Part shown: one piece after another, positions 1 to 64,000 of the stretch
Layout of the letters: every line of letters starts with the position of its first letter
Numbering within the stretch: position 1 is the first letter of the stretch
Assembly (NCBI RefSeq): GCF_900106765.1
Contig: NZ_FNNG01000009.1
Location: 1-64,000 of the forward strand
Length of the DNA: 64,000 nucleotides
Direction: 5' to 3'
From: Tepidimicrobium xylanilyticum
Lineage (GTDB): Bacteria; Bacillota; Clostridia; Tissierellales; Tepidimicrobiaceae
The notes under the pieces: generated by a model
What the model was told of the DNA's origin: nothing
The model's database searches: none
The model's input: only the letters and a program-made list of their open reading frames with translations
Translations under genes and position numbers: made by a program

Positions 1-240
<240 letters not shown>

Positions 241-300
241 AGTTTCCTTGACTCTCTTTTACTCAAAGTACTTCACACTGTTTAGTTGTCTAGGTTCATT

Positions 301-354
301 GTCGGTTTTTGACACCGACTTTTATACTATAACAAATTTTTTATTTCTTGTCAA
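301..354 (-). promoter_or_regulatory. rrn promoter and leader hairpin
   Basis: On the minus strand there is a TTGACA -35 box (354-349), a 17-nt spacer and a TATAGT -10 box (331-326), a near-consensus SigA promoter with an A/T-rich upstream segment like an UP element. Just downstream, in the predicted leader, GTCGGT and ACCGAC (301-306 and 314-319) form a 6-bp hairpin with a 7-nt loop. About 75 nt of leader separate it from the 16S start. Role as the rRNA operon promoter is inferred from position and quality. Confidence 0.85.
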
Positions 355-437
355 TAAGTTTTTAAAAGTTTTTTAAACTTATTTTAGGAATTTAATTTTA
401 CAGCATTATTAGATCTATGTCAACATAATATTTGCTT

Positions 438-1229
438 TCACCCTAAAGTTTTTTTCATTTCCTTTCTAAACTTTTCTATAATCTTCTTTTCCACTCTGGA
501 TACAGTCATTTGAGAAATGTTTAACTCATTTGCAATGGACACCTGTGTTTTATTATTGAAATATCTTTCTATAAGTATTTTCTTCTCCATCTCATTAAGC
601 TTTTCCATACTTCTTTTTAAGAAATCGTTATTCTCTATTCTATTAAAGTAAGTATCTTCTTCTCCAATGATATCAGCTAAATTAACATCTTTATCGTCTC
701 CGTTTGAATCATAAGCAACATCTAAAGATTGAGGGGTATATACTTTACTTCCTTCCATAGCTTCTAGTATTTCTTCTTCTGTGGAATTCAAATATTCTGC
801 TATATCCTCCACTGTTGGAGTCCTTTGTAATTCCTGACTCAAAACCATCTTAGCATTATTAATTTTCTTTGACAATTCCTGTATTCTTCTTGGTACTCTA
901 ATAGTCCAGCCCTTATCCCTAAAATATTTCTTAATCTCACCTATAATAGTAGGGGTTGCAAAGCTAGAAAATTCAAAACCCTTATCTACATCATATCTAT
1001 CTATAGCATAAATAAGGCCAATGGATGCAACTTGGTATATGTCATCATAATCTATGCCTCTATTCGTATATTTTTTTGATAATATTTCTGCTATATAAAG
1101 ATGTCTTTCTATAAGTTCTTCTCTTATCTTTGAATTTTTTGTTTCTTTAAATCTTTTAAATAGAGTCTTGGTATCCATTTTCTTTATTTCTTTTGGATTC
1201 CAACTTTCAATGTTTTTATCTATTATCAT
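438..1229 (-). CDS. sigB: RNA polymerase sigma factor, SigB/SigF family
   Basis: 263-residue sigma-70 family protein. Region 2 (about residues 60-105, with DDIYQVASIGL and the FSSFATPTIIGEIKKYFRD core-binding/-10 part), region 3 beginning with RVPRRIQELSKKI, and a C-terminal region 4 helix-turn-helix (KTQVSIANELNISQMTVSRV) are all visible. The start overlaps the rsbW stop (ATGA), with a GAGGATGG ribosome site inside rsbW. Position downstream of an antagonist/anti-sigma pair makes it an alternative sigma factor controlled by partner switching. SigB is favoured over sporulation SigF because no spoIIA context is present and the locus sits between gyrA and an rRNA operon, as I recall for C. difficile sigB. 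SigF cannot be fully excluded from sequence alone. Confidence 0.8.
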   Translation of the reverse strand: MIIDKNIESWNPKEIKKMDTKTLFKRFKETKNSKIREELIERHLYIAEILSKKYTNRGIDYDDIYQVASIGLIYAIDRYDVDKGFEFSSFATPTIIGEIKKYFRDKGWTIRVPRRIQELSKKINNAKMVLSQELQRTPTVEDIAEYLNSTEEEILEAMEGSKVYTPQSLDVAYDSNGDDKDVNLADIIGEEDTYFNRIENNDFLKRSMEKLNEMEKKILIERYFNNKTQVSIANELNISQMTVSRVEKKIIEKFRKEMKKTLG

Positions 1230-1594
1230 ATACTACCATCCTCTATAAATTTTATCATTTCAACCCCTTTTTCAGAAAAATTAACTTCATCCATTAAAGA
1301 TTTAATTATTAAAATTCCAAGTTCCATCTCCTTATTTATGTCCTCTTCTTGATAATCAGCAGATACATTTTCCACTCTCATTATGAATTTGTCATCTCTT
1401 ATTTCAAATTCAATATTTATACATTCACTTCTACTTAAGGAGTTAATACACGCTTCTGCTATGGACACTTTTATATCTTCAATATCATCTATATTAAATC
1501 CAATTTTATTTGCAATTGCTGAAGAAGTTAATCTGGCAACAGATATATAATCTGGTTTACTTGGAATGGTAAGTTTAAAGATATCGTTTTTCAT
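1226..1594 (-). CDS. rsbW: Anti-sigma factor, RsbW/SpoIIAB-type serine kinase
   Basis: 122-residue GHKL-fold ATPase/kinase. It has the N-box helix (IKVSIAEACINSL) that binds ATP-Mg and the short G-box region ending MELGILIIKSLMDEV. It would bind the sigma factor encoded next to it and phosphorylate the RsbV antagonist. The start is the ATG at 1594, which has GAGGAG 7 nt upstream. A longer in-frame reading extends upstream of this site but lacks a better one. It overlaps sigB by 4 nt, suggesting translational coupling. Confidence 0.82.
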   Translation of the reverse strand: MKNDIFKLTIPSKPDYISVARLTSSAIANKIGFNIDDIEDIKVSIAEACINSLSRSECINIEFEIRDDKFIMRVENVSADYQEEDINKEMELGILIIKSLMDEVNFSEKGVEMIKFIEDGSI

Positions 1595-1598
1595 AGTA

Positions 1599-1916
1599 TC
1601 ACTCCTCAAACTCAAATATCTTATCCAATTCCGTTATGTCGAATAGTTTTCTAATATTAGGCTTTATATTTTTCAAATATACTTTATTATCGCTTTCCTT
1701 TGCTTTTTTCAATATACTTATCAATGTACCTAAGCCAGTACTGTCTAGATAATCTAATTTTTTACCATCTATCAATATATCCGATTTCCTATCATCTAAA
1801 GCCTCCATTAATTTGCTTTTAAACTTTGGAGATGTATATATATCAATTTCCCCTTCCGGCAAAACCACCCATATATCTCTTTCTTCATTAAAACCAATGT
1901 TTACATCTAAAGACAT
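1599..1916 (-). CDS. rsbV: Anti-anti-sigma factor, STAS domain
   Basis: About 105-residue single STAS-domain protein of the RsbV/SpoIIAA type. The conserved LDYLDSTGLGTL segment carries the Ser that RsbW-type kinases phosphorylate. Unphosphorylated protein would sequester RsbW and free the sigma factor. It is the first gene of the rsbV-rsbW-sigB operon. The ATG at 1916 is preferred over a TTG six bases upstream because the AGGGGGG ribosome site is 7 nt from the ATG. The gene lies after the gyrA terminator and so must have its own promoter in 1930-2020. I see no convincing SigB-type promoter there. Confidence 0.82.
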   Translation of the reverse strand: MSLDVNIGFNEERDIWVVLPEGEIDIYTSPKFKSKLMEALDDRKSDILIDGKKLDYLDSTGLGTLISILKKAKESDNKVYLKNIKPNIRKLFDITELDKIFEFEE

Positions 1917-2020
1917 ACTCAACCCCCCTATATCTACCTTGTATTTATTTCATTTTATAATAAAAAGAGTTTAATGTAAAGTAAATTACTAGGATTTAAA
2001 CTTTTCAAAAAATCAATAGA

Positions 2021-2061
2021 AGATTAAAAAAGTACCCTATTATAGGGTGCTTTTTTAATCT
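2021..2061 (-). terminator. Terminator after gyrA (nearly perfect palindrome)
   Basis: A 41-nt inverted repeat: arms AGATTAAAAAAG (2021-2032) and CTTTTTTAATCT (2050-2061), with an inner ACCCTAT/ATAGGGT stem, interrupted by one T/G position. A-run and T-run sit on both sides, so it could stop transcription in either direction. It overlaps the gyrA stop codon. Confidence 0.8.
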
Positions 2062-4484
2062 TCTTCAACATATTTGGCTACTGCCACAATTCTATCCTTT
2101 TGGCTATCTATTTTCATCAAAGTAACACCTTGGGTATTTCTGCCCATTTTTGAAATATCTTCAGAAATCAACCTAATTATTATTCCAGACATGGAAATCA
2201 TAATTATTTCATCTTTTGAATCTATTACCTTAGCAGATACTAACTTTCCAGTTTTTTCTTTAACATTATAAGTTTTTATACCAGTTCCGCCTCTATTTTG
2301 CAATCTATATTCTTCTAGGGAAGTTCTCTTTCCGAATCCAAACTCACTAACTACTAATAGATCTTTTCCTTCTTCTACTATATCCATTGCTACCACTTTA
2401 TCATCTTCCTTTAATTTAACAGCAATTACTCCAGTAGCATTTCTTCCCATCTCTCTTACATCACTTTCATTAAATCTAATAGCCATTCCCAAAGAAGTTA
2501 CTACTATAAGCTCGTCATTTCCGCCTGTTGCCCTAACTGCAATAAGTTCATCGTCTTCCCTTAGGTTTATTGCAATAATTCCATTTCTTCTTATATTTTT
2601 ATAATTGGACAGCTTAGTTTTCTTAATGTATCCGTTCTTAGTTACAAAGACTAGATTTATATTTGGATTATATTTTTCTATGGGTATAACAGCTGAAATT
2701 GTTTCACTTTTAGCCATATTAAGTAAGTTTACTATGGCTGTACCCCTAGCCTGTCGTTTACCCTCAGGAATTTCATAGGCCTTCAATAAGTAGACCTTAC
2801 CCTTGTTCGTAAAGAATAAAATGGAATCATGGGTTGAAGTAATGAATAGATTTTCAACAAAATCCTCATTTTTAGTAGTTATACCAGTTATACCCTTTCC
2901 GCCTCGTCTTTGTATTTTATAAGTAGCTTCTGGCATCCTTTTTATATAGCCTTGGTGTGTTAATGTAATTATTACATCTTCCTCCTCAATCATATCCTCT
3001 ATATCTATTTCATCTACTTTAGGTACAATCCTAGTCCTTCTTTCATCACCATAATTATCCTTTATATTTAATAGTTCTTCCTTTATAATCTCGTAAATTA
3101 ACCTTTCATTTGCTAGTATTTCTTTAAGCCTATTAATTTCCTTGATTAAAGATTCATATTCTTCCTCTAGTTTTTCACGTTCTAATCCAGTTAATCTTCT
3201 AAGCCTCATATCCAATATAGCCTGAGCTTGTTTTTCAGATAAGCTAAAGGCCTGCATAAGTCTTTCCTTAGCAGTGGAATCTTCTTTTGAACTTCTAATG
3301 ATGTCTATAATTTCATCTATATTGTCTAATGCTATTTTCAAGCCTTCTAATATATGAGCCCTTTCCTCAGCCTTATTTAAATCAAATTTGGTCCTTCTGA
3401 TTATAATTTCTTTTTGGTAGTCTAAATAATAGTTTAAGGCTTGTTTTAAATTTAATATTTTAGGCTCATTATCCACTAGGGCCAGCATAATTATACCAAA
3501 TGTAGTCTGTAGCTGGGTTTGCTTGTATAGGTTGTTCAAGACTACATTGGGATTTGCATCCCTTTTTAATTCTATTACTATTCGCATTCCTTCCCTATCC
3601 GATTCATCTCTTAAATCTGAAATTCCTTCAATTTTTTTATCCCTTACCAGTTCTGCTATCTTCTCTATTAGTTTAGCTTTATTTACCTGATATGGAATTT
3701 CAGTTACCACTATCCTATCTCTTCCTCTATTGCCTTCCTCTATTTCTGCAACAGCCCTTATGGTAATCTTACCTCTTCCCATCTTATAAGCATTTTTTAT
3801 GCCATCTTTTCCCATTATTACAGCTCCAGTAGGGAAATCTGGCCCTTTAATTACTTTCATTAAATCTTCAACATCAGCTTCTGGGTTATCTATTAGCATA
3901 ACAATTCCATCTATAATTTCGCTTAAATTGTGAGGAGGAATATTAGTTGCCATCCCTACCGCTATTCCAGACGAACCATTTACTAACAGGTTAGGAAATC
4001 TACTAGGTAGTACAGTAGGTTCCTTTAAAGTTTCATCAAAATTTGGTCTATAATCGATGGTATCTTTATTAATATCCCTCAGCATCTCTAGGGCCAGCTT
4101 AGTCATTCTAGCCTCTGTATAACGCATAGCTGCGGGACTATCTCCATCTATAGATCCAAAGTTTCCATGCCCATCTACCAATGGATATCTAGTATTAAAA
4201 TCCTGTGCAAGCCTTACCATTGCAAAATATACCGATGAATCTCCATGAGGATGGTATTTACCTAGTACATCCCCTACTATTCTTGCTGACTTTCTATAGG
4301 GTTTATCTGGAGTCATGCCCAGTTCATTCATTGCATAGAGTATCCTTCTATGGACTGGCTTTAAACCATCTCTAACATCTGGAAGAGCTCTACTGACTAT
4401 TACGGACATAGCATAATCTAGGTAGGAGCTTCTCATTTCATCTTCTATATTTATTTCTATAATATTTTCCTTATCTCTGTCCAT
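2055..4484 (-). CDS. gyrA: DNA gyrase subunit A
   Basis: About 809-residue breakage-reunion subunit of gyrase, which with GyrB introduces negative supercoils. N-terminal winged-helix/tower domain with the catalytic Tyr ([10 protein letters not shown], Tyr122), a coiled-coil region around 430-480, and a C-terminal beta-pinwheel with the GyrA-box-like RRGGKGITG. The ATG at 4484 gives AGGAGG a 6-nt spacing; the ATG one codon upstream would be only 3 nt away. With this start, numbering matches E. coli: Ser83 is present but residue 87 is Phe instead of an acid (HGDSSVYF). Immediately follows gyrB. Confidence 0.97.
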
Positions 4485-4496
4485 CATATACCTCCT

Positions 4497-6709
<2,213 letters not shown>

Positions 6710-6714
6710 GAAAT

Positions 6715-7824
6715 CTACTCCTTTACCTTTGTTATATTCCCCTTCTCTATATAGAACAGGGATTTTTCGGTTTCTCCAATCTTATCCATATCCGATATAT
6801 GAGTAGTAGTTATTATAGTTTGCATTTCCTTAAAAGAATGGGTTAAATACTTTCTTCTATCCTCATCTAATTCTGAAAATACATCATCTAGCAATAAAAT
6901 AGGGTAAAGACCTTTCTCCCTTTTTATCATTTCCACTTCCGATAGTTTTATTGACAAAACAATAGTCCTTTGTTGACCTTGCGAAGCAAAAGTTCTAGCA
7001 TTTAAACCGTCTATTTGAAGCTGAATATCATCTCTATGAGGGCCTACTGAAGTATTTCCAGTAATAAAATCCCTTTCTAAATTTTCATTTAACTGTTCTA
7101 AAAAGTATTTTTCAATTGTATCTTTATCAGGAAAATTAACATTGGAAACATATTGTAATCTAAGTTCTTCTTTCCCAGTAGTCAATTTCCTATGATAATT
7201 CTCTACAATTGGTGTAAATTTTTCAATAAATTCAGCTCTAGAAAGGATTATTTCTTTACCAATTTTAATTAATTGGACATCAAAAATCTCTAGTAAATTT
7301 TTATAATTAGGTTTATATTTATTGGTCTTAAGCAAATTATTCCTTTGAAACAATATCTTATAATACTTGCTTATATTATACTTATAAACGGGTTTTATTT
7401 GGGAAAGGATGTTGTCCAAAAAATTTCTCCGCTCTGCTGGACCTTCCTTAACTAGCTTTAAATCATCTGGAGAAAAAACCACCACATTCAAACCACTATG
7501 CAATTCCTTAATATTTTTTAGTTCAATCTTATTTATCTTAATCCTTTTAGGCCTGTCTTTTTCTAGCTTAATCTCTACTAATCTCTCTATACCATCTAGT
7601 TTTATTTTAGCACCTATATAGGCTTCATTTTTATTGATGTTAATCAAATCCCTATCCCTATTGGTTCTAAAAGATTTACCTTGGCCACATAAATAGATGG
7701 CTTCTAGCAAATTCGTTTTTCCCTGGGCATTTTTACCTACAAATATATTTATGTTTTTATTTAATTCCAAATTTATATCGTAATAATTCCTAAAATTTAT
7801 TAGACGAATGCTGTCTATATTCAA
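6715..7824 (-). CDS. recF: DNA replication and repair protein RecF
   Basis: About 369-residue SMC-like ATPase that helps load RecA at gaps. Walker A GKNAQGKTNLLEA near residue 30, signature SQGQQRT near 280, Walker B PILLLDDVFSELD near 315. The best start is a TTG at 7824 (reading M-N-I-D-S-I-R-L), with AAGGGGTG 6-7 nt upstream; an in-frame GTG at 7833 overlaps that site. Sits between yaaA and remB in the conserved dnaA-gyrB order. Confidence 0.95.
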   Translation of the reverse strand: MNIDSIRLINFRNYYDINLELNKNINIFVGKNAQGKTNLLEAIYLCGQGKSFRTNRDRDLININKNEAYIGAKIKLDGIERLVEIKLEKDRPKRIKINKIELKNIKELHSGLNVVVFSPDDLKLVKEGPAERRNFLDNILSQIKPVYKYNISKYYKILFQRNNLLKTNKYKPNYKNLLEIFDVQLIKIGKEIILSRAEFIEKFTPIVENYHRKLTTGKEELRLQYVSNVNFPDKDTIEKYFLEQLNENLERDFITGNTSVGPHRDDIQLQIDGLNARTFASQGQQRTIVLSIKLSEVEMIKREKGLYPILLLDDVFSELDEDRRKYLTHSFKEMQTIITTTHISDMDKIGETEKSLFYIEKGNITKVKE

Positions 7825-7862
7825 AAATAGCACCCCTTAAAATACTTTTATAAGTGATAAAT

Positions 7863-7883
7863 CCTCAACCATACAGGTTGAGG
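7863..7883 (-). repeat. Short hairpin between yaaA and recF
   Basis: CCTCAACC (7863-7870) and GGTTGAGG (7876-7883) form an 8-bp perfect stem with a 5-nt loop in the yaaA-recF gap. No T-run follows on the minus strand, so it is a weak terminator candidate or an mRNA stability or processing structure. Confidence 0.5.
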
Positions 7884-7905
7884 CTTTATCTAATACCAAA
7901 TATAA

Positions 7906-8115
7906 TTATACCACAATTAACTTTTCTATGCCGTCTATTTCTACAATATCCCCTTTCTTAATTTTTTTCCCTCTTTCCTTCACAATTTCACCGTTAACAA
8001 ATACCCTTCCATCTTTTATTATGTTTTTACTTTCTCCACCTGTTTGAGTAATACCAGCAAATTTAATCAATTGATCTAATTTTATGAATTCCGTATTAAT
8101 CTCAATTTTTCTCAT
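7906..8115 (-). CDS. yaaA: S4-domain RNA-binding protein YaaA
   Basis: 69-residue single S4 domain (FIKLDQLIKFAGITQTGGES, then the GRVFVNGE and KIKKGDIVEID strands). Family members between dnaN and recF are linked to ribosome assembly. The ATG at 8115 has AAAGGTGG at 5-nt spacing, better than the GTG at 8124, which lies within that site. Also called rlbA in some annotations. Confidence 0.88.
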   Translation of the reverse strand: MRKIEINTEFIKLDQLIKFAGITQTGGESKNIIKDGRVFVNGEIVKERGKKIKKGDIVEIDGIEKLIVV

Positions 8116-8148
8116 ATTTACCACCTTTTATGGATTTAAACAGTTGAA

Positions 8149-9252
8149 TTAATAATCATCTTGTGCCAATCTTACAGGCAATACTAAATAGATATAGTTT
8201 TCATCTCCAACAGGATTCATTATACATGGATTTAATCTATCCACAAAATGAAGCTCTATTTCTTCAGAATCTATTGCCTTTATACCATCGATTATGTATT
8301 TAGAGTTAAAAGCAATATTGATATTATCTCCATTTTGTACAGAATTTATTTCTTCATGAACATTTCCTATCTCTGAGTTAGATTTTATTATAACTTTATT
8401 ATCTACTATATTTAATTTAACTAAATTGGCTTTCTCTTCTTTGGCCAATAATGAGGCTCTTTCAAGGCTATCTTGAAGCTCCTTCCTATTTACTACTATA
8501 CTTGTTTTATGATCCTTTCTGATAATATCCCTATAATTTAAGAACTGGCCTTCTAATAACCTGGATGAAACTATTGTATCTCCCATATTGAATATTATAT
8601 GACCTGGCGCAGTAGTTATGGTTAATTCATCTTCATCATCAAGTATTTTGTTTAATTCATTTAAAACTCTTCCAGGTATTACAATCTTAGTATTAATATT
8701 ATCATTTATAGGTATGCTCCTTAAAGCTAATCTATAGCCATCCAATGCCACAAATGAAGCTATACCTTCAGAAATTTCTAATAACACTCCAGTCAGAATC
8801 GGTCTAGTTTCATCTTGAGTTGTTGCAAAGACTGTTTGCTTTATTGCAGATTTTAATAAGTCTTTGGGTATATTAAATGAACTTTGATTGATTATAGCAG
8901 GTAGTTCTGGATATTCATAAGCCGGACTGCCTAGAATATTGAATTCTGAGTTTTCGCAAACTATGTTAATGTTGTTATCTTTTACTGTAATGTTGATAGT
9001 TGAATTAGGCAGCTTTTTAATTATATCACCAAAAATCCTTGAATTAACAACAATCGCTCCTTCTTCCATTATATTACATTCAATATTGCTCTCTATTCTT
9101 ATTTCTAAGTCAGTAGCAGTTAATTTCAATTTTCCATTGATGGTATTTAATAAAATTCCATCTAATATTTGCATGGTAGTCCTGCTCGAAATTCCTTTTT
9201 GAACTATGTTAATATGATTTGCTAATGTATTTTGATTAACTTGTATTCTCAA
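8149..9252 (-). CDS. dnaN: DNA polymerase III beta sliding clamp
   Basis: 367-residue beta clamp with three repeated clamp domains. Recognisable pieces include the TDLEIRI strand in domain 1, TRPILTGVLLEI at the start of domain 2, and the C-terminal YLVLPVRL peptide. It forms the ring that tethers polymerase III to DNA. The start codon is TTG (9252), with AAAGGAGG 8 nt upstream, so initiation may be weaker than for an ATG. The gene sits directly behind the origin unwinding module. Confidence 0.96.
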   Translation of the reverse strand: MRIQVNQNTLANHINIVQKGISSRTTMQILDGILLNTINGKLKLTATDLEIRIESNIECNIMEEGAIVVNSRIFGDIIKKLPNSTINITVKDNNINIVCENSEFNILGSPAYEYPELPAIINQSSFNIPKDLLKSAIKQTVFATTQDETRPILTGVLLEISEGIASFVALDGYRLALRSIPINDNINTKIVIPGRVLNELNKILDDEDELTITTAPGHIIFNMGDTIVSSRLLEGQFLNYRDIIRKDHKTSIVVNRKELQDSLERASLLAKEEKANLVKLNIVDNKVIIKSNSEIGNVHEEINSVQNGDNINIAFNSKYIIDGIKAIDSEEIELHFVDRLNPCIMNPVGDENYIYLVLPVRLAQDDY

Positions 9253-9297
9253 TTGATAATCCTCCTTTAGCTATAGAAATAGATGGATATATAATAT

Positions 9298-9333
9298 TAG
9301 TAATAGTAGTAGGGCCTGTTAATTTGTGTATAA
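9298..9333 (-). other. Basal origin unwinding element: DnaA box, GC patch and DnaA-trios
   Basis: On the minus strand a DnaA box variant TTATACACA (9333-9325) is followed by a GGCCC patch (9316-9312) and then repeated trinucleotides CTA-CTA-CTA-TTA-CTA (9312-9298), leading into A/T-only DNA and the dnaN ribosome site. This is the arrangement described for the Bacillus subtilis unwinding system (box, GC-rich strip, DnaA-trios). The seen order is direct; function is inferred from that precedent. Confidence 0.75.
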
Positions 9334-9453
9334 CTCCATCTAGAATATCATATTAAAAGGTTTAAGCATTTAATAACATGTTGATAAATTTACTATAAGT
9401 TTAAGATTTATCCACATCTGAATAGATTTATAAAAAATTATATATTATCAACA
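9325..9453. other. DnaA box cluster between dnaA and dnaN
   Basis: One perfect box TTATCCACA (9408-9416, plus) with one-mismatch boxes at 9325-9333 (TGTGTATAA), 9379-9387 (TGTTGATAA) and 9445-9453 (TTATCAACA). This is the downstream half of a bipartite origin and probably also overlaps the dnaN promoter. Confidence 0.7.
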
Positions 9454-9486
9454 ATTGTTCAACAAGTTTATTTATAATTCTGTTGA

Positions 9487-10821
9487 TTATTCTCCTTTAA
9501 TATTTTGAATTAACCTATCTATTCTATTCTTAAGCTCATCATTATTTTCCAGGTCTGATGAAATTTTGTCGTAAGCATGTATGACGGTAGTATGATCCCT
9601 ACCTCCAAACTCATCTCCTATTTTAGGTAGTGATAGGTCTGTTAATTCTCTCGTTAAATACATGGCTATTTGCCGTGGATAAGCTATAGCTTTTGTCCTC
9701 TTTTTTGAATCAAAATCTTCTACCTTTATATCAAATTCCTTTGCTACTATGTTTTTGATCAATTCCACTGTAATTTTTCTTGGTTTATTATTAGATATAA
9801 TATCTTTTAGTGCTTCTTCAGCCAATTCTACTGTAATCTCCTTATTAGTTAAGGAAGAGTAAGCTACTATTCTTATCAAGGCTCCTTCTAACTCTCTAAT
9901 ATTAGATTGGATCTTAGATGCAATATATAACATTACATCATCGGGAATATTTATATTTTCCATTTTGGCTTTTTTCCTTAATATGGCGATTCTAGTTTCT
10001 AAATCAGGGGGTTGAATATCGGAAATTAGGCCCCATTCAAATCTAGACCTTAACCTATCCTCAAGAGTGGGTATTTCCTTAGGAGGTCTATCACTGGATA
10101 TAATAATCTGTTTATTGGCTTCATGTAGTGCATTAAATGTGTGGAAAAACTCTTCTTGGGTACTTTCTTTCCCAGCAATAAATTGTATATCGTCTATTAA
10201 CAATACATCTACATTCCTATATTTATTTCTAAATTCGTTATTCCTATCGTCTCTGATCGAATTAATTAATTCATTCGTAAACTTTTCGCTAGAAACATAT
10301 ACAACTTTGGCATCAGGGTTTTGATTTAATATGAAATGGCCTATAGCATGCATCAAATGTGTTTTTCCTAAACCTACTCCTCCGTAAATAAATAAAGGGT
10401 TATAGGCCTGAGCTGGTGCTTCTGCTACCGCTAAAGATGCTGCATGAGCGAATCTATTACTATTTCCTATAACGAATGTATCAAATGTATATTTTGGGTT
10501 TAATTGGGATCTTTGATTTAGTTCACTGGCGTTATCATTAACAGATTGTCCAACATTTATATTTAATTCTTCCCCTGGAATTATAAACTGAATTATATAT
10601 TCCTTATCAGTTATTTGGATAATTGCATTTTTAATTAGATTAATGTATCTGGATTCTAAGATGCCTTTTGTAAATTCATTTGGAGCGGCAAGAATAACTC
10701 TATCGTCTGTAATAGTAATAGGTTTTATAGTTTTAAGCCAAGTATTGAAGCTTACTTCTGTAAGTTCTACTTTTATCAAGTCGAGGACTTCATTCCAGAT
10801 ATTCTCTAAATTTAAAACCAT
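9487..10821 (-). CDS. dnaA: Chromosomal replication initiator DnaA
   Basis: 444-residue AAA+ initiator. N-terminal DnaB/regulator-binding domain (residues 1-80), linker, AAA+ domain with Walker [12 protein letters not shown] and Walker B LLIDDIQF, and C-terminal domain IV with the box-recognition signature [15 protein letters not shown]. The ATG at 10821 has AGGAGG 8 nt upstream. Flanked on both sides by DnaA boxes, which suggests the usual autoregulation. Confidence 0.98.
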
Positions 10822-10914
10822 TTAAGATTCCTCCTATTTAAATCTAAATTATAACCATCATTGGCCTTTTTATAACATTCTATAGAAAAATTATTATAAT
10901 AAATATCAACATAT

Positions 10915-11278
10915 TTATCCACAAAAAAATCTAAAATAATAATAAATAAAATTATAAAAAAATTGGTATAATAATTGTGGATAAGCTATTAATATAGTGT
11001 GATTAATATGTTGAAGGAATAAGAAAATTATCTATCCACAAATTTAATTATAATAGATATGTGGATAAAAATAGAGTAAAATAGGGATATTTATAACAAA
11101 TATTTTATAAAAAATAAAAACTTATGCACAATTTTATCCACAACTTGTGCATAACTTAACTATGTGAATAAATAAAAAACTTATCCACACCTAAATAAAT
11201 AATATCAAAAATAATGCAATATATCAACAAAATTATCCACAATTATAAGAGGTTATATCCATTATTAGTTGTGGATAT
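10915..11278. other. oriC: DnaA box array upstream of dnaA
   Basis: The 573-nt dnaA-rpmH gap is very A/T-rich and holds TTATCCACA or its complement at 10915 (+), 10976 (-), 11060 (-), 11134 (+), 11181 (+) and 11233 (+). Variants lie at 11032 (CTATCCACA, +), 11122 (TTATGCACA, +), 11146 (TGTGCATAA, -), 11163 (TGTGAATAA, -) and 11270 (TGTGGATAT, -). Eleven boxes in about 365 nt at the divergence point of dnaA and rpmH define the upstream half of oriC. Confidence 0.93.
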
Positions 11279-11294
11279 GAATAGCTTAAATTTC

Positions 11295-11323
11295 TTGACA
11301 TAAAGCATCTATATAAATATAAT
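11295..11323 (+). promoter_or_regulatory. rpmH operon promoter
   Basis: Perfect consensus SigA promoter: TTGACA (11295-11300), 17-nt spacer, TATAAT (11318-11323). It lies 17 nt after the last DnaA box and about 70 nt before rpmH, so initiation at oriC and expression of the rpmH-rnpA operon share the same short region. Confidence 0.9.
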
Positions 11324-11394
11324 CAATATTAGTATTTATGTTTTATATACAATGTTGACCATTTCTTTGGATTTCAGTAGAGGGGGTGTAATAG

Positions 11395-11529
11395 ATGAAA
11401 AGAACTTATCAACCGAAGAGAAGACAAAGAAGTAAGGAACATGGTTTTAGGAAAAGAATGAAAACCAAGTCCGGACGAAATGTAATTCGAAATAGGAGAA
11501 GGAAGGGCAGAGTAAGATTGACAGCTTAA
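11395..11529 (+). CDS. rpmH: 50S ribosomal protein L34
   Basis: 44 residues, starting [20 protein letters not shown] and ending RVRLTA, the standard length and sequence of L34, a basic exit-tunnel-proximal ribosomal protein. AGAGGGGGTG precedes the ATG by 7 nt. First gene of rpmH-rnpA-yidD-yidC-jag. Confidence 0.98.
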
Positions 11530-11570
11530 GGCCGCAGGAATAGTGGCCTTTTTCTACAAGGAGTATTTTA

Positions 11571-11921
11571 ATGGATAAGAAGAATAAGTTGAGAAAAAAT
11601 GTAGATTTTCTAAGAGTTTATAAGAATGGGAAAAGTTATGGGAATCGGAATTTAGTTTTGTATGTTTTAAAGAATGGGTTAGATTATTCTAGGTTTGGTT
11701 TTTCCGTTTCTAAAAAGATAGGTAATAGTGTCGTTCGTAATAAGGTTAAAAGGAGATTGAAGGAAATAGTTAGGAAGAGTCTCTATAATATCGAAAATGG
11801 ATATGATATAATATTAATACCTAAGAAGAGTGTAATAGACTTAGAGTTTAATATTTTAGAAGAGTCAGTTTATCATATATTAAAGGTATCGGGTCTCTTC
11901 AAAGAATTTGGTGACAAATGA
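11571..11921 (+). CDS. rnpA: Ribonuclease P protein component
   Basis: 116-residue basic protein subunit of RNase P, which with the RNA subunit trims tRNA 5' leaders. The family signature is visible: [22 protein letters not shown] with the RNR-like basic helix. AAGGAG precedes the ATG. The stop codon overlaps the yidD start (ATGATG). Confidence 0.96.
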
Positions 11922-12136
11922 TGGCTAAAATGGCTATTTTATTAATAAAGTTTTATCAAAGATTTATTTCAAGATACATCTTGGTAGGAAGGCATTGCAG
12001 ATTTTATCCAACTTGCTCTGAGTATTCCCTTATGGCTTATAAGAAATATGGTTTTATTAAGGGGACTTATTTAAGTATAATGAGAATTTTAAGATGTAAT
12101 CCATTTAATAAGGGAGGATATGATCCGCTGAAATGA
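11918..12136 (+). CDS. yidD: Membrane protein insertion efficiency factor YidD
   Basis: 72 residues with the family core [25 protein letters not shown] and the C-terminal [15 protein letters not shown]. It is a small membrane-associated helper of YidC-dependent insertion. It begins inside the rnpA stop codon; ATG codons at 11918 and 11921 are both possible. Confidence 0.95.
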
Positions 12137-12150
12137 ATGGGGGTTAATAG

Positions 12151-12864
12151 ATGACGTCTTTTTTTGGAAATATATTAGGAGGTTTATTGAAGTTTGTTTT
12201 CGATTTTGTTTCTAGTATAGGTACTGAATCTGATTTTTTTTCATATTATGGTATATCGATTATATTGACTACTATTTTATTTAGATTATTGCTTTTACCT
12301 ATAAGTTTACAGCAAAGCAGATCTACGAAAATAATGAATGAATTACAACCAAAGATTCAGGAAATACAAAGAAAATATAAAAATGACCCACAGACCCAAC
12401 AAGCAAAGTTGATGCAACTATATAAGGAAAACAATTACAATCCAGCTTCTGGTTGTTTAATATTATTAATTCAATTTCCTATTATTTTGGCCTTCTTTAA
12501 CGTTTTACGAGATCCAGTTAGATTTGTTTTTAAGGATATAAATGTTTATAATGCCATTAATAAGGGTTTTTTATGGATTCCAAATTTAGAACAGCCAGAT
12601 CCTTATATTTGGGGATTGCCACTTTTTGCTGCATTAACTACCTTTTTGCAAAGTAAACTTATGTCCACCAATATTGAATCTAATCCTCAAACTGAATCTA
12701 CTCAAAGGATGATGAATATTTTTTTACCTATAATGATTTTTTGGGCTGCTAGATCCTTCCCATCGGGTATTAGTTTGTATTGGGTTGTAGGAAACTTATT
12801 TCAGATAGTTCAACAGTTGGTGATTAATAGGTCTTTGGGTAAAATTAAGGAGGAGACAAGATAG
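12151..12864 (+). CDS. yidC: Membrane protein insertase YidC/OxaA
   Basis: 237 residues, the short Gram-positive type. It has about five membrane segments, the conserved LLLPISLQQSRSTKIMNELQPKIQEIQRKYK hairpin region after the first core helix (described by its ends), and the hydrophilic-groove helix. There is no clear lipobox at the N-terminus, unlike Bacillus SpoIIIJ. It inserts membrane proteins alone or with Sec. 1 nt from jag. Confidence 0.95.
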   Translation: MTSFFGNILGGLLKFVFDFVSSIGTESDFFSYYGISIILTTILFRLLLLPISLQQSRSTKIMNELQPKIQEIQRKYKNDPQTQQAKLMQLYKENNYNPASGCLILLIQFPIILAFFNVLRDPVRFVFKDINVYNAINKGFLWIPNLEQPDPYIWGLPLFAALTTFLQSKLMSTNIESNPQTESTQRMMNIFLPIMIFWAARSFPSGISLYWVVGNLFQIVQQLVINRSLGKIKEETR

Positions 12865-12865
12865 T

Positions 12866-13492
12866 ATGAGGTCCGTTGTTAAGGTAGCAAAAACTGTCCG
12901 TGAAGCTATTGATAATGCATTGGATGAGTTAAACCTTAGTGAGTCTGATGTGAAGATTGAGGTGTTGGAAGAACCAAGTAAGGGCTTATTTGGATTGTTG
13001 GGAGCGAAGGATGCAGTAGTACGTGTAACGGTGGTTAATGACCCAATAGAGATTGTTGAGAATTTTTTAAGTAAAATTTTACTATCTATGCGGATTAAAG
13101 GAACGGTAATGGCTAAAAGGGAGAACAACATTATAAATGTAGAAATTATGAATATTAATTCATCTGATATGGGCATCATAATAGGTAAAAGAGGAAATAC
13201 TTTAGATGCAATACAGTATTTATTGAGTTTATCAATTAATAGAAATAGGGAAGATTATATTAAAGTGATATTGGATGTTAAAGGATATAGAAAGAAAAGA
13301 GAAGAAACATTGATTAAATTAGCTAATAGGATGGCTGAAAAATCTAAGCTTAGTAAAAAACCTATTAAGTTAGAACCTATGAATCCCTATGAAAGGAGAA
13401 TTATACATTCTGCTTTACAAAATGTTAGTGGAGTATCTACTTATAGCGAAGGAGAAGAACCTTATAGGAGAGTAATAATTCAAGCAAAATAG
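12866..13492 (+). CDS. jag: RNA-binding protein Jag (KhpB/EloR)
   Basis: 208 residues in three parts: N-terminal Jag_N (about 1-50, ending KGLFGLLGAKDA), a KH domain with GIIIGKRGNTLDAIQ, and a C-terminal R3H domain (MNPYERRIIH with the Arg-x3-His pair). Family members bind RNA with KhpA and influence elongation of the cell wall. Usual position after yidC. Confidence 0.95.
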   Translation: MRSVVKVAKTVREAIDNALDELNLSESDVKIEVLEEPSKGLFGLLGAKDAVVRVTVVNDPIEIVENFLSKILLSMRIKGTVMAKRENNIINVEIMNINSSDMGIIIGKRGNTLDAIQYLLSLSINRNREDYIKVILDVKGYRKKREETLIKLANRMAEKSKLSKKPIKLEPMNPYERRIIHSALQNVSGVSTYSEGEEPYRRVIIQAK

Positions 13493-13500
13493 CAGTTTTA

Positions 13501-13528
13501 GAAACCCAGTGAAAAACTGGGTTTCTGT
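13501..13528 (+). terminator. Hairpin after jag
   Basis: GAAACCCAGT (13501-13510) pairs with ACTGGGTTTC (13516-13525), a 10-bp stem with a 5-nt loop. The following TGTTATAAT is a poor T-run, so termination may be partial, with some read-through into mnmE. Confidence 0.65.
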
Positions 13529-13565
13529 TATAATATTCAGTTTTATGAAAGGTTTGGTGAGAATA

Positions 13566-14945
13566 ATGTCTGATACCATTGCAGCTATTTCAACTGCTAT
13601 TGGTGAAGCTGGAATTGGAATAGTGAGGATGAGTGGAAAAGAGTCTTTAGATATAGCAAATAAGCTATTTAAAGGGAAAAAGATTGAAAAATTAACTGAA
13701 AGCTATAATAGGCGATTAGTTTATGGTCATATTATAGACCCTAAAAATAGTGAGATTATAGATGAAGTTTTGATTGCCTTCATGAAAGAGCCATATACTT
13801 ATACTAGAGAAAATATGGTAGAAATATATTGTCATGGTGGTATTATTCCAGTTAGGAGAATTTTAGATTTAGTTTTAGAATATGGTTCTAGGCTAGCAGA
13901 GCCTGGAGAATTTACAAAAAGGGCATTCTTAAATGGTAGATTGGATTTGGCCCAGTCAGAAGCGGTTATTGATCTAATTAGAGCTAAAACAGATAAGTCA
14001 TATAAAGTGTCATTAGATCAATTGGAAGGGAATTTATCAAAAAAAATTGAGGAAATAAGAAATATACTATTGGAAATGATAGCTCATATAGAGGCCTCCA
14101 TAGATTTTCCAGAGGAAGATATAGAAGAGATTACCTATGAAGAATTAGAGGAAAAAGGGAGAATAGTTTATGAGAAAATAGGCAAACTTCTTCAAACAGC
14201 AGATAGAGGTAAGATTCTTCGAGATGGTTTGAATGCAGTAATACTTGGAAAGCCAAATGTGGGGAAATCCTCGTTATTAAATGCCATATTAAGAGAGAAT
14301 AGGGCGATTGTGACTAATATTCCCGGTACTACTAGGGATATAATAGAAGAATATGTAAATATAGATGGCATTCCATTAAAGGTTATAGATACTGCTGGAA
14401 TCCGCACTACTGATGATATAGTGGAGAAAATAGGAGTAGATAGGGCAAAGGAAATGGTAGATAAGGCTGATTTAATCATAGCTGTCTTTGATGCATCAAA
14501 TGAATTGACGGAAGAAGACTATCAGATTATTGATATTGTAAAAAATAGAAAGTCTATAGTATTGCTAAATAAAACGGATTTGCCAAACAAATATGATGAA
14601 AATCTCCTTAAGGAACTAATCCCTGATAAGGAGATTATAGTAACTTCTATAATATCTGGAATAGGAATAGATAGACTGGAAAACGCTATAAAAAAAATGT
14701 TTTATAGTGGGAATTTGCTGGTAGAAAGCGATATTTTAATTACCAATTTGAGGCATAAAAATCAGCTCATAAAGGCTAAAAAGAATATAGAAGAAGGAAT
14801 AAATGGTATTACATCAAATATGCCTTTAGATTGTATAGAAGTAGATATAAAGAATTGTTGGAAGAATTTAGGTGAAATTTCTGGTGATACCGTTGGTGAG
14901 GATATATTGGATAAAATATTTTCTGAATTTTGTATAGGTAAATAG
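13566..14945 (+). CDS. mnmE: tRNA modification GTPase MnmE
   Basis: About 459 residues. Tetrahydrofolate-binding N-domain ([19 protein letters not shown]), helical domain, inserted Ras-like G domain with [11 protein letters not shown], the T-rich GTTRD switch, DTAGIR and NKTD, and the C-terminal FCIGK, whose Cys is the family hallmark. With MnmG it makes the cmnm5U34 wobble modification. The ATG at 13566 has GGTGAG upstream and gives the canonical N-terminus; a reading 19 codons longer runs into the jag terminator. Confidence 0.96.
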
Positions 14946-14965
14946 TTTTTAGCGAGGTGCAAAGG

Positions 14966-16879
14966 ATGAGAGAAGTAAAACGATTTAATGCAGGAGACTT
15001 TGATATTGTAGTAGTAGGAGCAGGCCATGCAGGTTGTGAAGCAGCTTTGGCAAGCAGCAGAATGGGTATGAGAACTTTAATGCTTACCATGAGCCTTAAT
15101 TCCATTGCTGATATGCCTTGCAATCCTAATATAGGTGGAACTGGGAAGGGACATTTAGTTAGGGAGATAGATGCTCTAGGTGGAGAAATGGCTATTAATA
15201 TTGATAAATCCTTTATACAAAGTAGAATGCTTAACAGGTCAAAAGGGCCAGCAGTCCATTCTTTAAGAGTGCAGGCAGATAAGCGAAAATATCATATAGA
15301 GATGAAAAAAGTTTTAGAAAGTGAACCTAACCTTGTTTTAAGGGAAGGAGAGGTAGTAGATATAATAGTAGAAGATAATATAACTAAAGGTGTTATAACA
15401 AGAACTGGCGCTGTATATAATGGTAAAGCTGTAATATTGGCAACAGGTACCTATTTAAAGGGGAGGATATTCATTGGAGAAGTCAACTATTCAAGTGGTC
15501 CTGGGGGATTTTCTCCATCTAATCTATTGTCAGATGCACTTGAAAGGCTCAATATTAAATTAAGGCGATTCAAGACTGGTACTCCTGCAAGGGTTCATGG
15601 AGATTCTATAGATTATTCTAAGATGGAAATTCAACCTGGCGATGAAGAGATAATACCTTTTTCTTTTTTAAATATGGATAATAAGTTTGATTTTAAACAA
15701 GTTCCTTGCTACCTAACCTACACAACACCATTAACTCATGAGATTATAAGAAATAATCTTCATCGTTCTCCTATGTATTCAGGAGAAATTGAAGGCGTTG
15801 GGCCTAGGTATTGTCCTTCTATAGAAGATAAGGTGGTTAGGTTTAGCGATAAGGAAAAGCATCAAGTCTTTATTGAACCAGAAGGATTAGATACTAAAGA
15901 AATGTATGTTCAGGGAGTTAGCTCAACTTTACCTGAGGAAGTTCAATTAGAAATGTATAGAACCATAATAGGGCTTGAAAATGTTCAATTTATGAGATCA
16001 GCCTATGGTATAGAATATGATTGTATTGATCCTACTATATTAAAGAGAACCTTAGAACATAAGGAGATAAGAAATTTGTTTTTTGCAGGTCAGATTAATG
16101 GTTCATCAGGCTATGAGGAAGCTGCTGCACAAGGGTTAATTGCTGGAATCAATGCTGTTTTAAATATTAGAGGAGAAGAGCCTTTTATACTAGATAGATC
16201 TGAGGCCTATATTGGAGTATTGATAGACGATCTGGTTACTAAGGGAACTAATGAACCTTATAGGATGATGACATCAAGAGCTGAATATAGATTGACTCTA
16301 AGACAGGATAATGCTGATTTAAGATTAACGGAAAAAGGATATAAGATTGGATTAGCGACAGAAGAAAGATATAGGAAAATGTTAAGGAAAAGAGAGTTAA
16401 TTGAAAGAGAACTAAATAGATTAAAAGAAACTATAGTAACTCCTAGAGATAGTATTAATGAATTTTTGATTAAGATTGGGAGTGTTCCTCTTAAAACTGG
16501 TATCAGTCTATATGATTTAATAAAAAGGCCTGAAATAAGTTATGAGTCATTAGCAGAAATTGATAATAGTAGGGAAGAACTGCCTAGGGAAATAAGATTG
16601 CAGGTGGAAACCCATATTAAGTATGAAGGATACATTAGAAAGCAAATGTCGCAAATTGAACAGTTTAAAAAACTGGAGAATAAGAAACTTCCTGAAGACC
16701 TAGATTATAGCGCCATTAAGGGTTTAAGCAATGAGGCTAAACAGAAGTTAAACCAAATAAAGCCCGATTCTGTAGGTCAAGCTTCGAGGATTTCTGGAGT
16801 TTCTCCAGCAGATATTAATGTACTCTTAATATATTTAGAACAAAAACGTAGAGATAAAAAGGTGGAGAAAGATGACTAA
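14966..16879 (+). CDS. mnmG: tRNA uridine-5-carboxymethylaminomethyl modification enzyme MnmG
   Basis: 637-residue FAD protein, partner of MnmE. Dinucleotide-binding [10 protein letters not shown] near the N-terminus, then the [20 protein letters not shown] block and GTYLKG, and a C-terminal helical domain that binds MnmE. The ATG at 14966 has GAGG 8 nt upstream; an in-frame GTG three codons earlier overlaps that site. It overlaps rsmG by 8 nt. Confidence 0.96.
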
Positions 16880-17588
16880 TGTGAATACTTTAATTAAAGG
16901 AGCAAATTCTATTGGCATTGAACTTGGGAAAGAGGAAATAAATAGGTTTATAATTTATAAGGATTTGCTAAAAGAGTGGAATAAAAAGATCAATATAACT
17001 TCTATAACTGATGATGAAGAAATAGATATAAAGCATTTTTTGGACAGTTTAACCCCTTTAAATTTTGGCTTAATTGGAAATGAGGCTAAAATTATTGATA
17101 TTGGTACTGGTGGTGGATTTCCTGGTATACCAATGAAAATAGCTAAAAAGGGCATAAATATAGTATTACTTGACAGTTTAAATAAGAGGATAAATTTTTT
17201 AAATGAAGTGATTGAAAAGTTAAATTTAAGTGGAATTATGGCTATTCATGGAAGAGCAGAGGATTTAGGTCAAGATATTAAACATAGAGAAAAATATGAT
17301 ATTGCTATTTCAAGAGCTGTAGCTTCCCTAAATACCCTAGCAGAATATTGTTTACCCTTTGTAAAAGTAGGAGGCTATTTTATTGCAATGAAAGGCAGTG
17401 ATGTGGAAGATGAGTTATTGTCATCTGAAAATGCTATTCGTATTTTAGGTGCAAAGCTTAAAGAAAAACATTACATTAAGTTACCTTTAAGTGATATCAC
17501 CCATAGCCTGCTAATCTTCGAAAAAATATCAAAAACATCGACGAAATATCCAAGAAGCGGTAATAAACCTAAGAAAAAACCCTTGTAA
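16872..17588 (+). CDS. rsmG: 16S rRNA (guanine527-N7)-methyltransferase
   Basis: 238-residue SAM-dependent methyltransferase with motif [14 protein letters not shown] and a conserved [12 protein letters not shown]-type N-terminus. It modifies G527 in the 530 loop of 16S rRNA; loss gives low-level streptomycin resistance in other bacteria. Third gene of mnmE-mnmG-rsmG, upstream of the noc-soj-spo0J segregation genes. Confidence 0.95.
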
Positions 17589-17696
17589 TTAGGGAGAAAA
17601 TGGCGAAAGAAACTTTGGGAAATTTGAAGGAAATAATTTTAGTATATAGAATATATAAAGGAAAGGGTAAAAAATAGTTAGGGAGTGGGGAGTTTT

Positions 17697-18491
17697 ATGA
17701 AAAGCATGGAACCAGAAATCAAATACATTCCAATTGACTCCATTAAGCCTAATCCATATCAACCTAGAAAAGATTTTAATAAAAAAGCTTTGGAAGAACT
17801 AAGTCAGTCTATAAAAGCCTTTGGATTAATACAACCAATTAGCGTACGGAAACTCCAAGATGAAAAATACGAATTAATTGCTGGCGAGAGAAGACTTAGA
17901 GCCTCTGAATTAGCTGAACTAGAAAAAATACCTGCTATAGTTTTAGAGTACAGAGATAGGGAATCCGCCATGATGGCATTAATAGAAAATTTACAGAGAG
18001 AGGATTTAAATTTTATAGAAGAAGCAGAAGGATATAATAATTTGATAAAAGATCATGGATTTACTCAACAAGAATTAGCTGAAAAAATTGGTAAAAGCCA
18101 GTCTACTATTGCTAATAAGCTTCGAATATTAAAACTGCCTGATGATATTAAACGAGATTTAATAGAGTATAATTTAACTGAACGACATGGACGGGCCTTA
18201 TTGAAATTACCAGACTATGAACTGCAAAGAAAGGTTTTAGATAAGATTATAAAAAACGATTTAAATGTAAGTAAAACTGAGGGGCTAGTAAAGGATATAT
18301 TGGATGACTTAACGAAAGATAAAAAAGAGGATAAAAGAAAAAATATTATTGGTTTAATAAATACTCGTATTTATATAAATACCATAAAAAAAGCTTATAA
18401 GGCTATTAAAGATAGTGGAGTTGATGCTAAGTATATTGAAAAGGATAAGGGAGAATTTTTAGAGGTTTATATACAGATTCCTAAAAGATAA
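17697..18491 (+). CDS. noc: Nucleoid occlusion protein, ParB family (Noc-like)
   Basis: About 264-residue ParB-fold protein: N-terminal CTPase/clamp domain (PNPYQPRKDF, then the GERRLRA box), a central helix-turn-helix (TQQELAEKIGKSQSTIANKL), and a short C-terminal dimer domain. As the first of two ParB paralogues, just after rsmG, it takes the position of noc, whose product blocks division over the nucleoid. ATG at 17697 chosen (GGGGAG upstream). The assignment as Noc rather than a second Spo0J rests on gene order. Confidence 0.82.
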   Translation: MKSMEPEIKYIPIDSIKPNPYQPRKDFNKKALEELSQSIKAFGLIQPISVRKLQDEKYELIAGERRLRASELAELEKIPAIVLEYRDRESAMMALIENLQREDLNFIEEAEGYNNLIKDHGFTQQELAEKIGKSQSTIANKLRILKLPDDIKRDLIEYNLTERHGRALLKLPDYELQRKVLDKIIKNDLNVSKTEGLVKDILDDLTKDKKEDKRKNIIGLINTRIYINTIKKAYKAIKDSGVDAKYIEKDKGEFLEVYIQIPKR

Positions 18492-18535
18492 TAAAAGCCA
18501 AAATGTTTCACGTGAAACATTTTGGCTTTTATTAT
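18488..18535 (+). promoter_or_regulatory. parS site 1 inside a 48-bp perfect palindrome (terminator-like)
   Basis: The 16-bp parS sequence TGTTTCACGTGAAACA occupies 18504-18519. It is the centre of a perfect 48-bp palindrome whose outer part is A/T-rich with GGC/GCC, ending TTGGCTTTTATTATT, so the RNA would fold into a long terminator-like hairpin. The palindrome begins within the noc stop codon. Binding by Spo0J is inferred from the exact parS match. Confidence 0.9.
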
Positions 18536-18621
18536 TAAATAAATTTCTTTTTTCTTTTTTATCTGATATTATATAATAGAAGGTAAAACTGCTTTTATAT
18601 AAAGAGGCGGAGGTGGTAAAT

Positions 18622-19386
18622 ATGGGTAAAATAATATCCATATTTAATCAAAAAGGTGGAGTTGGGAAAACTACAACAGTCATAAATTTAGCTGCTGCAC
18701 TAGGAAAACTGGATAAAAAAGTTTTAATCGTGGATATAGACCCTCAAGGTAATGCTACTAGTGGTTTAGGCATAGATAAGAACAACTTAGAACTTTCTTT
18801 ATATGATGGATTGATAAACAAAGTACAATTAAAGGGAATAGTTCAAAATACCTCTGCTGAAAATGTGGATATAATCCCTTCCAATGTAGAACTAGCTGGT
18901 GCAGAAATAGAGCTAATTTCTATGGAAGATAGGGAGTTAGCACTAAAGAATGCTTTATCTGGCATTCAGGAATATTATGATCTAATTCTCGTAGATTGTC
19001 CACCTTCATTAGGCTTACTTAGCATTAATGGTTTATCGGCTTCTAATAGCGTAATAGTACCAATTCAATGTGAATATTATGCCCTTGAAGGGGTAAGTCA
19101 ATTGGTGGACACCATTATGCTAGTTAAAAGGAGTTTAAATCCAGATCTTGAAATAGAAGGAGTAATACTTAGTATGTTTGATGGACGGACTAATCTATCA
19201 ATACAAGTGGTAGAGGAGGTAAAGAAGTATTTTAAAGGAAAGGTTTATACGTCAATTATACCAAGAAATGTGAGACTAGCAGAAGCTCCAAGCTATGGCC
19301 TTTCTGTATTAGATTACGATCCCAAGTCAAAAGGTGCTGAAGCCTATGTTGAGTTAGCTGAGGAATTTTTATACTTATCTGAATAG
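18622..19386 (+). CDS. soj: Chromosome partitioning ATPase ParA/Soj
   Basis: About 254-residue MinD/ParA-type ATPase with the deviant Walker A KGGVGKTT, the DIDPQGNATSG switch, and VDCPPSLG Walker B. With Spo0J and parS it separates origins and, in Bacillus, controls DnaA. The ATG at 18622 is 7 nt after GGAGGT; the GTG at 18613 overlaps that site. Placed directly after parS site 1. Confidence 0.96.
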   Translation: MGKIISIFNQKGGVGKTTTVINLAAALGKLDKKVLIVDIDPQGNATSGLGIDKNNLELSLYDGLINKVQLKGIVQNTSAENVDIIPSNVELAGAEIELISMEDRELALKNALSGIQEYYDLILVDCPPSLGLLSINGLSASNSVIVPIQCEYYALEGVSQLVDTIMLVKRSLNPDLEIEGVILSMFDGRTNLSIQVVEEVKKYFKGKVYTSIIPRNVRLAEAPSYGLSVLDYDPKSKGAEAYVELAEEFLYLSE

Positions 19387-19409
19387 TAAAATTAGAAGGG
19401 GGTGTGAAC

Positions 19410-19446
19410 TTTTATTGAACCTATTCTATTTGAAGGTTCAATAAAA
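19410..19446 (+). repeat. Hairpin in the soj-spo0J gap
   Basis: A perfect 13-bp stem (19410-19422 with 19434-19446; core TTTATTGAACCT/AGGTTCAATAAA) with an 11-nt loop. It sits between a GAAGGGGGTG ribosome-site-like sequence (19395-19404) and the spo0J ATG at 19455, so it may either mask or bridge the translation start. There is no T-run, so it is not an ordinary terminator. Confidence 0.65.
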
Positions 19447-19454
19447 TTATTAAA

Positions 19455-20312
19455 ATGACAAAAAAAAGAGGATTAGGAAAAGGTCTTGCTGCATTAATTC
19501 CTAATGAACCGATTATTGACTTAATAGAGGAAGATAAGGAAGCGAACTTAGTTAAAAATATTGATATATCGTCTATCTTCCCGAATAAGGAACAGCCTAG
19601 AAAGGAATTTGATGATAGTCTACTAGAAGAATTAAAAGAATCTATAAAACAGCATGGAGTTCTTCAGCCAATTATAGTTAGGGAACGTGAAACGGGATAT
19701 GAAATTGTTGCTGGTGAAAGGAGATGGAGGGCTGCAAAGACGGCTGGTTTAAAGGAAATTCCTTGTGTAGTCATGGAAATAGACGATGAGGAAGCTGTTA
19801 AGTTAGCTTTAATTGAAAATTTACAAAGGGATGATTTAAATCCTGTGGAAGAAGCCAATGCATTTAAGAAGTTAATAGAAGACTATAACTTAACCCATGA
19901 AGAAGTGGCTAAGTCTTTAGGAAAAAGTAGGTCTTATATAACCAATAGCATTAGATTACTTAATTTAGATAAGGAGATAATAGAGCTACTAGAAGATGGG
20001 CAAATAACCAGTGGTCATGGAAGAGCTTTATTATCTATAAAGGATAGTAAAGAACGGAAAAAAATTGCTAAGCAAATATTAGAAGATAAGTTAAATGTCA
20101 GGGATACTGAGAAGATTGTTAAGGGAAAAAGAAAGAAAAAATCTATAAAAAAGAAAGAAGAAGATTTATTTGTCAAAGAAGTTGAAGAAAAACTTATGAA
20201 TCGACTGGGTACCAAAGTTACTTTAGATTTAAAGAAAGATAAAGGGACTATTCAAATTGAATTTTATGGTGATGAGGATTTGGAGAGAATATTAGAATTG
20301 ATTATAGGATAA
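19455..20312 (+). CDS. spo0J: Chromosome partitioning protein ParB/Spo0J
   Basis: 285-residue ParB/Spo0J with the canonical N-terminus KKRGLGKGLAALIP (the peptide that stimulates Soj), the CTP-binding GERRWRAAK box, the DNA-binding helix-turn-helix (THEEVAKSLGKSRSYITNSI) and a Lys-rich linker before the dimerisation domain. It loads condensin at parS. The ATG is fixed by the conserved N-terminus, yet no ribosome site is at normal distance. The second parS lies just after the stop. Confidence 0.96.
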   Translation: MTKKRGLGKGLAALIPNEPIIDLIEEDKEANLVKNIDISSIFPNKEQPRKEFDDSLLEELKESIKQHGVLQPIIVRERETGYEIVAGERRWRAAKTAGLKEIPCVVMEIDDEEAVKLALIENLQRDDLNPVEEANAFKKLIEDYNLTHEEVAKSLGKSRSYITNSIRLLNLDKEIIELLEDGQITSGHGRALLSIKDSKERKKIAKQILEDKLNVRDTEKIVKGKRKKKSIKKKEEDLFVKEVEEKLMNRLGTKVTLDLKKDKGTIQIEFYGDEDLERILELIIG

Positions 20313-20316
20313 ATAG

Positions 20317-20340
20317 CATATGTTTCACGTGAAACATATG
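20317..20340 (+). promoter_or_regulatory. parS site 2
   Basis: TGTTTCACGTGAAACA at 20321-20336, identical to site 1, within a 24-bp perfect palindrome starting CATATG. It lies 5 nt after the spo0J stop. Together the two sites bracket soj-spo0J. No T-run follows, so this copy is not terminator-like. Confidence 0.92.
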
Positions 20341-20354
20341 GAAGGGAGTATAAA

Positions 20355-21251
20355 ATGGAAGTCAAAATATTTCAGGTGGATGCTTTTACTTCCAATCTTT
20401 TTTGTGGCAATCCAGCAGGAGTAGTAATAAATGCAAAAGGCTTATCAGATAATCAGATGCAAAACATTGCTAAAGAAATGAACATTTCTGAAACTGCCTT
20501 TATAATTCCTATAGATGAAAACAATTACAAGGTTAGATTTTTTACACCTACCCACGAAGTAGACCTTTGTGGTCATGCAACCATCGCTTCTTTTTATACT
20601 TTGGCATTAAAGGGCATAATAAAACCAATATATAGGGGAATTAAAAGAGTTTTTCAGCAGACGAAAGCAGGCAAACTGGGGGTCGAAATTCATTATGATA
20701 ATGGGAAAATTCAAAAGGTAATAATGGAACAATCAAAACCTGAGGATTTAGGTTCCTTAGAGGAAATAGACTTATTGTTGGAAGCTTTTAATATAAAGTA
20801 TAAGGATATTGGAATAGCAGGCAAATCTGTAAGACCTAGAATAATTTCTACAGGCCTTCCAGATATACAATTGCCTTTAAAGGATAAAAATATATTAAAT
20901 AATTTAGATGTAGATTTCAAAAGGTTGAAGAACTTATCAAAAAAAACCGATACAACAGGGGTTCATGCTTTTTACCTACCGGAAATAAATTCAGATAGGG
21001 TGTTTGTAAGAAATTTTGCTCCCCTTGTAGGAATAAACGAGGAAGCAGCAACTGGAACTTCAAATGGTGGATTAATATATCTATTAAAAAAGGAAGGGCT
21101 TATTAAAGGACAAGAAATATTGGCTATTCAAGGTGAGGCCTTAAAAAGACCAAGTCAAATTTATTGTAGTATTGAGGAAGTAGGAAGCGATTATAGGGTT
21201 AAGGTTGGTGGAAAAGCAAGAATTGTATTGGAAGGTAAGATGTATTTATAA
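20355..21251 (+). CDS. PhzF-family isomerase/epimerase
   Basis: 298-residue protein with the two-lobed diaminopimelate-epimerase-like PhzF fold: the start VDAFTSNLFCGNPAGVV, the catalytic Glu in MNISETAFI, CGHATIA, and the second-lobe NEEAATGTSNGGL. Substrate unknown; most PhzF homologues outside phenazine producers have no defined reaction. Begins right after parS site 2 and may have a promoter overlapping it, or be read from spo0J. Confidence 0.88.
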   Translation: MEVKIFQVDAFTSNLFCGNPAGVVINAKGLSDNQMQNIAKEMNISETAFIIPIDENNYKVRFFTPTHEVDLCGHATIASFYTLALKGIIKPIYRGIKRVFQQTKAGKLGVEIHYDNGKIQKVIMEQSKPEDLGSLEEIDLLLEAFNIKYKDIGIAGKSVRPRIISTGLPDIQLPLKDKNILNNLDVDFKRLKNLSKKTDTTGVHAFYLPEINSDRVFVRNFAPLVGINEEAATGTSNGGLIYLLKKEGLIKGQEILAIQGEALKRPSQIYCSIEEVGSDYRVKVGGKARIVLEGKMYL

Positions 21252-21325
21252 CTTGAATAAAATTCAAAAATATAATATAATTGGCATTAAGTGAATAAAT
21301 ACAATACATAATAGGCGGTGATATG

Positions 21326-21964
21326 ATGTTAATTGAAAGCAGCGTTAAAGAGTATATCGAACAAGTTGCATCCAAAGAGCCAACTCCAGGAGGAGGAAGC
21401 GTAGCTGCTTTAGCTGGTAGCTTAGGATCAGCTCTAACTACAATGGTTGGCAATTTAACTATTGGAAGAAAGATGTATGAAGAGCTGGATGAAGAAATAA
21501 AGAATGAGATGGAACAAAATTTTGAAGTATTAAAGAAGAGTATAGAAGAACTTAGTAGGATTGTTGATGAAGATACAAAAGCCTTTGATAAGGTAATGGA
21601 AGCCTTCAAAATGCCAAAGGAAACTGAAGAAGAGAAGAAGGCAAGAACTGAAGCAATTCAAAAAGGCTATAAGATAGCCTTAGAAGTACCATTAAGATGT
21701 GCTGAAGAATGTTTTAAAGTATTAAAGCTTCAAAGAGTATTTGCAAACTATGGGAATGTAAATGCTATCACAGATGTAGGAGTAGGAGCTTTATTGGCAG
21801 CTACAGGCCTTGAAGGTGCTTTACTAAATGTAAAAATCAATTTACTCAGCATTAAAGATGAGCAATATAGAGCTGAAATGGAAGAAAAAATAAATAAATT
21901 ATTAAAAGAAGGAACAGAAATAAAAGAAGAATTATTAAAAGTAGTATATGAAAGACTAGGTTAA
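21326..21964 (+). CDS. Cyclodeaminase/cyclohydrolase family protein (FchA-like)
   Basis: 212-residue all-helical protein with the family signature PTPGGGSVAALAGSLGSAL. Relatives are formiminotetrahydrofolate cyclodeaminase or methenyl-THF cyclohydrolase, linking one-carbon units to purine or amino-acid breakdown. No partner folate gene is adjacent, so the exact reaction is open. Two ATGs in a row; the second (21326) has the better spacing from GGCGGTG. Followed by a terminator. Confidence 0.85.
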   Translation: MLIESSVKEYIEQVASKEPTPGGGSVAALAGSLGSALTTMVGNLTIGRKMYEELDEEIKNEMEQNFEVLKKSIEELSRIVDEDTKAFDKVMEAFKMPKETEEEKKARTEAIQKGYKIALEVPLRCAEECFKVLKLQRVFANYGNVNAITDVGVGALLAATGLEGALLNVKINLLSIKDEQYRAEMEEKINKLLKEGTEIKEELLKVVYERLG

Positions 21965-21966
21965 GG

Positions 21967-21995
21967 GAAGCTTGTAAAAGAGCTTCTTTTTTTTT
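21967..21995 (+). terminator. Terminator after the FchA-like gene
   Basis: GAAGCT (21967-21972) and AGCTTC (21981-21986) form a stem with an 8-nt loop, followed directly by nine T residues. Confidence 0.85.
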
Positions 21996-22140
21996 GATTT
22001 CATGTACTATTATTAGGGGGAAATATGATATAATTAGGGAAAGAAAATTTCAAGTGAAATATCAAAAAATTGAGTGAGCTTTATTAATATATTACAAAGT
22101 AGATTTTCCCATTTGCTAGGAAAATATGGAGGTGTAGCCT

Positions 22141-23283
22141 TTGGTATATTTCGACAATGCAGCAACTTCTTTTCCAAAACCAGATGTAGTATATGAATCA
22201 GTGATGAAAGCTATGAAGGAATATGGAGCCAATCCTGGAAGGTCAGGCCATAAACTAGCATTAAGGCTTGGAAGAGAAATATTTGAAACAAGGGAATTAT
22301 TAGCAAATCTATTTAATATAAAAAATCCTATGAATTTAATTTTTACTTTTAATTGTACCGAAAGCTTAAATATTGCAATAAAAGGTATATTAGAAAAAGG
22401 AGACCACGTAATAACCACTTCTATGGAACATAATTCCGTATTAAGGCCTATTAAGGCTATGGAAAGGCAAGGCGTGGAAATTACCATTGTAAAGGGAGAT
22501 TCAGCGGGAAGAATAAACCCAAAGGATATTGAAAAAAGCATAAAGAAGAATACAAAATTGATTATTACCACCCATATTTCAAACCTTACAGGAACTATTA
22601 TGCCTATTGAAGAAATTGGGAAGATAACTAAGAAAAAAGGTATTTACTTTCTTGTTGATGCTGCTCAATCAGCAGGAGTATACCCTATTGATGTAGAAAA
22701 GATGAATATAGATATGTTAGCATTCCCCGGTCATAAAGGATTATTGGGGCCTCAGGGTACTGGCGGATTATATATAAGAGAAGGTCTGGATGTAAGGGAA
22801 TTAAGTCAAGGTGGGACAGGCAGTGTTTCATATGAGTTAGAACAACCAAATATATTGCCCGATAGATATGAAAGCGGTACTTTAAATGGTCCAGGTATTA
22901 TTGGTTTAGGTGCAGGAGTAAAATATATCATGGAAAAAGGAATGGATAGTATAAGAAAACATGAAGAAGAATTGACCATGCACTTTATTGAAGAGATCAC
23001 AAAGATTAATAACGTTAAAGTATATGGTCCTTTAAACGTTGAAGAACAAGGAGCAGTAGTATCGATTAATATAGGAAATCAAGATTCTTCTGAAATTAGC
23101 TATATATTAGATCAGAGCTACAATATTGAAGTTAGACCAGGAATCCATTGTGCACCTATTGCCCATGAAACTATGGGGACCCTAGAACAAGGTACCGTTA
23201 GATTTAGTTTTGGTCCTTTTAACACCCATGAAGAGATAGAGCTAGGAATAAAAGCTATTAGGGAAATATCAAATCAATTGTAA
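22141..23283 (+). CDS. Cysteine desulfurase-like class V aminotransferase
   Basis: 380-residue PLP enzyme. N-terminal YFDNAATSFPKP, the PLP-binding Lys in FPGHKGLLGPQGTGGLYI, His in the SMEHNSV loop, and a catalytic-loop Cys (RPGIHCAPIAHETMGT). This is the SufS/Csd-like group; the family mobilises sulfur from cysteine or selenium from selenocysteine. No isc/suf scaffold gene is next to it, so the acceptor is unknown. The start is a TTG at 22141, 6 nt after GGAGGTG. Confidence 0.88.
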   Translation: MVYFDNAATSFPKPDVVYESVMKAMKEYGANPGRSGHKLALRLGREIFETRELLANLFNIKNPMNLIFTFNCTESLNIAIKGILEKGDHVITTSMEHNSVLRPIKAMERQGVEITIVKGDSAGRINPKDIEKSIKKNTKLIITTHISNLTGTIMPIEEIGKITKKKGIYFLVDAAQSAGVYPIDVEKMNIDMLAFPGHKGLLGPQGTGGLYIREGLDVRELSQGGTGSVSYELEQPNILPDRYESGTLNGPGIIGLGAGVKYIMEKGMDSIRKHEEELTMHFIEEITKINNVKVYGPLNVEEQGAVVSINIGNQDSSEISYILDQSYNIEVRPGIHCAPIAHETMGTLEQGTVRFSFGPFNTHEEIELGIKAIREISNQL

Positions 23284-23298
23284 GAAAGGGGCAATTAT

Positions 23299-23811
23299 AT
23301 GGAACAAGTTAGGCAGATTATAGAGTTATACTATGCTGAAATTACTATTGGCACTTTGGTTGCTTTTTTCATCTTATTAGCTTTGTATTTGATAGCCGAA
23401 ATAAGGATATCTAAAATTAAAAATAGATATAATCAATTAGTGCGTGGGATGGATGGCGTAAGTATTGAGGAATTACTAATTGAGAATGGGAATAAGATGG
23501 TAAAATTGGAAGAGGATTTTTCTCAACTATTCAGCAAAGTAAACAGTTTAGATGGGAAATTTGCCTTTTCCATTCAAAAAATAGGATATATAAGATACGA
23601 TGCCTTTGGAGATATGGGTTCAGAGTTAAGCTTTTCAATTGCACTCTTAGACGAGTTTTTGAATGGATTTGTTTTAACTAGCATTTATGGACGCGAACAT
23701 TCTACTTGCTATGCAAAGCCAATAAAAGATGGGAAATCACCATATCCTTTATCGGTAGAAGAGATGCAAGCCATAGATAGGGCAATAAAAGGAGAAAATA
23801 TTAATTACTAA
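23299..23811 (+). CDS. DUF4446 family membrane protein
   Basis: 170 residues: one N-terminal membrane helix (about 15-35), a charged coiled-coil-like stretch, then a compact domain with KIGYIRYDAFGDMGSELSFSIALLD, typical of DUF4446. Function unknown. In clostridia it is commonly found near spo0J, as here; 15 nt downstream of the desulfurase gene, likely co-transcribed with it and the lipid kinase. Confidence 0.85.
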   Translation: MEQVRQIIELYYAEITIGTLVAFFILLALYLIAEIRISKIKNRYNQLVRGMDGVSIEELLIENGNKMVKLEEDFSQLFSKVNSLDGKFAFSIQKIGYIRYDAFGDMGSELSFSIALLDEFLNGFVLTSIYGREHSTCYAKPIKDGKSPYPLSVEEMQAIDRAIKGENINY

Positions 23812-23827
23812 ATACTTAGGAGGATTT

Positions 23828-24715
23828 ATGGATAGAATACTTTATATTGTAAACCCAGTTGCTGGTGGAGGAAGGACAAAGAAGCTTATTCCAATTATAG
23901 ATGGACATATGAAGGGAAGAGAAATTGACTATGACATAGTTTTGACAAATAAACCTGGAGATGCAGTTCATATTTCTAAAGAAAGTTTAAAAAGAGGCTA
24001 TAATAAAATAGTTGCTGTAGGTGGAGATGGGACGGTAAATGAGGTGGCTTTAGGAATATTGGAATATGGACAAGGTGTTCTAGGGATAATTCCCAGTGGG
24101 ACAGGCAATGATTTAGCCAGAACCTTAAACATACCTTCAAATTTGGGAGAAGCTATTGAAGTGATTATTAAAGGAAGCAATAAAAAAATCGATGTTGGAA
24201 TTGTAAATGATAATGTTTTCTTAAATATTGCAAGTATTGGTTTTGACTCAGAAGTGGTTGTAACTACTGAAAAGATTAAAAAAAGGCTGAAGTCCAGATT
24301 TGCTTATGTATTGAGCATATTTTTAACATTAATTAATTTTAAGGATATTAAAATGAGATTGGAAATAGATAATATTTCCTACGATAAGGATATATTTTTA
24401 ATAGCTGTTGGCAATGGCAAATACTATGGAGGTGGAGTACAAATACTCCCCATGGCAGTTATAGAAGATGGATTTTTTCACGTATGCTTAGTAAATAAAA
24501 TATCTAAATTAAAGTTGTTATTTTTACTGCCAACCATTATAAATGGAAGCCATATTAAACAAAAAAAATATGTGGAAATATTTAAAGCTAAAAGTGTGAA
24601 AGTTATAACCAAATCAAAAACCTATTTAAATATAGATGGTGAAGTTAAGGATATTGATAATGAAATCCTATTTACAATTAAAAAAGAAAAATTGCCAGTT
24701 ATTATTAGTAATTAA
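23828..24715 (+). CDS. YegS/BmrU-family lipid kinase (diacylglycerol kinase-like)
   Basis: 295-residue lipid kinase. N-terminal NPVAGGGRTKK, the nucleotide-binding GGDGTVNEV and the IPSGTGNDLAR loop are all conserved. Likely phosphorylates diacylglycerol or a related lipid at the membrane face, recycling it into phosphatidic acid. AGGAGG upstream. Its transcript runs into a hairpin that also includes the ribosome site of the next small gene. Confidence 0.9.
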   Translation: MDRILYIVNPVAGGGRTKKLIPIIDGHMKGREIDYDIVLTNKPGDAVHISKESLKRGYNKIVAVGGDGTVNEVALGILEYGQGVLGIIPSGTGNDLARTLNIPSNLGEAIEVIIKGSNKKIDVGIVNDNVFLNIASIGFDSEVVVTTEKIKKRLKSRFAYVLSIFLTLINFKDIKMRLEIDNISYDKDIFLIAVGNGKYYGGGVQILPMAVIEDGFFHVCLVNKISKLKLLFLLPTIINGSHIKQKKYVEIFKAKSVKVITKSKTYLNIDGEVKDIDNEILFTIKKEKLPVIISN

Positions 24716-24732
24716 TAAAATTTAACAGGCAT

Positions 24733-24779
24733 AAAAACCTCCCTTGGAAAGAAAATATCAAGTACTGGGAGGGATTTTT
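24733..24779 (+). promoter_or_regulatory. Hairpin masking a ribosome binding site
   Basis: AAAAACCTCCC (24733-24743) pairs with GGGAGG (24767-24772) and, past a GA bulge, with TTTTT (24775-24779). The 3' arm is the ribosome site GGGAGGG of the 50-codon gene starting at 24780. In a transcript reading from the lipid kinase gene the site would be paired. It could also act as a weak terminator. Confidence 0.55.
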
Positions 24780-24932
24780 ATGAAAAAAAAAGATAAGAAG
24801 GTTATTAGTATCGATATGGAAATGGGAATCAGCTTAAATAATCTAATATACATGTATGAGGATACAAAGGATTTGAATATGAAGAATAAAGAGGTGCGCA
24901 ATAAAGCTTTAGAATCTAAAAAGGAAATTTAA
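24780..24932 (+). CDS. Small hypothetical protein (50 aa)
   Basis: A 50-residue, Lys-rich, mostly helical protein starting MKKKDKK, with a central SLNNLIYMYEDTKD stretch. It has a strong ribosome site (GGGAGGG, 6 nt from the ATG). It faintly recalls the LI-x2-Y helix of Spo0E-type phosphatases, but the second helix with its SQELD motif is absent, so I do not assign it. Its last four bases overlap the end of yyaC on the other strand. Confidence 0.5.
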   Translation: MKKKDKKVISIDMEMGISLNNLIYMYEDTKDLNMKNKEVRNKALESKKEI

Positions 24933-25510
24933 AATATACGTTGGTATTTTTGATTGTATAGGGAAAGAAGAGATTTGTAAATGCCCTTATAAATAATGTT
25001 GGCCATGTTCATAACTAAGCTCAGTCTAGTATTTTGTAATACAATATATTCCATCATTCCCCCTACATTAACTACTCCTGTAATACTTATATCTCCAACA
25101 GGGGGAAGATTTTTATTTACTCCTAATCCGGGCTTTAAAGGGCCCTTTTTTATATTAATATATCCTATCTTGTCCATATTTCCTAAAGAAGCATCAATTG
25201 CTAATATAAAGGGGTTAGGATGTTGACTATTAATATAATGGGTAATATCTTCTAGATTTTTGGCATGTACTGGTTCTTCCAAAGTTCCAAATAGATAGAC
25301 TTGTTCAAAAGGCTGAATGTGAGGAGCCAACTTATATCCAACTAAAGGGCCTAGGGAATCTCCTGTAGATCTATCTGTTCCAATACACAGAATGATTAGA
25401 TCTTGTTTATTATCCATGTTTATAGCTATATATCTGGAAATTAAATTGGATATTTCAAATACTGCAAAAGAGGATCTGGAATCTATGTAGTTATTACTAT
25501 AATTTAGCAT
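24929..25510 (-). CDS. yyaC: Spore protease-like protein YyaC
   Basis: 193 residues of the YyaC/DUF1256 family, related in fold to the germination protease Gpr. Conserved CIGTDRSTGDSLGPLVG, the HAKNL segment, AIDASLG and GDISITGVVNVGG. Linked to sporulation in Bacillus by family knowledge. The ATG at 25510 has AGGAGG at 6 nt; the 23 codons upstream are not needed. Convergent with the small gene at 24780. A sporulation-sigma promoter is expected upstream but was not identified. Confidence 0.85.
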   Translation of the reverse strand: MLNYSNNYIDSRSSFAVFEISNLISRYIAINMDNKQDLIILCIGTDRSTGDSLGPLVGYKLAPHIQPFEQVYLFGTLEEPVHAKNLEDITHYINSQHPNPFILAIDASLGNMDKIGYINIKKGPLKPGLGVNKNLPPVGDISITGVVNVGGMMEYIVLQNTRLSLVMNMANIIYKGIYKSLLSLYNQKYQRIF

Positions 25511-25771
25511 ATTGACCTCCTGAATACTAAGCTTTATTATAATTTTATGATAAAGGAACCTTATTAGAAGTATATCCATTAAGGAAAATATAAATACCTG
25601 TACAAATATACAAAAAGACGAAAAATGTTAAGAAAATTTAATAATTCACATAACCCAATAATTTTATAAGCATCTTTATGACTGAAAAAAATGGCTAAAA
25701 TCAGTGGATAAAAGGGTAAGGTATATTAAATCGGAATAATGAATAGAATATTATTAGACAGGCTAATTAGG

Positions 25772-25799
25772 TTGAAAAAAAATATCATTGTGTTATAAT
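25772..25799 (+). promoter_or_regulatory. Promoter of the M23 peptidase gene
   Basis: TTGAAA (25772-25777), 16-nt spacer, TATAAT (25794-25799), about 85 nt before the start codon. The rest of the 374-nt gap back to yyaC (25511-25771) is A/T-rich and shows no other gene; the divergent yyaC promoter must lie in it. Confidence 0.75.
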
Positions 25800-25884
25800 G
25801 AGCTCATGAAAAGTTTACAGAATAGTTACAAACCTTATTGGTTATCCTCTTTCAATCCAATTTATAACAGGAGGTACTTTAATC

Positions 25885-27330
25885 ATGGATAAACCAGAAC
25901 ATAAGGGTTTAGAAAATCAGGTTCTGACCCTTATAAGGAATAAGGTCATTGATAAGACTAATAAGCTAAAGAATAGATTTAAAGAAGAACCTAAGTTTAG
26001 GAAAGCGATAACATTGACAATGTTATTTGTAATAACGAGTTTATTGTTAACTACATATAAAATTAATGAAATAAGAACAAGAGCTTACGTGGTCTACTTT
26101 GGGGAAGACCAAATAGGAATTGTTAGAGAGCAAGAGGAAGCATTAAATATACTATCAGATATAAAAAGAGAGTTATCCAGTAAATATAACATAGATATCG
26201 TTTTAAACAAGGATATAAACTTTGAGGATACCCATGCAAAGGATGAACTATTATCATCGCCATCAGAAATAAAAAATAATATAAGGTCAAAGATTAGTTT
26301 CTTGGTAAGCGGTTATGCTCTAATAGTTGATGGTGAAGAACTTGCTTATACCAAAAAGAAAGAGGATTTGGAATACGTGATAGAGACTATTAAAAACCAG
26401 TATCTAGAAGGAATAGACGAAAATAGCAGTTTAGAAGAAGTAAGCTTTGTTGAAAACGTAAGGATTGAGAAAAGAGATATACCATTAAATAAATTAAGCG
26501 ATAAAGAAGAGTTGTTAGATCATATTAAAAATGGTGGGGAGGAAATAAAAACCCATATAGTAGAGGTAGGAGAAAGCCTTTGGACTATAGCTAAGATTTA
26601 TGATGTGAATGTGGACGATTTAATAGAAGCAAATTCTGATAAGGATCCGGAAAGGCTTCAGATAGGAGATGAAATTAAACTATTTAGACCTAAATCTTTG
26701 CTTACTGTAAAAACCGTTGAACGAATTCAATATAAGGAATATACAGATTATGAAGTAATGGTCGAATATGATGATAAGATGTATAAAACTGAAAAGAAAG
26801 TAAAGGTTAAGGGAGAAGAAGGAGAAAGTGAATATATTGCTAAAATTATAAAGCATAATGGAGCAATAGTTGAAAAGGAAATATTGGAAGAAAAAGTTAT
26901 TAAGGAACCAAAAAATGAGCTGGTAGTACAAGGGACCAAGGAATTACCTAAAACCGCAGCTACAGGGGTATTTTTGATGCCTACTAGAGGGTACATATCT
27001 TCCAGATATGGTATGAGAAGTGGAAGAATGCATAGGGGATTGGATATTGCTGCAAAAATAGGTACCCCAATTAAAGCAGCGGATGGAGGAAAGGTAACTT
27101 TTGTAGGTAGAAAAGGAGCTTACGGAAATTTAGTTGAAATAGATCATGAAAATGGTTATGTTACAAGGTATGCCCACTGTAATACTATTAAAGTGAAGAA
27201 GGGCGATAGGGTATATAAAGGTCAAGTAATAGCAACGGTAGGAAATACGGGAAGGTCCACTGGGGCACATTTACATTTTGAAATAATTAAAAATGGTAAG
27301 TACCAAAATCCATCTAGTTATGTTAAATAA
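25885..27330 (+). CDS. Membrane-anchored M23 endopeptidase with LysM and G5 domains
   Basis: 481 residues. A membrane helix at about 40-60 (ITLTMLFVITSLLLTTY) anchors it. A long extracytoplasmic region follows, with a LysM domain (HIVEVGESLWTIAKIYDVNVDDLIEAN shown by ends, about 223-268), a G5-like domain (about 272-345) and a C-terminal M23 metallopeptidase with HRGLD and GAHLHFEI zinc ligands. It probably cuts peptidoglycan cross-bridges or acts as an activator of other hydrolases. A similar layout occurs in clostridial sporulation and division peptidases. Downstream terminator is shared with the subtilase gene. Confidence 0.9.
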   Translation: MDKPEHKGLENQVLTLIRNKVIDKTNKLKNRFKEEPKFRKAITLTMLFVITSLLLTTYKINEIRTRAYVVYFGEDQIGIVREQEEALNILSDIKRELSSKYNIDIVLNKDINFEDTHAKDELLSSPSEIKNNIRSKISFLVSGYALIVDGEELAYTKKKEDLEYVIETIKNQYLEGIDENSSLEEVSFVENVRIEKRDIPLNKLSDKEELLDHIKNGGEEIKTHIVEVGESLWTIAKIYDVNVDDLIEANSDKDPERLQIGDEIKLFRPKSLLTVKTVERIQYKEYTDYEVMVEYDDKMYKTEKKVKVKGEEGESEYIAKIIKHNGAIVEKEILEEKVIKEPKNELVVQGTKELPKTAATGVFLMPTRGYISSRYGMRSGRMHRGLDIAAKIGTPIKAADGGKVTFVGRKGAYGNLVEIDHENGYVTRYAHCNTIKVKKGDRVYKGQVIATVGNTGRSTGAHLHFEIIKNGKYQNPSSYVK

Positions 27331-27350
27331 AAATTTTTATATGTAAATTA

Positions 27351-27370
27351 AAGGGCGATTAATCGCCCTT
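27351..27370. terminator. Bidirectional terminator between convergent genes
   Basis: A perfect 20-bp palindrome, AAGGGCGATT followed by its complement AATCGCCCTT, with A/T-rich flanks. It lies between the M23 peptidase and the subtilase and overlaps the subtilase stop codon. Confidence 0.75.
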
Positions 27371-28652
27371 ATAATTTTGAATCAAGTAAAAACAATATGA
27401 TTAAAATTATGAATATGCTTTCCAATAACTCTTCTTGAAAATATTTAAAGCTTTCGTGGCTACTATTAGAAGGCTTTTTTTCATCTTCATCAAAAAGCAA
27501 TCTCAGGTTTAGGAGGCCAGCCCCTTGCTTTTCCCTACTATCTTTAAGGTCAATACAGGATTTTAATAGCCTTTCTTTTATATCGGTAGATTTTAAATCT
27601 TTATGTTTTTCCAATAGCAAAGCAACAGCACCGGAAACTAATGGAGTAGCCATAGAAGTACCGCTTAAAACTTTATATCCATTTAATGTGTCATTGGATA
27701 AGGAATTGATATTCACTCCAGGTGCAACTATGTCGGGTTTTTCTACTCCTTCCTTTGTAGGGCCTCTACTGGAGAAAGAGGCTACTTCATCATCAAATGG
27801 GTCTATAGTTCTTTTATCGTCTGCAGCTCCTACTGTAATTACATTGGGGCTAACTCCAGGGGATAATATAGTTCTTTCACCTGGTCCGCTATTTCCAGCT
27901 GCAGCAACTACAATTATTCCCGCCTTTTCAGCTTCTCTACATGCCTTGCATAGTGGGTCTTTATTATAATCATTATTTGCAGGGCTGCCAAAAGAAAGGT
28001 TTAAAATTTTAGTTTTATATTTTTCCTTGGTTTCAATTACATATGATATAGCAGCAATGACGGTGGAAGTACTTCCGCCACCCTGTTTATCTAAAGCTTT
28101 AATTGCCAAAATATTTGATTCGGGAGCAATTCCCCTATATTTGCCTTTAGAAGAATAACCATTTCCAGCAATGATTCCAGCAACATGAGTTCCATGTCCA
28201 TTATCATCATAGGGTTTGTCTTTATTATTAATGAAATCTTTAAATCCTATGATTCTACTATAGGGTTTTATTAAATCTTCATGTGGAGCAACTCCAGTAT
28301 CTATTACTGCAACAGTTATACCTTTACCTTTATACTGATTTTCATGGGGCAAATAACCATCTACGGTAGGTACAGCAATGTCCAATTGGGTAAATACTTG
28401 GGAATCGAAACTAATATATTCAATATCAGGATTATCGGCTAATCTATAAATTGCATCGGTACTGAGATAACAAGCAACTCCATTTATTATAGGCAGTGAA
28501 TTTTTTACTTTTGTAGATATATTCATAATTCCATTTTCCAATCTTTCATCTCTTTCCCTTAATTGTACTATTACAGGCAGCTCTTCATTCGATTGAGACA
28601 TAATTTTAGCATTTAAAATAGGGCATATTTTTGAACTGACCATCCCTCTCAT
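27369..28652 (-). CDS. S8 family serine protease (subtilisin-like) with C-terminal membrane helix
   Basis: About 427 residues. Catalytic Asp in AVIDTGVAPHEDL, His in GHGTHVAGIIAG, oxyanion Asn in AAAGNSGPG, and Ser in SGTSMATPLVSGA, all intact. The first 95 residues look like an inhibitor/propeptide domain (VIVQLRERDERL). There is no N-terminal signal peptide. The last 20 residues (SIFIILIILFLL) form a hydrophobic tail helix, unusual for AprX-like intracellular subtilases and suggesting tail-anchoring. ATG at 28652 with AAAGGTGG upstream. Confidence 0.9.
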   Translation of the reverse strand: MRGMVSSKICPILNAKIMSQSNEELPVIVQLRERDERLENGIMNISTKVKNSLPIINGVACYLSTDAIYRLADNPDIEYISFDSQVFTQLDIAVPTVDGYLPHENQYKGKGITVAVIDTGVAPHEDLIKPYSRIIGFKDFINNKDKPYDDNGHGTHVAGIIAGNGYSSKGKYRGIAPESNILAIKALDKQGGGSTSTVIAAISYVIETKEKYKTKILNLSFGSPANNDYNKDPLCKACREAEKAGIIVVAAAGNSGPGERTILSPGVSPNVITVGAADDKRTIDPFDDEVASFSSRGPTKEGVEKPDIVAPGVNINSLSNDTLNGYKVLSGTSMATPLVSGAVALLLEKHKDLKSTDIKERLLKSCIDLKDSREKQGAGLLNLRLLFDEDEKKPSNSSHESFKYFQEELLESIFIILIILFLLDSKL

Positions 28653-28707
28653 ATATAAGACCACCTTTCTTGTTCTATTTTATGCGGCCAAATACAAAAA
28701 TGTGTAA

Positions 28708-28739
28708 AAAAAAGGCCTTTTATTAGGCCTTTTTTTTCA
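28708..28739 (-). terminator. Terminator after the P-type ATPase gene
   Basis: AAAAAAAAGGCCT and AGGCCTTTTTTTT arms around a short TTTATT-type loop, with A- and T-runs on both sides. On the minus strand the T-run follows the stem just after the ATPase stop codon. It may also work on the plus strand. Confidence 0.85.
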
Positions 28740-31413
28740 AGATGATCTTGTATAATTCCCCTACGATGAAGGGGAATATTGAGAAAGATATAACTATCAG
28801 CCAATCTTTAAAGCTTAATGCATAAGTGTCAAATATAGGTTGTAAAAATGGCAAATATATTACTACTAACAACAGAACAAAAGAAATCAAAGTAGCGCAA
28901 GTCATGGTTTTATTAGAAAACATTCCAATTTCAAATACAGTATGCTTTTCACTTCTAGCAGAATATGCTCTTAGCAGTTCTGCAGTAATTAAAGTAGCAA
29001 AGGTAATAGTTCTTGCTTCTATTAAGCTTTCAGCACCGTAGGTTATTAAACCCCATCTGTAAGCAAATAAAGCTCCTAAAGCAATGGCAATACTTTGAAC
29101 TATTATTCCTCTTATCATTCCTTTATCCAAAATAGGCTCATCTACATTACGGGGAGGAATTTTCATTATTTCAGGCTCTCCCTTTTCCATACCTAAGGCT
29201 AAAGCAGGAAAACTATCGGTAACTAGGTTTAACCATAATAATTGAATAGGAATAAGGGGTACTTCTAAACCTAAAAGGATACTTAAGAAAACGATCAATA
29301 TTTCTCCTATATTACAGGATAAGAGGAAGAATACGAATTTCTTAATATTACTATAAATTATTCTACCTTCCTCAACAGCAGCTACAATGCTAGCAAAATT
29401 GTCATCAGTTAAAATTACTTCTGCTGTATTTTTAGCTACATCAGTTCCCGTAATCCCCATGGAGACACCAATATCTGCTTTTTTTAATGCTAAAGCGTCA
29501 TTAACTCCATCTCCAGTCATAGCAGCAATTTCTCCGTTTGCCTTTAGTGCATCGATTATTCTTACTTTATGTTCAGGGGATACTCTTGCATAAACCCTTT
29601 TTTTCTTAACCAATTCTCTAAACTCATTATCTGAGACTTTGTCCAAATCGCTACCCATTATGGCTTCATCCTCATGGCTAGCCATGCCTAATTCCTTAGC
29701 AATGGCAAAAGCTGTGTCCTTATAATCGCCAGTAATCATGACGGTTTTAATTCCAGCTTCTTCGCATTTTTGTATAGCTTCCTTAGCTTCCTTTCTAGGT
29801 GGGTCTATCATTCCGACCAATCCTACAAAAACCATTTGGTTTTCAACATTTTCAGATGTAACTTTTTCTGGTAGTTTATCAAAAACTTTAAAGGCTAAAG
29901 CCAAAACTCTTAATGCATCCCTAGAAAATTTAGTATTAATATTTAATATATCTTCCTTCAACTCTTCAGTAAGAGGAACGATTTTGCCATTAATATAGAT
30001 GCTATTGCTTCTATTTATAACTATATCAGGAGCTCCTTTGGTGAAGGAAACTAGCTTACTTGGGAAGAAGTTCTCATGGATAGTAGTCATCATCTTTCGT
30101 GCAGAATCGAAGGGTATTTCATCTACTCTAGGATATTTTTTGTTTAATTCCTCCTTGGTCATATTTCCTTTACCAGCTAATGTGACTAAAGCTCCTTCTG
30201 TAGGATCTCCTAAAATCCTATATCCTTCATCTGTCTTATCTAATACTGCATCATTACAAAGTAAGCCTATAGTTAATAGTGTATTAAGGTTTTCCGACTC
30301 CTCTAAGGAAAGAATTGAATCTCCTATTTTAAATTCACCTATTGGTTCATATCCAATTCCGGAAACATCAACAATTTTGTTGTCGGTAAAAACTTTTACT
30401 ACGGTCATTTCATTTTGTGTAAGGGTTCCAGTTTTATCAGAGCAGATTACAGTAGTACATCCTAAAGTTTCCACAGCTAATAATTTTTTTACTATAGCAT
30501 TTCGTTTTACCATTCGGTTCATACCTAATGCTAAAACTATAGTTACTATTGCTGGCAATCCTTCAGGAATGGCAGCTACAGCTAAACTAATTGCAATCAT
30601 AAACATTTCCAAAAGGTCTCTTCCTTGTAATAGACCAATTCCAAATACCAATACACATACAGTTATACAGGCAATTCCTAAGTACTTTCCCAATTGATTC
30701 AATCTATTTTGTAAGGGAGTAGCTTCCTCTTCATAGGTTTGAATCATAGTTGCAATTTTTCCTATTTCGGTATCATGACCAGTTCCTACTACTACTCCTT
30801 TACCTCTACCATAGGAAACGATGGTGCTCATGTAAGCCATATTCTTCCTATCTCCTAGAGATACTTCGCTGTTAAAAACTTCTTGAGCATTCTTTTCAAC
30901 TGGTACCGATTCTCCAGTAAGAGATGCTTCTTCTATTTTTAAGTTCGAGCTTTCAATTAATCTCAAATCTGCTGGTATAATATCTCCAGATTCTAACAGT
31001 ACAATATCCCCAGGGACTAAAGCATTAGCTGGAACGATGGTAGTAGCTCCATCTCTTATTACTTTAGCATTGGGAGCAGCCATTTTTTTCAGAGCTTCTA
31101 AGGCTTTTTCTGCCTTCCCTTCTTGGTACAATCCTAATAGAGCATTTATTATAACGATGGATAATATAACAACAGAGTCCGTTTTTTCTCCAACAATATA
31201 TGAAATGATACTAGCTGCAATTAATATGATAATAAGAAAATCATTAAATTGGGCTAATACCTTAGAAAAAAAACTTTTTTTGGATTCCTCCTTTAGTTCG
31301 TTAAATCCATATTTTTCTAATCGCTTTTCTGCTTCTTCACTGGATAGGCCAACTTTATCATCGGTGTTTAAGTTGGTTAACAGATATTCTACATCTTTTT
31401 TGTGAAACTCCAT
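28723..31413 (-). CDS. P-type cation-transporting ATPase (P2A-like; probable Mn2+/Ca2+ efflux)
   Basis: 896 residues with the full PacL/SERCA-like plan: N-terminal cation ATPase domain, TGES actuator loop, phosphorylated Asp in CSDKTGTLTQNE, nucleotide domain, hinge MTGDGVNDALALKKADIG, and ten membrane helices including PEGLPAIV in M4 and NLVTDSFPAL in M6. The usual Pro of GDGVNDAPAL is Leu here. Sequence alone suggests calcium, but the leader is a manganese-type riboswitch, so Mn2+ export is the better guess, as for other riboswitch-controlled P-type pumps. ATG with GGAAGGG 6 nt upstream. Confidence 0.9.
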   Translation of the reverse strand: MEFHKKDVEYLLTNLNTDDKVGLSSEEAEKRLEKYGFNELKEESKKSFFSKVLAQFNDFLIIILIAASIISYIVGEKTDSVVILSIVIINALLGLYQEGKAEKALEALKKMAAPNAKVIRDGATTIVPANALVPGDIVLLESGDIIPADLRLIESSNLKIEEASLTGESVPVEKNAQEVFNSEVSLGDRKNMAYMSTIVSYGRGKGVVVGTGHDTEIGKIATMIQTYEEEATPLQNRLNQLGKYLGIACITVCVLVFGIGLLQGRDLLEMFMIAISLAVAAIPEGLPAIVTIVLALGMNRMVKRNAIVKKLLAVETLGCTTVICSDKTGTLTQNEMTVVKVFTDNKIVDVSGIGYEPIGEFKIGDSILSLEESENLNTLLTIGLLCNDAVLDKTDEGYRILGDPTEGALVTLAGKGNMTKEELNKKYPRVDEIPFDSARKMMTTIHENFFPSKLVSFTKGAPDIVINRSNSIYINGKIVPLTEELKEDILNINTKFSRDALRVLALAFKVFDKLPEKVTSENVENQMVFVGLVGMIDPPRKEAKEAIQKCEEAGIKTVMITGDYKDTAFAIAKELGMASHEDEAIMGSDLDKVSDNEFRELVKKKRVYARVSPEHKVRIIDALKANGEIAAMTGDGVNDALALKKADIGVSMGITGTDVAKNTAEVILTDDNFASIVAAVEEGRIIYSNIKKFVFFLLSCNIGEILIVFLSILLGLEVPLIPIQLLWLNLVTDSFPALALGMEKGEPEIMKIPPRNVDEPILDKGMIRGIIVQSIAIALGALFAYRWGLITYGAESLIEARTITFATLITAELLRAYSARSEKHTVFEIGMFSNKTMTCATLISFVLLLVVIYLPFLQPIFDTYALSFKDWLIVISFSIFPFIVGELYKIILKKKA

Positions 31414-31541
31414 GCAAAACCCTTCCTTTCTTTTTTATTATTATACCTCTAATGTTGAAAATTAAAAGGTATATTTGTTAGTTTGTGGTAAATGTTGAAT
31501 CCTAGAGCAAAGGTTGTTAAAATATAATATGTTAAATAAAA

Positions 31542-31656
31542 AAGACCTTTGTTTAGCATGATTTGCTAAACAAAGGTCTTGCTACCCAGTTAATAGGGCT
31601 AGTTAGCCGGGACTGATCCGTACTGACGACCAACTATTTTAAGCTACTCCCCTTTG
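31542..31656 (-). ncRNA. yybP-ykoY (manganese) riboswitch with overlapping terminator
   Basis: The minus-strand RNA begins CAAAGGGGAGUAGC (31656 down) and ends the aptamer with GCAAGACCUUUG (31582-31571), the two conserved ends of the yybP-ykoY class that form P1 and the metal loops. The arm between carries GUCAGUACGGAUC and a CCGGCU stem. The 3' strand of P1 is also the first arm of a 17-bp terminator (31580-31542) followed by a T-run. Metal binding would keep P1 and let transcription proceed into the ATPase gene. The gene starts about 130 nt further on. Confidence 0.88.
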
Positions 31657-31665
31657 TTGATATCA

Positions 31666-31694
31666 ATTATACAATATTTAATTCAAAGATTCAA
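31666..31694 (-). promoter_or_regulatory. Promoter of the riboswitch/ATPase transcript
   Basis: Minus strand: TTGAAT (31694-31689), 17-nt spacer, TATAAT (31671-31666). The predicted start is a few bases before the aptamer, which fits a leader beginning with the P1 stem. Confidence 0.8.
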
Positions 31695-31732
31695 TATAAA
31701 AATATTCATAAATTGAAAAATTAAATAGCCGT

Positions 31733-31761
31733 TTGACAAGTTTAGCTTATTATAAGATAAT
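31733..31761 (+). promoter_or_regulatory. walR operon promoter
   Basis: TTGACA (31733-31738), 17-nt spacer, GATAAT (31756-31761), about 70 nt before walR. It diverges from the riboswitch promoter. Confidence 0.75.
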
Positions 31762-31833
31762 TTAACCATAAAGGTAGATTGGTATTTTCTTAAGAAATTT
31801 ATTTCACTTTATATTATAGATGGAGTGATTTTT

Positions 31834-32526
31834 ATGAGTAAAAAGATATTATTGGTGGAAGATGAAAAAGCTATTGCTGAAATAGTAAAGTTTAATTTAG
31901 AAAAGGAAGGCTTTTCTGTTGATTTGGCTTTTGATGGAGAAGAAGCTATTGAAAAAGTACATAGCCTTTTACCGGAACTAATCCTTTTAGATATTATGCT
32001 TCCTAAAAAAGATGGATTTCAAGTTTTAAAAGAAATAAGAAAGGATTACAAAATTCCCATTTTAATGCTTACTGCTAAAGAAGAAGAAGTGGACAAGGTA
32101 TTAGGACTAGAGTTAGGTGCAGATGACTATATAACGAAACCCTTTAGCATGAGGGAATTAATAGCTAGAGTGAAAGCTAATTTAAGGAGGGTGGAGTTTT
32201 CAAACTCCAATTTAAATAGCGACAATGTATTGGAATTTGGCGATTTGGTTATAGATTTAAATAAGTATGAGGTGCGAAAAAGAGGACAAGTTGTAGATTT
32301 AACCCATAGAGAATTTGAATTATTAAAATTCCTTGCTTCTAGCACAGAGCAAGTATTTACAAGAGAACAGTTATTAGAAGAAGTTTGGGGCTATGAATAT
32401 TATGGAGATATTAGAACAGTTGACGTTACTATTAGAAGGCTTAGAGAAAAGATAGAGGATAAAGATGGAGATTATAAATACATTATGACTAAAAGAGGAG
32501 TAGGATATTATTTCAGGAGGGGCTAG
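31834..32526 (+). CDS. walR: Two-component response regulator WalR (OmpR family)
   Basis: 230 residues: receiver domain with acidic EDE, phosphorylated Asp in LILLDIMLP, switch Thr in MLTAK and Lys in ITKPF, then a winged-helix DNA-binding domain (VDVTIRRLREKI, YIMTKRGVGYYF). With the adjacent kinase and yycH-yycI-walJ-htrA it is the essential cell-wall regulator WalR (YycF). ATG at 31834 chosen, with GGAG 8-9 nt upstream; an in-frame GTG at 31825 overlaps the ribosome site. Confidence 0.94.
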   Translation: MSKKILLVEDEKAIAEIVKFNLEKEGFSVDLAFDGEEAIEKVHSLLPELILLDIMLPKKDGFQVLKEIRKDYKIPILMLTAKEEEVDKVLGLELGADDYITKPFSMRELIARVKANLRRVEFSNSNLNSDNVLEFGDLVIDLNKYEVRKRGQVVDLTHREFELLKFLASSTEQVFTREQLLEEVWGYEYYGDIRTVDVTIRRLREKIEDKDGDYKYIMTKRGVGYYFRRG

Positions 32527-32529
32527 CCC

Positions 32530-34347
32530 ATGTTTTCAAGTATTAGATGGAAATTTATCATAGTCTATTTTTTACTCGTGTTTATGGCTATGGTCATTGT
32601 AGGAGTATTTATAATAAGGCGGTTTGAAACCCAACAGTTAAACAATAGATTGAATACCATGATAAAACAGGTAGAGACTATTATTAGCACTTCCAGTGAT
32701 TTATCAGAGGAAGATTGGGGTGAATATATCGAAGGGATCCAAAAGACATTAAATGAGTGGACCTTTTCAGGTTCGGAAACTCTATATGTGATTTATAATG
32801 ACGACATTTCGAGGATCATTGCTTCATCACATAAAAGTTATCATCAAATTATAGGGCAAAATGCCTTAACATATAGGGACTTAGATCCTACCTTAATCCT
32901 AGCAGCTAATAATGGTGAAAAGAGTTCAGGTATTAAAAAAGACTTGAATGAAAATTTTCTTTACCAACATTTAGCTTATCCAGTACTTAATGAAATTGGA
33001 CAAGTAAAGGGCATACTATATATGATTGGAGATTTACAGGATGTATACAATACAATAGATGCAACAAAAAGGATACTTACTAGTGCTACCTTATTGGCCC
33101 TATTAATAACGGTAATATTGGGTTTTTTAATTGCAAGCAGTGTAACAGAGCCCATTAGAGATGTGACAGAAAAGGCGGAGAAGATGGCAAAGGGAGATTT
33201 TGACCAATTTGTTGAAGTTAAATCCGATGATGAAATTGGCCAGTTAGCTAGTATGTTTAACTATCTTACCCTAAAATTAAAGGACACCATTCAGGAGATG
33301 GATTTGGAAAAAAGCAAATTGGATACTATATTCAATTATATGGCCGATGGAGTTATAGCAGTGGATGTTAATGGGCATATAATCCATGCTAACCCTATTG
33401 CAATAGATATATTAGATTTAGAGGAAACCTTAAATACTGAGTTTAGCAATGATAAAATTTTTTTCATGGAAAGGATAGATTTAAAGGATATAGACTATGA
33501 GGATTCAACTACTCTTGAAGGAGAAAAAACGGTAAAAATCAAAGACACGGTATATCGCATTAAATATGCTCCTTTTAGGGATGAAAGGAACGATATTGGC
33601 GGAATAATAATTGTGTTTCAAGATATAACGGAGCAACATAAACTAGATAATATGAGGAAGGAATTTGTTGCTAATGTATCCCATGAATTGAAGACACCAA
33701 TAACCACTATAAAGTCTTATACTGAAACATTGATGGATTCTGGGGATATTGACAAAGCCCTTTATGAAAAATTCTTATCGGTAATCAATAATGAATGTGA
33801 TAGAATGGCTCGTATAGTAAGGGATCTGCTTCAACTTTCCAATTTAGATTATAATAAAACTAAATGGAAAAAAGTAAATTATTCGGTAGAGAAATTACTC
33901 AAAGAAGCCTGTTTAAAACTAGATTTTTCACTGAAGGAAAAGAACCAAAGCTTATGCTTGGATATTGAAGAGGATATTCCAGATATTGTAATAGATAAGG
34001 ATGGCATGGAACAGGTTATACTAAATATAATGTCCAATGCCATAAAATATACTCCTGATAATGGAGAAATAACCATATTAGCAAAACAGGTTAATGACAA
34101 TGTTGTAATTACAGTAAAAGATAATGGAATTGGGATACCTGAGGAAGATATTGGTAGGATTTTTGAAAGATTTTATAGGGTTGATAAGGGTAGAAGTAGG
34201 GAATTAGGAGGAACTGGCCTAGGACTATCCATTGCTAAGCAAATAGTAGAAGCGCACGATGGAGATATAATATTAAGGTCAGAATATAATGTGGGTACAG
34301 AAGTAGACATTATTCTTCCTATAAAGACTGCTGTAATTCATTCTTAA
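32530..34347 (+). CDS. walK: Sensor histidine kinase WalK
   Basis: 605 residues. First membrane helix at about 8-30, an extracytoplasmic sensor domain of about 150 residues, second helix at about 182-204, HAMP, a PAS domain (about 265-370), HisKA with the phospho-His in NVSHELKTP (His385) and a HATPase with NIMSNAIKYTPDNGE, DNGIGIPEED and GGTGLGLSIAK. It senses wall status and phosphorylates WalR. The gene starts 3 nt after walR. Confidence 0.94.
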   Translation: MFSSIRWKFIIVYFLLVFMAMVIVGVFIIRRFETQQLNNRLNTMIKQVETIISTSSDLSEEDWGEYIEGIQKTLNEWTFSGSETLYVIYNDDISRIIASSHKSYHQIIGQNALTYRDLDPTLILAANNGEKSSGIKKDLNENFLYQHLAYPVLNEIGQVKGILYMIGDLQDVYNTIDATKRILTSATLLALLITVILGFLIASSVTEPIRDVTEKAEKMAKGDFDQFVEVKSDDEIGQLASMFNYLTLKLKDTIQEMDLEKSKLDTIFNYMADGVIAVDVNGHIIHANPIAIDILDLEETLNTEFSNDKIFFMERIDLKDIDYEDSTTLEGEKTVKIKDTVYRIKYAPFRDERNDIGGIIIVFQDITEQHKLDNMRKEFVANVSHELKTPITTIKSYTETLMDSGDIDKALYEKFLSVINNECDRMARIVRDLLQLSNLDYNKTKWKKVNYSVEKLLKEACLKLDFSLKEKNQSLCLDIEEDIPDIVIDKDGMEQVILNIMSNAIKYTPDNGEITILAKQVNDNVVITVKDNGIGIPEEDIGRIFERFYRVDKGRSRELGGTGLGLSIAKQIVEAHDGDIILRSEYNVGTEVDIILPIKTAVIHS

Positions 34348-34427
34348 TTGGCTTGTAATATAATTGTAATATAATTGGTGTATAATGTTAATGTGCCTCA
34401 GTATGGGATAAAGGAGGTTGAAAGACG

Positions 34428-34931
34428 TTGAAAAAGTCAATGGCTAGCCTATTGCTAGTTATAATGGTATTATCTTTTTCTACAGCAGGCTTTGCGCAAA
34501 CTGGAAGTCAACAAAATATGGAAAATTCTAAAGTTGATATAACTAAGTACCAAGTAATTTTGCCGGAAGAAGATTCTATTGCTACTCAAAATAAGGTAGT
34601 TTTAATATCTGGTAAGGCCCCTGAAGGAACTAGTATAACTATTGAGGTATATGGAGCCATAGATTTAACGGGGAATAATTATTCCCTAATTAAATTACCT
34701 GAAGATGATGACTATATTTTAGTATCTAGTAAAACCATAGAAGCTGGCAAACTGGGTTTTGGTGAAGAAATAGAATTGATATTGGGGATTAATAAAGTAA
34801 TCATTAAATTTAACGTAGAGGGTGTACCTATTGTAGAAAAAATATTGTATTATTTTGAAAAGGAGCAAGTGGAAATTAGTTTAAAAAATACACTGATAAC
34901 TCCTGATAGCAAAGAGCATGGTATCGATTAA
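34428..34931 (+). CDS. Secreted protein of unknown function in the wal operon
   Basis: 167 residues. A typical signal peptide starts MKKSMASLLLVIMVLSFSTA with probable cleavage after GFAQ. The mature part is acidic and beta-rich, with an Ig-like or Big-like pattern (VVLISGKAPEGTSITIEVYGAI). Starts at a TTG (34428), preferred because it supplies the Lys pair of the signal peptide; AAAGGAGG is about 10 nt upstream. It sits between walK and yycH, where the Bacillus operon has no gene. I do not recognise the family. Confidence 0.7.
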   Translation: MKKSMASLLLVIMVLSFSTAGFAQTGSQQNMENSKVDITKYQVILPEEDSIATQNKVVLISGKAPEGTSITIEVYGAIDLTGNNYSLIKLPEDDDYILVSSKTIEAGKLGFGEEIELILGINKVIIKFNVEGVPIVEKILYYFEKEQVEISLKNTLITPDSKEHGID

Positions 34932-34945
34932 GGAGATGATTTGTA

Positions 34946-36379
34946 GTGTATAAAGAAAGGATAAAAACTTTCCTGCTCCTGTTTCTCGTATTTATAAGTA
35001 TTTTTTTGACGAAACAACTGTGGATGCAAATGCCTTATGATATTTTTTCCTTATTTGAAAGAAGGGAAGCCATATCTGCAAATTTTTTGTTTACCGATAT
35101 GATTAAACCAGATAAATATCAATTGAATTTTAACGAAAAAAATCATACTTTTTTTTACAGTGATGATGATAACAATCTATGGACAAGTTCTCGGGTTTTT
35201 TTAGCAGATATTTTTTCCTCTAATAGCGTCATTATGGAAAACATATCTGCTAAAGAATTATTGAACTTGCATAATAGTAGGTCCATAGTTTTTTATTTTC
35301 CAGAAAATTTCAACACCTATATTTTAGCTCGTTCTTTAGGGGTACAGAAACCTGGTGACATAGTGGAAAATATTGCTGATATAAATAGGATTTATTTTTA
35401 TTTAGGTGCAGGAGAACCCTATATCATTTTCAGCAATGGGAAAGAGAATTTAAAAGTATATAGTTCCAATTTAAATTTGGACAGTATTAAAAATAGGCTT
35501 AAGGCCATTGAAAATGCTGATTATACCTATTATTATCCCATTAGAGAGACTTTAAATGTAAACAATGATATTTACATTCCATATAGGATGTCTAAAAATT
35601 TACCTATAGTCTATGTAGAAAATGAATTAAAAACTGATGACATAGAGGAAATGAGAGGTATTGCCGAGATATTTTTTAAAAAGGATATCGATTATATAAG
35701 GGAAATTATAGAAAACAACGGTTCTATATTGTACTTATATAACCAAAAGGTTTTAAAAATCAATCAAAATGGATTATTAGAATATTTCAGCCCATTAGAG
35801 GAGCCTGTAAAGGAAAGAAATCTCTATATTAGCTTGAATACGACTTCGGAATTTTTGTCAAACCACTTAGGAGTTCCAAAGGACCTGTACTTATCTAAAA
35901 TAGAGGAGATTGAATCAGAAGGAAATCTAGGATATAGATTGACTTTCAAATATAGGATTAGGGGAATCCCTGTAATACTGTCTAAGGACATAGCAGAAGA
36001 TTTTATTCAAATTGACGTTTTTAATAGCTATATTAGGAATTATAAAAGATTTATCAGAAGAGATATGAATATCAATATTAATGAAGCTGAAGAATCTAAA
36101 CAGATGTTATCTACCTATTACATCATCAACAACAATTATCAGTTATTAGAAAAAGGGTACTTGGAGGATAATAAACTATCCTTAGAAGCAATAGATGAAG
36201 AAGCTTTAAAGGAAGAGGTGCTTTCGTCTATAAAAGATATTTCCTTAACATATTTAGACCCTTGCAATAATAAGCAAAATGAAAGATTAATAGGAGTATG
36301 GCTATTAAAGGTAGGAAATAGAACTTATGCTTTTGATGCTTACGATGGTGAGCTTTTGTTTAGCGAAATTAATAGTTAG
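34946..36379 (+). CDS. yycH: WalRK regulatory membrane protein YycH
   Basis: 477 residues. One N-terminal membrane helix (TFLLLFLVFISIFLT) with a large extracytoplasmic part, matching YycH in length, topology and position after walK. In Bacillus YycH with YycI restrains WalK through membrane-helix contacts. Starts at a GTG, with AAGGAGATGA upstream, 14 nt after the secreted protein. Confidence 0.85.
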   Translation: MYKERIKTFLLLFLVFISIFLTKQLWMQMPYDIFSLFERREAISANFLFTDMIKPDKYQLNFNEKNHTFFYSDDDNNLWTSSRVFLADIFSSNSVIMENISAKELLNLHNSRSIVFYFPENFNTYILARSLGVQKPGDIVENIADINRIYFYLGAGEPYIIFSNGKENLKVYSSNLNLDSIKNRLKAIENADYTYYYPIRETLNVNNDIYIPYRMSKNLPIVYVENELKTDDIEEMRGIAEIFFKKDIDYIREIIENNGSILYLYNQKVLKINQNGLLEYFSPLEEPVKERNLYISLNTTSEFLSNHLGVPKDLYLSKIEEIESEGNLGYRLTFKYRIRGIPVILSKDIAEDFIQIDVFNSYIRNYKRFIRRDMNININEAEESKQMLSTYYIINNNYQLLEKGYLEDNKLSLEAIDEEALKEEVLSSIKDISLTYLDPCNNKQNERLIGVWLLKVGNRTYAFDAYDGELLFSEINS

Positions 36380-36397
36380 TCTTGGATGGTGAAAATA

Positions 36398-37243
36398 ATG
36401 GATTGGTCAAAAGCTAAGACCATATTAATAGTAGCTTTTATTATTACAAATTTGTTATTAGTCTATGTGCTAATAGGAGAATATCATATTGATGAACCTA
36501 CACTTAAAAAAGAATTTATTAATGAAGTAATAGAGTTATTAAAGGAGAAAGACATAGGGGTTGCAACTGAAATGCCAATGGAAATACCAAGGTTAAATTC
36601 CATGATAGTAGAGTATGAAAATGTAAATATTCAACGATTAAATCTAAACTACTTTAATAATAAAGGGATTATAGAACAAAGTTCTGAAGGTCTTAGCAAA
36701 GTTGTAAGAGGCGGGGAATCTTTTTTGCTAATAAATAATAGGTCTATTATCTATGAAAATAGTATTGATGATAAAATATATTCGGATCTAGATGAAGATA
36801 AAGCTATTGAATTAGCAGAGGAATTTATTAAAAAGGGTAAGTTCAATACTGATGACATGAAGCTTTCCTTCATTAAAGAAGATAAAGGAACATTCTATAT
36901 AGAATATTCTAAAATATATGAGGATGTTTATGTTGAAAAGGCTTTTACAAATTTTCAAATAGATAAAAGGGGAGTAAAGAGATTTGAAAGATCCTGGCTA
37001 AAAGAAAAAGATTTAGCAGATGTTGAGATATACATTAGCACTGCTCCTAAATCCATATTAGCTCTACTTGGAATGCAGCAGGTATATGGTAAGACCATTA
37101 CAGATATTTCCCTATGCTATTATTTTGAACCAGAAAAACACGATTATTTAGAAAAGCCTACTGAGGCAAAACAGGGAAAAGCTGTTCCTGCATGGAGAAT
37201 CCAATTTGATGATGGATATAAGATTTTTATAGATGAGTACTAA
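36398..37243 (+). CDS. yycI: WalRK regulatory membrane protein YycI
   Basis: 281 residues. Starts MDWSKAKTILIVAFIITNLL, the typical YycI N-terminal helix, with an extracytoplasmic domain that includes a SEGLSKVVRGGESFLLINN-like beta region. Partner of YycH in control of WalK. The ATG at 36398 gives the family N-terminus; an upstream ATG in frame at 36386 adds four residues. Confidence 0.86.
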   Translation: MDWSKAKTILIVAFIITNLLLVYVLIGEYHIDEPTLKKEFINEVIELLKEKDIGVATEMPMEIPRLNSMIVEYENVNIQRLNLNYFNNKGIIEQSSEGLSKVVRGGESFLLINNRSIIYENSIDDKIYSDLDEDKAIELAEEFIKKGKFNTDDMKLSFIKEDKGTFYIEYSKIYEDVYVEKAFTNFQIDKRGVKRFERSWLKEKDLADVEIYISTAPKSILALLGMQQVYGKTITDISLCYYFEPEKHDYLEKPTEAKQGKAVPAWRIQFDDGYKIFIDEY

Positions 37244-37246
37244 AAT

Positions 37247-37272
37247 GAAGAATCTGTTGGTTCTTCTTTTTT
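37247..37272 (+). terminator. Weak terminator after yycI
   Basis: GAAGAA (37247-37252) and TTCTTC (37261-37266) with an 8-nt loop and a following run of T. The stem is short and A/T-rich; partial termination before walJ is plausible. Confidence 0.55.
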
Positions 37273-37322
37273 GTTTATATATAATAATATATATATGACT
37301 ATAATATATTGGAGTGAATAAG

Positions 37323-38120
37323 ATGGGATTAAAATTTTGCTCCCTATCCAGTGGTAGTAATGGAAATTGCTTGTACATAGAAACGGATAGGATGAGAATA
37401 CTTATAGATGGTGGTTTAAGTGGGAAAAGGATAGAAAAGCTATTATCTCATATAGGAATTTGTCCTACTAGTATAAATAGCATTTTAGTAACCCATGAGC
37501 ATATAGATCATGTTAGAGGGGTAGGAGTACTTTCAAGAAAGCATGATATTCCCATATATGCTAATGAGAAAACATGGATAAGTATGAAAAATATAATAGG
37601 TGAAATAAAGGAAAAAAATATAAAGTTAATAGAAACGAATAAATATTTTCAATTGGGAGATATAGATATACTACCCTTTAGTACATTTCATGATGCAGCC
37701 GATCCTTTAGGCTTTTGTATCAACTATAAGAAAATAAAAACTAGTATTACAACCGATACTGGCTGGGTAAATGATAATATGAAGGAAATTATTAAAGGGT
37801 CTTCCCTTTATTTTATTGAAGCTAACCATGACGTAAAAATGCTCAAGGAAGGAAGATATCCTTGGCATTTAAAAAAGAGGATCTTAAGTACCAGAGGGCA
37901 TTTATCTAATATAGACTCTGGCAGAGTATTATCTGAAGTATTAACGGGAGATGGCGAGATAGTCATATTAGCACATCTAAGTGAAGAAAATAATAAGCCT
38001 TCTATAGCTTATGAAACGGTAAAGGAAAGCATAGAAGAACACGGTATAAAGGTGAATAGGGACCTAGATTTAAATCTGGCTCATAGGGGTAGACCTACCA
38101 AAATATTTACTTTAGGGTAG
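37323..38120 (+). CDS. walJ: Metallo-beta-lactamase fold hydrolase WalJ/YycJ
   Basis: 265-residue metallo-beta-lactamase fold protein. Metal-binding THEHIDH, a further His in FSTFHDAADP, Asp in ITTDTGWV, and His in LAHLSEENN. YycJ-type proteins are nucleases tied to DNA repair and the wal locus. The ATG at 37323 has GGAG 8 nt upstream; GTG at 37314 overlaps it. Confidence 0.9.
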   Translation: MGLKFCSLSSGSNGNCLYIETDRMRILIDGGLSGKRIEKLLSHIGICPTSINSILVTHEHIDHVRGVGVLSRKHDIPIYANEKTWISMKNIIGEIKEKNIKLIETNKYFQLGDIDILPFSTFHDAADPLGFCINYKKIKTSITTDTGWVNDNMKEIIKGSSLYFIEANHDVKMLKEGRYPWHLKKRILSTRGHLSNIDSGRVLSEVLTGDGEIVILAHLSEENNKPSIAYETVKESIEEHGIKVNRDLDLNLAHRGRPTKIFTLG

Positions 38121-38136
38121 AAGTGGAGGAATGGGT

Positions 38137-39279
38137 ATGTATTTTGAAAGGCCACCTAGAAGAAGAGGAGTTTTTTCATACTTTATAGTAGCTTTAATTG
38201 GAGCGATTATTGGAGGGGTGATTAGCGTTTATATTGCACCTAACTACTTATATGGTAAAATAATTCCTATGCCAGAAATTTATCAAAATAGAGAAGTACC
38301 TATAAACCAAGGACAGCAAATTAACATTACTCCTATTGACGATATAACAACAGTTGAAGCTGTTGCTAAAAAGGCTATGAGTTTTGTGGTAGGGATTACA
38401 ACTGTTCAGGTTCAAAGAGAATTTTTCTGGGCAAGAGAAGTATCAGGTGTAGGTTCAGGTGTAATTGTAGATCCAAATGGATATATTCTCACAAATTCCC
38501 ATGTGGTAGCTGATGGGGATGTAAAACAGATAAACGTATTATTCGAAAATGGAGATACTCTTCCAGGTCAAGTATTATGGAACGATGCTGCTTTAGATTT
38601 GGCAATCGTTAAAGTTGAAGCTATGGGACTACCTACAGCCGATTTAGGTAATTCAGATTCTTTAGAAGTGGGGCAATTAGCTGTAGCAATTGGAAATCCT
38701 CTTGGTCTAGATTTTCAAAGGACTGTTACTGCTGGAGTCATATCTGGATTGGACAGAACCATAAGAACAAGTCAATATAGTGTTTTAGAAGGATTAATTC
38801 AAACGGATGCTTCTATTAACAGGGGAAATAGCGGTGGTCCATTACTAAATAGTAAAGGAGAAGTAATAGGAATTAATACTGTGAAGATCGGGACACAAGT
38901 AGGAGAAGGGCTAGGATTTGCAATTCCCATAAACGTTGCAAAACCTATTATCAAGGAAGTTGTTGAAAAGGGAGACTTTAAAGCTGTATATTTAGGTATT
39001 GCTGCAACTGAAGTTGAAAGATATGAACGTGAGTGGGGAGTAGATTTAAGTATAGATAAGGGAATTATTATAATTGAAATATCACCCAATACCCCTGCAG
39101 ATAAGGCAGGATTAAGGCCAGGAGATATAATTACCCACATAGATAATCAGGAACTTCAAAGTATGAATCAGCTAAAAAAAATTCTATACAAGTATAAAAA
39201 AGGAGATAAAGCTAGCTTAATGGTAGTTCGTAATGGAAAGCAAATGACTATAAACATTACTTTTTCAGAAGTAAGATAA
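38137..39279 (+). CDS. htrA: Membrane-anchored serine protease HtrA (S1C) with PDZ domain
   Basis: About 380 residues. N-terminal membrane anchor (YFIVALIGAIIGGVISVYI), trypsin-like domain with catalytic His (LTNSHVV), Asp (DAALDLAIVKV) and Ser (GNSGGPLLN), and one PDZ domain (about 280-370, with GLRPGDIITHID). It degrades misfolded extracytoplasmic proteins. Final member of the wal locus. The ATG at 38137 gives 7-nt spacing from GGAGG; the ATG at 38131 is too close. Confidence 0.93.
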   Translation: MYFERPPRRRGVFSYFIVALIGAIIGGVISVYIAPNYLYGKIIPMPEIYQNREVPINQGQQINITPIDDITTVEAVAKKAMSFVVGITTVQVQREFFWAREVSGVGSGVIVDPNGYILTNSHVVADGDVKQINVLFENGDTLPGQVLWNDAALDLAIVKVEAMGLPTADLGNSDSLEVGQLAVAIGNPLGLDFQRTVTAGVISGLDRTIRTSQYSVLEGLIQTDASINRGNSGGPLLNSKGEVIGINTVKIGTQVGEGLGFAIPINVAKPIIKEVVEKGDFKAVYLGIAATEVERYEREWGVDLSIDKGIIIIEISPNTPADKAGLRPGDIITHIDNQELQSMNQLKKILYKYKKGDKASLMVVRNGKQMTINITFSEVR

Positions 39280-39367
39280 TTTAAAGGTAAGCATTCAGGT
39301 TTTATAAATTCTAAATATTGCACATACTACAAATAAGCTATACTCTTAATGAAGTTGGAGTGATTTT

Positions 39368-39535
39368 ATGTATGTAGTCTGTAATGAACATTTAGAAAAT
39401 GCGATAGATGATTTTATAGAAATTTATGAACAGCCTCCCGATATATATGAGCTGGAAAAGGTAACCTTTACCGATTGGGCTAGTCCTCGTAATTGTAATT
39501 ATTGTGGTAATTTACCTAAGTATCTGGTTGTTTGA
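39368..39535 (+). CDS. CxxH/CxxC small protein
   Basis: 55 residues, starting MYVVCNEHLENAIDDF and with a C-terminal CNYCG. The CNEH and CNYC pairs make a likely zinc site. It matches the CxxH/CxxC protein family found between htrA and rlmH in Bacillus. Function unknown. GGAG precedes the ATG by 7-9 nt. Ends 19 nt before rtcB. Confidence 0.85.
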   Translation: MYVVCNEHLENAIDDFIEIYEQPPDIYELEKVTFTDWASPRNCNYCGNLPKYLVV

Positions 39536-39554
39536 TGTATAAGGAGGTTTTTAA

Positions 39555-40697
39555 ATGAAAATCTTTAGTCTGGGGAGAATCCCTATAAAATCATGGGCTA
39601 ATGAGGTAGAAGAAGAAGCTCTTCAACAGGCCATTAACCTCTCCAATTTACCCTTTGCTCATTCCCATATTGCATTGATGGCTGATGTTCACGTAGGCTT
39701 TGGAATGCCAATAGGTGGTGTACTAGCTTCAAAAGGCGTAATTATACCCAATGCTGTAGGGGTTGATATAGGCTGTGGCATTATTGCAGCGAAAACAGAT
39801 ATTTTAGATATAAGCACTGAACAGCTAGAAAACATAGTGGACAAGGCTCATAGAACAATACCTTTAGGTTATGATCATCATAAAAAGCCAAGAGATTGGG
39901 AGGGCTTTAACGATCCACCAAATATAAAGGTAATCTTTGAAGAGCTGGATTCAGCCAGATATCAAATTGGTACCTTAGGTGGAGGTAATCATTTTATGAG
40001 TATAGAGCGAGGCAGCGATGGCCATATCTGGTTAATGGTTCACTCAGGCAGTAGAAATTTTGGATATAAAATAGCCCATTATTACAATAAGGTAGCTAAT
40101 AAAATTAATGAGACAACTAAATTATCTCCACCAAAACAGGGTTTAGCAGGTCTTTATTTGGATTCAGAAGAGGGACAGGAATATTTTACTGCGATGAATT
40201 ATGCCCTTGAATTTGCCAGAGAAAATAGAGACCAGTTGTTAGAACAGTTTTACAGTATTTTTAAGGAAGAAACTAATTCTAAGCAGATATTAGAAAAAAT
40301 AATTATCCATCATAATTATGCAGCTATTGAAACCCATTTTGGAGAAAAGATAATTGTTCACAGAAAAGGCGCTATTAGGGCCCAATTAGGTGAGTTAGGA
40401 ATAATACCAGGATCAATGGGGACACCTTCTTATATCGTGGAGGGTTTAGGAAATGAAGAAAGCTTTAAAAGTTGCTCCCATGGTGCAGGCAGAGTAATGT
40501 CTAGAAAAATGGCCAATAAAATGATAACTAAAGAGATGGCTGATAAAGCAATGGAGGGAATTGTATATAAGGGTTGGAGAGAAGATCTATCCGAAGCGCC
40601 TATGGCTTATAAGGATATAGAAGAGGTCATTGAAAACCAAAAGGATTTAATAAAGCCACTGATTAAACTGGAACCTTTAGGTGTAGTAAAAGGATAA
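39555..40697 (+). CDS. rtcB: RtcB-family RNA ligase
   Basis: 380 residues. Metal and GMP-binding motifs in order: MADVHVGFGMPIGGV, NAVGVDIGCGI, GTLGGGNHF, HSGSRNFG, and the guanylylated His in CSHGAGRVMSR. RtcB joins RNA 2',3'-cyclic phosphate ends to 5'-OH ends. There is no archease or rtcA next to it. AAGGAGG upstream; ends at a strong terminator. Confidence 0.93.
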   Translation: MKIFSLGRIPIKSWANEVEEEALQQAINLSNLPFAHSHIALMADVHVGFGMPIGGVLASKGVIIPNAVGVDIGCGIIAAKTDILDISTEQLENIVDKAHRTIPLGYDHHKKPRDWEGFNDPPNIKVIFEELDSARYQIGTLGGGNHFMSIERGSDGHIWLMVHSGSRNFGYKIAHYYNKVANKINETTKLSPPKQGLAGLYLDSEEGQEYFTAMNYALEFARENRDQLLEQFYSIFKEETNSKQILEKIIIHHNYAAIETHFGEKIIVHRKGAIRAQLGELGIIPGSMGTPSYIVEGLGNEESFKSCSHGAGRVMSRKMANKMITKEMADKAMEGIVYKGWREDLSEAPMAYKDIEEVIENQKDLIKPLIKLEPLGVVKG

Positions 40698-40711
40698 TGA
40701 AAGATTTTTAC

Positions 40712-40759
40712 AGCATATAAAATAACAAGCGAACTTATGTTTTATATGCTATTTTTTTT
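40712..40759 (+). terminator. Terminator after rtcB
   Basis: AGCATATAAAA (40712-40722) and TTTTATATGCT (40740-40750), 11 bp, 17-nt loop, followed by ATTTTTTTT. Confidence 0.85.
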
Positions 40760-40808
40760 GTATTTTGGTATAATACTATTTATAACCATGGATAATGGGA
40801 GGTAAAAA

Positions 40809-41561
40809 ATGAGAGTATTATTGGTAAATGATGATGGAATACATTCAGAAGGGATCCGCATACTAGCTAAAGAGCTGGAAAAGGATTATGAAGTTATTGT
40901 TGTAGCACCTGAAGAACAAAAAAGTGCACAGAGTCAGGCTATAACCATATCTAAATCTTTAATCGTTAAAGAAATAGAATTAGATGGACTTAAATCAAAG
41001 GCTTATAGTGTTTCTGGTACCCCAGCAGATTGTGTTAGAGTAGCTTTAGATAAATTAATTGAGAAACCAGTAGATTTTGTGATTTCAGGCATAAATACGG
41101 GTTTAAATGCTGGTATGGATGTGCTTTATTCTGGAACTGTGTCAGCCGCTATAGAAGCTAATATCTACAAATTGCCTTCTATGGCCATATCAGCAGAGTG
41201 GTTAGATGGGAAAATAGACTACCATTTAGCAGCAAAGTATGGGAGGTATATACTAGAAAAGGCAAGGGATAATTTTATAAAGAATAATATAGTGCTGAGT
41301 ATAAATATTCCCTATCTTGAAAATGATCAGGTAAAGGGAATTAAGGTGTGTAAAATTGGAGATATAATATACGATTACTACATCGTAGAAAGCAATGGAG
41401 AAAATGGAGAAAAGGTTTTAAAACTGCACGGAAGACAGGATGTGGAATTTGAAGAAGATACAGACAGATATTATCTTTCCCAAGGATATGTTACTATTAC
41501 TCCTCTCCATTACGACCTAACCAACTTCAATTTAATCGACAAAGTAAGAAGTTGGTTATAG
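40809..41561 (+). CDS. surE: 5'/3'-nucleotidase SurE
   Basis: 250-residue metal-dependent nucleotidase. Metal site VNDDGIHSEG at the N-terminus, SGTPADCVRVAL, and SGINTGLNAGMDVLYSGTVSAA (shown by ends). It removes phosphate from nucleoside monophosphates and short polyphosphates in stationary phase. GGGAGG upstream. Confidence 0.95.
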   Translation: MRVLLVNDDGIHSEGIRILAKELEKDYEVIVVAPEEQKSAQSQAITISKSLIVKEIELDGLKSKAYSVSGTPADCVRVALDKLIEKPVDFVISGINTGLNAGMDVLYSGTVSAAIEANIYKLPSMAISAEWLDGKIDYHLAAKYGRYILEKARDNFIKNNIVLSINIPYLENDQVKGIKVCKIGDIIYDYYIVESNGENGEKVLKLHGRQDVEFEEDTDRYYLSQGYVTITPLHYDLTNFNLIDKVRSWL

Positions 41562-41598
41562 CAAAATAAGTGTACAAGAGATAAAAGAGGAGGAAATA

Positions 41599-42078
41599 AT
41601 GAATATAAGAATAATAGCTGTAGGGAAAATAAAAGAAAAGTATTTGCAAGAAGCCATTAAGGAATATTCAAAGCGACTGTCAAGGTATTGTAATTTGGAG
41701 ATAATAGAAGTAGAAGACGAAAAAGCGCCAGAGAATTTATCTATAAAGGAAGAAGAATTAATTAAAGCAAAAGAAGCAGAAAGGATAAAGTCAAAGATTC
41801 AACCTAATTCATATATTATATCCTTGGTAATAGAAGGGAAGAATCTTTCTTCAGAAGAATTTTCGGAAAAGGTACAAAAGTTGATGGTAGATGGAATAAA
41901 CGACATAACCTATGTAATAGGTGGGTCGTTAGGTTTATCAGAAGAAGTAATTAACCAAAGCGATTTTAAATTATCCTTTTCTAAAATGACATTTCCTCAT
42001 CAGTTGATGAGGATTATATTATTGGAACAAATATACAGGGGATTTAGAATTATGAGAGGTGAACCGTATCATAAGTAG
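41599..42078 (+). CDS. rlmH: 23S rRNA (pseudouridine1915-N3)-methyltransferase RlmH
   Basis: 159-residue SPOUT methyltransferase with the SAM-knot GGSLGLSEEV and the C-terminal LLEQIYRGFRIMRGEPYHK. It methylates pseudouridine 1915 in helix 69. In staphylococci the last codons of this gene (orfX) are the attachment site of SCC elements. Here the corresponding bases (42058 on) are repeated three times downstream. Confidence 0.96.
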   Translation: MNIRIIAVGKIKEKYLQEAIKEYSKRLSRYCNLEIIEVEDEKAPENLSIKEEELIKAKEAERIKSKIQPNSYIISLVIEGKNLSSEEFSEKVQKLMVDGINDITYVIGGSLGLSEEVINQSDFKLSFSKMTFPHQLMRIILLEQIYRGFRIMRGEPYHK

Positions 42079-42143
42079 GACAAGCTCTTGGGTTATAGGA
42101 TATGTTTAACGGGTTGTCATAAACTGGAGTTAAGTGGTATAAT
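42058..42143 (+). repeat. rlmH 3'-end repeat R1 (attachment-site-like) plus promoter
   Basis: Core GGTGAACCGTATCATAAG (42058-42075) encodes the last residues of RlmH. The following GACAAGCTCTTGGGTTATAG and a promoter TTGTCA (42114-42119)-18-TATAAT (42138-42143) align base for base with repeat R2. This copy lacks the TTTTGC box that precedes the others because rlmH coding sequence is there instead. Confidence 0.85.
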
Positions 42144-42183
42144 ACGTATAAGTAGTAAAAAGTTCATTAGGGGGTACACATGA

Positions 42184-42546
42184 ATGTTAAAAATTAAAAT
42201 TAGCCGAATGAAAATAGTTATGAGTATATTTTTAGTAATTATAATATTTTTTGGTGCCAAGTATAAATATCAGCATACCTTTTCAACTAATAGGTGGATA
42301 AAATATCCTCGTGAGCGTGTGAAGATGGTTGATGACATGTTACAGAAACATAAATTAGTGGGACAGACAAAAAAAGATATAGTGAAATTATTAGGAGATG
42401 CAACTAATACAGATTATTTTAAAGAAGATAATAATGTTGTATACTACTTAGGCGATGAACGTGGGTTTATTAGCATAGATAGTGAATGGCTTGTCATAAC
42501 GTTTGATAACAATATTGTGGTTGAAGTAAAAATTGAAACGGATTGA
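42184..42546 (+). CDS. Membrane-anchored hypothetical protein (unit 1)
   Basis: 120 residues with one N-terminal membrane helix (IVMSIFLVIIIFFGA) and a small outside domain, GQTKKDIVKLLGDATNTDYF, that resembles the BamE/SmpA-like small lipoprotein fold (a helix followed by strand pairs). There is no lipobox Cys. Function unknown. AGGGGG precedes the start by about 9 nt. First gene after rlmH, in the first rlmH-repeat unit, driven by the promoter attached to R1. Confidence 0.65.
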   Translation: MLKIKISRMKIVMSIFLVIIIFFGAKYKYQHTFSTNRWIKYPRERVKMVDDMLQKHKLVGQTKKDIVKLLGDATNTDYFKEDNNVVYYLGDERGFISIDSEWLVITFDNNIVVEVKIETD

Positions 42547-42634
42547 AATCTTCAACATACAAATAAAAGATAATGCAATTAGATGAACATTGTTTATATT
42601 ATGTATAACATGGAGCAAACTTTTATCAATAAGG

Positions 42635-42660
42635 TATAATAAATATATATTATATTATTT
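42635..42660 (+). promoter_or_regulatory. 26-bp A/T repeat upstream of a TA pair (copy A)
   Basis: TATAATAAATATATATTATA and the next six bases are identical to 45659-45684, which lies in the same place upstream of another toxin-antitoxin pair. The first six bases are a -10-like TATAAT and the rest contains an inverted A/T core. Probably a shared promoter/operator segment. Confidence 0.6.
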
Positions 42661-42715
42661 CAAAGGGAATGAATGATGGAATTTTTCAAAAGGATATCTG
42701 TTTTAGGAGTGGAAT

Positions 42716-43030
42716 ATGTTATTTGATATAGATGATATAAGAAGGGCATTACAAGAAGATAATATACAGTGGAGTGGCCATGTTCTAACTAGAATGCAGC
42801 AAAGGGAAATTAAAGTAAGAGATATTATAAAATGTGTCTTGAGTGGAGAAATTATAGAATACTATTCTTCAGATTATCCATTTCCAAGTTGTCTTATAGC
42901 TGGAAGATGTGATAGTGATAAAGTTCTTCATGTAGTATGTTCATTGGGAGAGGGAAATGTGTGGATGATAACTGCATATTATCCAAATACTAATGAATGG
43001 TTAGAAGATTTTAAGACCAGAAGGAGGTAG
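42716..43030 (+). CDS. DUF4258 protein, probable toxin (unit 1)
   Basis: 104 residues with the DUF4258 pattern: HVLTRMQQREI in an N-terminal helix, then EIIEYY, and the beta strands around VCSLGEGNVWMITAYYPN. Followed after 4 nt by a YgiT-type zinc-finger protein, the usual partner in putative toxin-antitoxin pairs of this type. AGGAG upstream of the ATG. Confidence 0.78.
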   Translation: MLFDIDDIRRALQEDNIQWSGHVLTRMQQREIKVRDIIKCVLSGEIIEYYSSDYPFPSCLIAGRCDSDKVLHVVCSLGEGNVWMITAYYPNTNEWLEDFKTRRR

Positions 43031-43034
43031 TAAT

Positions 43035-43265
43035 ATGAATTGTGCTTTATGTAAAGGAAAATTAAAAAAAGGAATAGTAAATCATATTATAGATTTAGGA
43101 GATGGCATAATTATTATAAAAAATGTTCCTGCCAATACTTGTAATCAATGTGGAGAATATTATGTAGACACTGAAATAGCCATAAAACTAGAAAACATTG
43201 TAGAAGAGTTAAGAAAAAATAAAGCAGAAATTCTTATCATTAATTATAATGAAATGGTAGCCTAG
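43035..43265 (+). CDS. YgiT-type zinc finger protein, probable antitoxin (unit 1)
   Basis: 76 residues with two Cys pairs (CALC near residue 3, CNQCGEYY near 36) like the N-terminal zinc domain of MqsA. No C-terminal Xre helix-turn-helix is present; the tail is a short helix. Paired with DUF4258 just upstream. Confidence 0.78.
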   Translation: MNCALCKGKLKKGIVNHIIDLGDGIIIIKNVPANTCNQCGEYYVDTEIAIKLENIVEELRKNKAEILIINYNEMVA

Positions 43266-43374
43266 GAGCAATTTAATAAGAATATGGTATTTATAAATGA
43301 TATAGAAGAAATATGTAAAAATATCTCAAATAAAAACTTTGGTGAATTATAAAAATGAAATCATTAGAAGATAG

Positions 43375-43413
43375 TTAATAAGGTGTTTGACATAGATTAT
43401 GTTAAATACCTTA
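43375..43413 (+). terminator. Imperfect hairpin at the end of unit 1
   Basis: AATAAGGTGTTTGACAT (43375-43391) pairs with ATGTTAAATACCTTATT (43397-43413) with two mismatches, followed by a short T-rich stretch. The remaining DNA from 43266 to the R2 repeat holds no convincing gene (a 22-codon ORF at 43284-43352 is the only reading). Confidence 0.65.
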
Positions 43414-43462
43414 TTTGTTTATAATAGGTTTTATACATCTATCACTAGATACATTCTATTTA

Positions 43463-43569
43463 TTTTGCGAGTCAAGATGATGCGGTGAACCGTATCATAA
43501 GTAGGACAAGCTATGGGTTATAGGATAATGTTCAGGGGGTTATCATAAGCTGAAATTAAACAATATAAT
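43463..43569 (+). repeat. rlmH 3'-end repeat R2 plus promoter
   Basis: TTTTGC (43463-43468), 14 nt, then CGGTGAACC and the full core GGTGAACCGTATCATAAG (43484-43501) and GACAAGCTATGGGTTATAG. Similarity to R1 goes on for about 120 nt, through a promoter TTATCA (43540-43545)-18-TATAAT (43564-43569) placed at the same distance (80 nt) from the core as in R1. Confidence 0.88.
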
Positions 43570-43608
43570 ATGTATAAGTTTAAATATGTACACTTTAGGG
43601 GGGATATT

Positions 43609-43986
43609 ATGTATTTAGGTATGGATGGTAAATATAGTGCATTTGAGGAATTAATGCATTATTATCATTTAAATTTTTATGTATACTATTTTCTACTTTT
43701 GATAGTATTTGTAAACTGTATTAAGGTAATAGTAAATTTTACTTCTGTTAAAAAAGGAAAGGTATCAAATATTAACTCAGGTAATATGGACTTACTTATA
43801 AGCATATTGGCAGGTATAGGGCTAGGGTATGGAATGCTTTTTCAGGGAGTACTATCTGACATTTCATCTAAATATTTCAAGATTTGGGGTAATAAAATGT
43901 TTGTTTTGTGCATAGCTAGTTTTATTTTATTTATTATTCAACTAATTTGTACATTAAGAATAAGAGATATTAAAAACAAACATTAA
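43609..43986 (+). CDS. Small membrane protein (unit 2)
   Basis: 125 residues, about three membrane helices (FYVYYFLLLIVFVNCIKVIV, LLISILAGIGLGYGMLF, MFVLCIASFILFIIQLI) and a basic C-terminus. No recognised family. The ATG at 43609 has AGGGGGG 5 nt upstream. The promoter is the one linked to repeat R2. Confidence 0.65.
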   Translation: MYLGMDGKYSAFEELMHYYHLNFYVYYFLLLIVFVNCIKVIVNFTSVKKGKVSNINSGNMDLLISILAGIGLGYGMLFQGVLSDISSKYFKIWGNKMFVLCIASFILFIIQLICTLRIRDIKNKH

Positions 43987-44089
43987 TATCAGATTTATTA
44001 TATAGCTAAGGCACGTTCTGCATAATATGTAATCAGTGGTAGGGGGAACTTTGATTTTCCACAAAATTAAACTAAGGGGGTATGAAAAT

Positions 44090-44581
44090 ATGAAGTATAA
44101 AAAACAAATTATTTTTGGCCTAATTTTATTAATAATATTTAGTGCATTCTTTCTTAAAAATACAAAAGTTAATAGAAAGATTGCTAAAGACCTAGAAATA
44201 AAAATACCATATACTTTGTATTTCTATTATACAGATAGTCATGGCGGATTTTTAGGAGATGGTGTAGCGTTAGGAAGGGCAGAATTAAAAGATAAAGATA
44301 TAGATAAACTTTTAAAAGACCCAGAAGGCCATTGGACTAAAACACCTATACCAAAGGAATTAAATACTATGTTATATGGATGCGAAAGTTATCACTCTGA
44401 TTTAGCTATAAGATTAGCAATGAAGAATATAGAAAATGGATATTGGATATATATAGATAGGTTTGGAAATAAAAGAGAGTATTTAAAGGGAGAAGAAATA
44501 GATAGATATACTAATAATTATAGTATAGGATTGCTAGACTTAGATGAAAAAAGATTTTACTATATAAAATTCGATAGTTAA
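44090..44581 (+). CDS. Membrane-anchored hypothetical protein (unit 2)
   Basis: 163 residues: Lys-rich start, one membrane helix (IIFGLILLIIFSAFF), and an outside domain with YTDSHGGFLGDGVALGRAEL and EGHWTKTPIP. Reminiscent of short secreted immunity-type or regulatory domains, but I cannot name the family. ATG at 44090 with AAGGGGG 9 nt upstream. Confidence 0.65.
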   Translation: MKYKKQIIFGLILLIIFSAFFLKNTKVNRKIAKDLEIKIPYTLYFYYTDSHGGFLGDGVALGRAELKDKDIDKLLKDPEGHWTKTPIPKELNTMLYGCESYHSDLAIRLAMKNIENGYWIYIDRFGNKREYLKGEEIDRYTNNYSIGLLDLDEKRFYYIKFDS

Positions 44582-44678
44582 TATACATTAGTATATAAGT
44601 ACATGACTAAAAATAGTTATTAGATTTATTAAGAATAAGTATAGAAGAAAGCAAATGATTATACGAGGAGGCGTAGCA

Positions 44679-44936
44679 TTGAATCATATATCAAGAAAAG
44701 ATATTAATCTCGGTCTGATTTTTGTTATTTTATTTTCTATATCAATAGTTGGTGGTTTTATAAAATGGCCTTTATTTATATTTGCTGGTGTTTTTCTATT
44801 TTCCTATATTGTATTAGATAGAAAAAGGTTAAGATGCCCAAATTGTGGAGCATATGAAAATCTTGATAGGTTGATATATGCTAAGAATCATGTACATCAT
44901 TGTAGACGTTGTGGTGAAAGAATTAAAATATTATGA
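44679..44936 (+). CDS. Membrane protein with C-terminal zinc ribbon (unit 2)
   Basis: 85 residues. Two membrane helices (LGLIFVILFSISIVGGFI, PLFIFAGVFLFSYIVL) then a zinc ribbon with two Cys pairs (CPNCGAYENL and CRRCGERI). Probable TTG start at 44679, with AGGAGG 7 nt upstream; an ATG eight codons earlier has no ribosome site. Function unknown. Confidence 0.6.
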   Translation: MNHISRKDINLGLIFVILFSISIVGGFIKWPLFIFAGVFLFSYIVLDRKRLRCPNCGAYENLDRLIYAKNHVHHCRRCGERIKIL

Positions 44937-44987
44937 TTAAATTTAATTAAGGTTGATTTTGTTTTGTATATCTACTACCAAATAGGT

Positions 44988-45043
44988 TTTGCTAGTTGAA
45001 CCGATACGGTGAACCGTATCATAAGTAGGACAAGCTATGGGTT
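44988..45043 (+). repeat. rlmH 3'-end repeat R3
   Basis: TTTTGC (44988-44993), 14 nt, CGGTGAACC, core GGTGAACCGTATCATAAG (45009-45026), then GACAAGCTATGGGTTG. A REP-like palindrome is inserted right after it, and the TATAAT (45100-45105) is 91 nt from the core instead of 80. Confidence 0.88.
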
Positions 45044-45044
45044 G

Positions 45045-45066
45045 TAGGGGAGACCTTTGGTCTCCT
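45045..45066 (+). repeat. REP-like palindrome 1
   Basis: GTAGG followed by GGAGACC-TTT-GGTCTCC: a 7-bp stem with a 3-nt loop and a 5' GTAGG tag. Two related elements lie inside the downstream transposase gene. Confidence 0.75.
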
Positions 45067-45275
45067 GTGTATGACTATAATAAATTGTTATTAAATGATA
45101 TAATGTATATAGGTAGTATTAAGTGTGACATAGGGATAATATTAAGATGGATGGTGGTTATATGGATGAATTACCACGAAGAAAGAATATTAGATTAAAA
45201 AATTATGATTATTCACAAGCAGGATATTATTTTATAACTATATGTAGCAAGGATAAGAAAAGTCTATTTTGGGAA

Positions 45276-45297
45276 GTAGGGGCGACCTGTGGTCGCC
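45276..45297 (+). repeat. REP-like palindrome 2, inside the RAYT gene
   Basis: GTAGG followed by GGCGACC-TGT-GGTCGCC, same orientation and layout as palindrome 1, translated in frame as part of the transposase. Confidence 0.8.
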
Positions 45298-45446
45298 AGT
45301 TTGAAAGACCACCATTATCAAATATAGGAGAAATTATTGATTTAGAAATAAATAAAATTAATTCTATTTATGAAAATGTTGAAATCAACAAATATGTTAT
45401 TATGCCTAATCATATACATATGATTATTATATTATATAATGGAAAC

Positions 45447-45469
45447 GGACGGTCAAAGACCGTCCCTAC
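45447..45469 (-). repeat. REP-like palindrome 3, inside the RAYT gene
   Basis: GGACGGTC-AAA-GACCGTCC followed by CTAC on the plus strand, so the GTAG tag is on the minus strand: inverted relative to elements 1 and 2. 8-bp stem, 3-nt loop. Confidence 0.78.
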
Positions 45470-45658
45470 AATATCTCGTATTATCCAGCAATTTAAAGGT
45501 TCTATTTCTAAATAGATTGGCTTTTCATTATGGCAAAAATCATTCTATGACCATATAATCAGAAATGAACAAGAATACCAAGAAATATGGAATTACATAG
45601 AAACAAATCCATTGAAATGGGAAGAGATGATAAATATTATATTTAATAGATAATATGA

Positions 45659-45684
45659 TATAATAAATATATATTATATTATTT
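45659..45684 (+). promoter_or_regulatory. 26-bp A/T repeat upstream of a TA pair (copy B)
   Basis: Identical to copy A at 42635-42660; the similarity continues as ATTTGAAAGG versus ATTTCAAAGG. It begins 6 nt after the transposase reading frame ends and precedes the antitoxin gene at 45701. Confidence 0.6.
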
Positions 45685-45700
45685 GAAAGGTAGTGATAAA

Positions 45701-45898
45701 ATGGACACTGCTAAACAAATTTTATTAAAACTTATAGACGAAATTCCAGAAAATCAAATACATGAAATAATAGATTTTATAGGATATTTAAAAATAAAAA
45801 ATGAGAGAGATATGTTTAAAGAGTTAGAAGAGGCGAGTAAAAGTAGTATGGACTTTTGGGATAATGACATAGATGACGAGGTATGGAATAATGTATAA
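45701..45898 (+). CDS. DUF2281-like antitoxin (unit 3)
   Basis: 65 residues: N-terminal helix MDTAKQILLKLIDEIPENQI and a helix-strand DFIGYLKIKNE, then an acidic C-terminal tail ending DDEVWNNV. The layout is that of DUF2281-type antitoxins, where the tail wraps the toxin. The end overlaps the MazF-like start by 8 nt. ATG at 45701 with AAAGG upstream. Confidence 0.72.
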   Translation: MDTAKQILLKLIDEIPENQIHEIIDFIGYLKIKNERDMFKELEEASKSSMDFWDNDIDDEVWNNV

Positions 45899-46226
45899 GC
45901 AAGGAGATATATTACTAATTCCAATACCATTTACAGATTTGACATCCAGTAAAAAGAGACCTGTTCTTGTACTATCAAATGATGATTATAATTCTAAAAC
46001 AGATGATATAATAGTGGCTGCTATTACTTCAAATCTTACATCAAAGGACTATAGCATATTTATTACTAGTAGTGATTTGCTGAAAGGGAATTTAAAAGTG
46101 GATTCATGTATAAGAGTAGATAAAATTTATACTTTAGCCCAAAATATTGTTATTAAGAAATTTGGCGAAGTTAATGATGATATTATGAATGGGGTAAAGA
46201 ATAAAATTAATGAACTAATAAAATAA
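45891..46226 (+). CDS. MazF/PemK-family toxin (unit 3)
   Basis: 111 residues with the MazF beta-barrel signature: QGDILLIPIPFTDLTSSKKRPVLVLS, then VVAAITSNL-like strands and the C-terminal dimer helix. Members are mRNA endonucleases kept in check by the adjacent antitoxin. The ATG at 45891 lies inside the antitoxin gene. Followed by a strong terminator. Confidence 0.85.
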   Translation: MYKQGDILLIPIPFTDLTSSKKRPVLVLSNDDYNSKTDDIIVAAITSNLTSKDYSIFITSSDLLKGNLKVDSCIRVDKIYTLAQNIVIKKFGEVNDDIMNGVKNKINELIK

Positions 46227-46250
46227 CAGGAGATTCTCCTGTTATTTTTT
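46222..46250 (+). terminator. Terminator after the MazF-like gene
   Basis: AATAACAGGAGA (46222-46233) pairs with TCTCCTGTTATT (46235-46246), followed by T residues; the inner bases open to make the loop. It overlaps the toxin stop codon. Confidence 0.85.
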
Positions 46251-46372
46251 CTTAATTTTATTTATGTTTTGGAATACCATAATATAAAAGGTTCTTATCT
46301 ATTTACAATTAACTTAGGTTGAATATATCCTAAAAAAGAATATAATATAAGTAAAAGGAAGGTGAAGATTTT

Positions 46373-46615
46373 ATGAAAATTAATATAAATAATTTAGTAT
46401 CTATTTCAGAAGCTAATCAAAATTTTTCTAAAGTAGCTAGATTAGTAGATGAAAATGGAGCTGTAGTAATTTTGAAAAACAATGTACCTCGTTATGTATT
46501 AATAGAATATAGCCAATTAGAGAATGAAGAAACAATAGGCGATGAAGAAGTAGAAGAAGTAGCTAAAAGAGTATTATCTAAACATATGAAGGCATTTGAG
46601 GAATTAGCCAAATGA
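46373..46615 (+). CDS. phd: Phd/YefM-family antitoxin (unit 3)
   Basis: 80 residues with the Phd/YefM fold: SISEANQNFSKVARLVDENG, then AVVILKNNVPRYVLIEYSQ, and an acidic, presumably disordered C-terminal half that would neutralise the partner. Its stop overlaps the start of the doc gene (ATGA). A TATAAT-like -10 lies near 46340. The 146-nt gap from the previous terminator is A/T-rich with no other gene. Confidence 0.85.
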   Translation: MKININNLVSISEANQNFSKVARLVDENGAVVILKNNVPRYVLIEYSQLENEETIGDEEVEEVAKRVLSKHMKAFEELAK

Positions 46616-46986
46616 AAAGATTAACTAAAACTCAAATATTAAAAATGCATAGCCTTCTTATTCAAGAAACAGGTGGAAGTGGTGGGATTAGAGATGAAGG
46701 ATTATTAGATTCTGCTTTGAATTTACCATTTCAAAGTTTCGATGGAGAAGATATTTATAAGACTATTCAAGCTAAAGCAGCAAGGCTAGGTTTTTCACTT
46801 ATTAATAATCATCCCTTTGTTGATGGGAATAAGAGAATAGGGATTTTAGTGATGCTGGTTTTCCTTGAAATAAATGGTATTGAGATTATATGTACAGATG
46901 AAGAATTGGTTGAGCTTGGATTAGGGGTAGCAGATGGTTCAGTAAGTTATAAAGATTTATTAAATTGGATAATTGACCACAGTTAA
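46612..46986 (+). CDS. doc: Doc-family toxin, Fic domain (unit 3)
   Basis: 124 residues with the Doc active site HPFVDGNKRIGI. Phage P1 Doc phosphorylates EF-Tu; here the same reaction is inferred. GGSGGIRDEGLLDSAL is the usual N-terminal family block. Coupled to the Phd-type antitoxin by a 4-nt overlap. Followed by a terminator and then repeat R4. Confidence 0.88.
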   Translation: MKRLTKTQILKMHSLLIQETGGSGGIRDEGLLDSALNLPFQSFDGEDIYKTIQAKAARLGFSLINNHPFVDGNKRIGILVMLVFLEINGIEIICTDEELVELGLGVADGSVSYKDLLNWIIDHS

Positions 46987-46987
46987 T

Positions 46988-47024
46988 AAAAAGCTTGGCA
47001 TAATATGAAGACACCAAGCTTTTT
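46988..47024 (+). terminator. Terminator after doc
   Basis: AAAAAGCTTGG (46988-46998) and CCAAGCTTTTT (47014-47024), 11 bp with a 15-nt loop. Confidence 0.8.
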
Positions 47025-47066
47025 ATTTTACCTTAATTTAAAGAGATATATCTATCGGTAAATAAG

Positions 47067-47150
47067 TTTTGCGGGTAGAGTCGATGCGGTGAACCCTATC
47101 ATAAATGATGGGAATTTTTGTTTGAGCTCTACTATTTTCCGTGATATAAT
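47067..47150 (+). repeat. rlmH 3'-end repeat R4 (diverged) plus promoter
   Basis: TTTTGC (47067-47072), 14 nt, CGGTGAACC, then CTATCATAAATGA rather than GTATCATAAGTAG. The core begins at 47088. The TATCATAAATGA form is the one I recall in staphylococcal SCC attachment sites. A promoter follows: TTGAGC (47122-47127)-17-TATAAT (47145-47150). No fifth copy was found further right. Confidence 0.8.
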
Positions 47151-47179
47151 GAAGAAAATCGTATAAGAGGAGTTGAATG

Positions 47180-47527
47180 ATGACTAAACATCGTATTTAT
47201 ACAATGCCTTTCGCCAAAGTCTATCCTCATTACGTTGCGAAGGCGGAGAAAAAAGGACGTATGAAAGCAGAAGTTGATGAAATAATTCGCTGGTTGACTG
47301 GATATAGTCAAGAAGAGCTAGAAGCACAACTGGAAAAAGAGATAGATTTTGAAACCTTCCTTGCAGAAGCTCCCCAACTGAATTCTTCGCGGTCTTTAAT
47401 CGAAGGTGTGGTCTGTGGTATACTGGTTGAAGATATAGAAGAATCAACTATGCGGGAAATTCGCTATTTAGACAAGCTAATCGATGAGTTAGCAAAAGGA
47501 AAGCCTATGGATAAGATTTTGCGATAA
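47180..47527 (+). CDS. DUF2200 family protein
   Basis: 115 residues, starting [20 protein letters not shown] with a mid-protein [17 protein letters not shown], as in DUF2200 proteins (function unknown, scattered through bacteria). The second ATG (47180) has GAGGAG at 7 nt. Base composition is more balanced than its neighbours. It follows repeat R4 and uses its promoter. Confidence 0.82.
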
Positions 47528-47608
47528 AAAGGGTAACAGGAAGCGGTATTTTCTGCATGTTAATAGAAAAGTGTAATATAAAAATATTTTGATTGGGGGA
47601 AATTAAAA

Positions 47609-48085
47609 ATGAGTAAATACGAAAAAGCGATGAAACTTATGGAGGAGTTCTGCGGGAACGGTAAAGACAACCTTGTGGCCCTTGCGACAATATCCTTAAA
47701 GCCAAACGCTACAGGCAAGCCTCGTCCTGCTGTTCGTATGGTTAATGCATATTACGAAGACGGGGCCTTTTATATTTCTACCGCTTCGTGGAAAAATAAG
47801 ACCCTAGAGATTGGGGAGAACAATGAGGTTTCCATATGCGGATTGGATTTATTTACCGCCAATGGAGTTGCCGAGAATTTAGGTTGGGTTAAAGACGAGA
47901 GGAATGCTGAAATTAGGACCAAGATGAAAAAGTGCTTTGAATGGTTTGATGATCATGGCAACGAAGAAAGTCTAGATTCAATTGTTCTGCGTATCACTCT
48001 TACAGAAGGAACGATTACTGATAACGAAGAAAAATACGGTGAACGATTATATAAAGTTGATTTTATAAATAAAATTGCCAAGTAA
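47609..48085 (+). CDS. Pyridoxamine 5'-phosphate oxidase-like flavin-binding protein
   Basis: 158 residues, a single split-barrel domain with KPRPAVRMVNAYYEDGAFYISTA (ends given) and the C-terminal YGERLYKVDF strand. Many such proteins bind FMN or F420 and reduce unknown substrates. More G/C-rich codons than the surrounding genes, like the DUF2200 gene before it, suggesting both came in together. Confidence 0.78.
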   Translation: MSKYEKAMKLMEEFCGNGKDNLVALATISLKPNATGKPRPAVRMVNAYYEDGAFYISTASWKNKTLEIGENNEVSICGLDLFTANGVAENLGWVKDERNAEIRTKMKKCFEWFDDHGNEESLDSIVLRITLTEGTITDNEEKYGERLYKVDFINKIAK

Positions 48086-48295
48086 ATCAATCAGCCCCTA
48101 GCTAGTATAGTTTGAGCCATTATAATACATAAAAACAGGAGCAAATAGTTTAATTTTTAGATATAGATTTATAAGAATGGTGACAAATTTATGTATATTT
48201 ATTTTATCTTGTATGGATTGTAACAATTTATAAGAGGTCCTCCTATTAGGGTGTTTTTAAACTATTTAAACTAAGAATATAAGGGGGACATAGAG

Positions 48296-49066
48296 ATGAA
48301 GGAAGTTAAAGGAAGTAACGAATTATTTGATTATTTGATTAAAGAAGCTAATGAAAACTTTGAAGGCTGGGACTTTTCATATTTAGAATCAACTGGAAGA
48401 ATGCAAGAGTTTCCACTAAGTTGGAATTATAGGAGCAAAGTTAAGGAGAGAATGTCCGGGATAGTTTCATTATTGGATATGGGAACGGGTGGTGGAGAGT
48501 TCTTATCTTCATTGAGCCCATTGCCTAAATATACTTTTGCTACAGAAGGGTATGAGCCTAACATAAACATTGCAAGGGAAAGGTTAGAGCCCTTGGGAGT
48601 AAAAGTATATAGGGTAGATGATGATAACTCCTTGCCGTTTAACGATGAAAGTTTCGATCTAATAATTAATAGGCATGAATCCTATTCTCCTATGGAAGTT
48701 AAAAGGATTCTTAAAAGACAAGGAACCTTCATAACTCAGCAGGTTGGAGGTTTAAATGATAAGGAAATGAATGAACTTTTAGCTGCCCCTCAAAGTCGGT
48801 ATTATAACTGGAATCTAGGAAAAGCAGTGAGTGAGTTAAATCAAGTGGGCTTAAAGATTGTTGAGCAAAAGGAGGATTTAGTAAAAACAAGATTTTATGA
48901 TATTGGAGCTATAGTATTTTATTTAAAAGCAATACCATGGCAAGTACCAGATTTTACAATAGAAAAATATTTTGAAAGGCTAGAAGAAATTGATAATTTA
49001 ATTCAGAAACAAGGATATATTGACTTTACATGCCACAGGTTTTTTATTATAGCGAATAGAGAATAA
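48296..49066 (+). CDS. Class I SAM-dependent methyltransferase
   Basis: 256 residues with motif I LLDMGTGGGEFLS, the acidic motif at EGYEPN and a post-I PFNDESFDLIINRHES. Small-molecule or nucleic-acid substrate unknown. The 210-nt gap before it (48086-48295) shows an A/T-rich sequence with no other gene or repeat copy. Ends before a hairpin. Confidence 0.85.
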   Translation: MKEVKGSNELFDYLIKEANENFEGWDFSYLESTGRMQEFPLSWNYRSKVKERMSGIVSLLDMGTGGGEFLSSLSPLPKYTFATEGYEPNINIARERLEPLGVKVYRVDDDNSLPFNDESFDLIINRHESYSPMEVKRILKRQGTFITQQVGGLNDKEMNELLAAPQSRYYNWNLGKAVSELNQVGLKIVEQKEDLVKTRFYDIGAIVFYLKAIPWQVPDFTIEKYFERLEEIDNLIQKQGYIDFTCHRFFIIANRE

Positions 49067-49081
49067 ATTATTGATGCAAAG

Positions 49082-49121
49082 AACTGCTCCGTTTCAACGA
49101 ACTAAGTTAGTAGGAGCAGTT
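49082..49121 (+). terminator. Hairpin after the methyltransferase
   Basis: AACTGCTCC (49082-49090) and GGAGCAGTT (49113-49121), 9 bp with a 22-nt loop, followed by TATTTATTAAT rather than a pure T-run. Confidence 0.6.
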
Positions 49122-49227
49122 TATTTATTAATATTTAGCGAATTCCATAAGTTGGAACCTGGTGATATAATGCTTATAAATGGATTTATGCAAAGTAAGA
49201 ACAATTAAATTTTAGAGGAAATCAATA

Positions 49228-49317
49228 TGAGATATATAAAAATTAGCACTGGGATTAAGCCTAGATTTTGCAATTGGAGCAGTATTGGACAACATGAATT
49301 GAAAGAAATAAATTAGA
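49228..49317 (+). CDS. Possible 29-codon leader ORF upstream of thrC
   Basis: ATG with GAGG 8 nt upstream; 29 residues ending KEIN. The stop overlaps the thrC ribosome site (AGAGGGGAG), so translation could be coupled. It carries only one Thr and several Ile codons, so it is not a clear attenuation peptide. Could be chance. Confidence 0.3.
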
Positions 49318-49327
49318 GGGGAGTAAA

Positions 49328-50812
49328 ATGAGATATTTTAGTACGAGAGATAAAACAATTTCAATTTCATCAAGCGAAGCCATTATTCAAGGTATTTCTA
49401 AAGATGGAGGTTTGTTTGTTCCAGAAACTATTCCTAAAATAGATAATCTAATGGAATTGACTAAAATGGATTATCGGAAATTAGCGTATTTTATAATGTC
49501 AAAATTTTTTACAGATTTTGAACCAACTTTGTTAAAGGAAGCGATAAAAGATGCATATGGACAAAAATTTAGCCTTAAAGATATAGTATCCATTGAAAAG
49601 GTCCAAGATAGATATTTATTAGAATTATTCCATGGTCCAACCTATGCTTTTAAAGATATGGCTTTATCCATACTTCCACGTCTATTAAGGATTGCACTGA
49701 AGATCAATGATATAGACAAGGAAATAGTAATATTGACTGCCACGTCAGGGGATACGGGAAAAGCTGCCCTAGAAGGATTTGCCAATGTAGAAGGGATTAA
49801 AATAGTTGTATTCTTCCCTGAAAAGGGAGTAAGCCAGATCCAAAAACTTCAGATGATAACCCAAGAAGGTGAAAATACATTTGTAGTTGGCATTGATGGT
49901 AACTTTGATGAGGCACAAAATGGGGTAAAAAGAATATTTAATGATAGAGAATTTAAAGAGGTATTGGATAAGTATGGCTATATATTATCTTCTGCCAATT
50001 CAATAAATATTGGAAGATTGGTTCCTCAAATAGTATATTATTTTTATGGATATCTAGATCTTTTGAAACAAGGAGAATTAGAAGATGGAGAAAAAATAAA
50101 TATAGTTGTACCTACTGGGAATTTCGGCAATATATTGGCAGCTTATTATGGAAAAAAGATGGGCCTACCTGTGAACAAACTAATATGCGCATCAAATGAA
50201 AATAACGTTTTGACTGACTTCATAAATACAGGAGTATATGATCGTAGAAGGGAATTGAAATTAACCTCATCTCCTTCTATGGATATTCTAATATCCAGTA
50301 ATTTAGAAAGATTGTTGTTTTATATATTAAATGAAGATGATATAGCTGTTAAAGATAAAATGGAAAGGCTAAATAAAAATGGTTTTTACAAGATTAAAAA
50401 TATAAATATAGAGGATTTTTATGGAGATTATTCAACGGAAGATGAAGTAACTAAGACCATAAAGGATGTTTTTGTTCATTACAATTATCTAATGGATCCC
50501 CATACAGCAGTAGCCTACAATGTATATGATAAATACAAATTAAAGACCAAAGATAATACGAAGACTATAATAGCCTCTACTGCCAGCCCTTTTAAATTTG
50601 GAAAGAAAATAGCAGATTCAATTGGATTAAATACCCTTGGAAAAGATGAGTTTCAAATACTAAGAAAACTGGGAGATAAAACTGAAATTAAAATACCAGA
50701 AGGAATATCTTCTTTAAAAGACAAAGCAATAAAACATAACAATTATTGCAGTAAAAAAGAGATGAAGTCAATGCTTAAAAAGTTTTTAAAAGTTGGTGAG
50801 ATCTATGATTAG
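49328..50812 (+). CDS. thrC: Threonine synthase
   Basis: 494-residue PLP enzyme that turns O-phosphohomoserine into threonine. Starts MRYFSTRDKTISI, with ISKDGGLFVPE; PLP Lys in GPTYAFKDMALSIL and the TSGDTGKAA phosphate loop. The long (about 490 residue) form typical of many bacteria. Overlaps thrB by 8 nt, so both are co-translated. AGAGGGGAG upstream. Confidence 0.95.
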   Translation: MRYFSTRDKTISISSSEAIIQGISKDGGLFVPETIPKIDNLMELTKMDYRKLAYFIMSKFFTDFEPTLLKEAIKDAYGQKFSLKDIVSIEKVQDRYLLELFHGPTYAFKDMALSILPRLLRIALKINDIDKEIVILTATSGDTGKAALEGFANVEGIKIVVFFPEKGVSQIQKLQMITQEGENTFVVGIDGNFDEAQNGVKRIFNDREFKEVLDKYGYILSSANSINIGRLVPQIVYYFYGYLDLLKQGELEDGEKINIVVPTGNFGNILAAYYGKKMGLPVNKLICASNENNVLTDFINTGVYDRRRELKLTSSPSMDILISSNLERLLFYILNEDDIAVKDKMERLNKNGFYKIKNINIEDFYGDYSTEDEVTKTIKDVFVHYNYLMDPHTAVAYNVYDKYKLKTKDNTKTIIASTASPFKFGKKIADSIGLNTLGKDEFQILRKLGDKTEIKIPEGISSLKDKAIKHNNYCSKKEMKSMLKKFLKVGEIYD

Positions 50813-51695
50813 GGTAAAGGTACCTGCTACGAGTGCCAATATAGGACCTGGATTTGACGCATTAGGTATTGCCTTAAATCTACATAATTCCTTTAGTTTT
50901 GAAGAAATCCCTGAGGGACTAGAGATTATTGGATGTGATGATAGATATAAAAATAAGAATAATTTGGTCTATATCTCTATGTTAAAAACCCTCGATAAAA
51001 TAGGATATAAGGTTAAAGGAATTAAGATAACCATGGATACCAATATACCTGTTTCTAGAGGTTTAGGTAGTAGCGCTGCCTGTATATTAGGTGGGGTTAT
51101 GGGAGCCAATGGATTAGCAGGTAATCCCCTTTCTAAAGATGAAATATTGAATATAGCCACGGAAATGGAAGGGCATCCAGATAATATTGCTCCTGCATTA
51201 TATGGTGGCATGGTTGTATCTGTAATGGAAATGGGCAAGGTTTATTTTGATAAAGTAAATGTTGCTAAAGGAATAAAATTTGTAGCGTTAGTACCGGATT
51301 TTTCCATTTCTACTAAAAAGGCCAGAAATGTATTGCCAACTGCAGTACCCTATGATGATGCAGTTTACAATGTTGGTCGGGTATCCATTTTAATATCTGC
51401 ATTATCTAATGGTAGGTTTGATTTATTAGAATATGCTGTCGAGGATAGGCTTCACCAATCTTATAGAGGGAAATTAATCCCATATTTCAAAGATATAATT
51501 CATGTGAGTAAAAGATTAGGTGCTTATGGTACCTATTTAAGTGGTGCAGGGCCTACAATAGTTGGAATCATAGATAATGATAATAGTAACTATACAATGG
51601 GGATAAAAGATTATTTTAATTCCATTGGTTTGGATTGGGACATTAAAGAGTTGAAGCTGGATTTAACTGGAGCGGTTATTGAAAGGATTAAGTGA
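50805..51695 (+). CDS. thrB: Homoserine kinase
   Basis: 296-residue GHMP kinase: N-terminal VKVPATSANIGPGFDALGIAL and ATP loop PVSRGLGSSAACILGG. Makes O-phosphohomoserine for ThrC. The ATG at 50805 lies inside thrC and gives the family start; four codons upstream lack support. No homoserine dehydrogenase is in the window; asd and dapG of the same pathway are at 61-63 kb. Confidence 0.95.
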   Translation: MIRVKVPATSANIGPGFDALGIALNLHNSFSFEEIPEGLEIIGCDDRYKNKNNLVYISMLKTLDKIGYKVKGIKITMDTNIPVSRGLGSSAACILGGVMGANGLAGNPLSKDEILNIATEMEGHPDNIAPALYGGMVVSVMEMGKVYFDKVNVAKGIKFVALVPDFSISTKKARNVLPTAVPYDDAVYNVGRVSILISALSNGRFDLLEYAVEDRLHQSYRGKLIPYFKDIIHVSKRLGAYGTYLSGAGPTIVGIIDNDNSNYTMGIKDYFNSIGLDWDIKELKLDLTGAVIERIK

Positions 51696-51715
51696 AAAAA
51701 TGAGCTAAGCTAGTT

Positions 51716-51746
51716 AGAGTAAAGTGTTATCTTTACTCTTTTTTTG
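51716..51746 (+). terminator. Terminator after thrB
   Basis: AGAGTAAAG (51716-51724) and CTTTACTCT (51731-51739), loop TGTTAT, followed by seven T residues. Confidence 0.88.
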
Positions 51747-51873
51747 TTATATTTCATATTTTACAATAATTTTATTGTAAAAATAACACTTGATTATTAA
51801 AGTTTTCATGATAATATATTGATTAAATATTTTTGCAATGAGATAGATTAAAGTAGTGAAGTGAGGAGATAGA

Positions 51874-52377
51874 ATGGAGTTTAGAAAAGCAATAGAATCG
51901 GATATAGACAATATAATGAATATTATTAAGCAAGCACAGGACTATTTCAAAGAGCAAGGGATTGACCAGTGGCAGAATAATTATCCTAATCCTGAAGTTG
52001 TTAGGGAGGATATTGATAGAGGCTATGGATATGTCTTATTGAAAAAAGGTGAAATTGTTGGTACTGTAGCAGTTTCTTTCGATGGGGAAAAGACTTATGA
52101 AAAAATTTATGATGGTCAATGGATTAGCAATTTCGATTATGCAGTTATTCATAGGTTAGCCATTGACAGCAATTATAAAGGACAGGGTTTGGCTTCAATA
52201 ATTGTCAAAAATATAGAGAAGATGTGTCTAAGGGAAAATATTAAGAGTATTAGAATAGACACCCATGAGGACAATGAATCTATGCAAAGACTTATTCAGA
52301 AAAATGGTTTTAAATACTGTGGGATTATTCATTTAAGAGATAATAGTAAAAGATTGGCTTTTGAAAAGATTATTTAG
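51874..52377 (+). CDS. GNAT family N-acetyltransferase
   Basis: 167 residues with the GNAT fold. The acetyl-CoA loop reads HRLAIDSNYKGQGLASIIVKNIE (ends given), and the C-terminal NESMQRLIQKNGFKYCGII is typical. Substrate unknown. GAGGAG upstream. Confidence 0.85.
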   Translation: MEFRKAIESDIDNIMNIIKQAQDYFKEQGIDQWQNNYPNPEVVREDIDRGYGYVLLKKGEIVGTVAVSFDGEKTYEKIYDGQWISNFDYAVIHRLAIDSNYKGQGLASIIVKNIEKMCLRENIKSIRIDTHEDNESMQRLIQKNGFKYCGIIHLRDNSKRLAFEKII

Positions 52378-52426
52378 AAATGGCGAGTTTTATTAATAAA
52401 TGAACTAAATAATAGGAGTTGGAAGA

Positions 52427-53293
52427 ATGAATGCAAAACTTAAGATTATTATTTCCATGGTTGCCTTTGGAACTATAAGCATTTTTGTTAGGAGTATTTC
52501 TCTTTCATCAGGGGAAATTGCTTTTTTTAGAGCAGTTATTGCTGCAATAGTGATTTTAATATATAAGGGCTTAATAGGAAGTAGGTTTTCCCTATTGGAT
52601 ATAAAAAAGGACCTTCCTTTGCTTTTTATATCAGGTGCAGTAATGGGTTTTAATTGGATTTTGCTTTTCGAAGCTTATAAATATACATCAGTTTCAATAG
52701 CTACATTGAGCTATTATTTTTCTCCTGTTATTGTAACGGTATTAAGCCCAGCTTTGTTTAAAGAAAAGATGACAATTAAGCAAATAATATGTTTTATTAT
52801 GTCAACTATAGGGTTAGTGATGGTAATTGGAATCAGTGGGACGGACAAGTCCTCCGCTAATATAGTGGGAATAGGTTTTGGACTTGGGGCAGCAGTTTTT
52901 TATGCGATTGTAATCCTTCTTAATAAGTTTGTTACCAAGGTTTCCGGAGTAGATAAAACGCTAATCCAGTTATTCGCAGCCATAATAGTCCTAATACCCT
53001 ATGTACTTATAACTACAGGTGTAAATATAGAGAATTTAGGTATTATTGGAATTACTAACATTTTAATCCTTGGCATTGTTCATACAGGGATATGCTATTG
53101 TTTATATTTTTCATCTATTAAGGATTTAAAAGGTCAGCAAGTATCAATATTAAGCTATATCGACCCTCTTGTTGCAATAGTTATTTCTGTAGCTGTTTTA
53201 AATGAACCAATAAGTTTTGTGCAGTTAATAGGTGGGATGATGATTTTAGGCTTTACACTATTAAATGAAGTTGAAATAAAATTTAAGTTGTGA
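52427..53293 (+). CDS. EamA/DMT family transporter
   Basis: 288 residues, ten predicted membrane helices in two EamA repeats (about 1-135 and 145-285), each ending in a helix with a conserved Pro-rich or AVxxLNE pattern. Probably exports metabolites; substrate unknown. Downstream terminator is shared with the SLH gene. Confidence 0.85.
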   Translation: MNAKLKIIISMVAFGTISIFVRSISLSSGEIAFFRAVIAAIVILIYKGLIGSRFSLLDIKKDLPLLFISGAVMGFNWILLFEAYKYTSVSIATLSYYFSPVIVTVLSPALFKEKMTIKQIICFIMSTIGLVMVIGISGTDKSSANIVGIGFGLGAAVFYAIVILLNKFVTKVSGVDKTLIQLFAAIIVLIPYVLITTGVNIENLGIIGITNILILGIVHTGICYCLYFSSIKDLKGQQVSILSYIDPLVAIVISVAVLNEPISFVQLIGGMMILGFTLLNEVEIKFKL

Positions 53294-53403
53294 ACCGCAT
53301 AAATTACCAATTTTCCAATAGAACAATTACTAGCCGACTCCTCCTTCTATGTGCTGTTATTAGAATATTGTGTCGTAAAGTTTAATACCATTAAAAAAGT
53401 ACT

Positions 53404-53428
53404 AAGGTTCTGAGTTGTTCAGAACCTT
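53404..53428. terminator. Terminator between convergent EamA and SLH genes
   Basis: AAGGTTCTGA (53404-53413) and TCAGAACCTT (53419-53428), 10 bp with a 5-nt loop. On the minus strand it is followed by AGTACTTTTTTA, so it mainly serves the SLH gene. Confidence 0.8.
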
Positions 53429-53434
53429 ATCATT

Positions 53435-54450
53435 TTAATCTAAAGAGTTCATAAGCCTATAGATAGTTAAAATTGCCTGTTCCTTAGTGTAATTCCCCTT
53501 AGGGTTAAATAGATTGTCTGATCCCATCATTACTGGCGTATTGGTCTTCTTATCTGTCCTGTGAGTGACAAAATCTATAGAAGAAACAGCCCAATCTGAA
53601 AATGAACTCCTATCTTTAAATTGTATAGAACGATTTTCAGATGTGTCTACATTAAATACCTCTGCTAGCCTAGTTAGCATAACAGCAGATTGCTCACGAG
53701 TTATCAAATCATCTGGTCCAAATTTTCTATTGCCATATCCCTTAACTATGTTTAGGGTACTTGCTGCTAAGACATATCTATCACTAGTGTCATCAAAGGG
53801 GTTTTCTTCGTAGCTGTATCCTTTGCTCTCTATTACTTCTTCTATATTTTGATCGGTCTTCAATGAAATTGCTGCAACTACAAGTCTAGCAAATTCAGCC
53901 CTAGTTATGCTCTTTTTATAATTATTCTGCAATTCTAATGGGACATATCCTTCTAATACAGCATCATCTACTGTTACTTCAGCCCAATTGGAAGGCGCAT
54001 TTTCTCCTTCCTGTTTTACAAGATGAAAGGTATACTTGCTGCCAAGATGACTGTCTACTATTCCTTCAAATATCCCTTCTTTTAAGGGGCCTTCTAAATC
54101 TACAAATACATATCCAGATGGTCTTTCAATCCACTCTACACCACGGACATAATAATTCCCAGTGTCAGGTGAATATGTTACTTCACATTTATATCTTCCA
54201 GATGGCACTGATGGATTATCAGGCACTGAGTAAAAGAAGAATTCAGCTATGTACTCTCCATCATCTGTCTTTTCAACCTTTAAAGTAAGACCTGTATGCC
54301 CTTGATTAGCATAATAAGAACCCCTAAAGGTTCCAACCAGTTTATCAAGCTTTGGGTCACCAATGGCAAAACTTGGAACTGGAGTGGATATAATAGTTAT
54401 GGTAAGAGTTAAAAGCAATAAAATTTTTTTGATCTACTTTTTCTTAACAT
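53435..54450 (-). CDS. Secreted SLH-domain protein with a frameshifted start
   Basis: Secreted protein: signal region with cleavage after PSFA, a beta-rich domain (KLDKLVGTFRGSYYANQGH to about residue 130), then two or more SLH repeats (AEFARLVVAAI, ITREQSAVMLTRLAEVF, YTKEQAILTIYRLM) that bind wall polymers. The good start, an ATG at 54450 with GGGGA upstream, is one base out of frame with the body. A run of seven A (minus strand, 54430-54424) with one more A would join them into a perfect signal peptide. The intact frame now opens only at a TTG (54418) without a ribosome site. Confidence 0.8.
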
Positions 54451-54772
54451 TATGTTCCCCTTTTATTGTATATTTATATCCTTTTTAAAGAACTATTATA
54501 TAAATTCTATTGTAAATTAAGGGGAAAAGAATAACAACAATAAAGTTATCATATCAAAGAAAATTATTATGAATAGATTAAAAAGGAACGACCCACTATG
54601 TGGAATGAAGGCCAGAAGGATTAAAAAAATTGTCAACTCATAAATATATAATTATTCACTAGTTTAAGTTGAATTAGTTTTAAATAGATAATATAATAAA
54701 CTGAAAGGCAGTCTACTGAAAAATCCAGTGTGGCTTAGTATTTTAAGTTGAAATAATGAGGTGTTACACTTA

Positions 54773-55393
54773 ATGGAAGATTTAATGTTAGATATTATAA
54801 ACGACTATGGATATATTGGCATCTTTCTACTAATAACCATTGAGAATTTGTTCCCACCAATACCATCCGAAGTGATTTTAACCTTTGGAGGCTTCTTAAC
54901 CACATTTAGCCAAATGGGCTTTTGGGAGGTTGCAATATCTGCAACATTGGGATCGGTATTAGGAGCAATTATATTGTATAGTATTGGTAGACTGTTAACC
55001 ATTGAACGCATATATAACCTTATTGATAGCAATATTGGAAAAAGGCTCCATTTAAAAAAAGAGGACGTTGGCAAAGCAGGCAAATGGTTTAATGAGTATG
55101 AAAATAAGGCAGTATTTATATGTAGATTTGTGCCAATTGTACGCAGTTTGATATCCATACCAGCAGGAATTTCAAAAATGAAAATGGGTCTTTTTGTTTC
55201 TTTGACGGCAATTGGCTCCTTTATATGGAATGCAGTGCTCATATATCTGGGAAGAGTAACAGGAAAAGCATGGCATAATATAGTTGATTATATGGATTTT
55301 TATACAAAGATTGTAGTTATTATTTTTATAATAATTTCTATAGTATTAGGAACAATTTTTGTGAAAAGGAGATTTATTAAGAACAAATATTAA
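54773..55393 (+). CDS. DedA family membrane protein
   Basis: 206 residues with DedA/SNARE-associated features: ENLFPPIPSEVILTFGGF at the N-terminus and a RFVPIVRSLISIPAGISKM re-entrant loop, and several membrane helices. The family includes flippases for undecaprenyl phosphate or phospholipids. GAGGTG upstream. The 322-nt gap before it (54451-54772) holds the SLH promoter region and shows no gene. Confidence 0.9.
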   Translation: MEDLMLDIINDYGYIGIFLLITIENLFPPIPSEVILTFGGFLTTFSQMGFWEVAISATLGSVLGAIILYSIGRLLTIERIYNLIDSNIGKRLHLKKEDVGKAGKWFNEYENKAVFICRFVPIVRSLISIPAGISKMKMGLFVSLTAIGSFIWNAVLIYLGRVTGKAWHNIVDYMDFYTKIVVIIFIIISIVLGTIFVKRRFIKNKY

Positions 55394-55520
55394 AAGGGTA
55401 TATTAAAGTATTTTAATAAATTAAGTATTGGTAAAAACGGATTCCCTTTGTAAAATATTAAATGAAGATGTTGGTATTTATAAATATACCAAAGATATCG
55501 ACTACGGAAAGGAGACTGTG

Positions 55521-56246
55521 ATGGAAAAAAGTCCCAAGACAAAGCATACTAGAGACTGTATGATATGTGGTAAAGAGTTGATTTATTTTGAAGATTATAG
55601 GGAAGCAGAATGTATATATTGCCATAAGAAATTTAAGTCCAATGTAAACTGTTTAGATGGTCATTATGTTTGTGATACATGTCATTCTATGGATGGAGTT
55701 GAATTGATAGAAAGTTATTGTAGAGGGACTGATAAAACTAATCCCTTGGAGATAGCAATTGAATTAATGAAAAGCCCATCGATTAATATGCATGGACCGG
55801 AACACCATTTTCTAGTACCTGCTGTTCTTATAGCGTCCTATTATAACATATTAGATAAAAAAGATGTTAAAACAAAAAAACTTGCAGTAGCAAAGAATAG
55901 GGCTAAGGATATTAAAGGTGGTTTTTGTGGCTTTTATGGTAATTGTGGGGCAGCAGTAGGTGCTGGTATGTATATAAGTATTATTTCTGGGGCAAGTCCA
56001 TTAACTAAGGATAGCTGGGGACTAGCCAATCTAATGACAGGTACTGCTTTAATAACAATGGCCAAAATAGGTGGCCCTAGGTGCTGTAAAAGGAATTCAT
56101 TTATTGCTATCGAAGAAGCAACAAAATTTACGGATGAATTTTTAAATGTAAAACTCTATGATTATAGAGCCCTAAGTCCTATTTGCAGTTTCAGATTGAG
56201 AAATAGAGAATGTCTTAAAGATGAATGTCCTTATTATAGGAGATGA
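55521..56246 (+). CDS. DUF5714 domain-containing Cys-rich protein
   Basis: 241 residues. N-terminal zinc-binding half with several Cys pairs (CMICGKE, CIYCHKKF, CDTCHSMDG), then a DUF5714-type domain with MHGPEHHFLVPAVLIASYYN, GGFCGFYGNCGAAVGAG, and a C-terminal CPYYRR. About 15 Cys. Probably binds metal or Fe-S; function unknown. The ATG at 55521 has AAAGGAGA upstream; a longer frame is not supported. Confidence 0.85.
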   Translation: MEKSPKTKHTRDCMICGKELIYFEDYREAECIYCHKKFKSNVNCLDGHYVCDTCHSMDGVELIESYCRGTDKTNPLEIAIELMKSPSINMHGPEHHFLVPAVLIASYYNILDKKDVKTKKLAVAKNRAKDIKGGFCGFYGNCGAAVGAGMYISIISGASPLTKDSWGLANLMTGTALITMAKIGGPRCCKRNSFIAIEEATKFTDEFLNVKLYDYRALSPICSFRLRNRECLKDECPYYRR

Positions 56247-56760
56247 TATTGATAGTTTAATAATTGCTTATCCAGAGGCGGGGCTAGAGGGGGCTTTATA
56301 TAAGAAGGTATAGGGGTTTAGATAAGTTAAGGTTGTTTATGGACATGCTAATCATTTGTTTACTCCTATTAATATCATATTTATAACAGATACAACTATT
56401 GTAATTTTCTATGCCCTTTTCGGGATTATTACCCTTATCTTAATAGGTAGAGTTAATAGCAGGAACAATGTTCAGTGGCTTAAAAGTACATCATACATAA
56501 TAGGTTTACCTATTATAAGCTATCTGGCGCTGAAAATAGGATTATGATGAAGCAGGAGATAGTAGCAAAAAAGTAGTTAGAAGAGGAGTTGAATATACAT
56601 GGATTGAAGGTATATTTGAAGAAGTCCAATGTGGGGCTAAGAGGTGAAGAGTCTACGGTAAAAGCCTACGATTTATCAAGAGCCGTTATAACTATGATAT
56701 ATAAGTATAATAGGATCATAAGCCATCATATAGAAAATAGTAATCTATAAATAAAAGTTT
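56247..56760 (+). pseudogene. Degenerate coding remnants
   Basis: 572 nt without an intact gene up to the MATE gene. Fragments look like former coding sequence: a hydrophobic 63-codon frame (56356-56547, two membrane helices, no ribosome site or credible start), then DEAGDSSKKVVRRGVEYTWI near 56548 and a further frame with ESTVKAYDLSRAVITMIYKY near 56650, broken by stops. No family recognised. Confidence 0.4.
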
Positions 56761-56777
56761 TTTATATCAATAAAAAA

Positions 56778-56813
56778 CTTTCCCATCTTTAAATAAGGCT
56801 TAAGATGGGAAAG
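56778..56813 (-). terminator. Terminator after the MATE gene
   Basis: CTTTCCCATCTT (56778-56789) and AAGATGGGAAAG (56802-56813), 12-bp stem, 12-nt loop; on the minus strand followed by TTTTTTATTG. Confidence 0.88.
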
Positions 56814-56819
56814 ATATCT

Positions 56820-58205
56820 TTAATCTTTAATTAATGCTTTTTCACGCCATTTACCTTTTCTAAAGAATAAAGTAGTTATTATAGCCCCCATAGTCCAGGC
56901 TACAAGTAGGGAGATAAAAACTGATTCAGGCCTTCCAGTGGGATAGGCTTTGCATCTTGTAAAATATGCAATACCATAAGCTATTGGTACGCGAAGAAAG
57001 ACTGTAGTAATAAGCGATATCCACATGGGTGTTATGGTATCCCCTGCACCGCGCATGACTCCAGATAGACTTTGGGTTACTGCCATTGCCACATAGCCTA
57101 CTGCAAGGATTCTCATCATACGAGTGCTAAAATCGATTAATTCCTTAGTATCAGTAAAAATGCTGACTAAATATTTACCAAAAATTAAAATCAGTATGGT
57201 TATTACAGTTGAAATTCCAACAGCAATCATGGTACCTTGTTTAGTTCCTTTTTCAACTCGATCCATTTTTCTAGCACCTATATTCTGGCCAGCATATGTT
57301 GTCATTGCACTTCCAAAGGAGAAATTTGGCATCATGGCAAAACCGTCAACACGCATGATTATTACATTACTGGCTATAACCAATTCACCAAAGCTATTGG
57401 TCAAAGATTGTACTATGATCATAGCAACAGAGAATATTCCTTGAGTTATTCCAGATGGTAATCCCAGTTTTATCAATCTATAAGTATAATCTTTATCAAG
57501 TTTTAACATTTTTAAGTTTAAGTCGAAATTCTCCTTCATCTTTAGAAGCTTCAACATACAAAGTATTGCTGATATTGCTTGTGCTAAAACGGTAGCAAGA
57601 GCAACCCCAGGAACACCCATATTAAACTTGGCAACGAATAGGATGTCAAGAGCCACATTTAAAGCAGTGGATATAAGTAAGAATATAAGTGCCGATAGGG
57701 AGTCGCCAAGTCCACGTAAAATACCTGATAAAATATTATAGTATGAAAATCCTGCTATGCCGACGAAATAGATGATTAGATATTGAGCACTCCAATCGAT
57801 AATACTTTCTGGTGTGTTTAAAAGTTTAAGAAAAGGACGTGTTACAATAGGACCTATAATTATAATTATTGCTGAAACTATGGCTGTTAATGAGATACAT
57901 ATTCCAATAGTATGGGAAAGTTTTTCTCTATCTTTAGCACCAAAATATTGAGATACCATTATACCAGCACCTACAGAAACACCGACAAAGAGTACCAATA
58001 AAAGGTTTAATATGGGAGATGCACTACCAACAGAAGCCAGAGCATTATCACCCACATATAAACCTATAATTATGGAATCGGCGGTATTATATAGTTGTTG
58101 GGCGATATTCCCAATTAACATGGGTATTGCAAACTCGATAATTCGCTTCCAAGGCGGACCTTCAGTCAAGTCTTTAGGTGCAAATAGTTCTTTGAATTTT
58201 GCCAT
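56820..58205 (-). CDS. MATE family efflux transporter
   Basis: 461 residues, twelve predicted membrane helices in two halves, with AIPMLIGNIAQQLYNTADSI at the start and the second-half ITQGIFSVAMIIVQSLTNSFG. Matches the NorM/MATE multidrug (or other solute)/Na+ or H+ antiporters. AAGGAGG 7 nt before the ATG. Substrate unknown. Confidence 0.9.
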   Translation of the reverse strand: MAKFKELFAPKDLTEGPPWKRIIEFAIPMLIGNIAQQLYNTADSIIIGLYVGDNALASVGSASPILNLLLVLFVGVSVGAGIMVSQYFGAKDREKLSHTIGICISLTAIVSAIIIIIGPIVTRPFLKLLNTPESIIDWSAQYLIIYFVGIAGFSYYNILSGILRGLGDSLSALIFLLISTALNVALDILFVAKFNMGVPGVALATVLAQAISAILCMLKLLKMKENFDLNLKMLKLDKDYTYRLIKLGLPSGITQGIFSVAMIIVQSLTNSFGELVIASNVIIMRVDGFAMMPNFSFGSAMTTYAGQNIGARKMDRVEKGTKQGTMIAVGISTVITILILIFGKYLVSIFTDTKELIDFSTRMMRILAVGYVAMAVTQSLSGVMRGAGDTITPMWISLITTVFLRVPIAYGIAYFTRCKAYPTGRPESVFISLLVAWTMGAIITTLFFRKGKWREKALIKD

Positions 58206-58346
58206 AGCCTAACCTCCTTGATATGTATTGTCAAATAGAATACCTTATTTTCGCTTAGACAAACAATAGTTTATATCAATTAATATCCTTTGTCAATTTA
58301 AATGTTTTATTAGCTAATTTGAAAAAAATATATGGAGGGAGATTAT

Positions 58347-58745
58347 ATGGAATTTCAAATTAGGACTAGTAAAGAACAGGAGTTTATAGATATTACTTCC
58401 ATTATAAACGAGGCCATAAGAAAGAAAGGCATAGAAAATGGAACAGCGGTAGTATTTGTCCCTCATACTACAGCAGGTATTACTATTAATGAAAATGCAG
58501 ATCCTACCGTTGTTGAAGATATGTTAATGATGTTAAATAGAGTATTTCCTGTAAAAGGAGATTACCGCCATTATGAAGGAAATTCCCATGCCCATATAAA
58601 AACATCTTTAATGGGCTCTTCCTGTAGCTTAATTATTAGAAATGGTAAATTAAAACTTGGCACATGGCAAGGGGTATATTTTTGTGAATTCGATGGGCCA
58701 AGGACTAGAAAAATATACATAGATATTCAAAGATCAGATCCCTAA
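58347..58745 (+). CDS. YjbQ/UPF0047 family protein
   Basis: 132 residues with the family sequences VFVPHTTAGITINENADP, HYEGNSHAHIKTSLMGSS and the C-terminal LGTWQGVYFCEFDGPR, with the His cluster that binds metal. Members have thiamine-phosphate synthase-like side activity; true role unclear. ATG at 58347 with GGAGGGA 6 nt upstream; the ATG at 58332 overlaps that site. Confidence 0.92.
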   Translation: MEFQIRTSKEQEFIDITSIINEAIRKKGIENGTAVVFVPHTTAGITINENADPTVVEDMLMMLNRVFPVKGDYRHYEGNSHAHIKTSLMGSSCSLIIRNGKLKLGTWQGVYFCEFDGPRTRKIYIDIQRSDP

Positions 58746-58772
58746 ACTTTTTAGTTTGGGGATTTGTTTTTT
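58738..58772 (+). terminator. Terminator after the YjbQ gene
   Basis: ATCCCTAAACT (58738-58748) pairs with AGTTTGGGGAT (58753-58763) with one G-T pair, then TTGTTTTTT. Confidence 0.8.
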
Positions 58773-58834
58773 CAGTAACATTGGAGAAAGATTTACATAA
58801 TATATTATTGATTGGTTTGTTTTGGAGGGATTAC

Positions 58835-59665
58835 ATGGAGCCAAAAAAATTTTTAATCTTAGGAGGGGATAATAGAAGCATTGAATTAGCAAATCTACTC
58901 TATGAGGATGGGCATAATATTACAATATCCCATATTGAAGGTTTAAATTTTCGAGATTGTCATATAATAATCGGTCCCTTACCTTTTACTAAGGATAATA
59001 AGACTATTAATGCACCTTTCCATATTGAAAAAATACCTATAGAAATTGTCTTTGAAAGTATGAAAAAAGGTCAGGTTTTAATGGCAGGTGGCATAGCAGA
59101 TGAGCAAATGAAAAAGGCGATGAAATATGGAATCGAACTTGTAGACTATTTTGATAGGGAAGAACTGCAGATATTAAACGCCATCCCTACTGCTGAAGGG
59201 GCTATTAAACTAGCTATTGAACATTCAGTTATTACTCTTCACAATTCTAATGTATTGATATTAGGCTTTGGAAGAATTGGCAAGATACTGGCAAATATGT
59301 TGCACGGTATAGGAGCAAATGTTTATATAGCAGCAAGAAAAGTTAAGGATATTGCTTGGATTAAAAGTTTAAATTACAAAGCAATAGGATTTAATCAATT
59401 GAATGAGAATGTTGGAGATATGGATTTTGTATTTAATACAATTCCGTCTTTAATACTTACTAAGGAGAGATTGGAACATTTCCATAGAAAAACCTTAATT
59501 ATTGATTTAGCATCAAAACCTGGTGGTGTAGACTTTATGCAGGCAGAGGAACTGGGAATTAAGGTTATCCATGCTTTGGGATTGCCTGGGAAAGTAGCGC
59601 CATTAACTGCAGCTAATATCATAAAGGAGACTATTTACAATATTATTGAAGAAAGGGGCATTTAA
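58835..59665 (+). CDS. dpaA: Dipicolinate synthase subunit A
   Basis: 276 residues. A Rossmann-like NAD-binding segment, VLILGFGRIGKILANMLHGIGA (ends given), and the N-terminal FLILGGDNRSIELANLL. With DpaB it makes dipicolinic acid from dihydrodipicolinate for the spore core (spoVFA in Bacillus). ATG at 58835 with TGGAGGG 6 nt upstream; the extra 18 codons lack a ribosome site. It ends 1 nt before dpaB. Presumably under SigK control in the mother cell. Confidence 0.93.
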   Translation: MEPKKFLILGGDNRSIELANLLYEDGHNITISHIEGLNFRDCHIIIGPLPFTKDNKTINAPFHIEKIPIEIVFESMKKGQVLMAGGIADEQMKKAMKYGIELVDYFDREELQILNAIPTAEGAIKLAIEHSVITLHNSNVLILGFGRIGKILANMLHGIGANVYIAARKVKDIAWIKSLNYKAIGFNQLNENVGDMDFVFNTIPSLILTKERLEHFHRKTLIIDLASKPGGVDFMQAEELGIKVIHALGLPGKVAPLTAANIIKETIYNIIEERGI

Positions 59666-59666
59666 T

Positions 59667-60245
59667 ATGGACTTTAATAAAATAAAATTAGGCTGGGCCT
59701 TAACTGGTTCATTTTGTAATTTCGAGTACGTTTTTCCCCAGATAGAAAAGGTTAAAGAACTAGGAGCAGATATATATCCGATAATTTCCTATTCTACCGA
59801 TTCTTTTGATACGAGGTTTGGCAAAGCTCAAGAATGGAAGGATAAACTGAGTAAGATAACGGGCAGAGAAGTAATTTCCACCATAGTAGATGCGGAACCC
59901 GTCGGCCCTGAGTTAAAATTGGATATTATGATAGTAGCCCCGTGCACAGGAAATACCCTAGCTAAATTAGCTAATGCCATTACAGATACACCTGTAACCA
60001 TGGCTTGTAAAGCCCATTTAAGGAACCAGAAGCCCTTAGTTTTAGCTATTGCAACCAACGATGCCCTAGGAGCCAATGCAAAAAATTTAGGGCTTCTACT
60101 AAATACAAAAAACGTCTATTTTGTACCTTTTAGTCAAGATAATCCATTCGGTAAACCTAATTCATTAATAGCTAACTTCGAGAAGATTGAATCTACTATA
60201 AGAGAAGCTTTGCTTGGAAGGCAAATTCAGCCTATATTAGATTAA
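59667..60245 (+). CDS. dpaB: Dipicolinate synthase subunit B
   Basis: 192-residue flavoprotein-like subunit: GWALTGSFCNFEYVFPQIEK, then VAPCTGNTLAKLANAITDTP and ATNDALGANAKNLG, as in the flavodoxin-like SpoVFB family. Completes the synthase with DpaA. ATG at 59667, with AAAGGGG about 8 nt upstream. Confidence 0.93.
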   Translation: MDFNKIKLGWALTGSFCNFEYVFPQIEKVKELGADIYPIISYSTDSFDTRFGKAQEWKDKLSKITGREVISTIVDAEPVGPELKLDIMIVAPCTGNTLAKLANAITDTPVTMACKAHLRNQKPLVLAIATNDALGANAKNLGLLLNTKNVYFVPFSQDNPFGKPNSLIANFEKIESTIREALLGRQIQPILD

Positions 60246-60262
60246 AGGCCAAAAAATATAGG

Positions 60263-60308
60263 GGCTGTTTCATAACTGATAAATCAGCCATGAAACAGCC
60301 TTTTTTGT
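60263..60308 (+). terminator. Terminator after dpaB
   Basis: GGCTGTTTCAT and ATGAAACAGCC arms (11 bp) followed by TTTTTT. The second, similar hairpin at 60697-60740 closes the dapG gene on the other strand. Confidence 0.85.
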
Positions 60309-60309
60309 G

Positions 60310-60696
60310 TACATATAGATCTTATTATAAAAGATTTTATTAAAAATGTTTGGTTGATGAAATATGATAAATAAATTTATATGGTAATACCTTGATTTTT
60401 TATAATGATAAAAACCTTTCTGGTGGATAAAAAACAACGTATTGCTATTGCAACAGCACTTATTTATAAGGCTGTTTAAAAATAAAAAGCCTCTTAAAAG
60501 GAAAACAGGGCCAAAAGTATTAGCTTTTCGACCTGTTTTAATGTACTCGGCATGGACAACAGCTTGATGGTGAAAATCTATTACGGGATTAGTGGTTAGA
60601 ACCATGGTTTAAACAATATTTGTCATGAGAAGTCAGCAGAGGCTATAATAATATCAAATTCTAGATATCGTAGGAGTTGCTGATTAGGTTCAAAAA
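60310..60696 (+). pseudogene. Remnant region with an ABC-ATPase fragment
   Basis: About 390 nt with no intact gene. Near 60415-60470 the frame reads LSGG, then a stop or frameshift, then KQRIAIATALIYKAV, the signature segment of an ABC transporter ATPase. The rest contains short stretches (near 60540) that look coding but break quickly. Bounded by related hairpins on both sides. Confidence 0.4.
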
Positions 60697-60740
60697 AAGA
60701 GCTATTTCATAACTAATTTAATAGCTATGAAACAGCACAA
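60697..60740 (-). terminator. Terminator after dapG
   Basis: On the minus strand GCTGTTTCATA pairs with TATGAAATAGC, followed by TCTTTTTTT. Its sequence is closely related to the dpaB terminator, in inverted orientation. Confidence 0.8.
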
Positions 60741-60747
60741 GTTTTTG

Positions 60748-61731
60748 CTATTTTATTAAATGACTATACAAATTATTAGCAAAGTTATAAGCATTTTCAT
60801 TACTGACTACTAAAGCCACTTCACCATTATGATAAGTGATTTCCAATATATTGCCGTTATTTTCTGCGATAAATATATTTAAACGTTTAAAAAGGTTTTT
60901 ACTAAATTCATCATCGTATAAAATGGTAAATATGCTTTTATCATCTAAAGAGTTGACAGCAATCCCAATAATCTTTTCTCCTCCATCTTCATTGGAGATA
61001 AGGGTGCCAGGAACATTTAAGTAGGTTGAAGTAATTCGAACGGGAATATTAAATCTTTCTGCTAACTCTACCGCTTTAGGGTGAATTACCTTTACTCCTT
61101 TAGAAGAGAGAATGTACATATTTCTATAGGAAATATTATTAATATATTTAGTTTTAGGTACCATTATAGGATCTATGAAAGCTACACCGGGGACATTAGT
61201 GAAAATATCTACCCTTTTAGCATTTAGATATCCTCCTAAGGCTATAGCAGTAATATCGCTGCCTCCCCTACCTAAGGTGGTAATCTCATTGTTCTTAGTT
61301 ATACCTTGAAATCCTGCCACCACTACTACTTTTCCTCTATCCATATGTTTTTTTATAGTAGAAGTATTAATACTAATTATTTCTGCAGAATTAAATTTTT
61401 CATCTGTAACAATACCTGCTTGGAATCCCATTAAAGGTTCTGATGGGATATTATTGGATTCCAACAGATGGGCAATTATGCTTGTTGATATAGTTTCACC
61501 ACAGGACATTATAAGATCCTTTATTTTAGGTTTTATTTTAGGATTAATTTCTTCCAATTGTTGAATTAAAGTATCCGTAGCATAAGGGTCTCCTTGTCTA
61601 CCAATGGCTGAAACAACCACTACAGGTTTTAAGCCCTTTTTAATATAATTACTTATATGGTATAAGATATCTGGATTATGGTTTAAGTTTTTGAAGGAAG
61701 TTCCCCCAAATTTTAGTACAATAGTATCCAT
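60748..61731 (-). CDS. dapG: Aspartate kinase (short form)
   Basis: 327 residues. Kinase domain with VLKFGGTS at the N-terminus and LGRGGSDITAIALG, then a single recognisable C-terminal ACT-like region (VALVVSNEN). About 75 residues shorter than the usual 400-residue aspartate kinases, so the regulatory part is reduced. It follows asd (11-nt gap). First step of the aspartate pathway; dapG by analogy with the Bacillus dpa-asd-dapG-dapA cluster. Confidence 0.85.
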   Translation of the reverse strand: MDTIVLKFGGTSFKNLNHNPDILYHISNYIKKGLKPVVVVSAIGRQGDPYATDTLIQQLEEINPKIKPKIKDLIMSCGETISTSIIAHLLESNNIPSEPLMGFQAGIVTDEKFNSAEIISINTSTIKKHMDRGKVVVVAGFQGITKNNEITTLGRGGSDITAIALGGYLNAKRVDIFTNVPGVAFIDPIMVPKTKYINNISYRNMYILSSKGVKVIHPKAVELAERFNIPVRITSTYLNVPGTLISNEDGGEKIIGIAVNSLDDKSIFTILYDDEFSKNLFKRLNIFIAENNGNILEITYHNGEVALVVSNENAYNFANNLYSHLIK

Positions 61732-61742
61732 TTTATCACCTA

Positions 61743-62753
61743 CTATAATATGTTTCTTTCTATTAATGTTTCAGCAATTTGTACTGAATTTAGGGCTGCC
61801 CCTTTTCTGAGATTATCAGCTACAATCCACATATTAATTCCATTTTCTATGGAAAAATCTTTTCTAATTCTACCTACAAAGACTTCATCCTTCCCTTGTA
61901 TATGGATGGGCATGGGATATGAATTGGATTTAATATCATCTATAACTTTAACGCCCTTTGCTTTCTCAAGAATATTTATTACATCTTCCACTTTAATGGG
62001 TTTTTCAGTTTCAATATTTACTGATTCCGAATGGCCGATGAAGACTGGAATTCTGACTGTAGTAGCAGTTACCTTAATATTTTCATCTAATATTTTCTTG
62101 GTTTCATTAACCATCTTCATCTCCTCTTTTGTATAGCCATTTTCTAAGAAATGGTCTATATGAGGTAATACATTAAATAGAATTTGATGGGGATATACTG
62201 AGCTGGTCATAGGTACATTAAAGCAGTAATCTATCATTTGATTATTTAATTCTTCCATTCCTTGTTTTCCAGTACCTGATACTGACTGATAGGTAGATAC
62301 TACAATTCTTTTAATTTTATAAATGTCGTGTAATGGCTTCAATGGTACTAGCATTTGTATAGTTGAGCAATTGGGGTTCGATATAATTCCTCTATGGGAG
62401 TGTAGATCCTCAGGGTTTACTTCGGGAATTATCAGTGGTACATTATTGTCCATTCTCCAAGCACTGCTATTATCTATTACTATAGCACCTTCTTTAACTG
62501 CTATAGGTGCAAGATATTTACTAATACTACTATCAACGCAGAAAAAAGCAATATCGACGTCCATGAAAGCACCTTCTTTAGCTACCTCTGTTAGTATGGA
62601 CTCTCCATTAAATTCAACTTTTTTATTTTTATTTTTTGAAGTTCCTAGGAATTTAATATCACCAACTGGGAATCTCCGTTCCACCAGTATATCTATAACC
62701 TTCCTTCCTACTAATCCCAAGGGTCCGACAACAGCTATATTGTAGGTTTTCAA
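61743..62753 (-). CDS. asd: Aspartate-semialdehyde dehydrogenase
   Basis: 336 residues. N-terminal NAD(P)-binding VVGPLGLVGRKVIDIL, the catalytic Cys in IISNPNCSTIQM, and the later His-containing IPVFIGHSESVN. Reduces aspartyl phosphate to the semialdehyde used by DapA and homoserine dehydrogenase. First gene of asd-dapG, divergent from dapA, with a 152-nt shared promoter region. Confidence 0.94.
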   Translation of the reverse strand: MKTYNIAVVGPLGLVGRKVIDILVERRFPVGDIKFLGTSKNKNKKVEFNGESILTEVAKEGAFMDVDIAFFCVDSSISKYLAPIAVKEGAIVIDNSSAWRMDNNVPLIIPEVNPEDLHSHRGIISNPNCSTIQMLVPLKPLHDIYKIKRIVVSTYQSVSGTGKQGMEELNNQMIDYCFNVPMTSSVYPHQILFNVLPHIDHFLENGYTKEEMKMVNETKKILDENIKVTATTVRIPVFIGHSESVNIETEKPIKVEDVINILEKAKGVKVIDDIKSNSYPMPIHIQGKDEVFVGRIRKDFSIENGINMWIVADNLRKGAALNSVQIAETLIERNIL

Positions 62754-62905
62754 AATAATCCCCTCCTTGAAAATGTCATGTTTTAAAATCGGTTAATTAT
62801 ATACTATTCATATGTCCTTTAAAGGGTTAAATATTAAAAAAATAGAACATAAAATAAAGCATTAACATATTATATATTATTGAAAATAGTTAAGGGGGTT
62901 TTCGA

Positions 62906-63790
62906 ATGGTAAATTGGGGGAGACTTATTACAGCAATGGTTACGCCTTTTGATGAAGATTTGAACGTAAATTATGAAGAAGCTGTTCGCTTAGCAAAAAA
63001 GCTAGTTGAAGAAGGAAATACAGGATTAGTTATTACGGGAACTACAGGAGAGGCGCCTACTTTAAAATTAGAGGAGAAAGTTAAACTATATGAGGTTATC
63101 AAAGCAAATGTTAATGTTCCGATTATTGCTGGAATCGGAACCAATTCTACTGAGGATACCATTATAAACGGACAAAGAGCAATAGAAGCAGGGGTAGATG
63201 GGCTTTTAGTAGTAACACCTTATTATAATAAGCCTGATCAAAAATCATTATATGATCATTTTAAAAAGGTAGCAGAAAATTTAGATGCTCCTATTATGTT
63301 ATATAACGTTCCAGGAAGAACGGGCTGCAATTTATTGCCAGAAACGGTAGAGAAGTTAGCTGCCATTGAAAATATAGTTGCGCTAAAAGAAGCCGGTGGT
63401 AATATAAATCAGATATCTGAAATAATAAGGAGAAAGCCTAAGGACTTTTTAGTCTACTCTGGGGATGACTCAATGACCCTTCCAGCTATGGCAGTAGGTG
63501 CTTATGGAGTGGTTAGCGTCTGTTCTCATATTGTGAGTAAAGAAATGAGAGAAATGATTGATGCTTTTGTATATGGAGATACAAAAAAAGCCATGGAAAT
63601 ACACCTCAGACTATTTAAGCTATTTGAGACCCTATTTATAGTCTCAAATCCGATACCTGTTAAGGCAGCTTTAAACTTAGTAGATATCAAAGTAGGGGGA
63701 TTAAGGTTACCTTTAACTGAAGCAGATGAAAAGGTAAAAGGAATAATAAGAAGGGAATTAGAAAATCTAGGCAAGGAAATTGTACAATAA
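62906..63790 (+). CDS. dapA: 4-hydroxy-tetrahydrodipicolinate synthase
   Basis: 294-residue TIM-barrel aldolase-type enzyme. TGTTGEAPTL, the Tyr in MLYNVPGRTG and the Schiff-base Lys in IVALKEAGGN. It joins pyruvate and aspartate semialdehyde, the branch to lysine, diaminopimelate and dipicolinate. AGGGGG upstream of the ATG. Confidence 0.96.
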   Translation: MVNWGRLITAMVTPFDEDLNVNYEEAVRLAKKLVEEGNTGLVITGTTGEAPTLKLEEKVKLYEVIKANVNVPIIAGIGTNSTEDTIINGQRAIEAGVDGLLVVTPYYNKPDQKSLYDHFKKVAENLDAPIMLYNVPGRTGCNLLPETVEKLAAIENIVALKEAGGNINQISEIIRRKPKDFLVYSGDDSMTLPAMAVGAYGVVSVCSHIVSKEMREMIDAFVYGDTKKAMEIHLRLFKLFETLFIVSNPIPVKAALNLVDIKVGGLRLPLTEADEKVKGIIRRELENLGKEIVQ

Positions 63791-63836
63791 ATATAAAGTC
63801 GTTTTAAATCATACTGATAGATGAAAAGGTCTTGAA

Positions 63837-63880
63837 TTAACCGTTTGTTGGCATATTATATTGCTTAACAGACGGTTAAT
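63837..63880 (+). repeat. Inverted repeat after dapA
   Basis: TTAACCGTTTGTT and AACAGACGGTTAA arms (12 of 13 paired) around a 17-nt loop. No clear T-run follows, so it may be a weak terminator or an operator-like site before the metal transporter gene. Confidence 0.5.
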
Positions 63881-63946
63881 TAACTTAACATCGGGGTATA
63901 TATGAATTGTGATTTGTGAGAATATTATATGGAAAGGATGATTAAA

Positions 63947-64000
63947 TTGAATGGTAATATATTATTTGCCTTTGGATTAACCTTATTTGCAGGTTTATCT
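63947..64000 (+). CDS. Probable ZIP-family metal transporter (partial, N-terminus only)
   Basis: 18 codons up to the window edge, reading MNGNILFAFGLTLFAGLS, the first membrane helix typical of ZupT/ZIP proteins. A TTG at 63947 has GGAAAGG 9 nt upstream; an ATG at 63938 is too close to it. Too short for certainty. Confidence 0.45.
   Translation, partial: MNGNILFAFGLTLFAGLS

Follow-up and report, generated by a model that had tools for sequence, protein, structure and literature searches.

The window analysed here, a stretch of 64,000 nucleotides from Tepidimicrobium xylanilyticum (contig NZ_FNNG01000009.1, positions 1 to 64,000), contains the gene row rsmG, noc, soj, spo0J and a phzF-like gene; ORFs resembling trmE and mnmG, recognised from their translations alone, precede rsmG. 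The features examined around the noc 3' end and the segregation genes are listed below, with coordinates in the window.

17700-18491, + strand: noc, ParB-family nucleoid occlusion protein (NCBIfam TIGR04285, E 6.5e-103, above cut-off); the gene runs into the palindrome at its 3' end
18488-18535, no strand: perfect palindrome of 48 bp, from the sequence and an arm-by-arm check
18497-18526, + strand: predicted terminator hairpin GCCAAAATGTTTCACGTGAAACATTTTGGC, 30 nt, -17.0 kcal/mol, terminator score 18.1 on the noc strand
18504-18519, no strand: exact 16-bp parS TGTTTCACGTGAAACA, 0 mismatches to the consensus, at the centre of the 48-bp palindrome
18527-18536, + strand: T tract TTTTATTATT of the predicted terminator, from the sequence and terminator scoring
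18572-18577, + strand: predicted soj -10 box TATAAT within the motif TGNTATNATATANT, which is common to relatives and starts 60 nt past the parS centre
18622-19386, + strand: soj, ParA-type ATPase, assigned from its position and from ParA-family matches that all fall under the curated cut-offs
19455-20312, + strand: spo0J, chromosomal ParB and predicted reader of parS (TIGR00180, E 2.4e-60, above cut-off)
20317-20340, no strand: 24-bp palindrome containing a second exact parS (20321-20336), used as an internal control

Four residues of Noc (Q134, K140, K145 and R162) do not vary among the 13 aligned sequences, one of which is that of the window. The residue set QKKR is described in PMC7383237 as giving Noc its preference for NBS, and matching by eye to that paper suggests that the Noc of the window carries the full NBS-type set; by the same comparison Spo0J has R and G at the positions of Noc's Q and R. 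NBS was not enriched genome-wide: with the B. subtilis consensus and up to 2 mismatches, 12 forward matches were found vs 24 for a reversed-pattern control. The consensus word used does not occur as a string in PMC7383237. Noc sites in this genome may differ from the B. subtilis NBS or be few.

The earlier note on this DNA had placed parS in the middle of a perfect 48-bp palindrome, and the arm-by-arm check bears this out: the exact 16-bp word lies at the centre, with 16 extra pairs per arm outside it. The limits given for the palindrome needed adjustment. It begins not in the noc stop codon but at the last base of the final sense codon (AGA, 18486-18488), so that the whole stop codon TAA (18489-18491) lies in the 5' arm; the T-rich tract said to lie at its end is present, but already starts within the 3' arm, and a further T-rich tract follows downstream at 18544-18560. 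The palindrome exceeds chance. The RNA fold of 18470-18565 gave a z of -9.73, with none of 200 shuffles equally stable; Rfam at gathering scores matched a single element in the whole window, one rRNA end. For matching we used the 16-bp parS consensus word. At up to 2 mismatches it occurs at just two sites in the 3.0-Mb genome, both within the window and flanking soj-spo0J, one on each side. The consensus word, its rarity, its place beside the par operon and a Spo0J with parS-type residues (read by eye) are together what would be expected of a chromosomal parS site, to which ParB is predicted to bind.

The best terminator reading of the palindrome is a hairpin with a GCC/GGC base followed by TTTTATTATT, directly after the noc stop codon. 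It scored 18.1 on the noc strand and 19.4 on the opposite strand, using a score of the d'Aubenton-Carafa type. By RNA folding and by this score, the element has a stable GC-based hairpin, a small loop and a T tract 3' of the stem, the last provided that the basal A-T pairs are left out of the stem. A consensus terminator scan reported the palindrome on the - strand only, because the scan counts the T tract as stem. From these properties we consider the palindrome to be a predicted intrinsic terminator of noc, which probably stops its transcription.

Downstream of this hairpin, soj is preceded by the -10 motif shared with relatives. The consensus scan listed no promoter-like site at the predicted -10 box, and the -35 box of soj would therefore be weak. 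Thirteen family rows have both the motif TGNTATNATATANT and an upstream parS or parS-like word; the distance from the centre of that word is 54-60 nt in ten of them and 94-110 nt in the other three. Outside the family, where the comparison excluded 15 loci of one parS-rich genome (G445, below), spacings differ, for example 38 or 79 nt. A fixed distance between parS and the soj promoter was thus rejected as a general rule, holding in 10 of 13 family rows and failing in other families. A spacing of 54-60 nt would let loaded ParB reach the soj promoter, which we regard as a lead and not as a result; within the family the common spacing may stem from shared descent.

The second parS of the window, just after spo0J, scored negative as a terminator on both strands (-49.5 and -31.6); the consensus scan, a lenient one, nonetheless listed it as terminator-like on the - strand. 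Fifteen of the 20 family genomes were compared at the spo0J 3' end, each with a parS or parS-like word just after the gene. In 10 of these 15 a phzF-like gene follows spo0J and parS, as in the window (20313-20354); this gene has no obvious link to segregation. Where phzF is downstream, the palindromes measure 16-28 bp and all terminator scores are negative. Where it was not found (five genomes), they measure 22-46 bp and three of the five scores are positive (p = 0.009 vs the phzF group, a value that overstates independence, because the three longest palindromes lacking phzF belong to one genus). The three positives are likewise of one genus (G003-G005), which makes this comparison weaker than its p value suggests; the post-spo0J core of G003 has one base changed, and the contig of G004 stops about 150 nt past its site.

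We then compared the noc 3' ends themselves within the family, noc being present in all 20 genomes searched. The letters of the arms vary between genera, and their complementarity is largely kept. The covariation alignment covered 12 of the 16 arm pairs in 19 rows from 17 genomes, with two rows each for G001 and G010 and without G013, G014 and G016. Both-side changes were found in 11 of the 12 pairs, 42 cells having such changes, as would be expected of compensatory pairing in a terminator stem. Paired cells amounted to 86.1% vs 70.7% in shuffles, and none of five measures was reached in 500 shuffles; when the partner was shifted by one column, pairing fell to 60-64%. In a separate re-pairing test of the arms 198 of 228 cells were paired; 5,000 shuffles gave 163 on average and at most 181. 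Covariation alone is no proof of selection, since copying by template switching also yields covariation.

Terminator scoring at the parS position of the noc 3' end covered 19 genomes (20 rows), leaving aside G016 and the first copy of G010, whose cores lie outside the search pattern. The score was positive in 15 genomes (16 rows), of which 11 have an intact parS core and four a changed centre (G010, G012, G017 and G018), CATTTG in G018 and CACATG in G017; the hairpin is retained in both of the latter. The best stem is the 16-bp core alone in G002, G009 and G012. Negative scores came from G011, G013, G014 and G005, the last having a long GC stem and no T tail. In G013, G014 and G016, which represent two genera, an arm-less parS or parS-like word lies near a separate hairpin, and that of G013 scores 36.4. 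G018 and G019 belong, with G017, to another genus than the window: both arms of G018 are identical to those of the window despite its changed centre, and in G019 the arms match at 16 of 16 and 16 of 16 positions, while the 40 nt that follow match at just 14. The nominal distance of 833 nt between this site and noc in G019 is due to a run of N and is an assembly artefact, as the noc tail repeated past the gap shows.

Some arms in the family resemble copies of neighbouring DNA. In G009 (L062, 1462-1511) the final codons of noc recur almost exactly, in inverted orientation, as the 3' arm, which gives a 50-bp near-palindrome with one mismatch. The 5' arm of G004 likewise extends into the last noc codons and is mirrored in the 3' arm. 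Palindromes also lie upstream of soj in G004 (42 bp) and G006 (44 bp), with no ORFs or only short ones ending before them; at the soj-upstream site of G017 a 155-aa ORF ends 90 nt away.

To see these sites against a wider background we assembled overlapping sets of 20 family, 150 order and 398 phylum genomes, together with 80 named noc loci, the best 80 of a longer list. Sites containing N or flanked by less than 60 nt were excluded from the counts, as were the 15 loci of G445, a genome with 69 parS copies. The counts refer to the retrieved sites, a part of those present in the genomes: 213 distinct parS contexts, and 191 after clustering. Gene context was assigned from simple ORF calls with a 70-nt limit. 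Sites at the end of an operon, meaning those 3' of a gene that has no close neighbour downstream, had a mean of 5.9 extra pairs per arm, vs 2.5 for operon-internal, 1.2 for intragenic and 2.9 for other intergenic sites. Among operon-end sites 18 of 58 had at least 8 extra pairs per arm; the numbers were lower in the operon-internal (1 of 36), intragenic (1 of 45) and other intergenic (7 of 52) classes, giving 27 of 191 overall. The other 164 include the second parS of the window. One intragenic parS has a 34-bp palindrome.

Terminator scores followed the same division. On one strand, positive scores were obtained at 23/58 operon-end, 0/36 operon-internal, 1/45 intragenic and 10/52 other sites, where shuffling the flanks around a fixed parS led us to expect 0.6, 0, 0.05 and 0.05. 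Without the family of the window the corresponding counts were 14/45, 0/26, 1/45 and 5/43. Since the one-strand score of intragenic and other sites takes an arbitrary strand, we compared the classes by either-strand counts, which were 26/58, 1/36, 2/45 and 13/52 in the same order (Fisher p for operon-end vs internal 4e-6, vs intragenic 3e-6, vs other intergenic 0.045). In eight of the 13 positives among the other sites, an ORF of 92 aa or more ends 82-152 nt upstream on the scoring strand, just beyond the limit used for gene context. In permutations within families, none of 20,000 reached the observed 23 operon-end positives (mean 15.7). These positives are spread over nine numbered families, to which three named genomes (L218 Clostridia, L245 Phascolarctobacterium and L253 Acholeplasmataceae) are added; each named genome was treated as its own group and may overlap with the numbered families. 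The earlier note had proposed conservation of the outer arms in relatives as a check, and the outcome depends on position: at the noc 3' end complementarity is kept despite new letters, but at operon-internal parS sites the arms are short or absent, a split that agrees with the dual use proposed in the note.

Two genomes of the sample have unusual parS sites. G445 (loci L124-L138) has 69 exact parS in 3.0 Mb, where other genomes have 0-7 among the matches listed; most of the 15 loci share TTTGGTTAATAA right ahead of parS, some copies form pairs with a spacing of about 116 nt, and a single contig has 11 in a span of 8 kb. These copies look like a dispersed repeat family carrying parS. In G080 (L037, 1501-1761), four parS or near-parS words follow rsmG; the first lies in a strong GC-rich terminator-like hairpin with a score of 40.3 and the other three share one altered central base.

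The direction in which such hairpins would act was addressed in several ways. Positive scores on the antisense strand were obtained at 18 of the 58 operon-end sites. Operon-end sites, sorted by length into three bins, showed no T/A asymmetry outside the palindrome in any bin (p 0.82, 0.39 and 0.44), and at the 18 sites with at least 8 extra pairs T after the palindrome averaged 5.22 vs 5.06 for A before it (p = 0.44). A wobble-direction test on imperfect arm pairs likewise gave no bias (G-U in 2 vs 3 cases). Given the near-equal scores on opposite strands and the lack of T/A asymmetry, no single direction of transcription can be assigned; the hairpins may be two-way terminators.

We also surveyed the noc stop codons of the named loci, 79 of the 80 having yielded a noc. 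A terminator-scoring hairpin lies within 150 nt of the stop at 42 of the 79, vs 0 of 79 after one single-base shuffle per locus. Hairpins were found at 31 of the 67 loci that have no nearby parS-like word and at 11 of the 12 that have one, and at five of those 11 parS is contained in the hairpin. These counts indicate that noc often has a terminator anyway, into which parS is sometimes built.

Taken together, we favour, with a probability of about 0.8, the reading that the noc-end palindrome is a chromosomal parS and at the same time forms the upper part of an intrinsic terminator closing the transcription unit of which noc is the last gene. As DNA, the central 16 bp would be the loading site of Spo0J (ParB). 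As RNA, 18497-18526 would fold with parS as the upper stem, GCC/GGC as the base and a U-rich tail, and an RNA polymerase leaving noc would be released at the T tract; transcription of soj would then begin at a promoter of its own some 60 nt downstream. The outer arms would serve the RNA function and be unnecessary for ParB. As a ready-made perfect hairpin, parS would be an easy seed for a terminator. The dual use suggested in the earlier note, a ParB loading site and a noc terminator in one piece of DNA, is supported by the terminator score, the compensatory changes in the arms, the dependence on gene context and the recurrence across families.

A different origin of the arms is conceivable, in which template switching between imperfect arms extends parS unless a coding or ribosome-binding sequence stands in the way, and the resemblance to a terminator is a by-product. 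Quasi-palindrome template switching is an established process in the literature, and the inverted copy of the last noc codons in the 3' arm of G009, the mirrored arm of G004 and the soj-upstream palindromes of G004 and G006, which have no clear gene end nearby, are what it would produce; freedom from coding constraint alone would also keep operon-internal and intragenic sites short. It would not be expected to leave arms letter-identical across two genera beside diverged DNA, to place T tracts after the stems so that scores rise far over those of flank shuffles, or to spare the sites beside a separate hairpin in three genomes of two genera. These three observations favour function on the sequence evidence, and we judge the by-product account unlikely as a full explanation. 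Some of the arms probably arose by template-switch copying, which may account for their birth, not for their upkeep.

Long arms also occur at several positions in the family, at the noc 3' end, upstream of soj and after spo0J where phzF was not found, a distribution that would suit a role in ParB biology: the arms might enlarge the site for ParB binding or clamp loading, or be extruded as a cruciform used in loading. The 164 of 191 clustered sites with fewer than 8 extra pairs per arm, among them the second parS of the window, speak against such a role, as do the hairpins kept at the altered parS centres of G010, G012, G017 and G018, and we hold it to be very improbable. We give still less credence to the site being an operator through which Spo0J controls its own operon at the soj promoter, the arms being incidental. 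The common 54-60 nt spacing in the family would fit this, but three family rows and the other families depart from it, and the arms are left without explanation. The reading as parS and noc terminator has exceptions of its own: the soj-upstream palindromes of G004 and G006 and the 34-bp intragenic site remain unexplained by it.

ParB sites and intrinsic terminators are each well known, and the nearest precedent for such an overlap is found in the uptake signal sequences that lie within Rho-independent terminators in Neisseria and Pasteurellaceae (Kingsford et al. 2007, PMC1852404). In both cases a recognition word of an unrelated process appears to be co-opted as a terminator stem. Uptake signals, as described there, generally number at least 1,000 per genome, each stem being built from two complementary copies, whereas in the window a rare word (two per genome) is itself palindromic and would be read by the centromere-binding ParB; the site is an analogue of uptake-signal terminators and not a member of them. 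It is like the chromosomal parS of Firmicutes ParABS systems in having the exact 16-bp consensus beside soj-spo0J, and unlike them in that its flanks form a terminator-like hairpin. With two-way intrinsic terminators (A tract, stem, T tract) it shares a GC-bearing stem, a small loop and a T tract right after the stop codon; unlike in ordinary intrinsic terminators, a fixed protein-binding word makes up the upper stem, which adds a second constraint. The earlier note also suggested that Spo0J spreading or clamping at the site could alter noc or soj transcription, which is conjecture at this point. In a review of ParB (PMC7022226), expression of genes next to parS sites is described as unchanged in B. 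subtilis lacking Spo0J, and the main text of that review contains no word starting with 'terminat'. Among the literature matches listed, which comprised titles and abstract openings with subscription journals thinly covered, none described parS within terminators.

A bacterial centromere word thus appears to have been reused in apparent terminators with differing arms; within the sample, sites of this kind occur in nine numbered families and in three named genomes. For annotation, the length of a palindrome around parS should not be taken as that of the ParB site; terminator finders will flag some centromere sites as terminators, and probably rightly. The arrangement raises the question of whether transcription into parS disturbs the loading of ParB, and whether stopping transcription there helps. 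One could go further and suppose that the overlap is active, a ParB roadblock aiding termination or the terminator shielding the ParB loading site from noc transcription. We put this forward as speculation that is more doubtful than not by a wide measure; were it so, centromere assembly and the expression of segregation genes would be coupled at one element, which would have been built repeatedly in Firmicutes.
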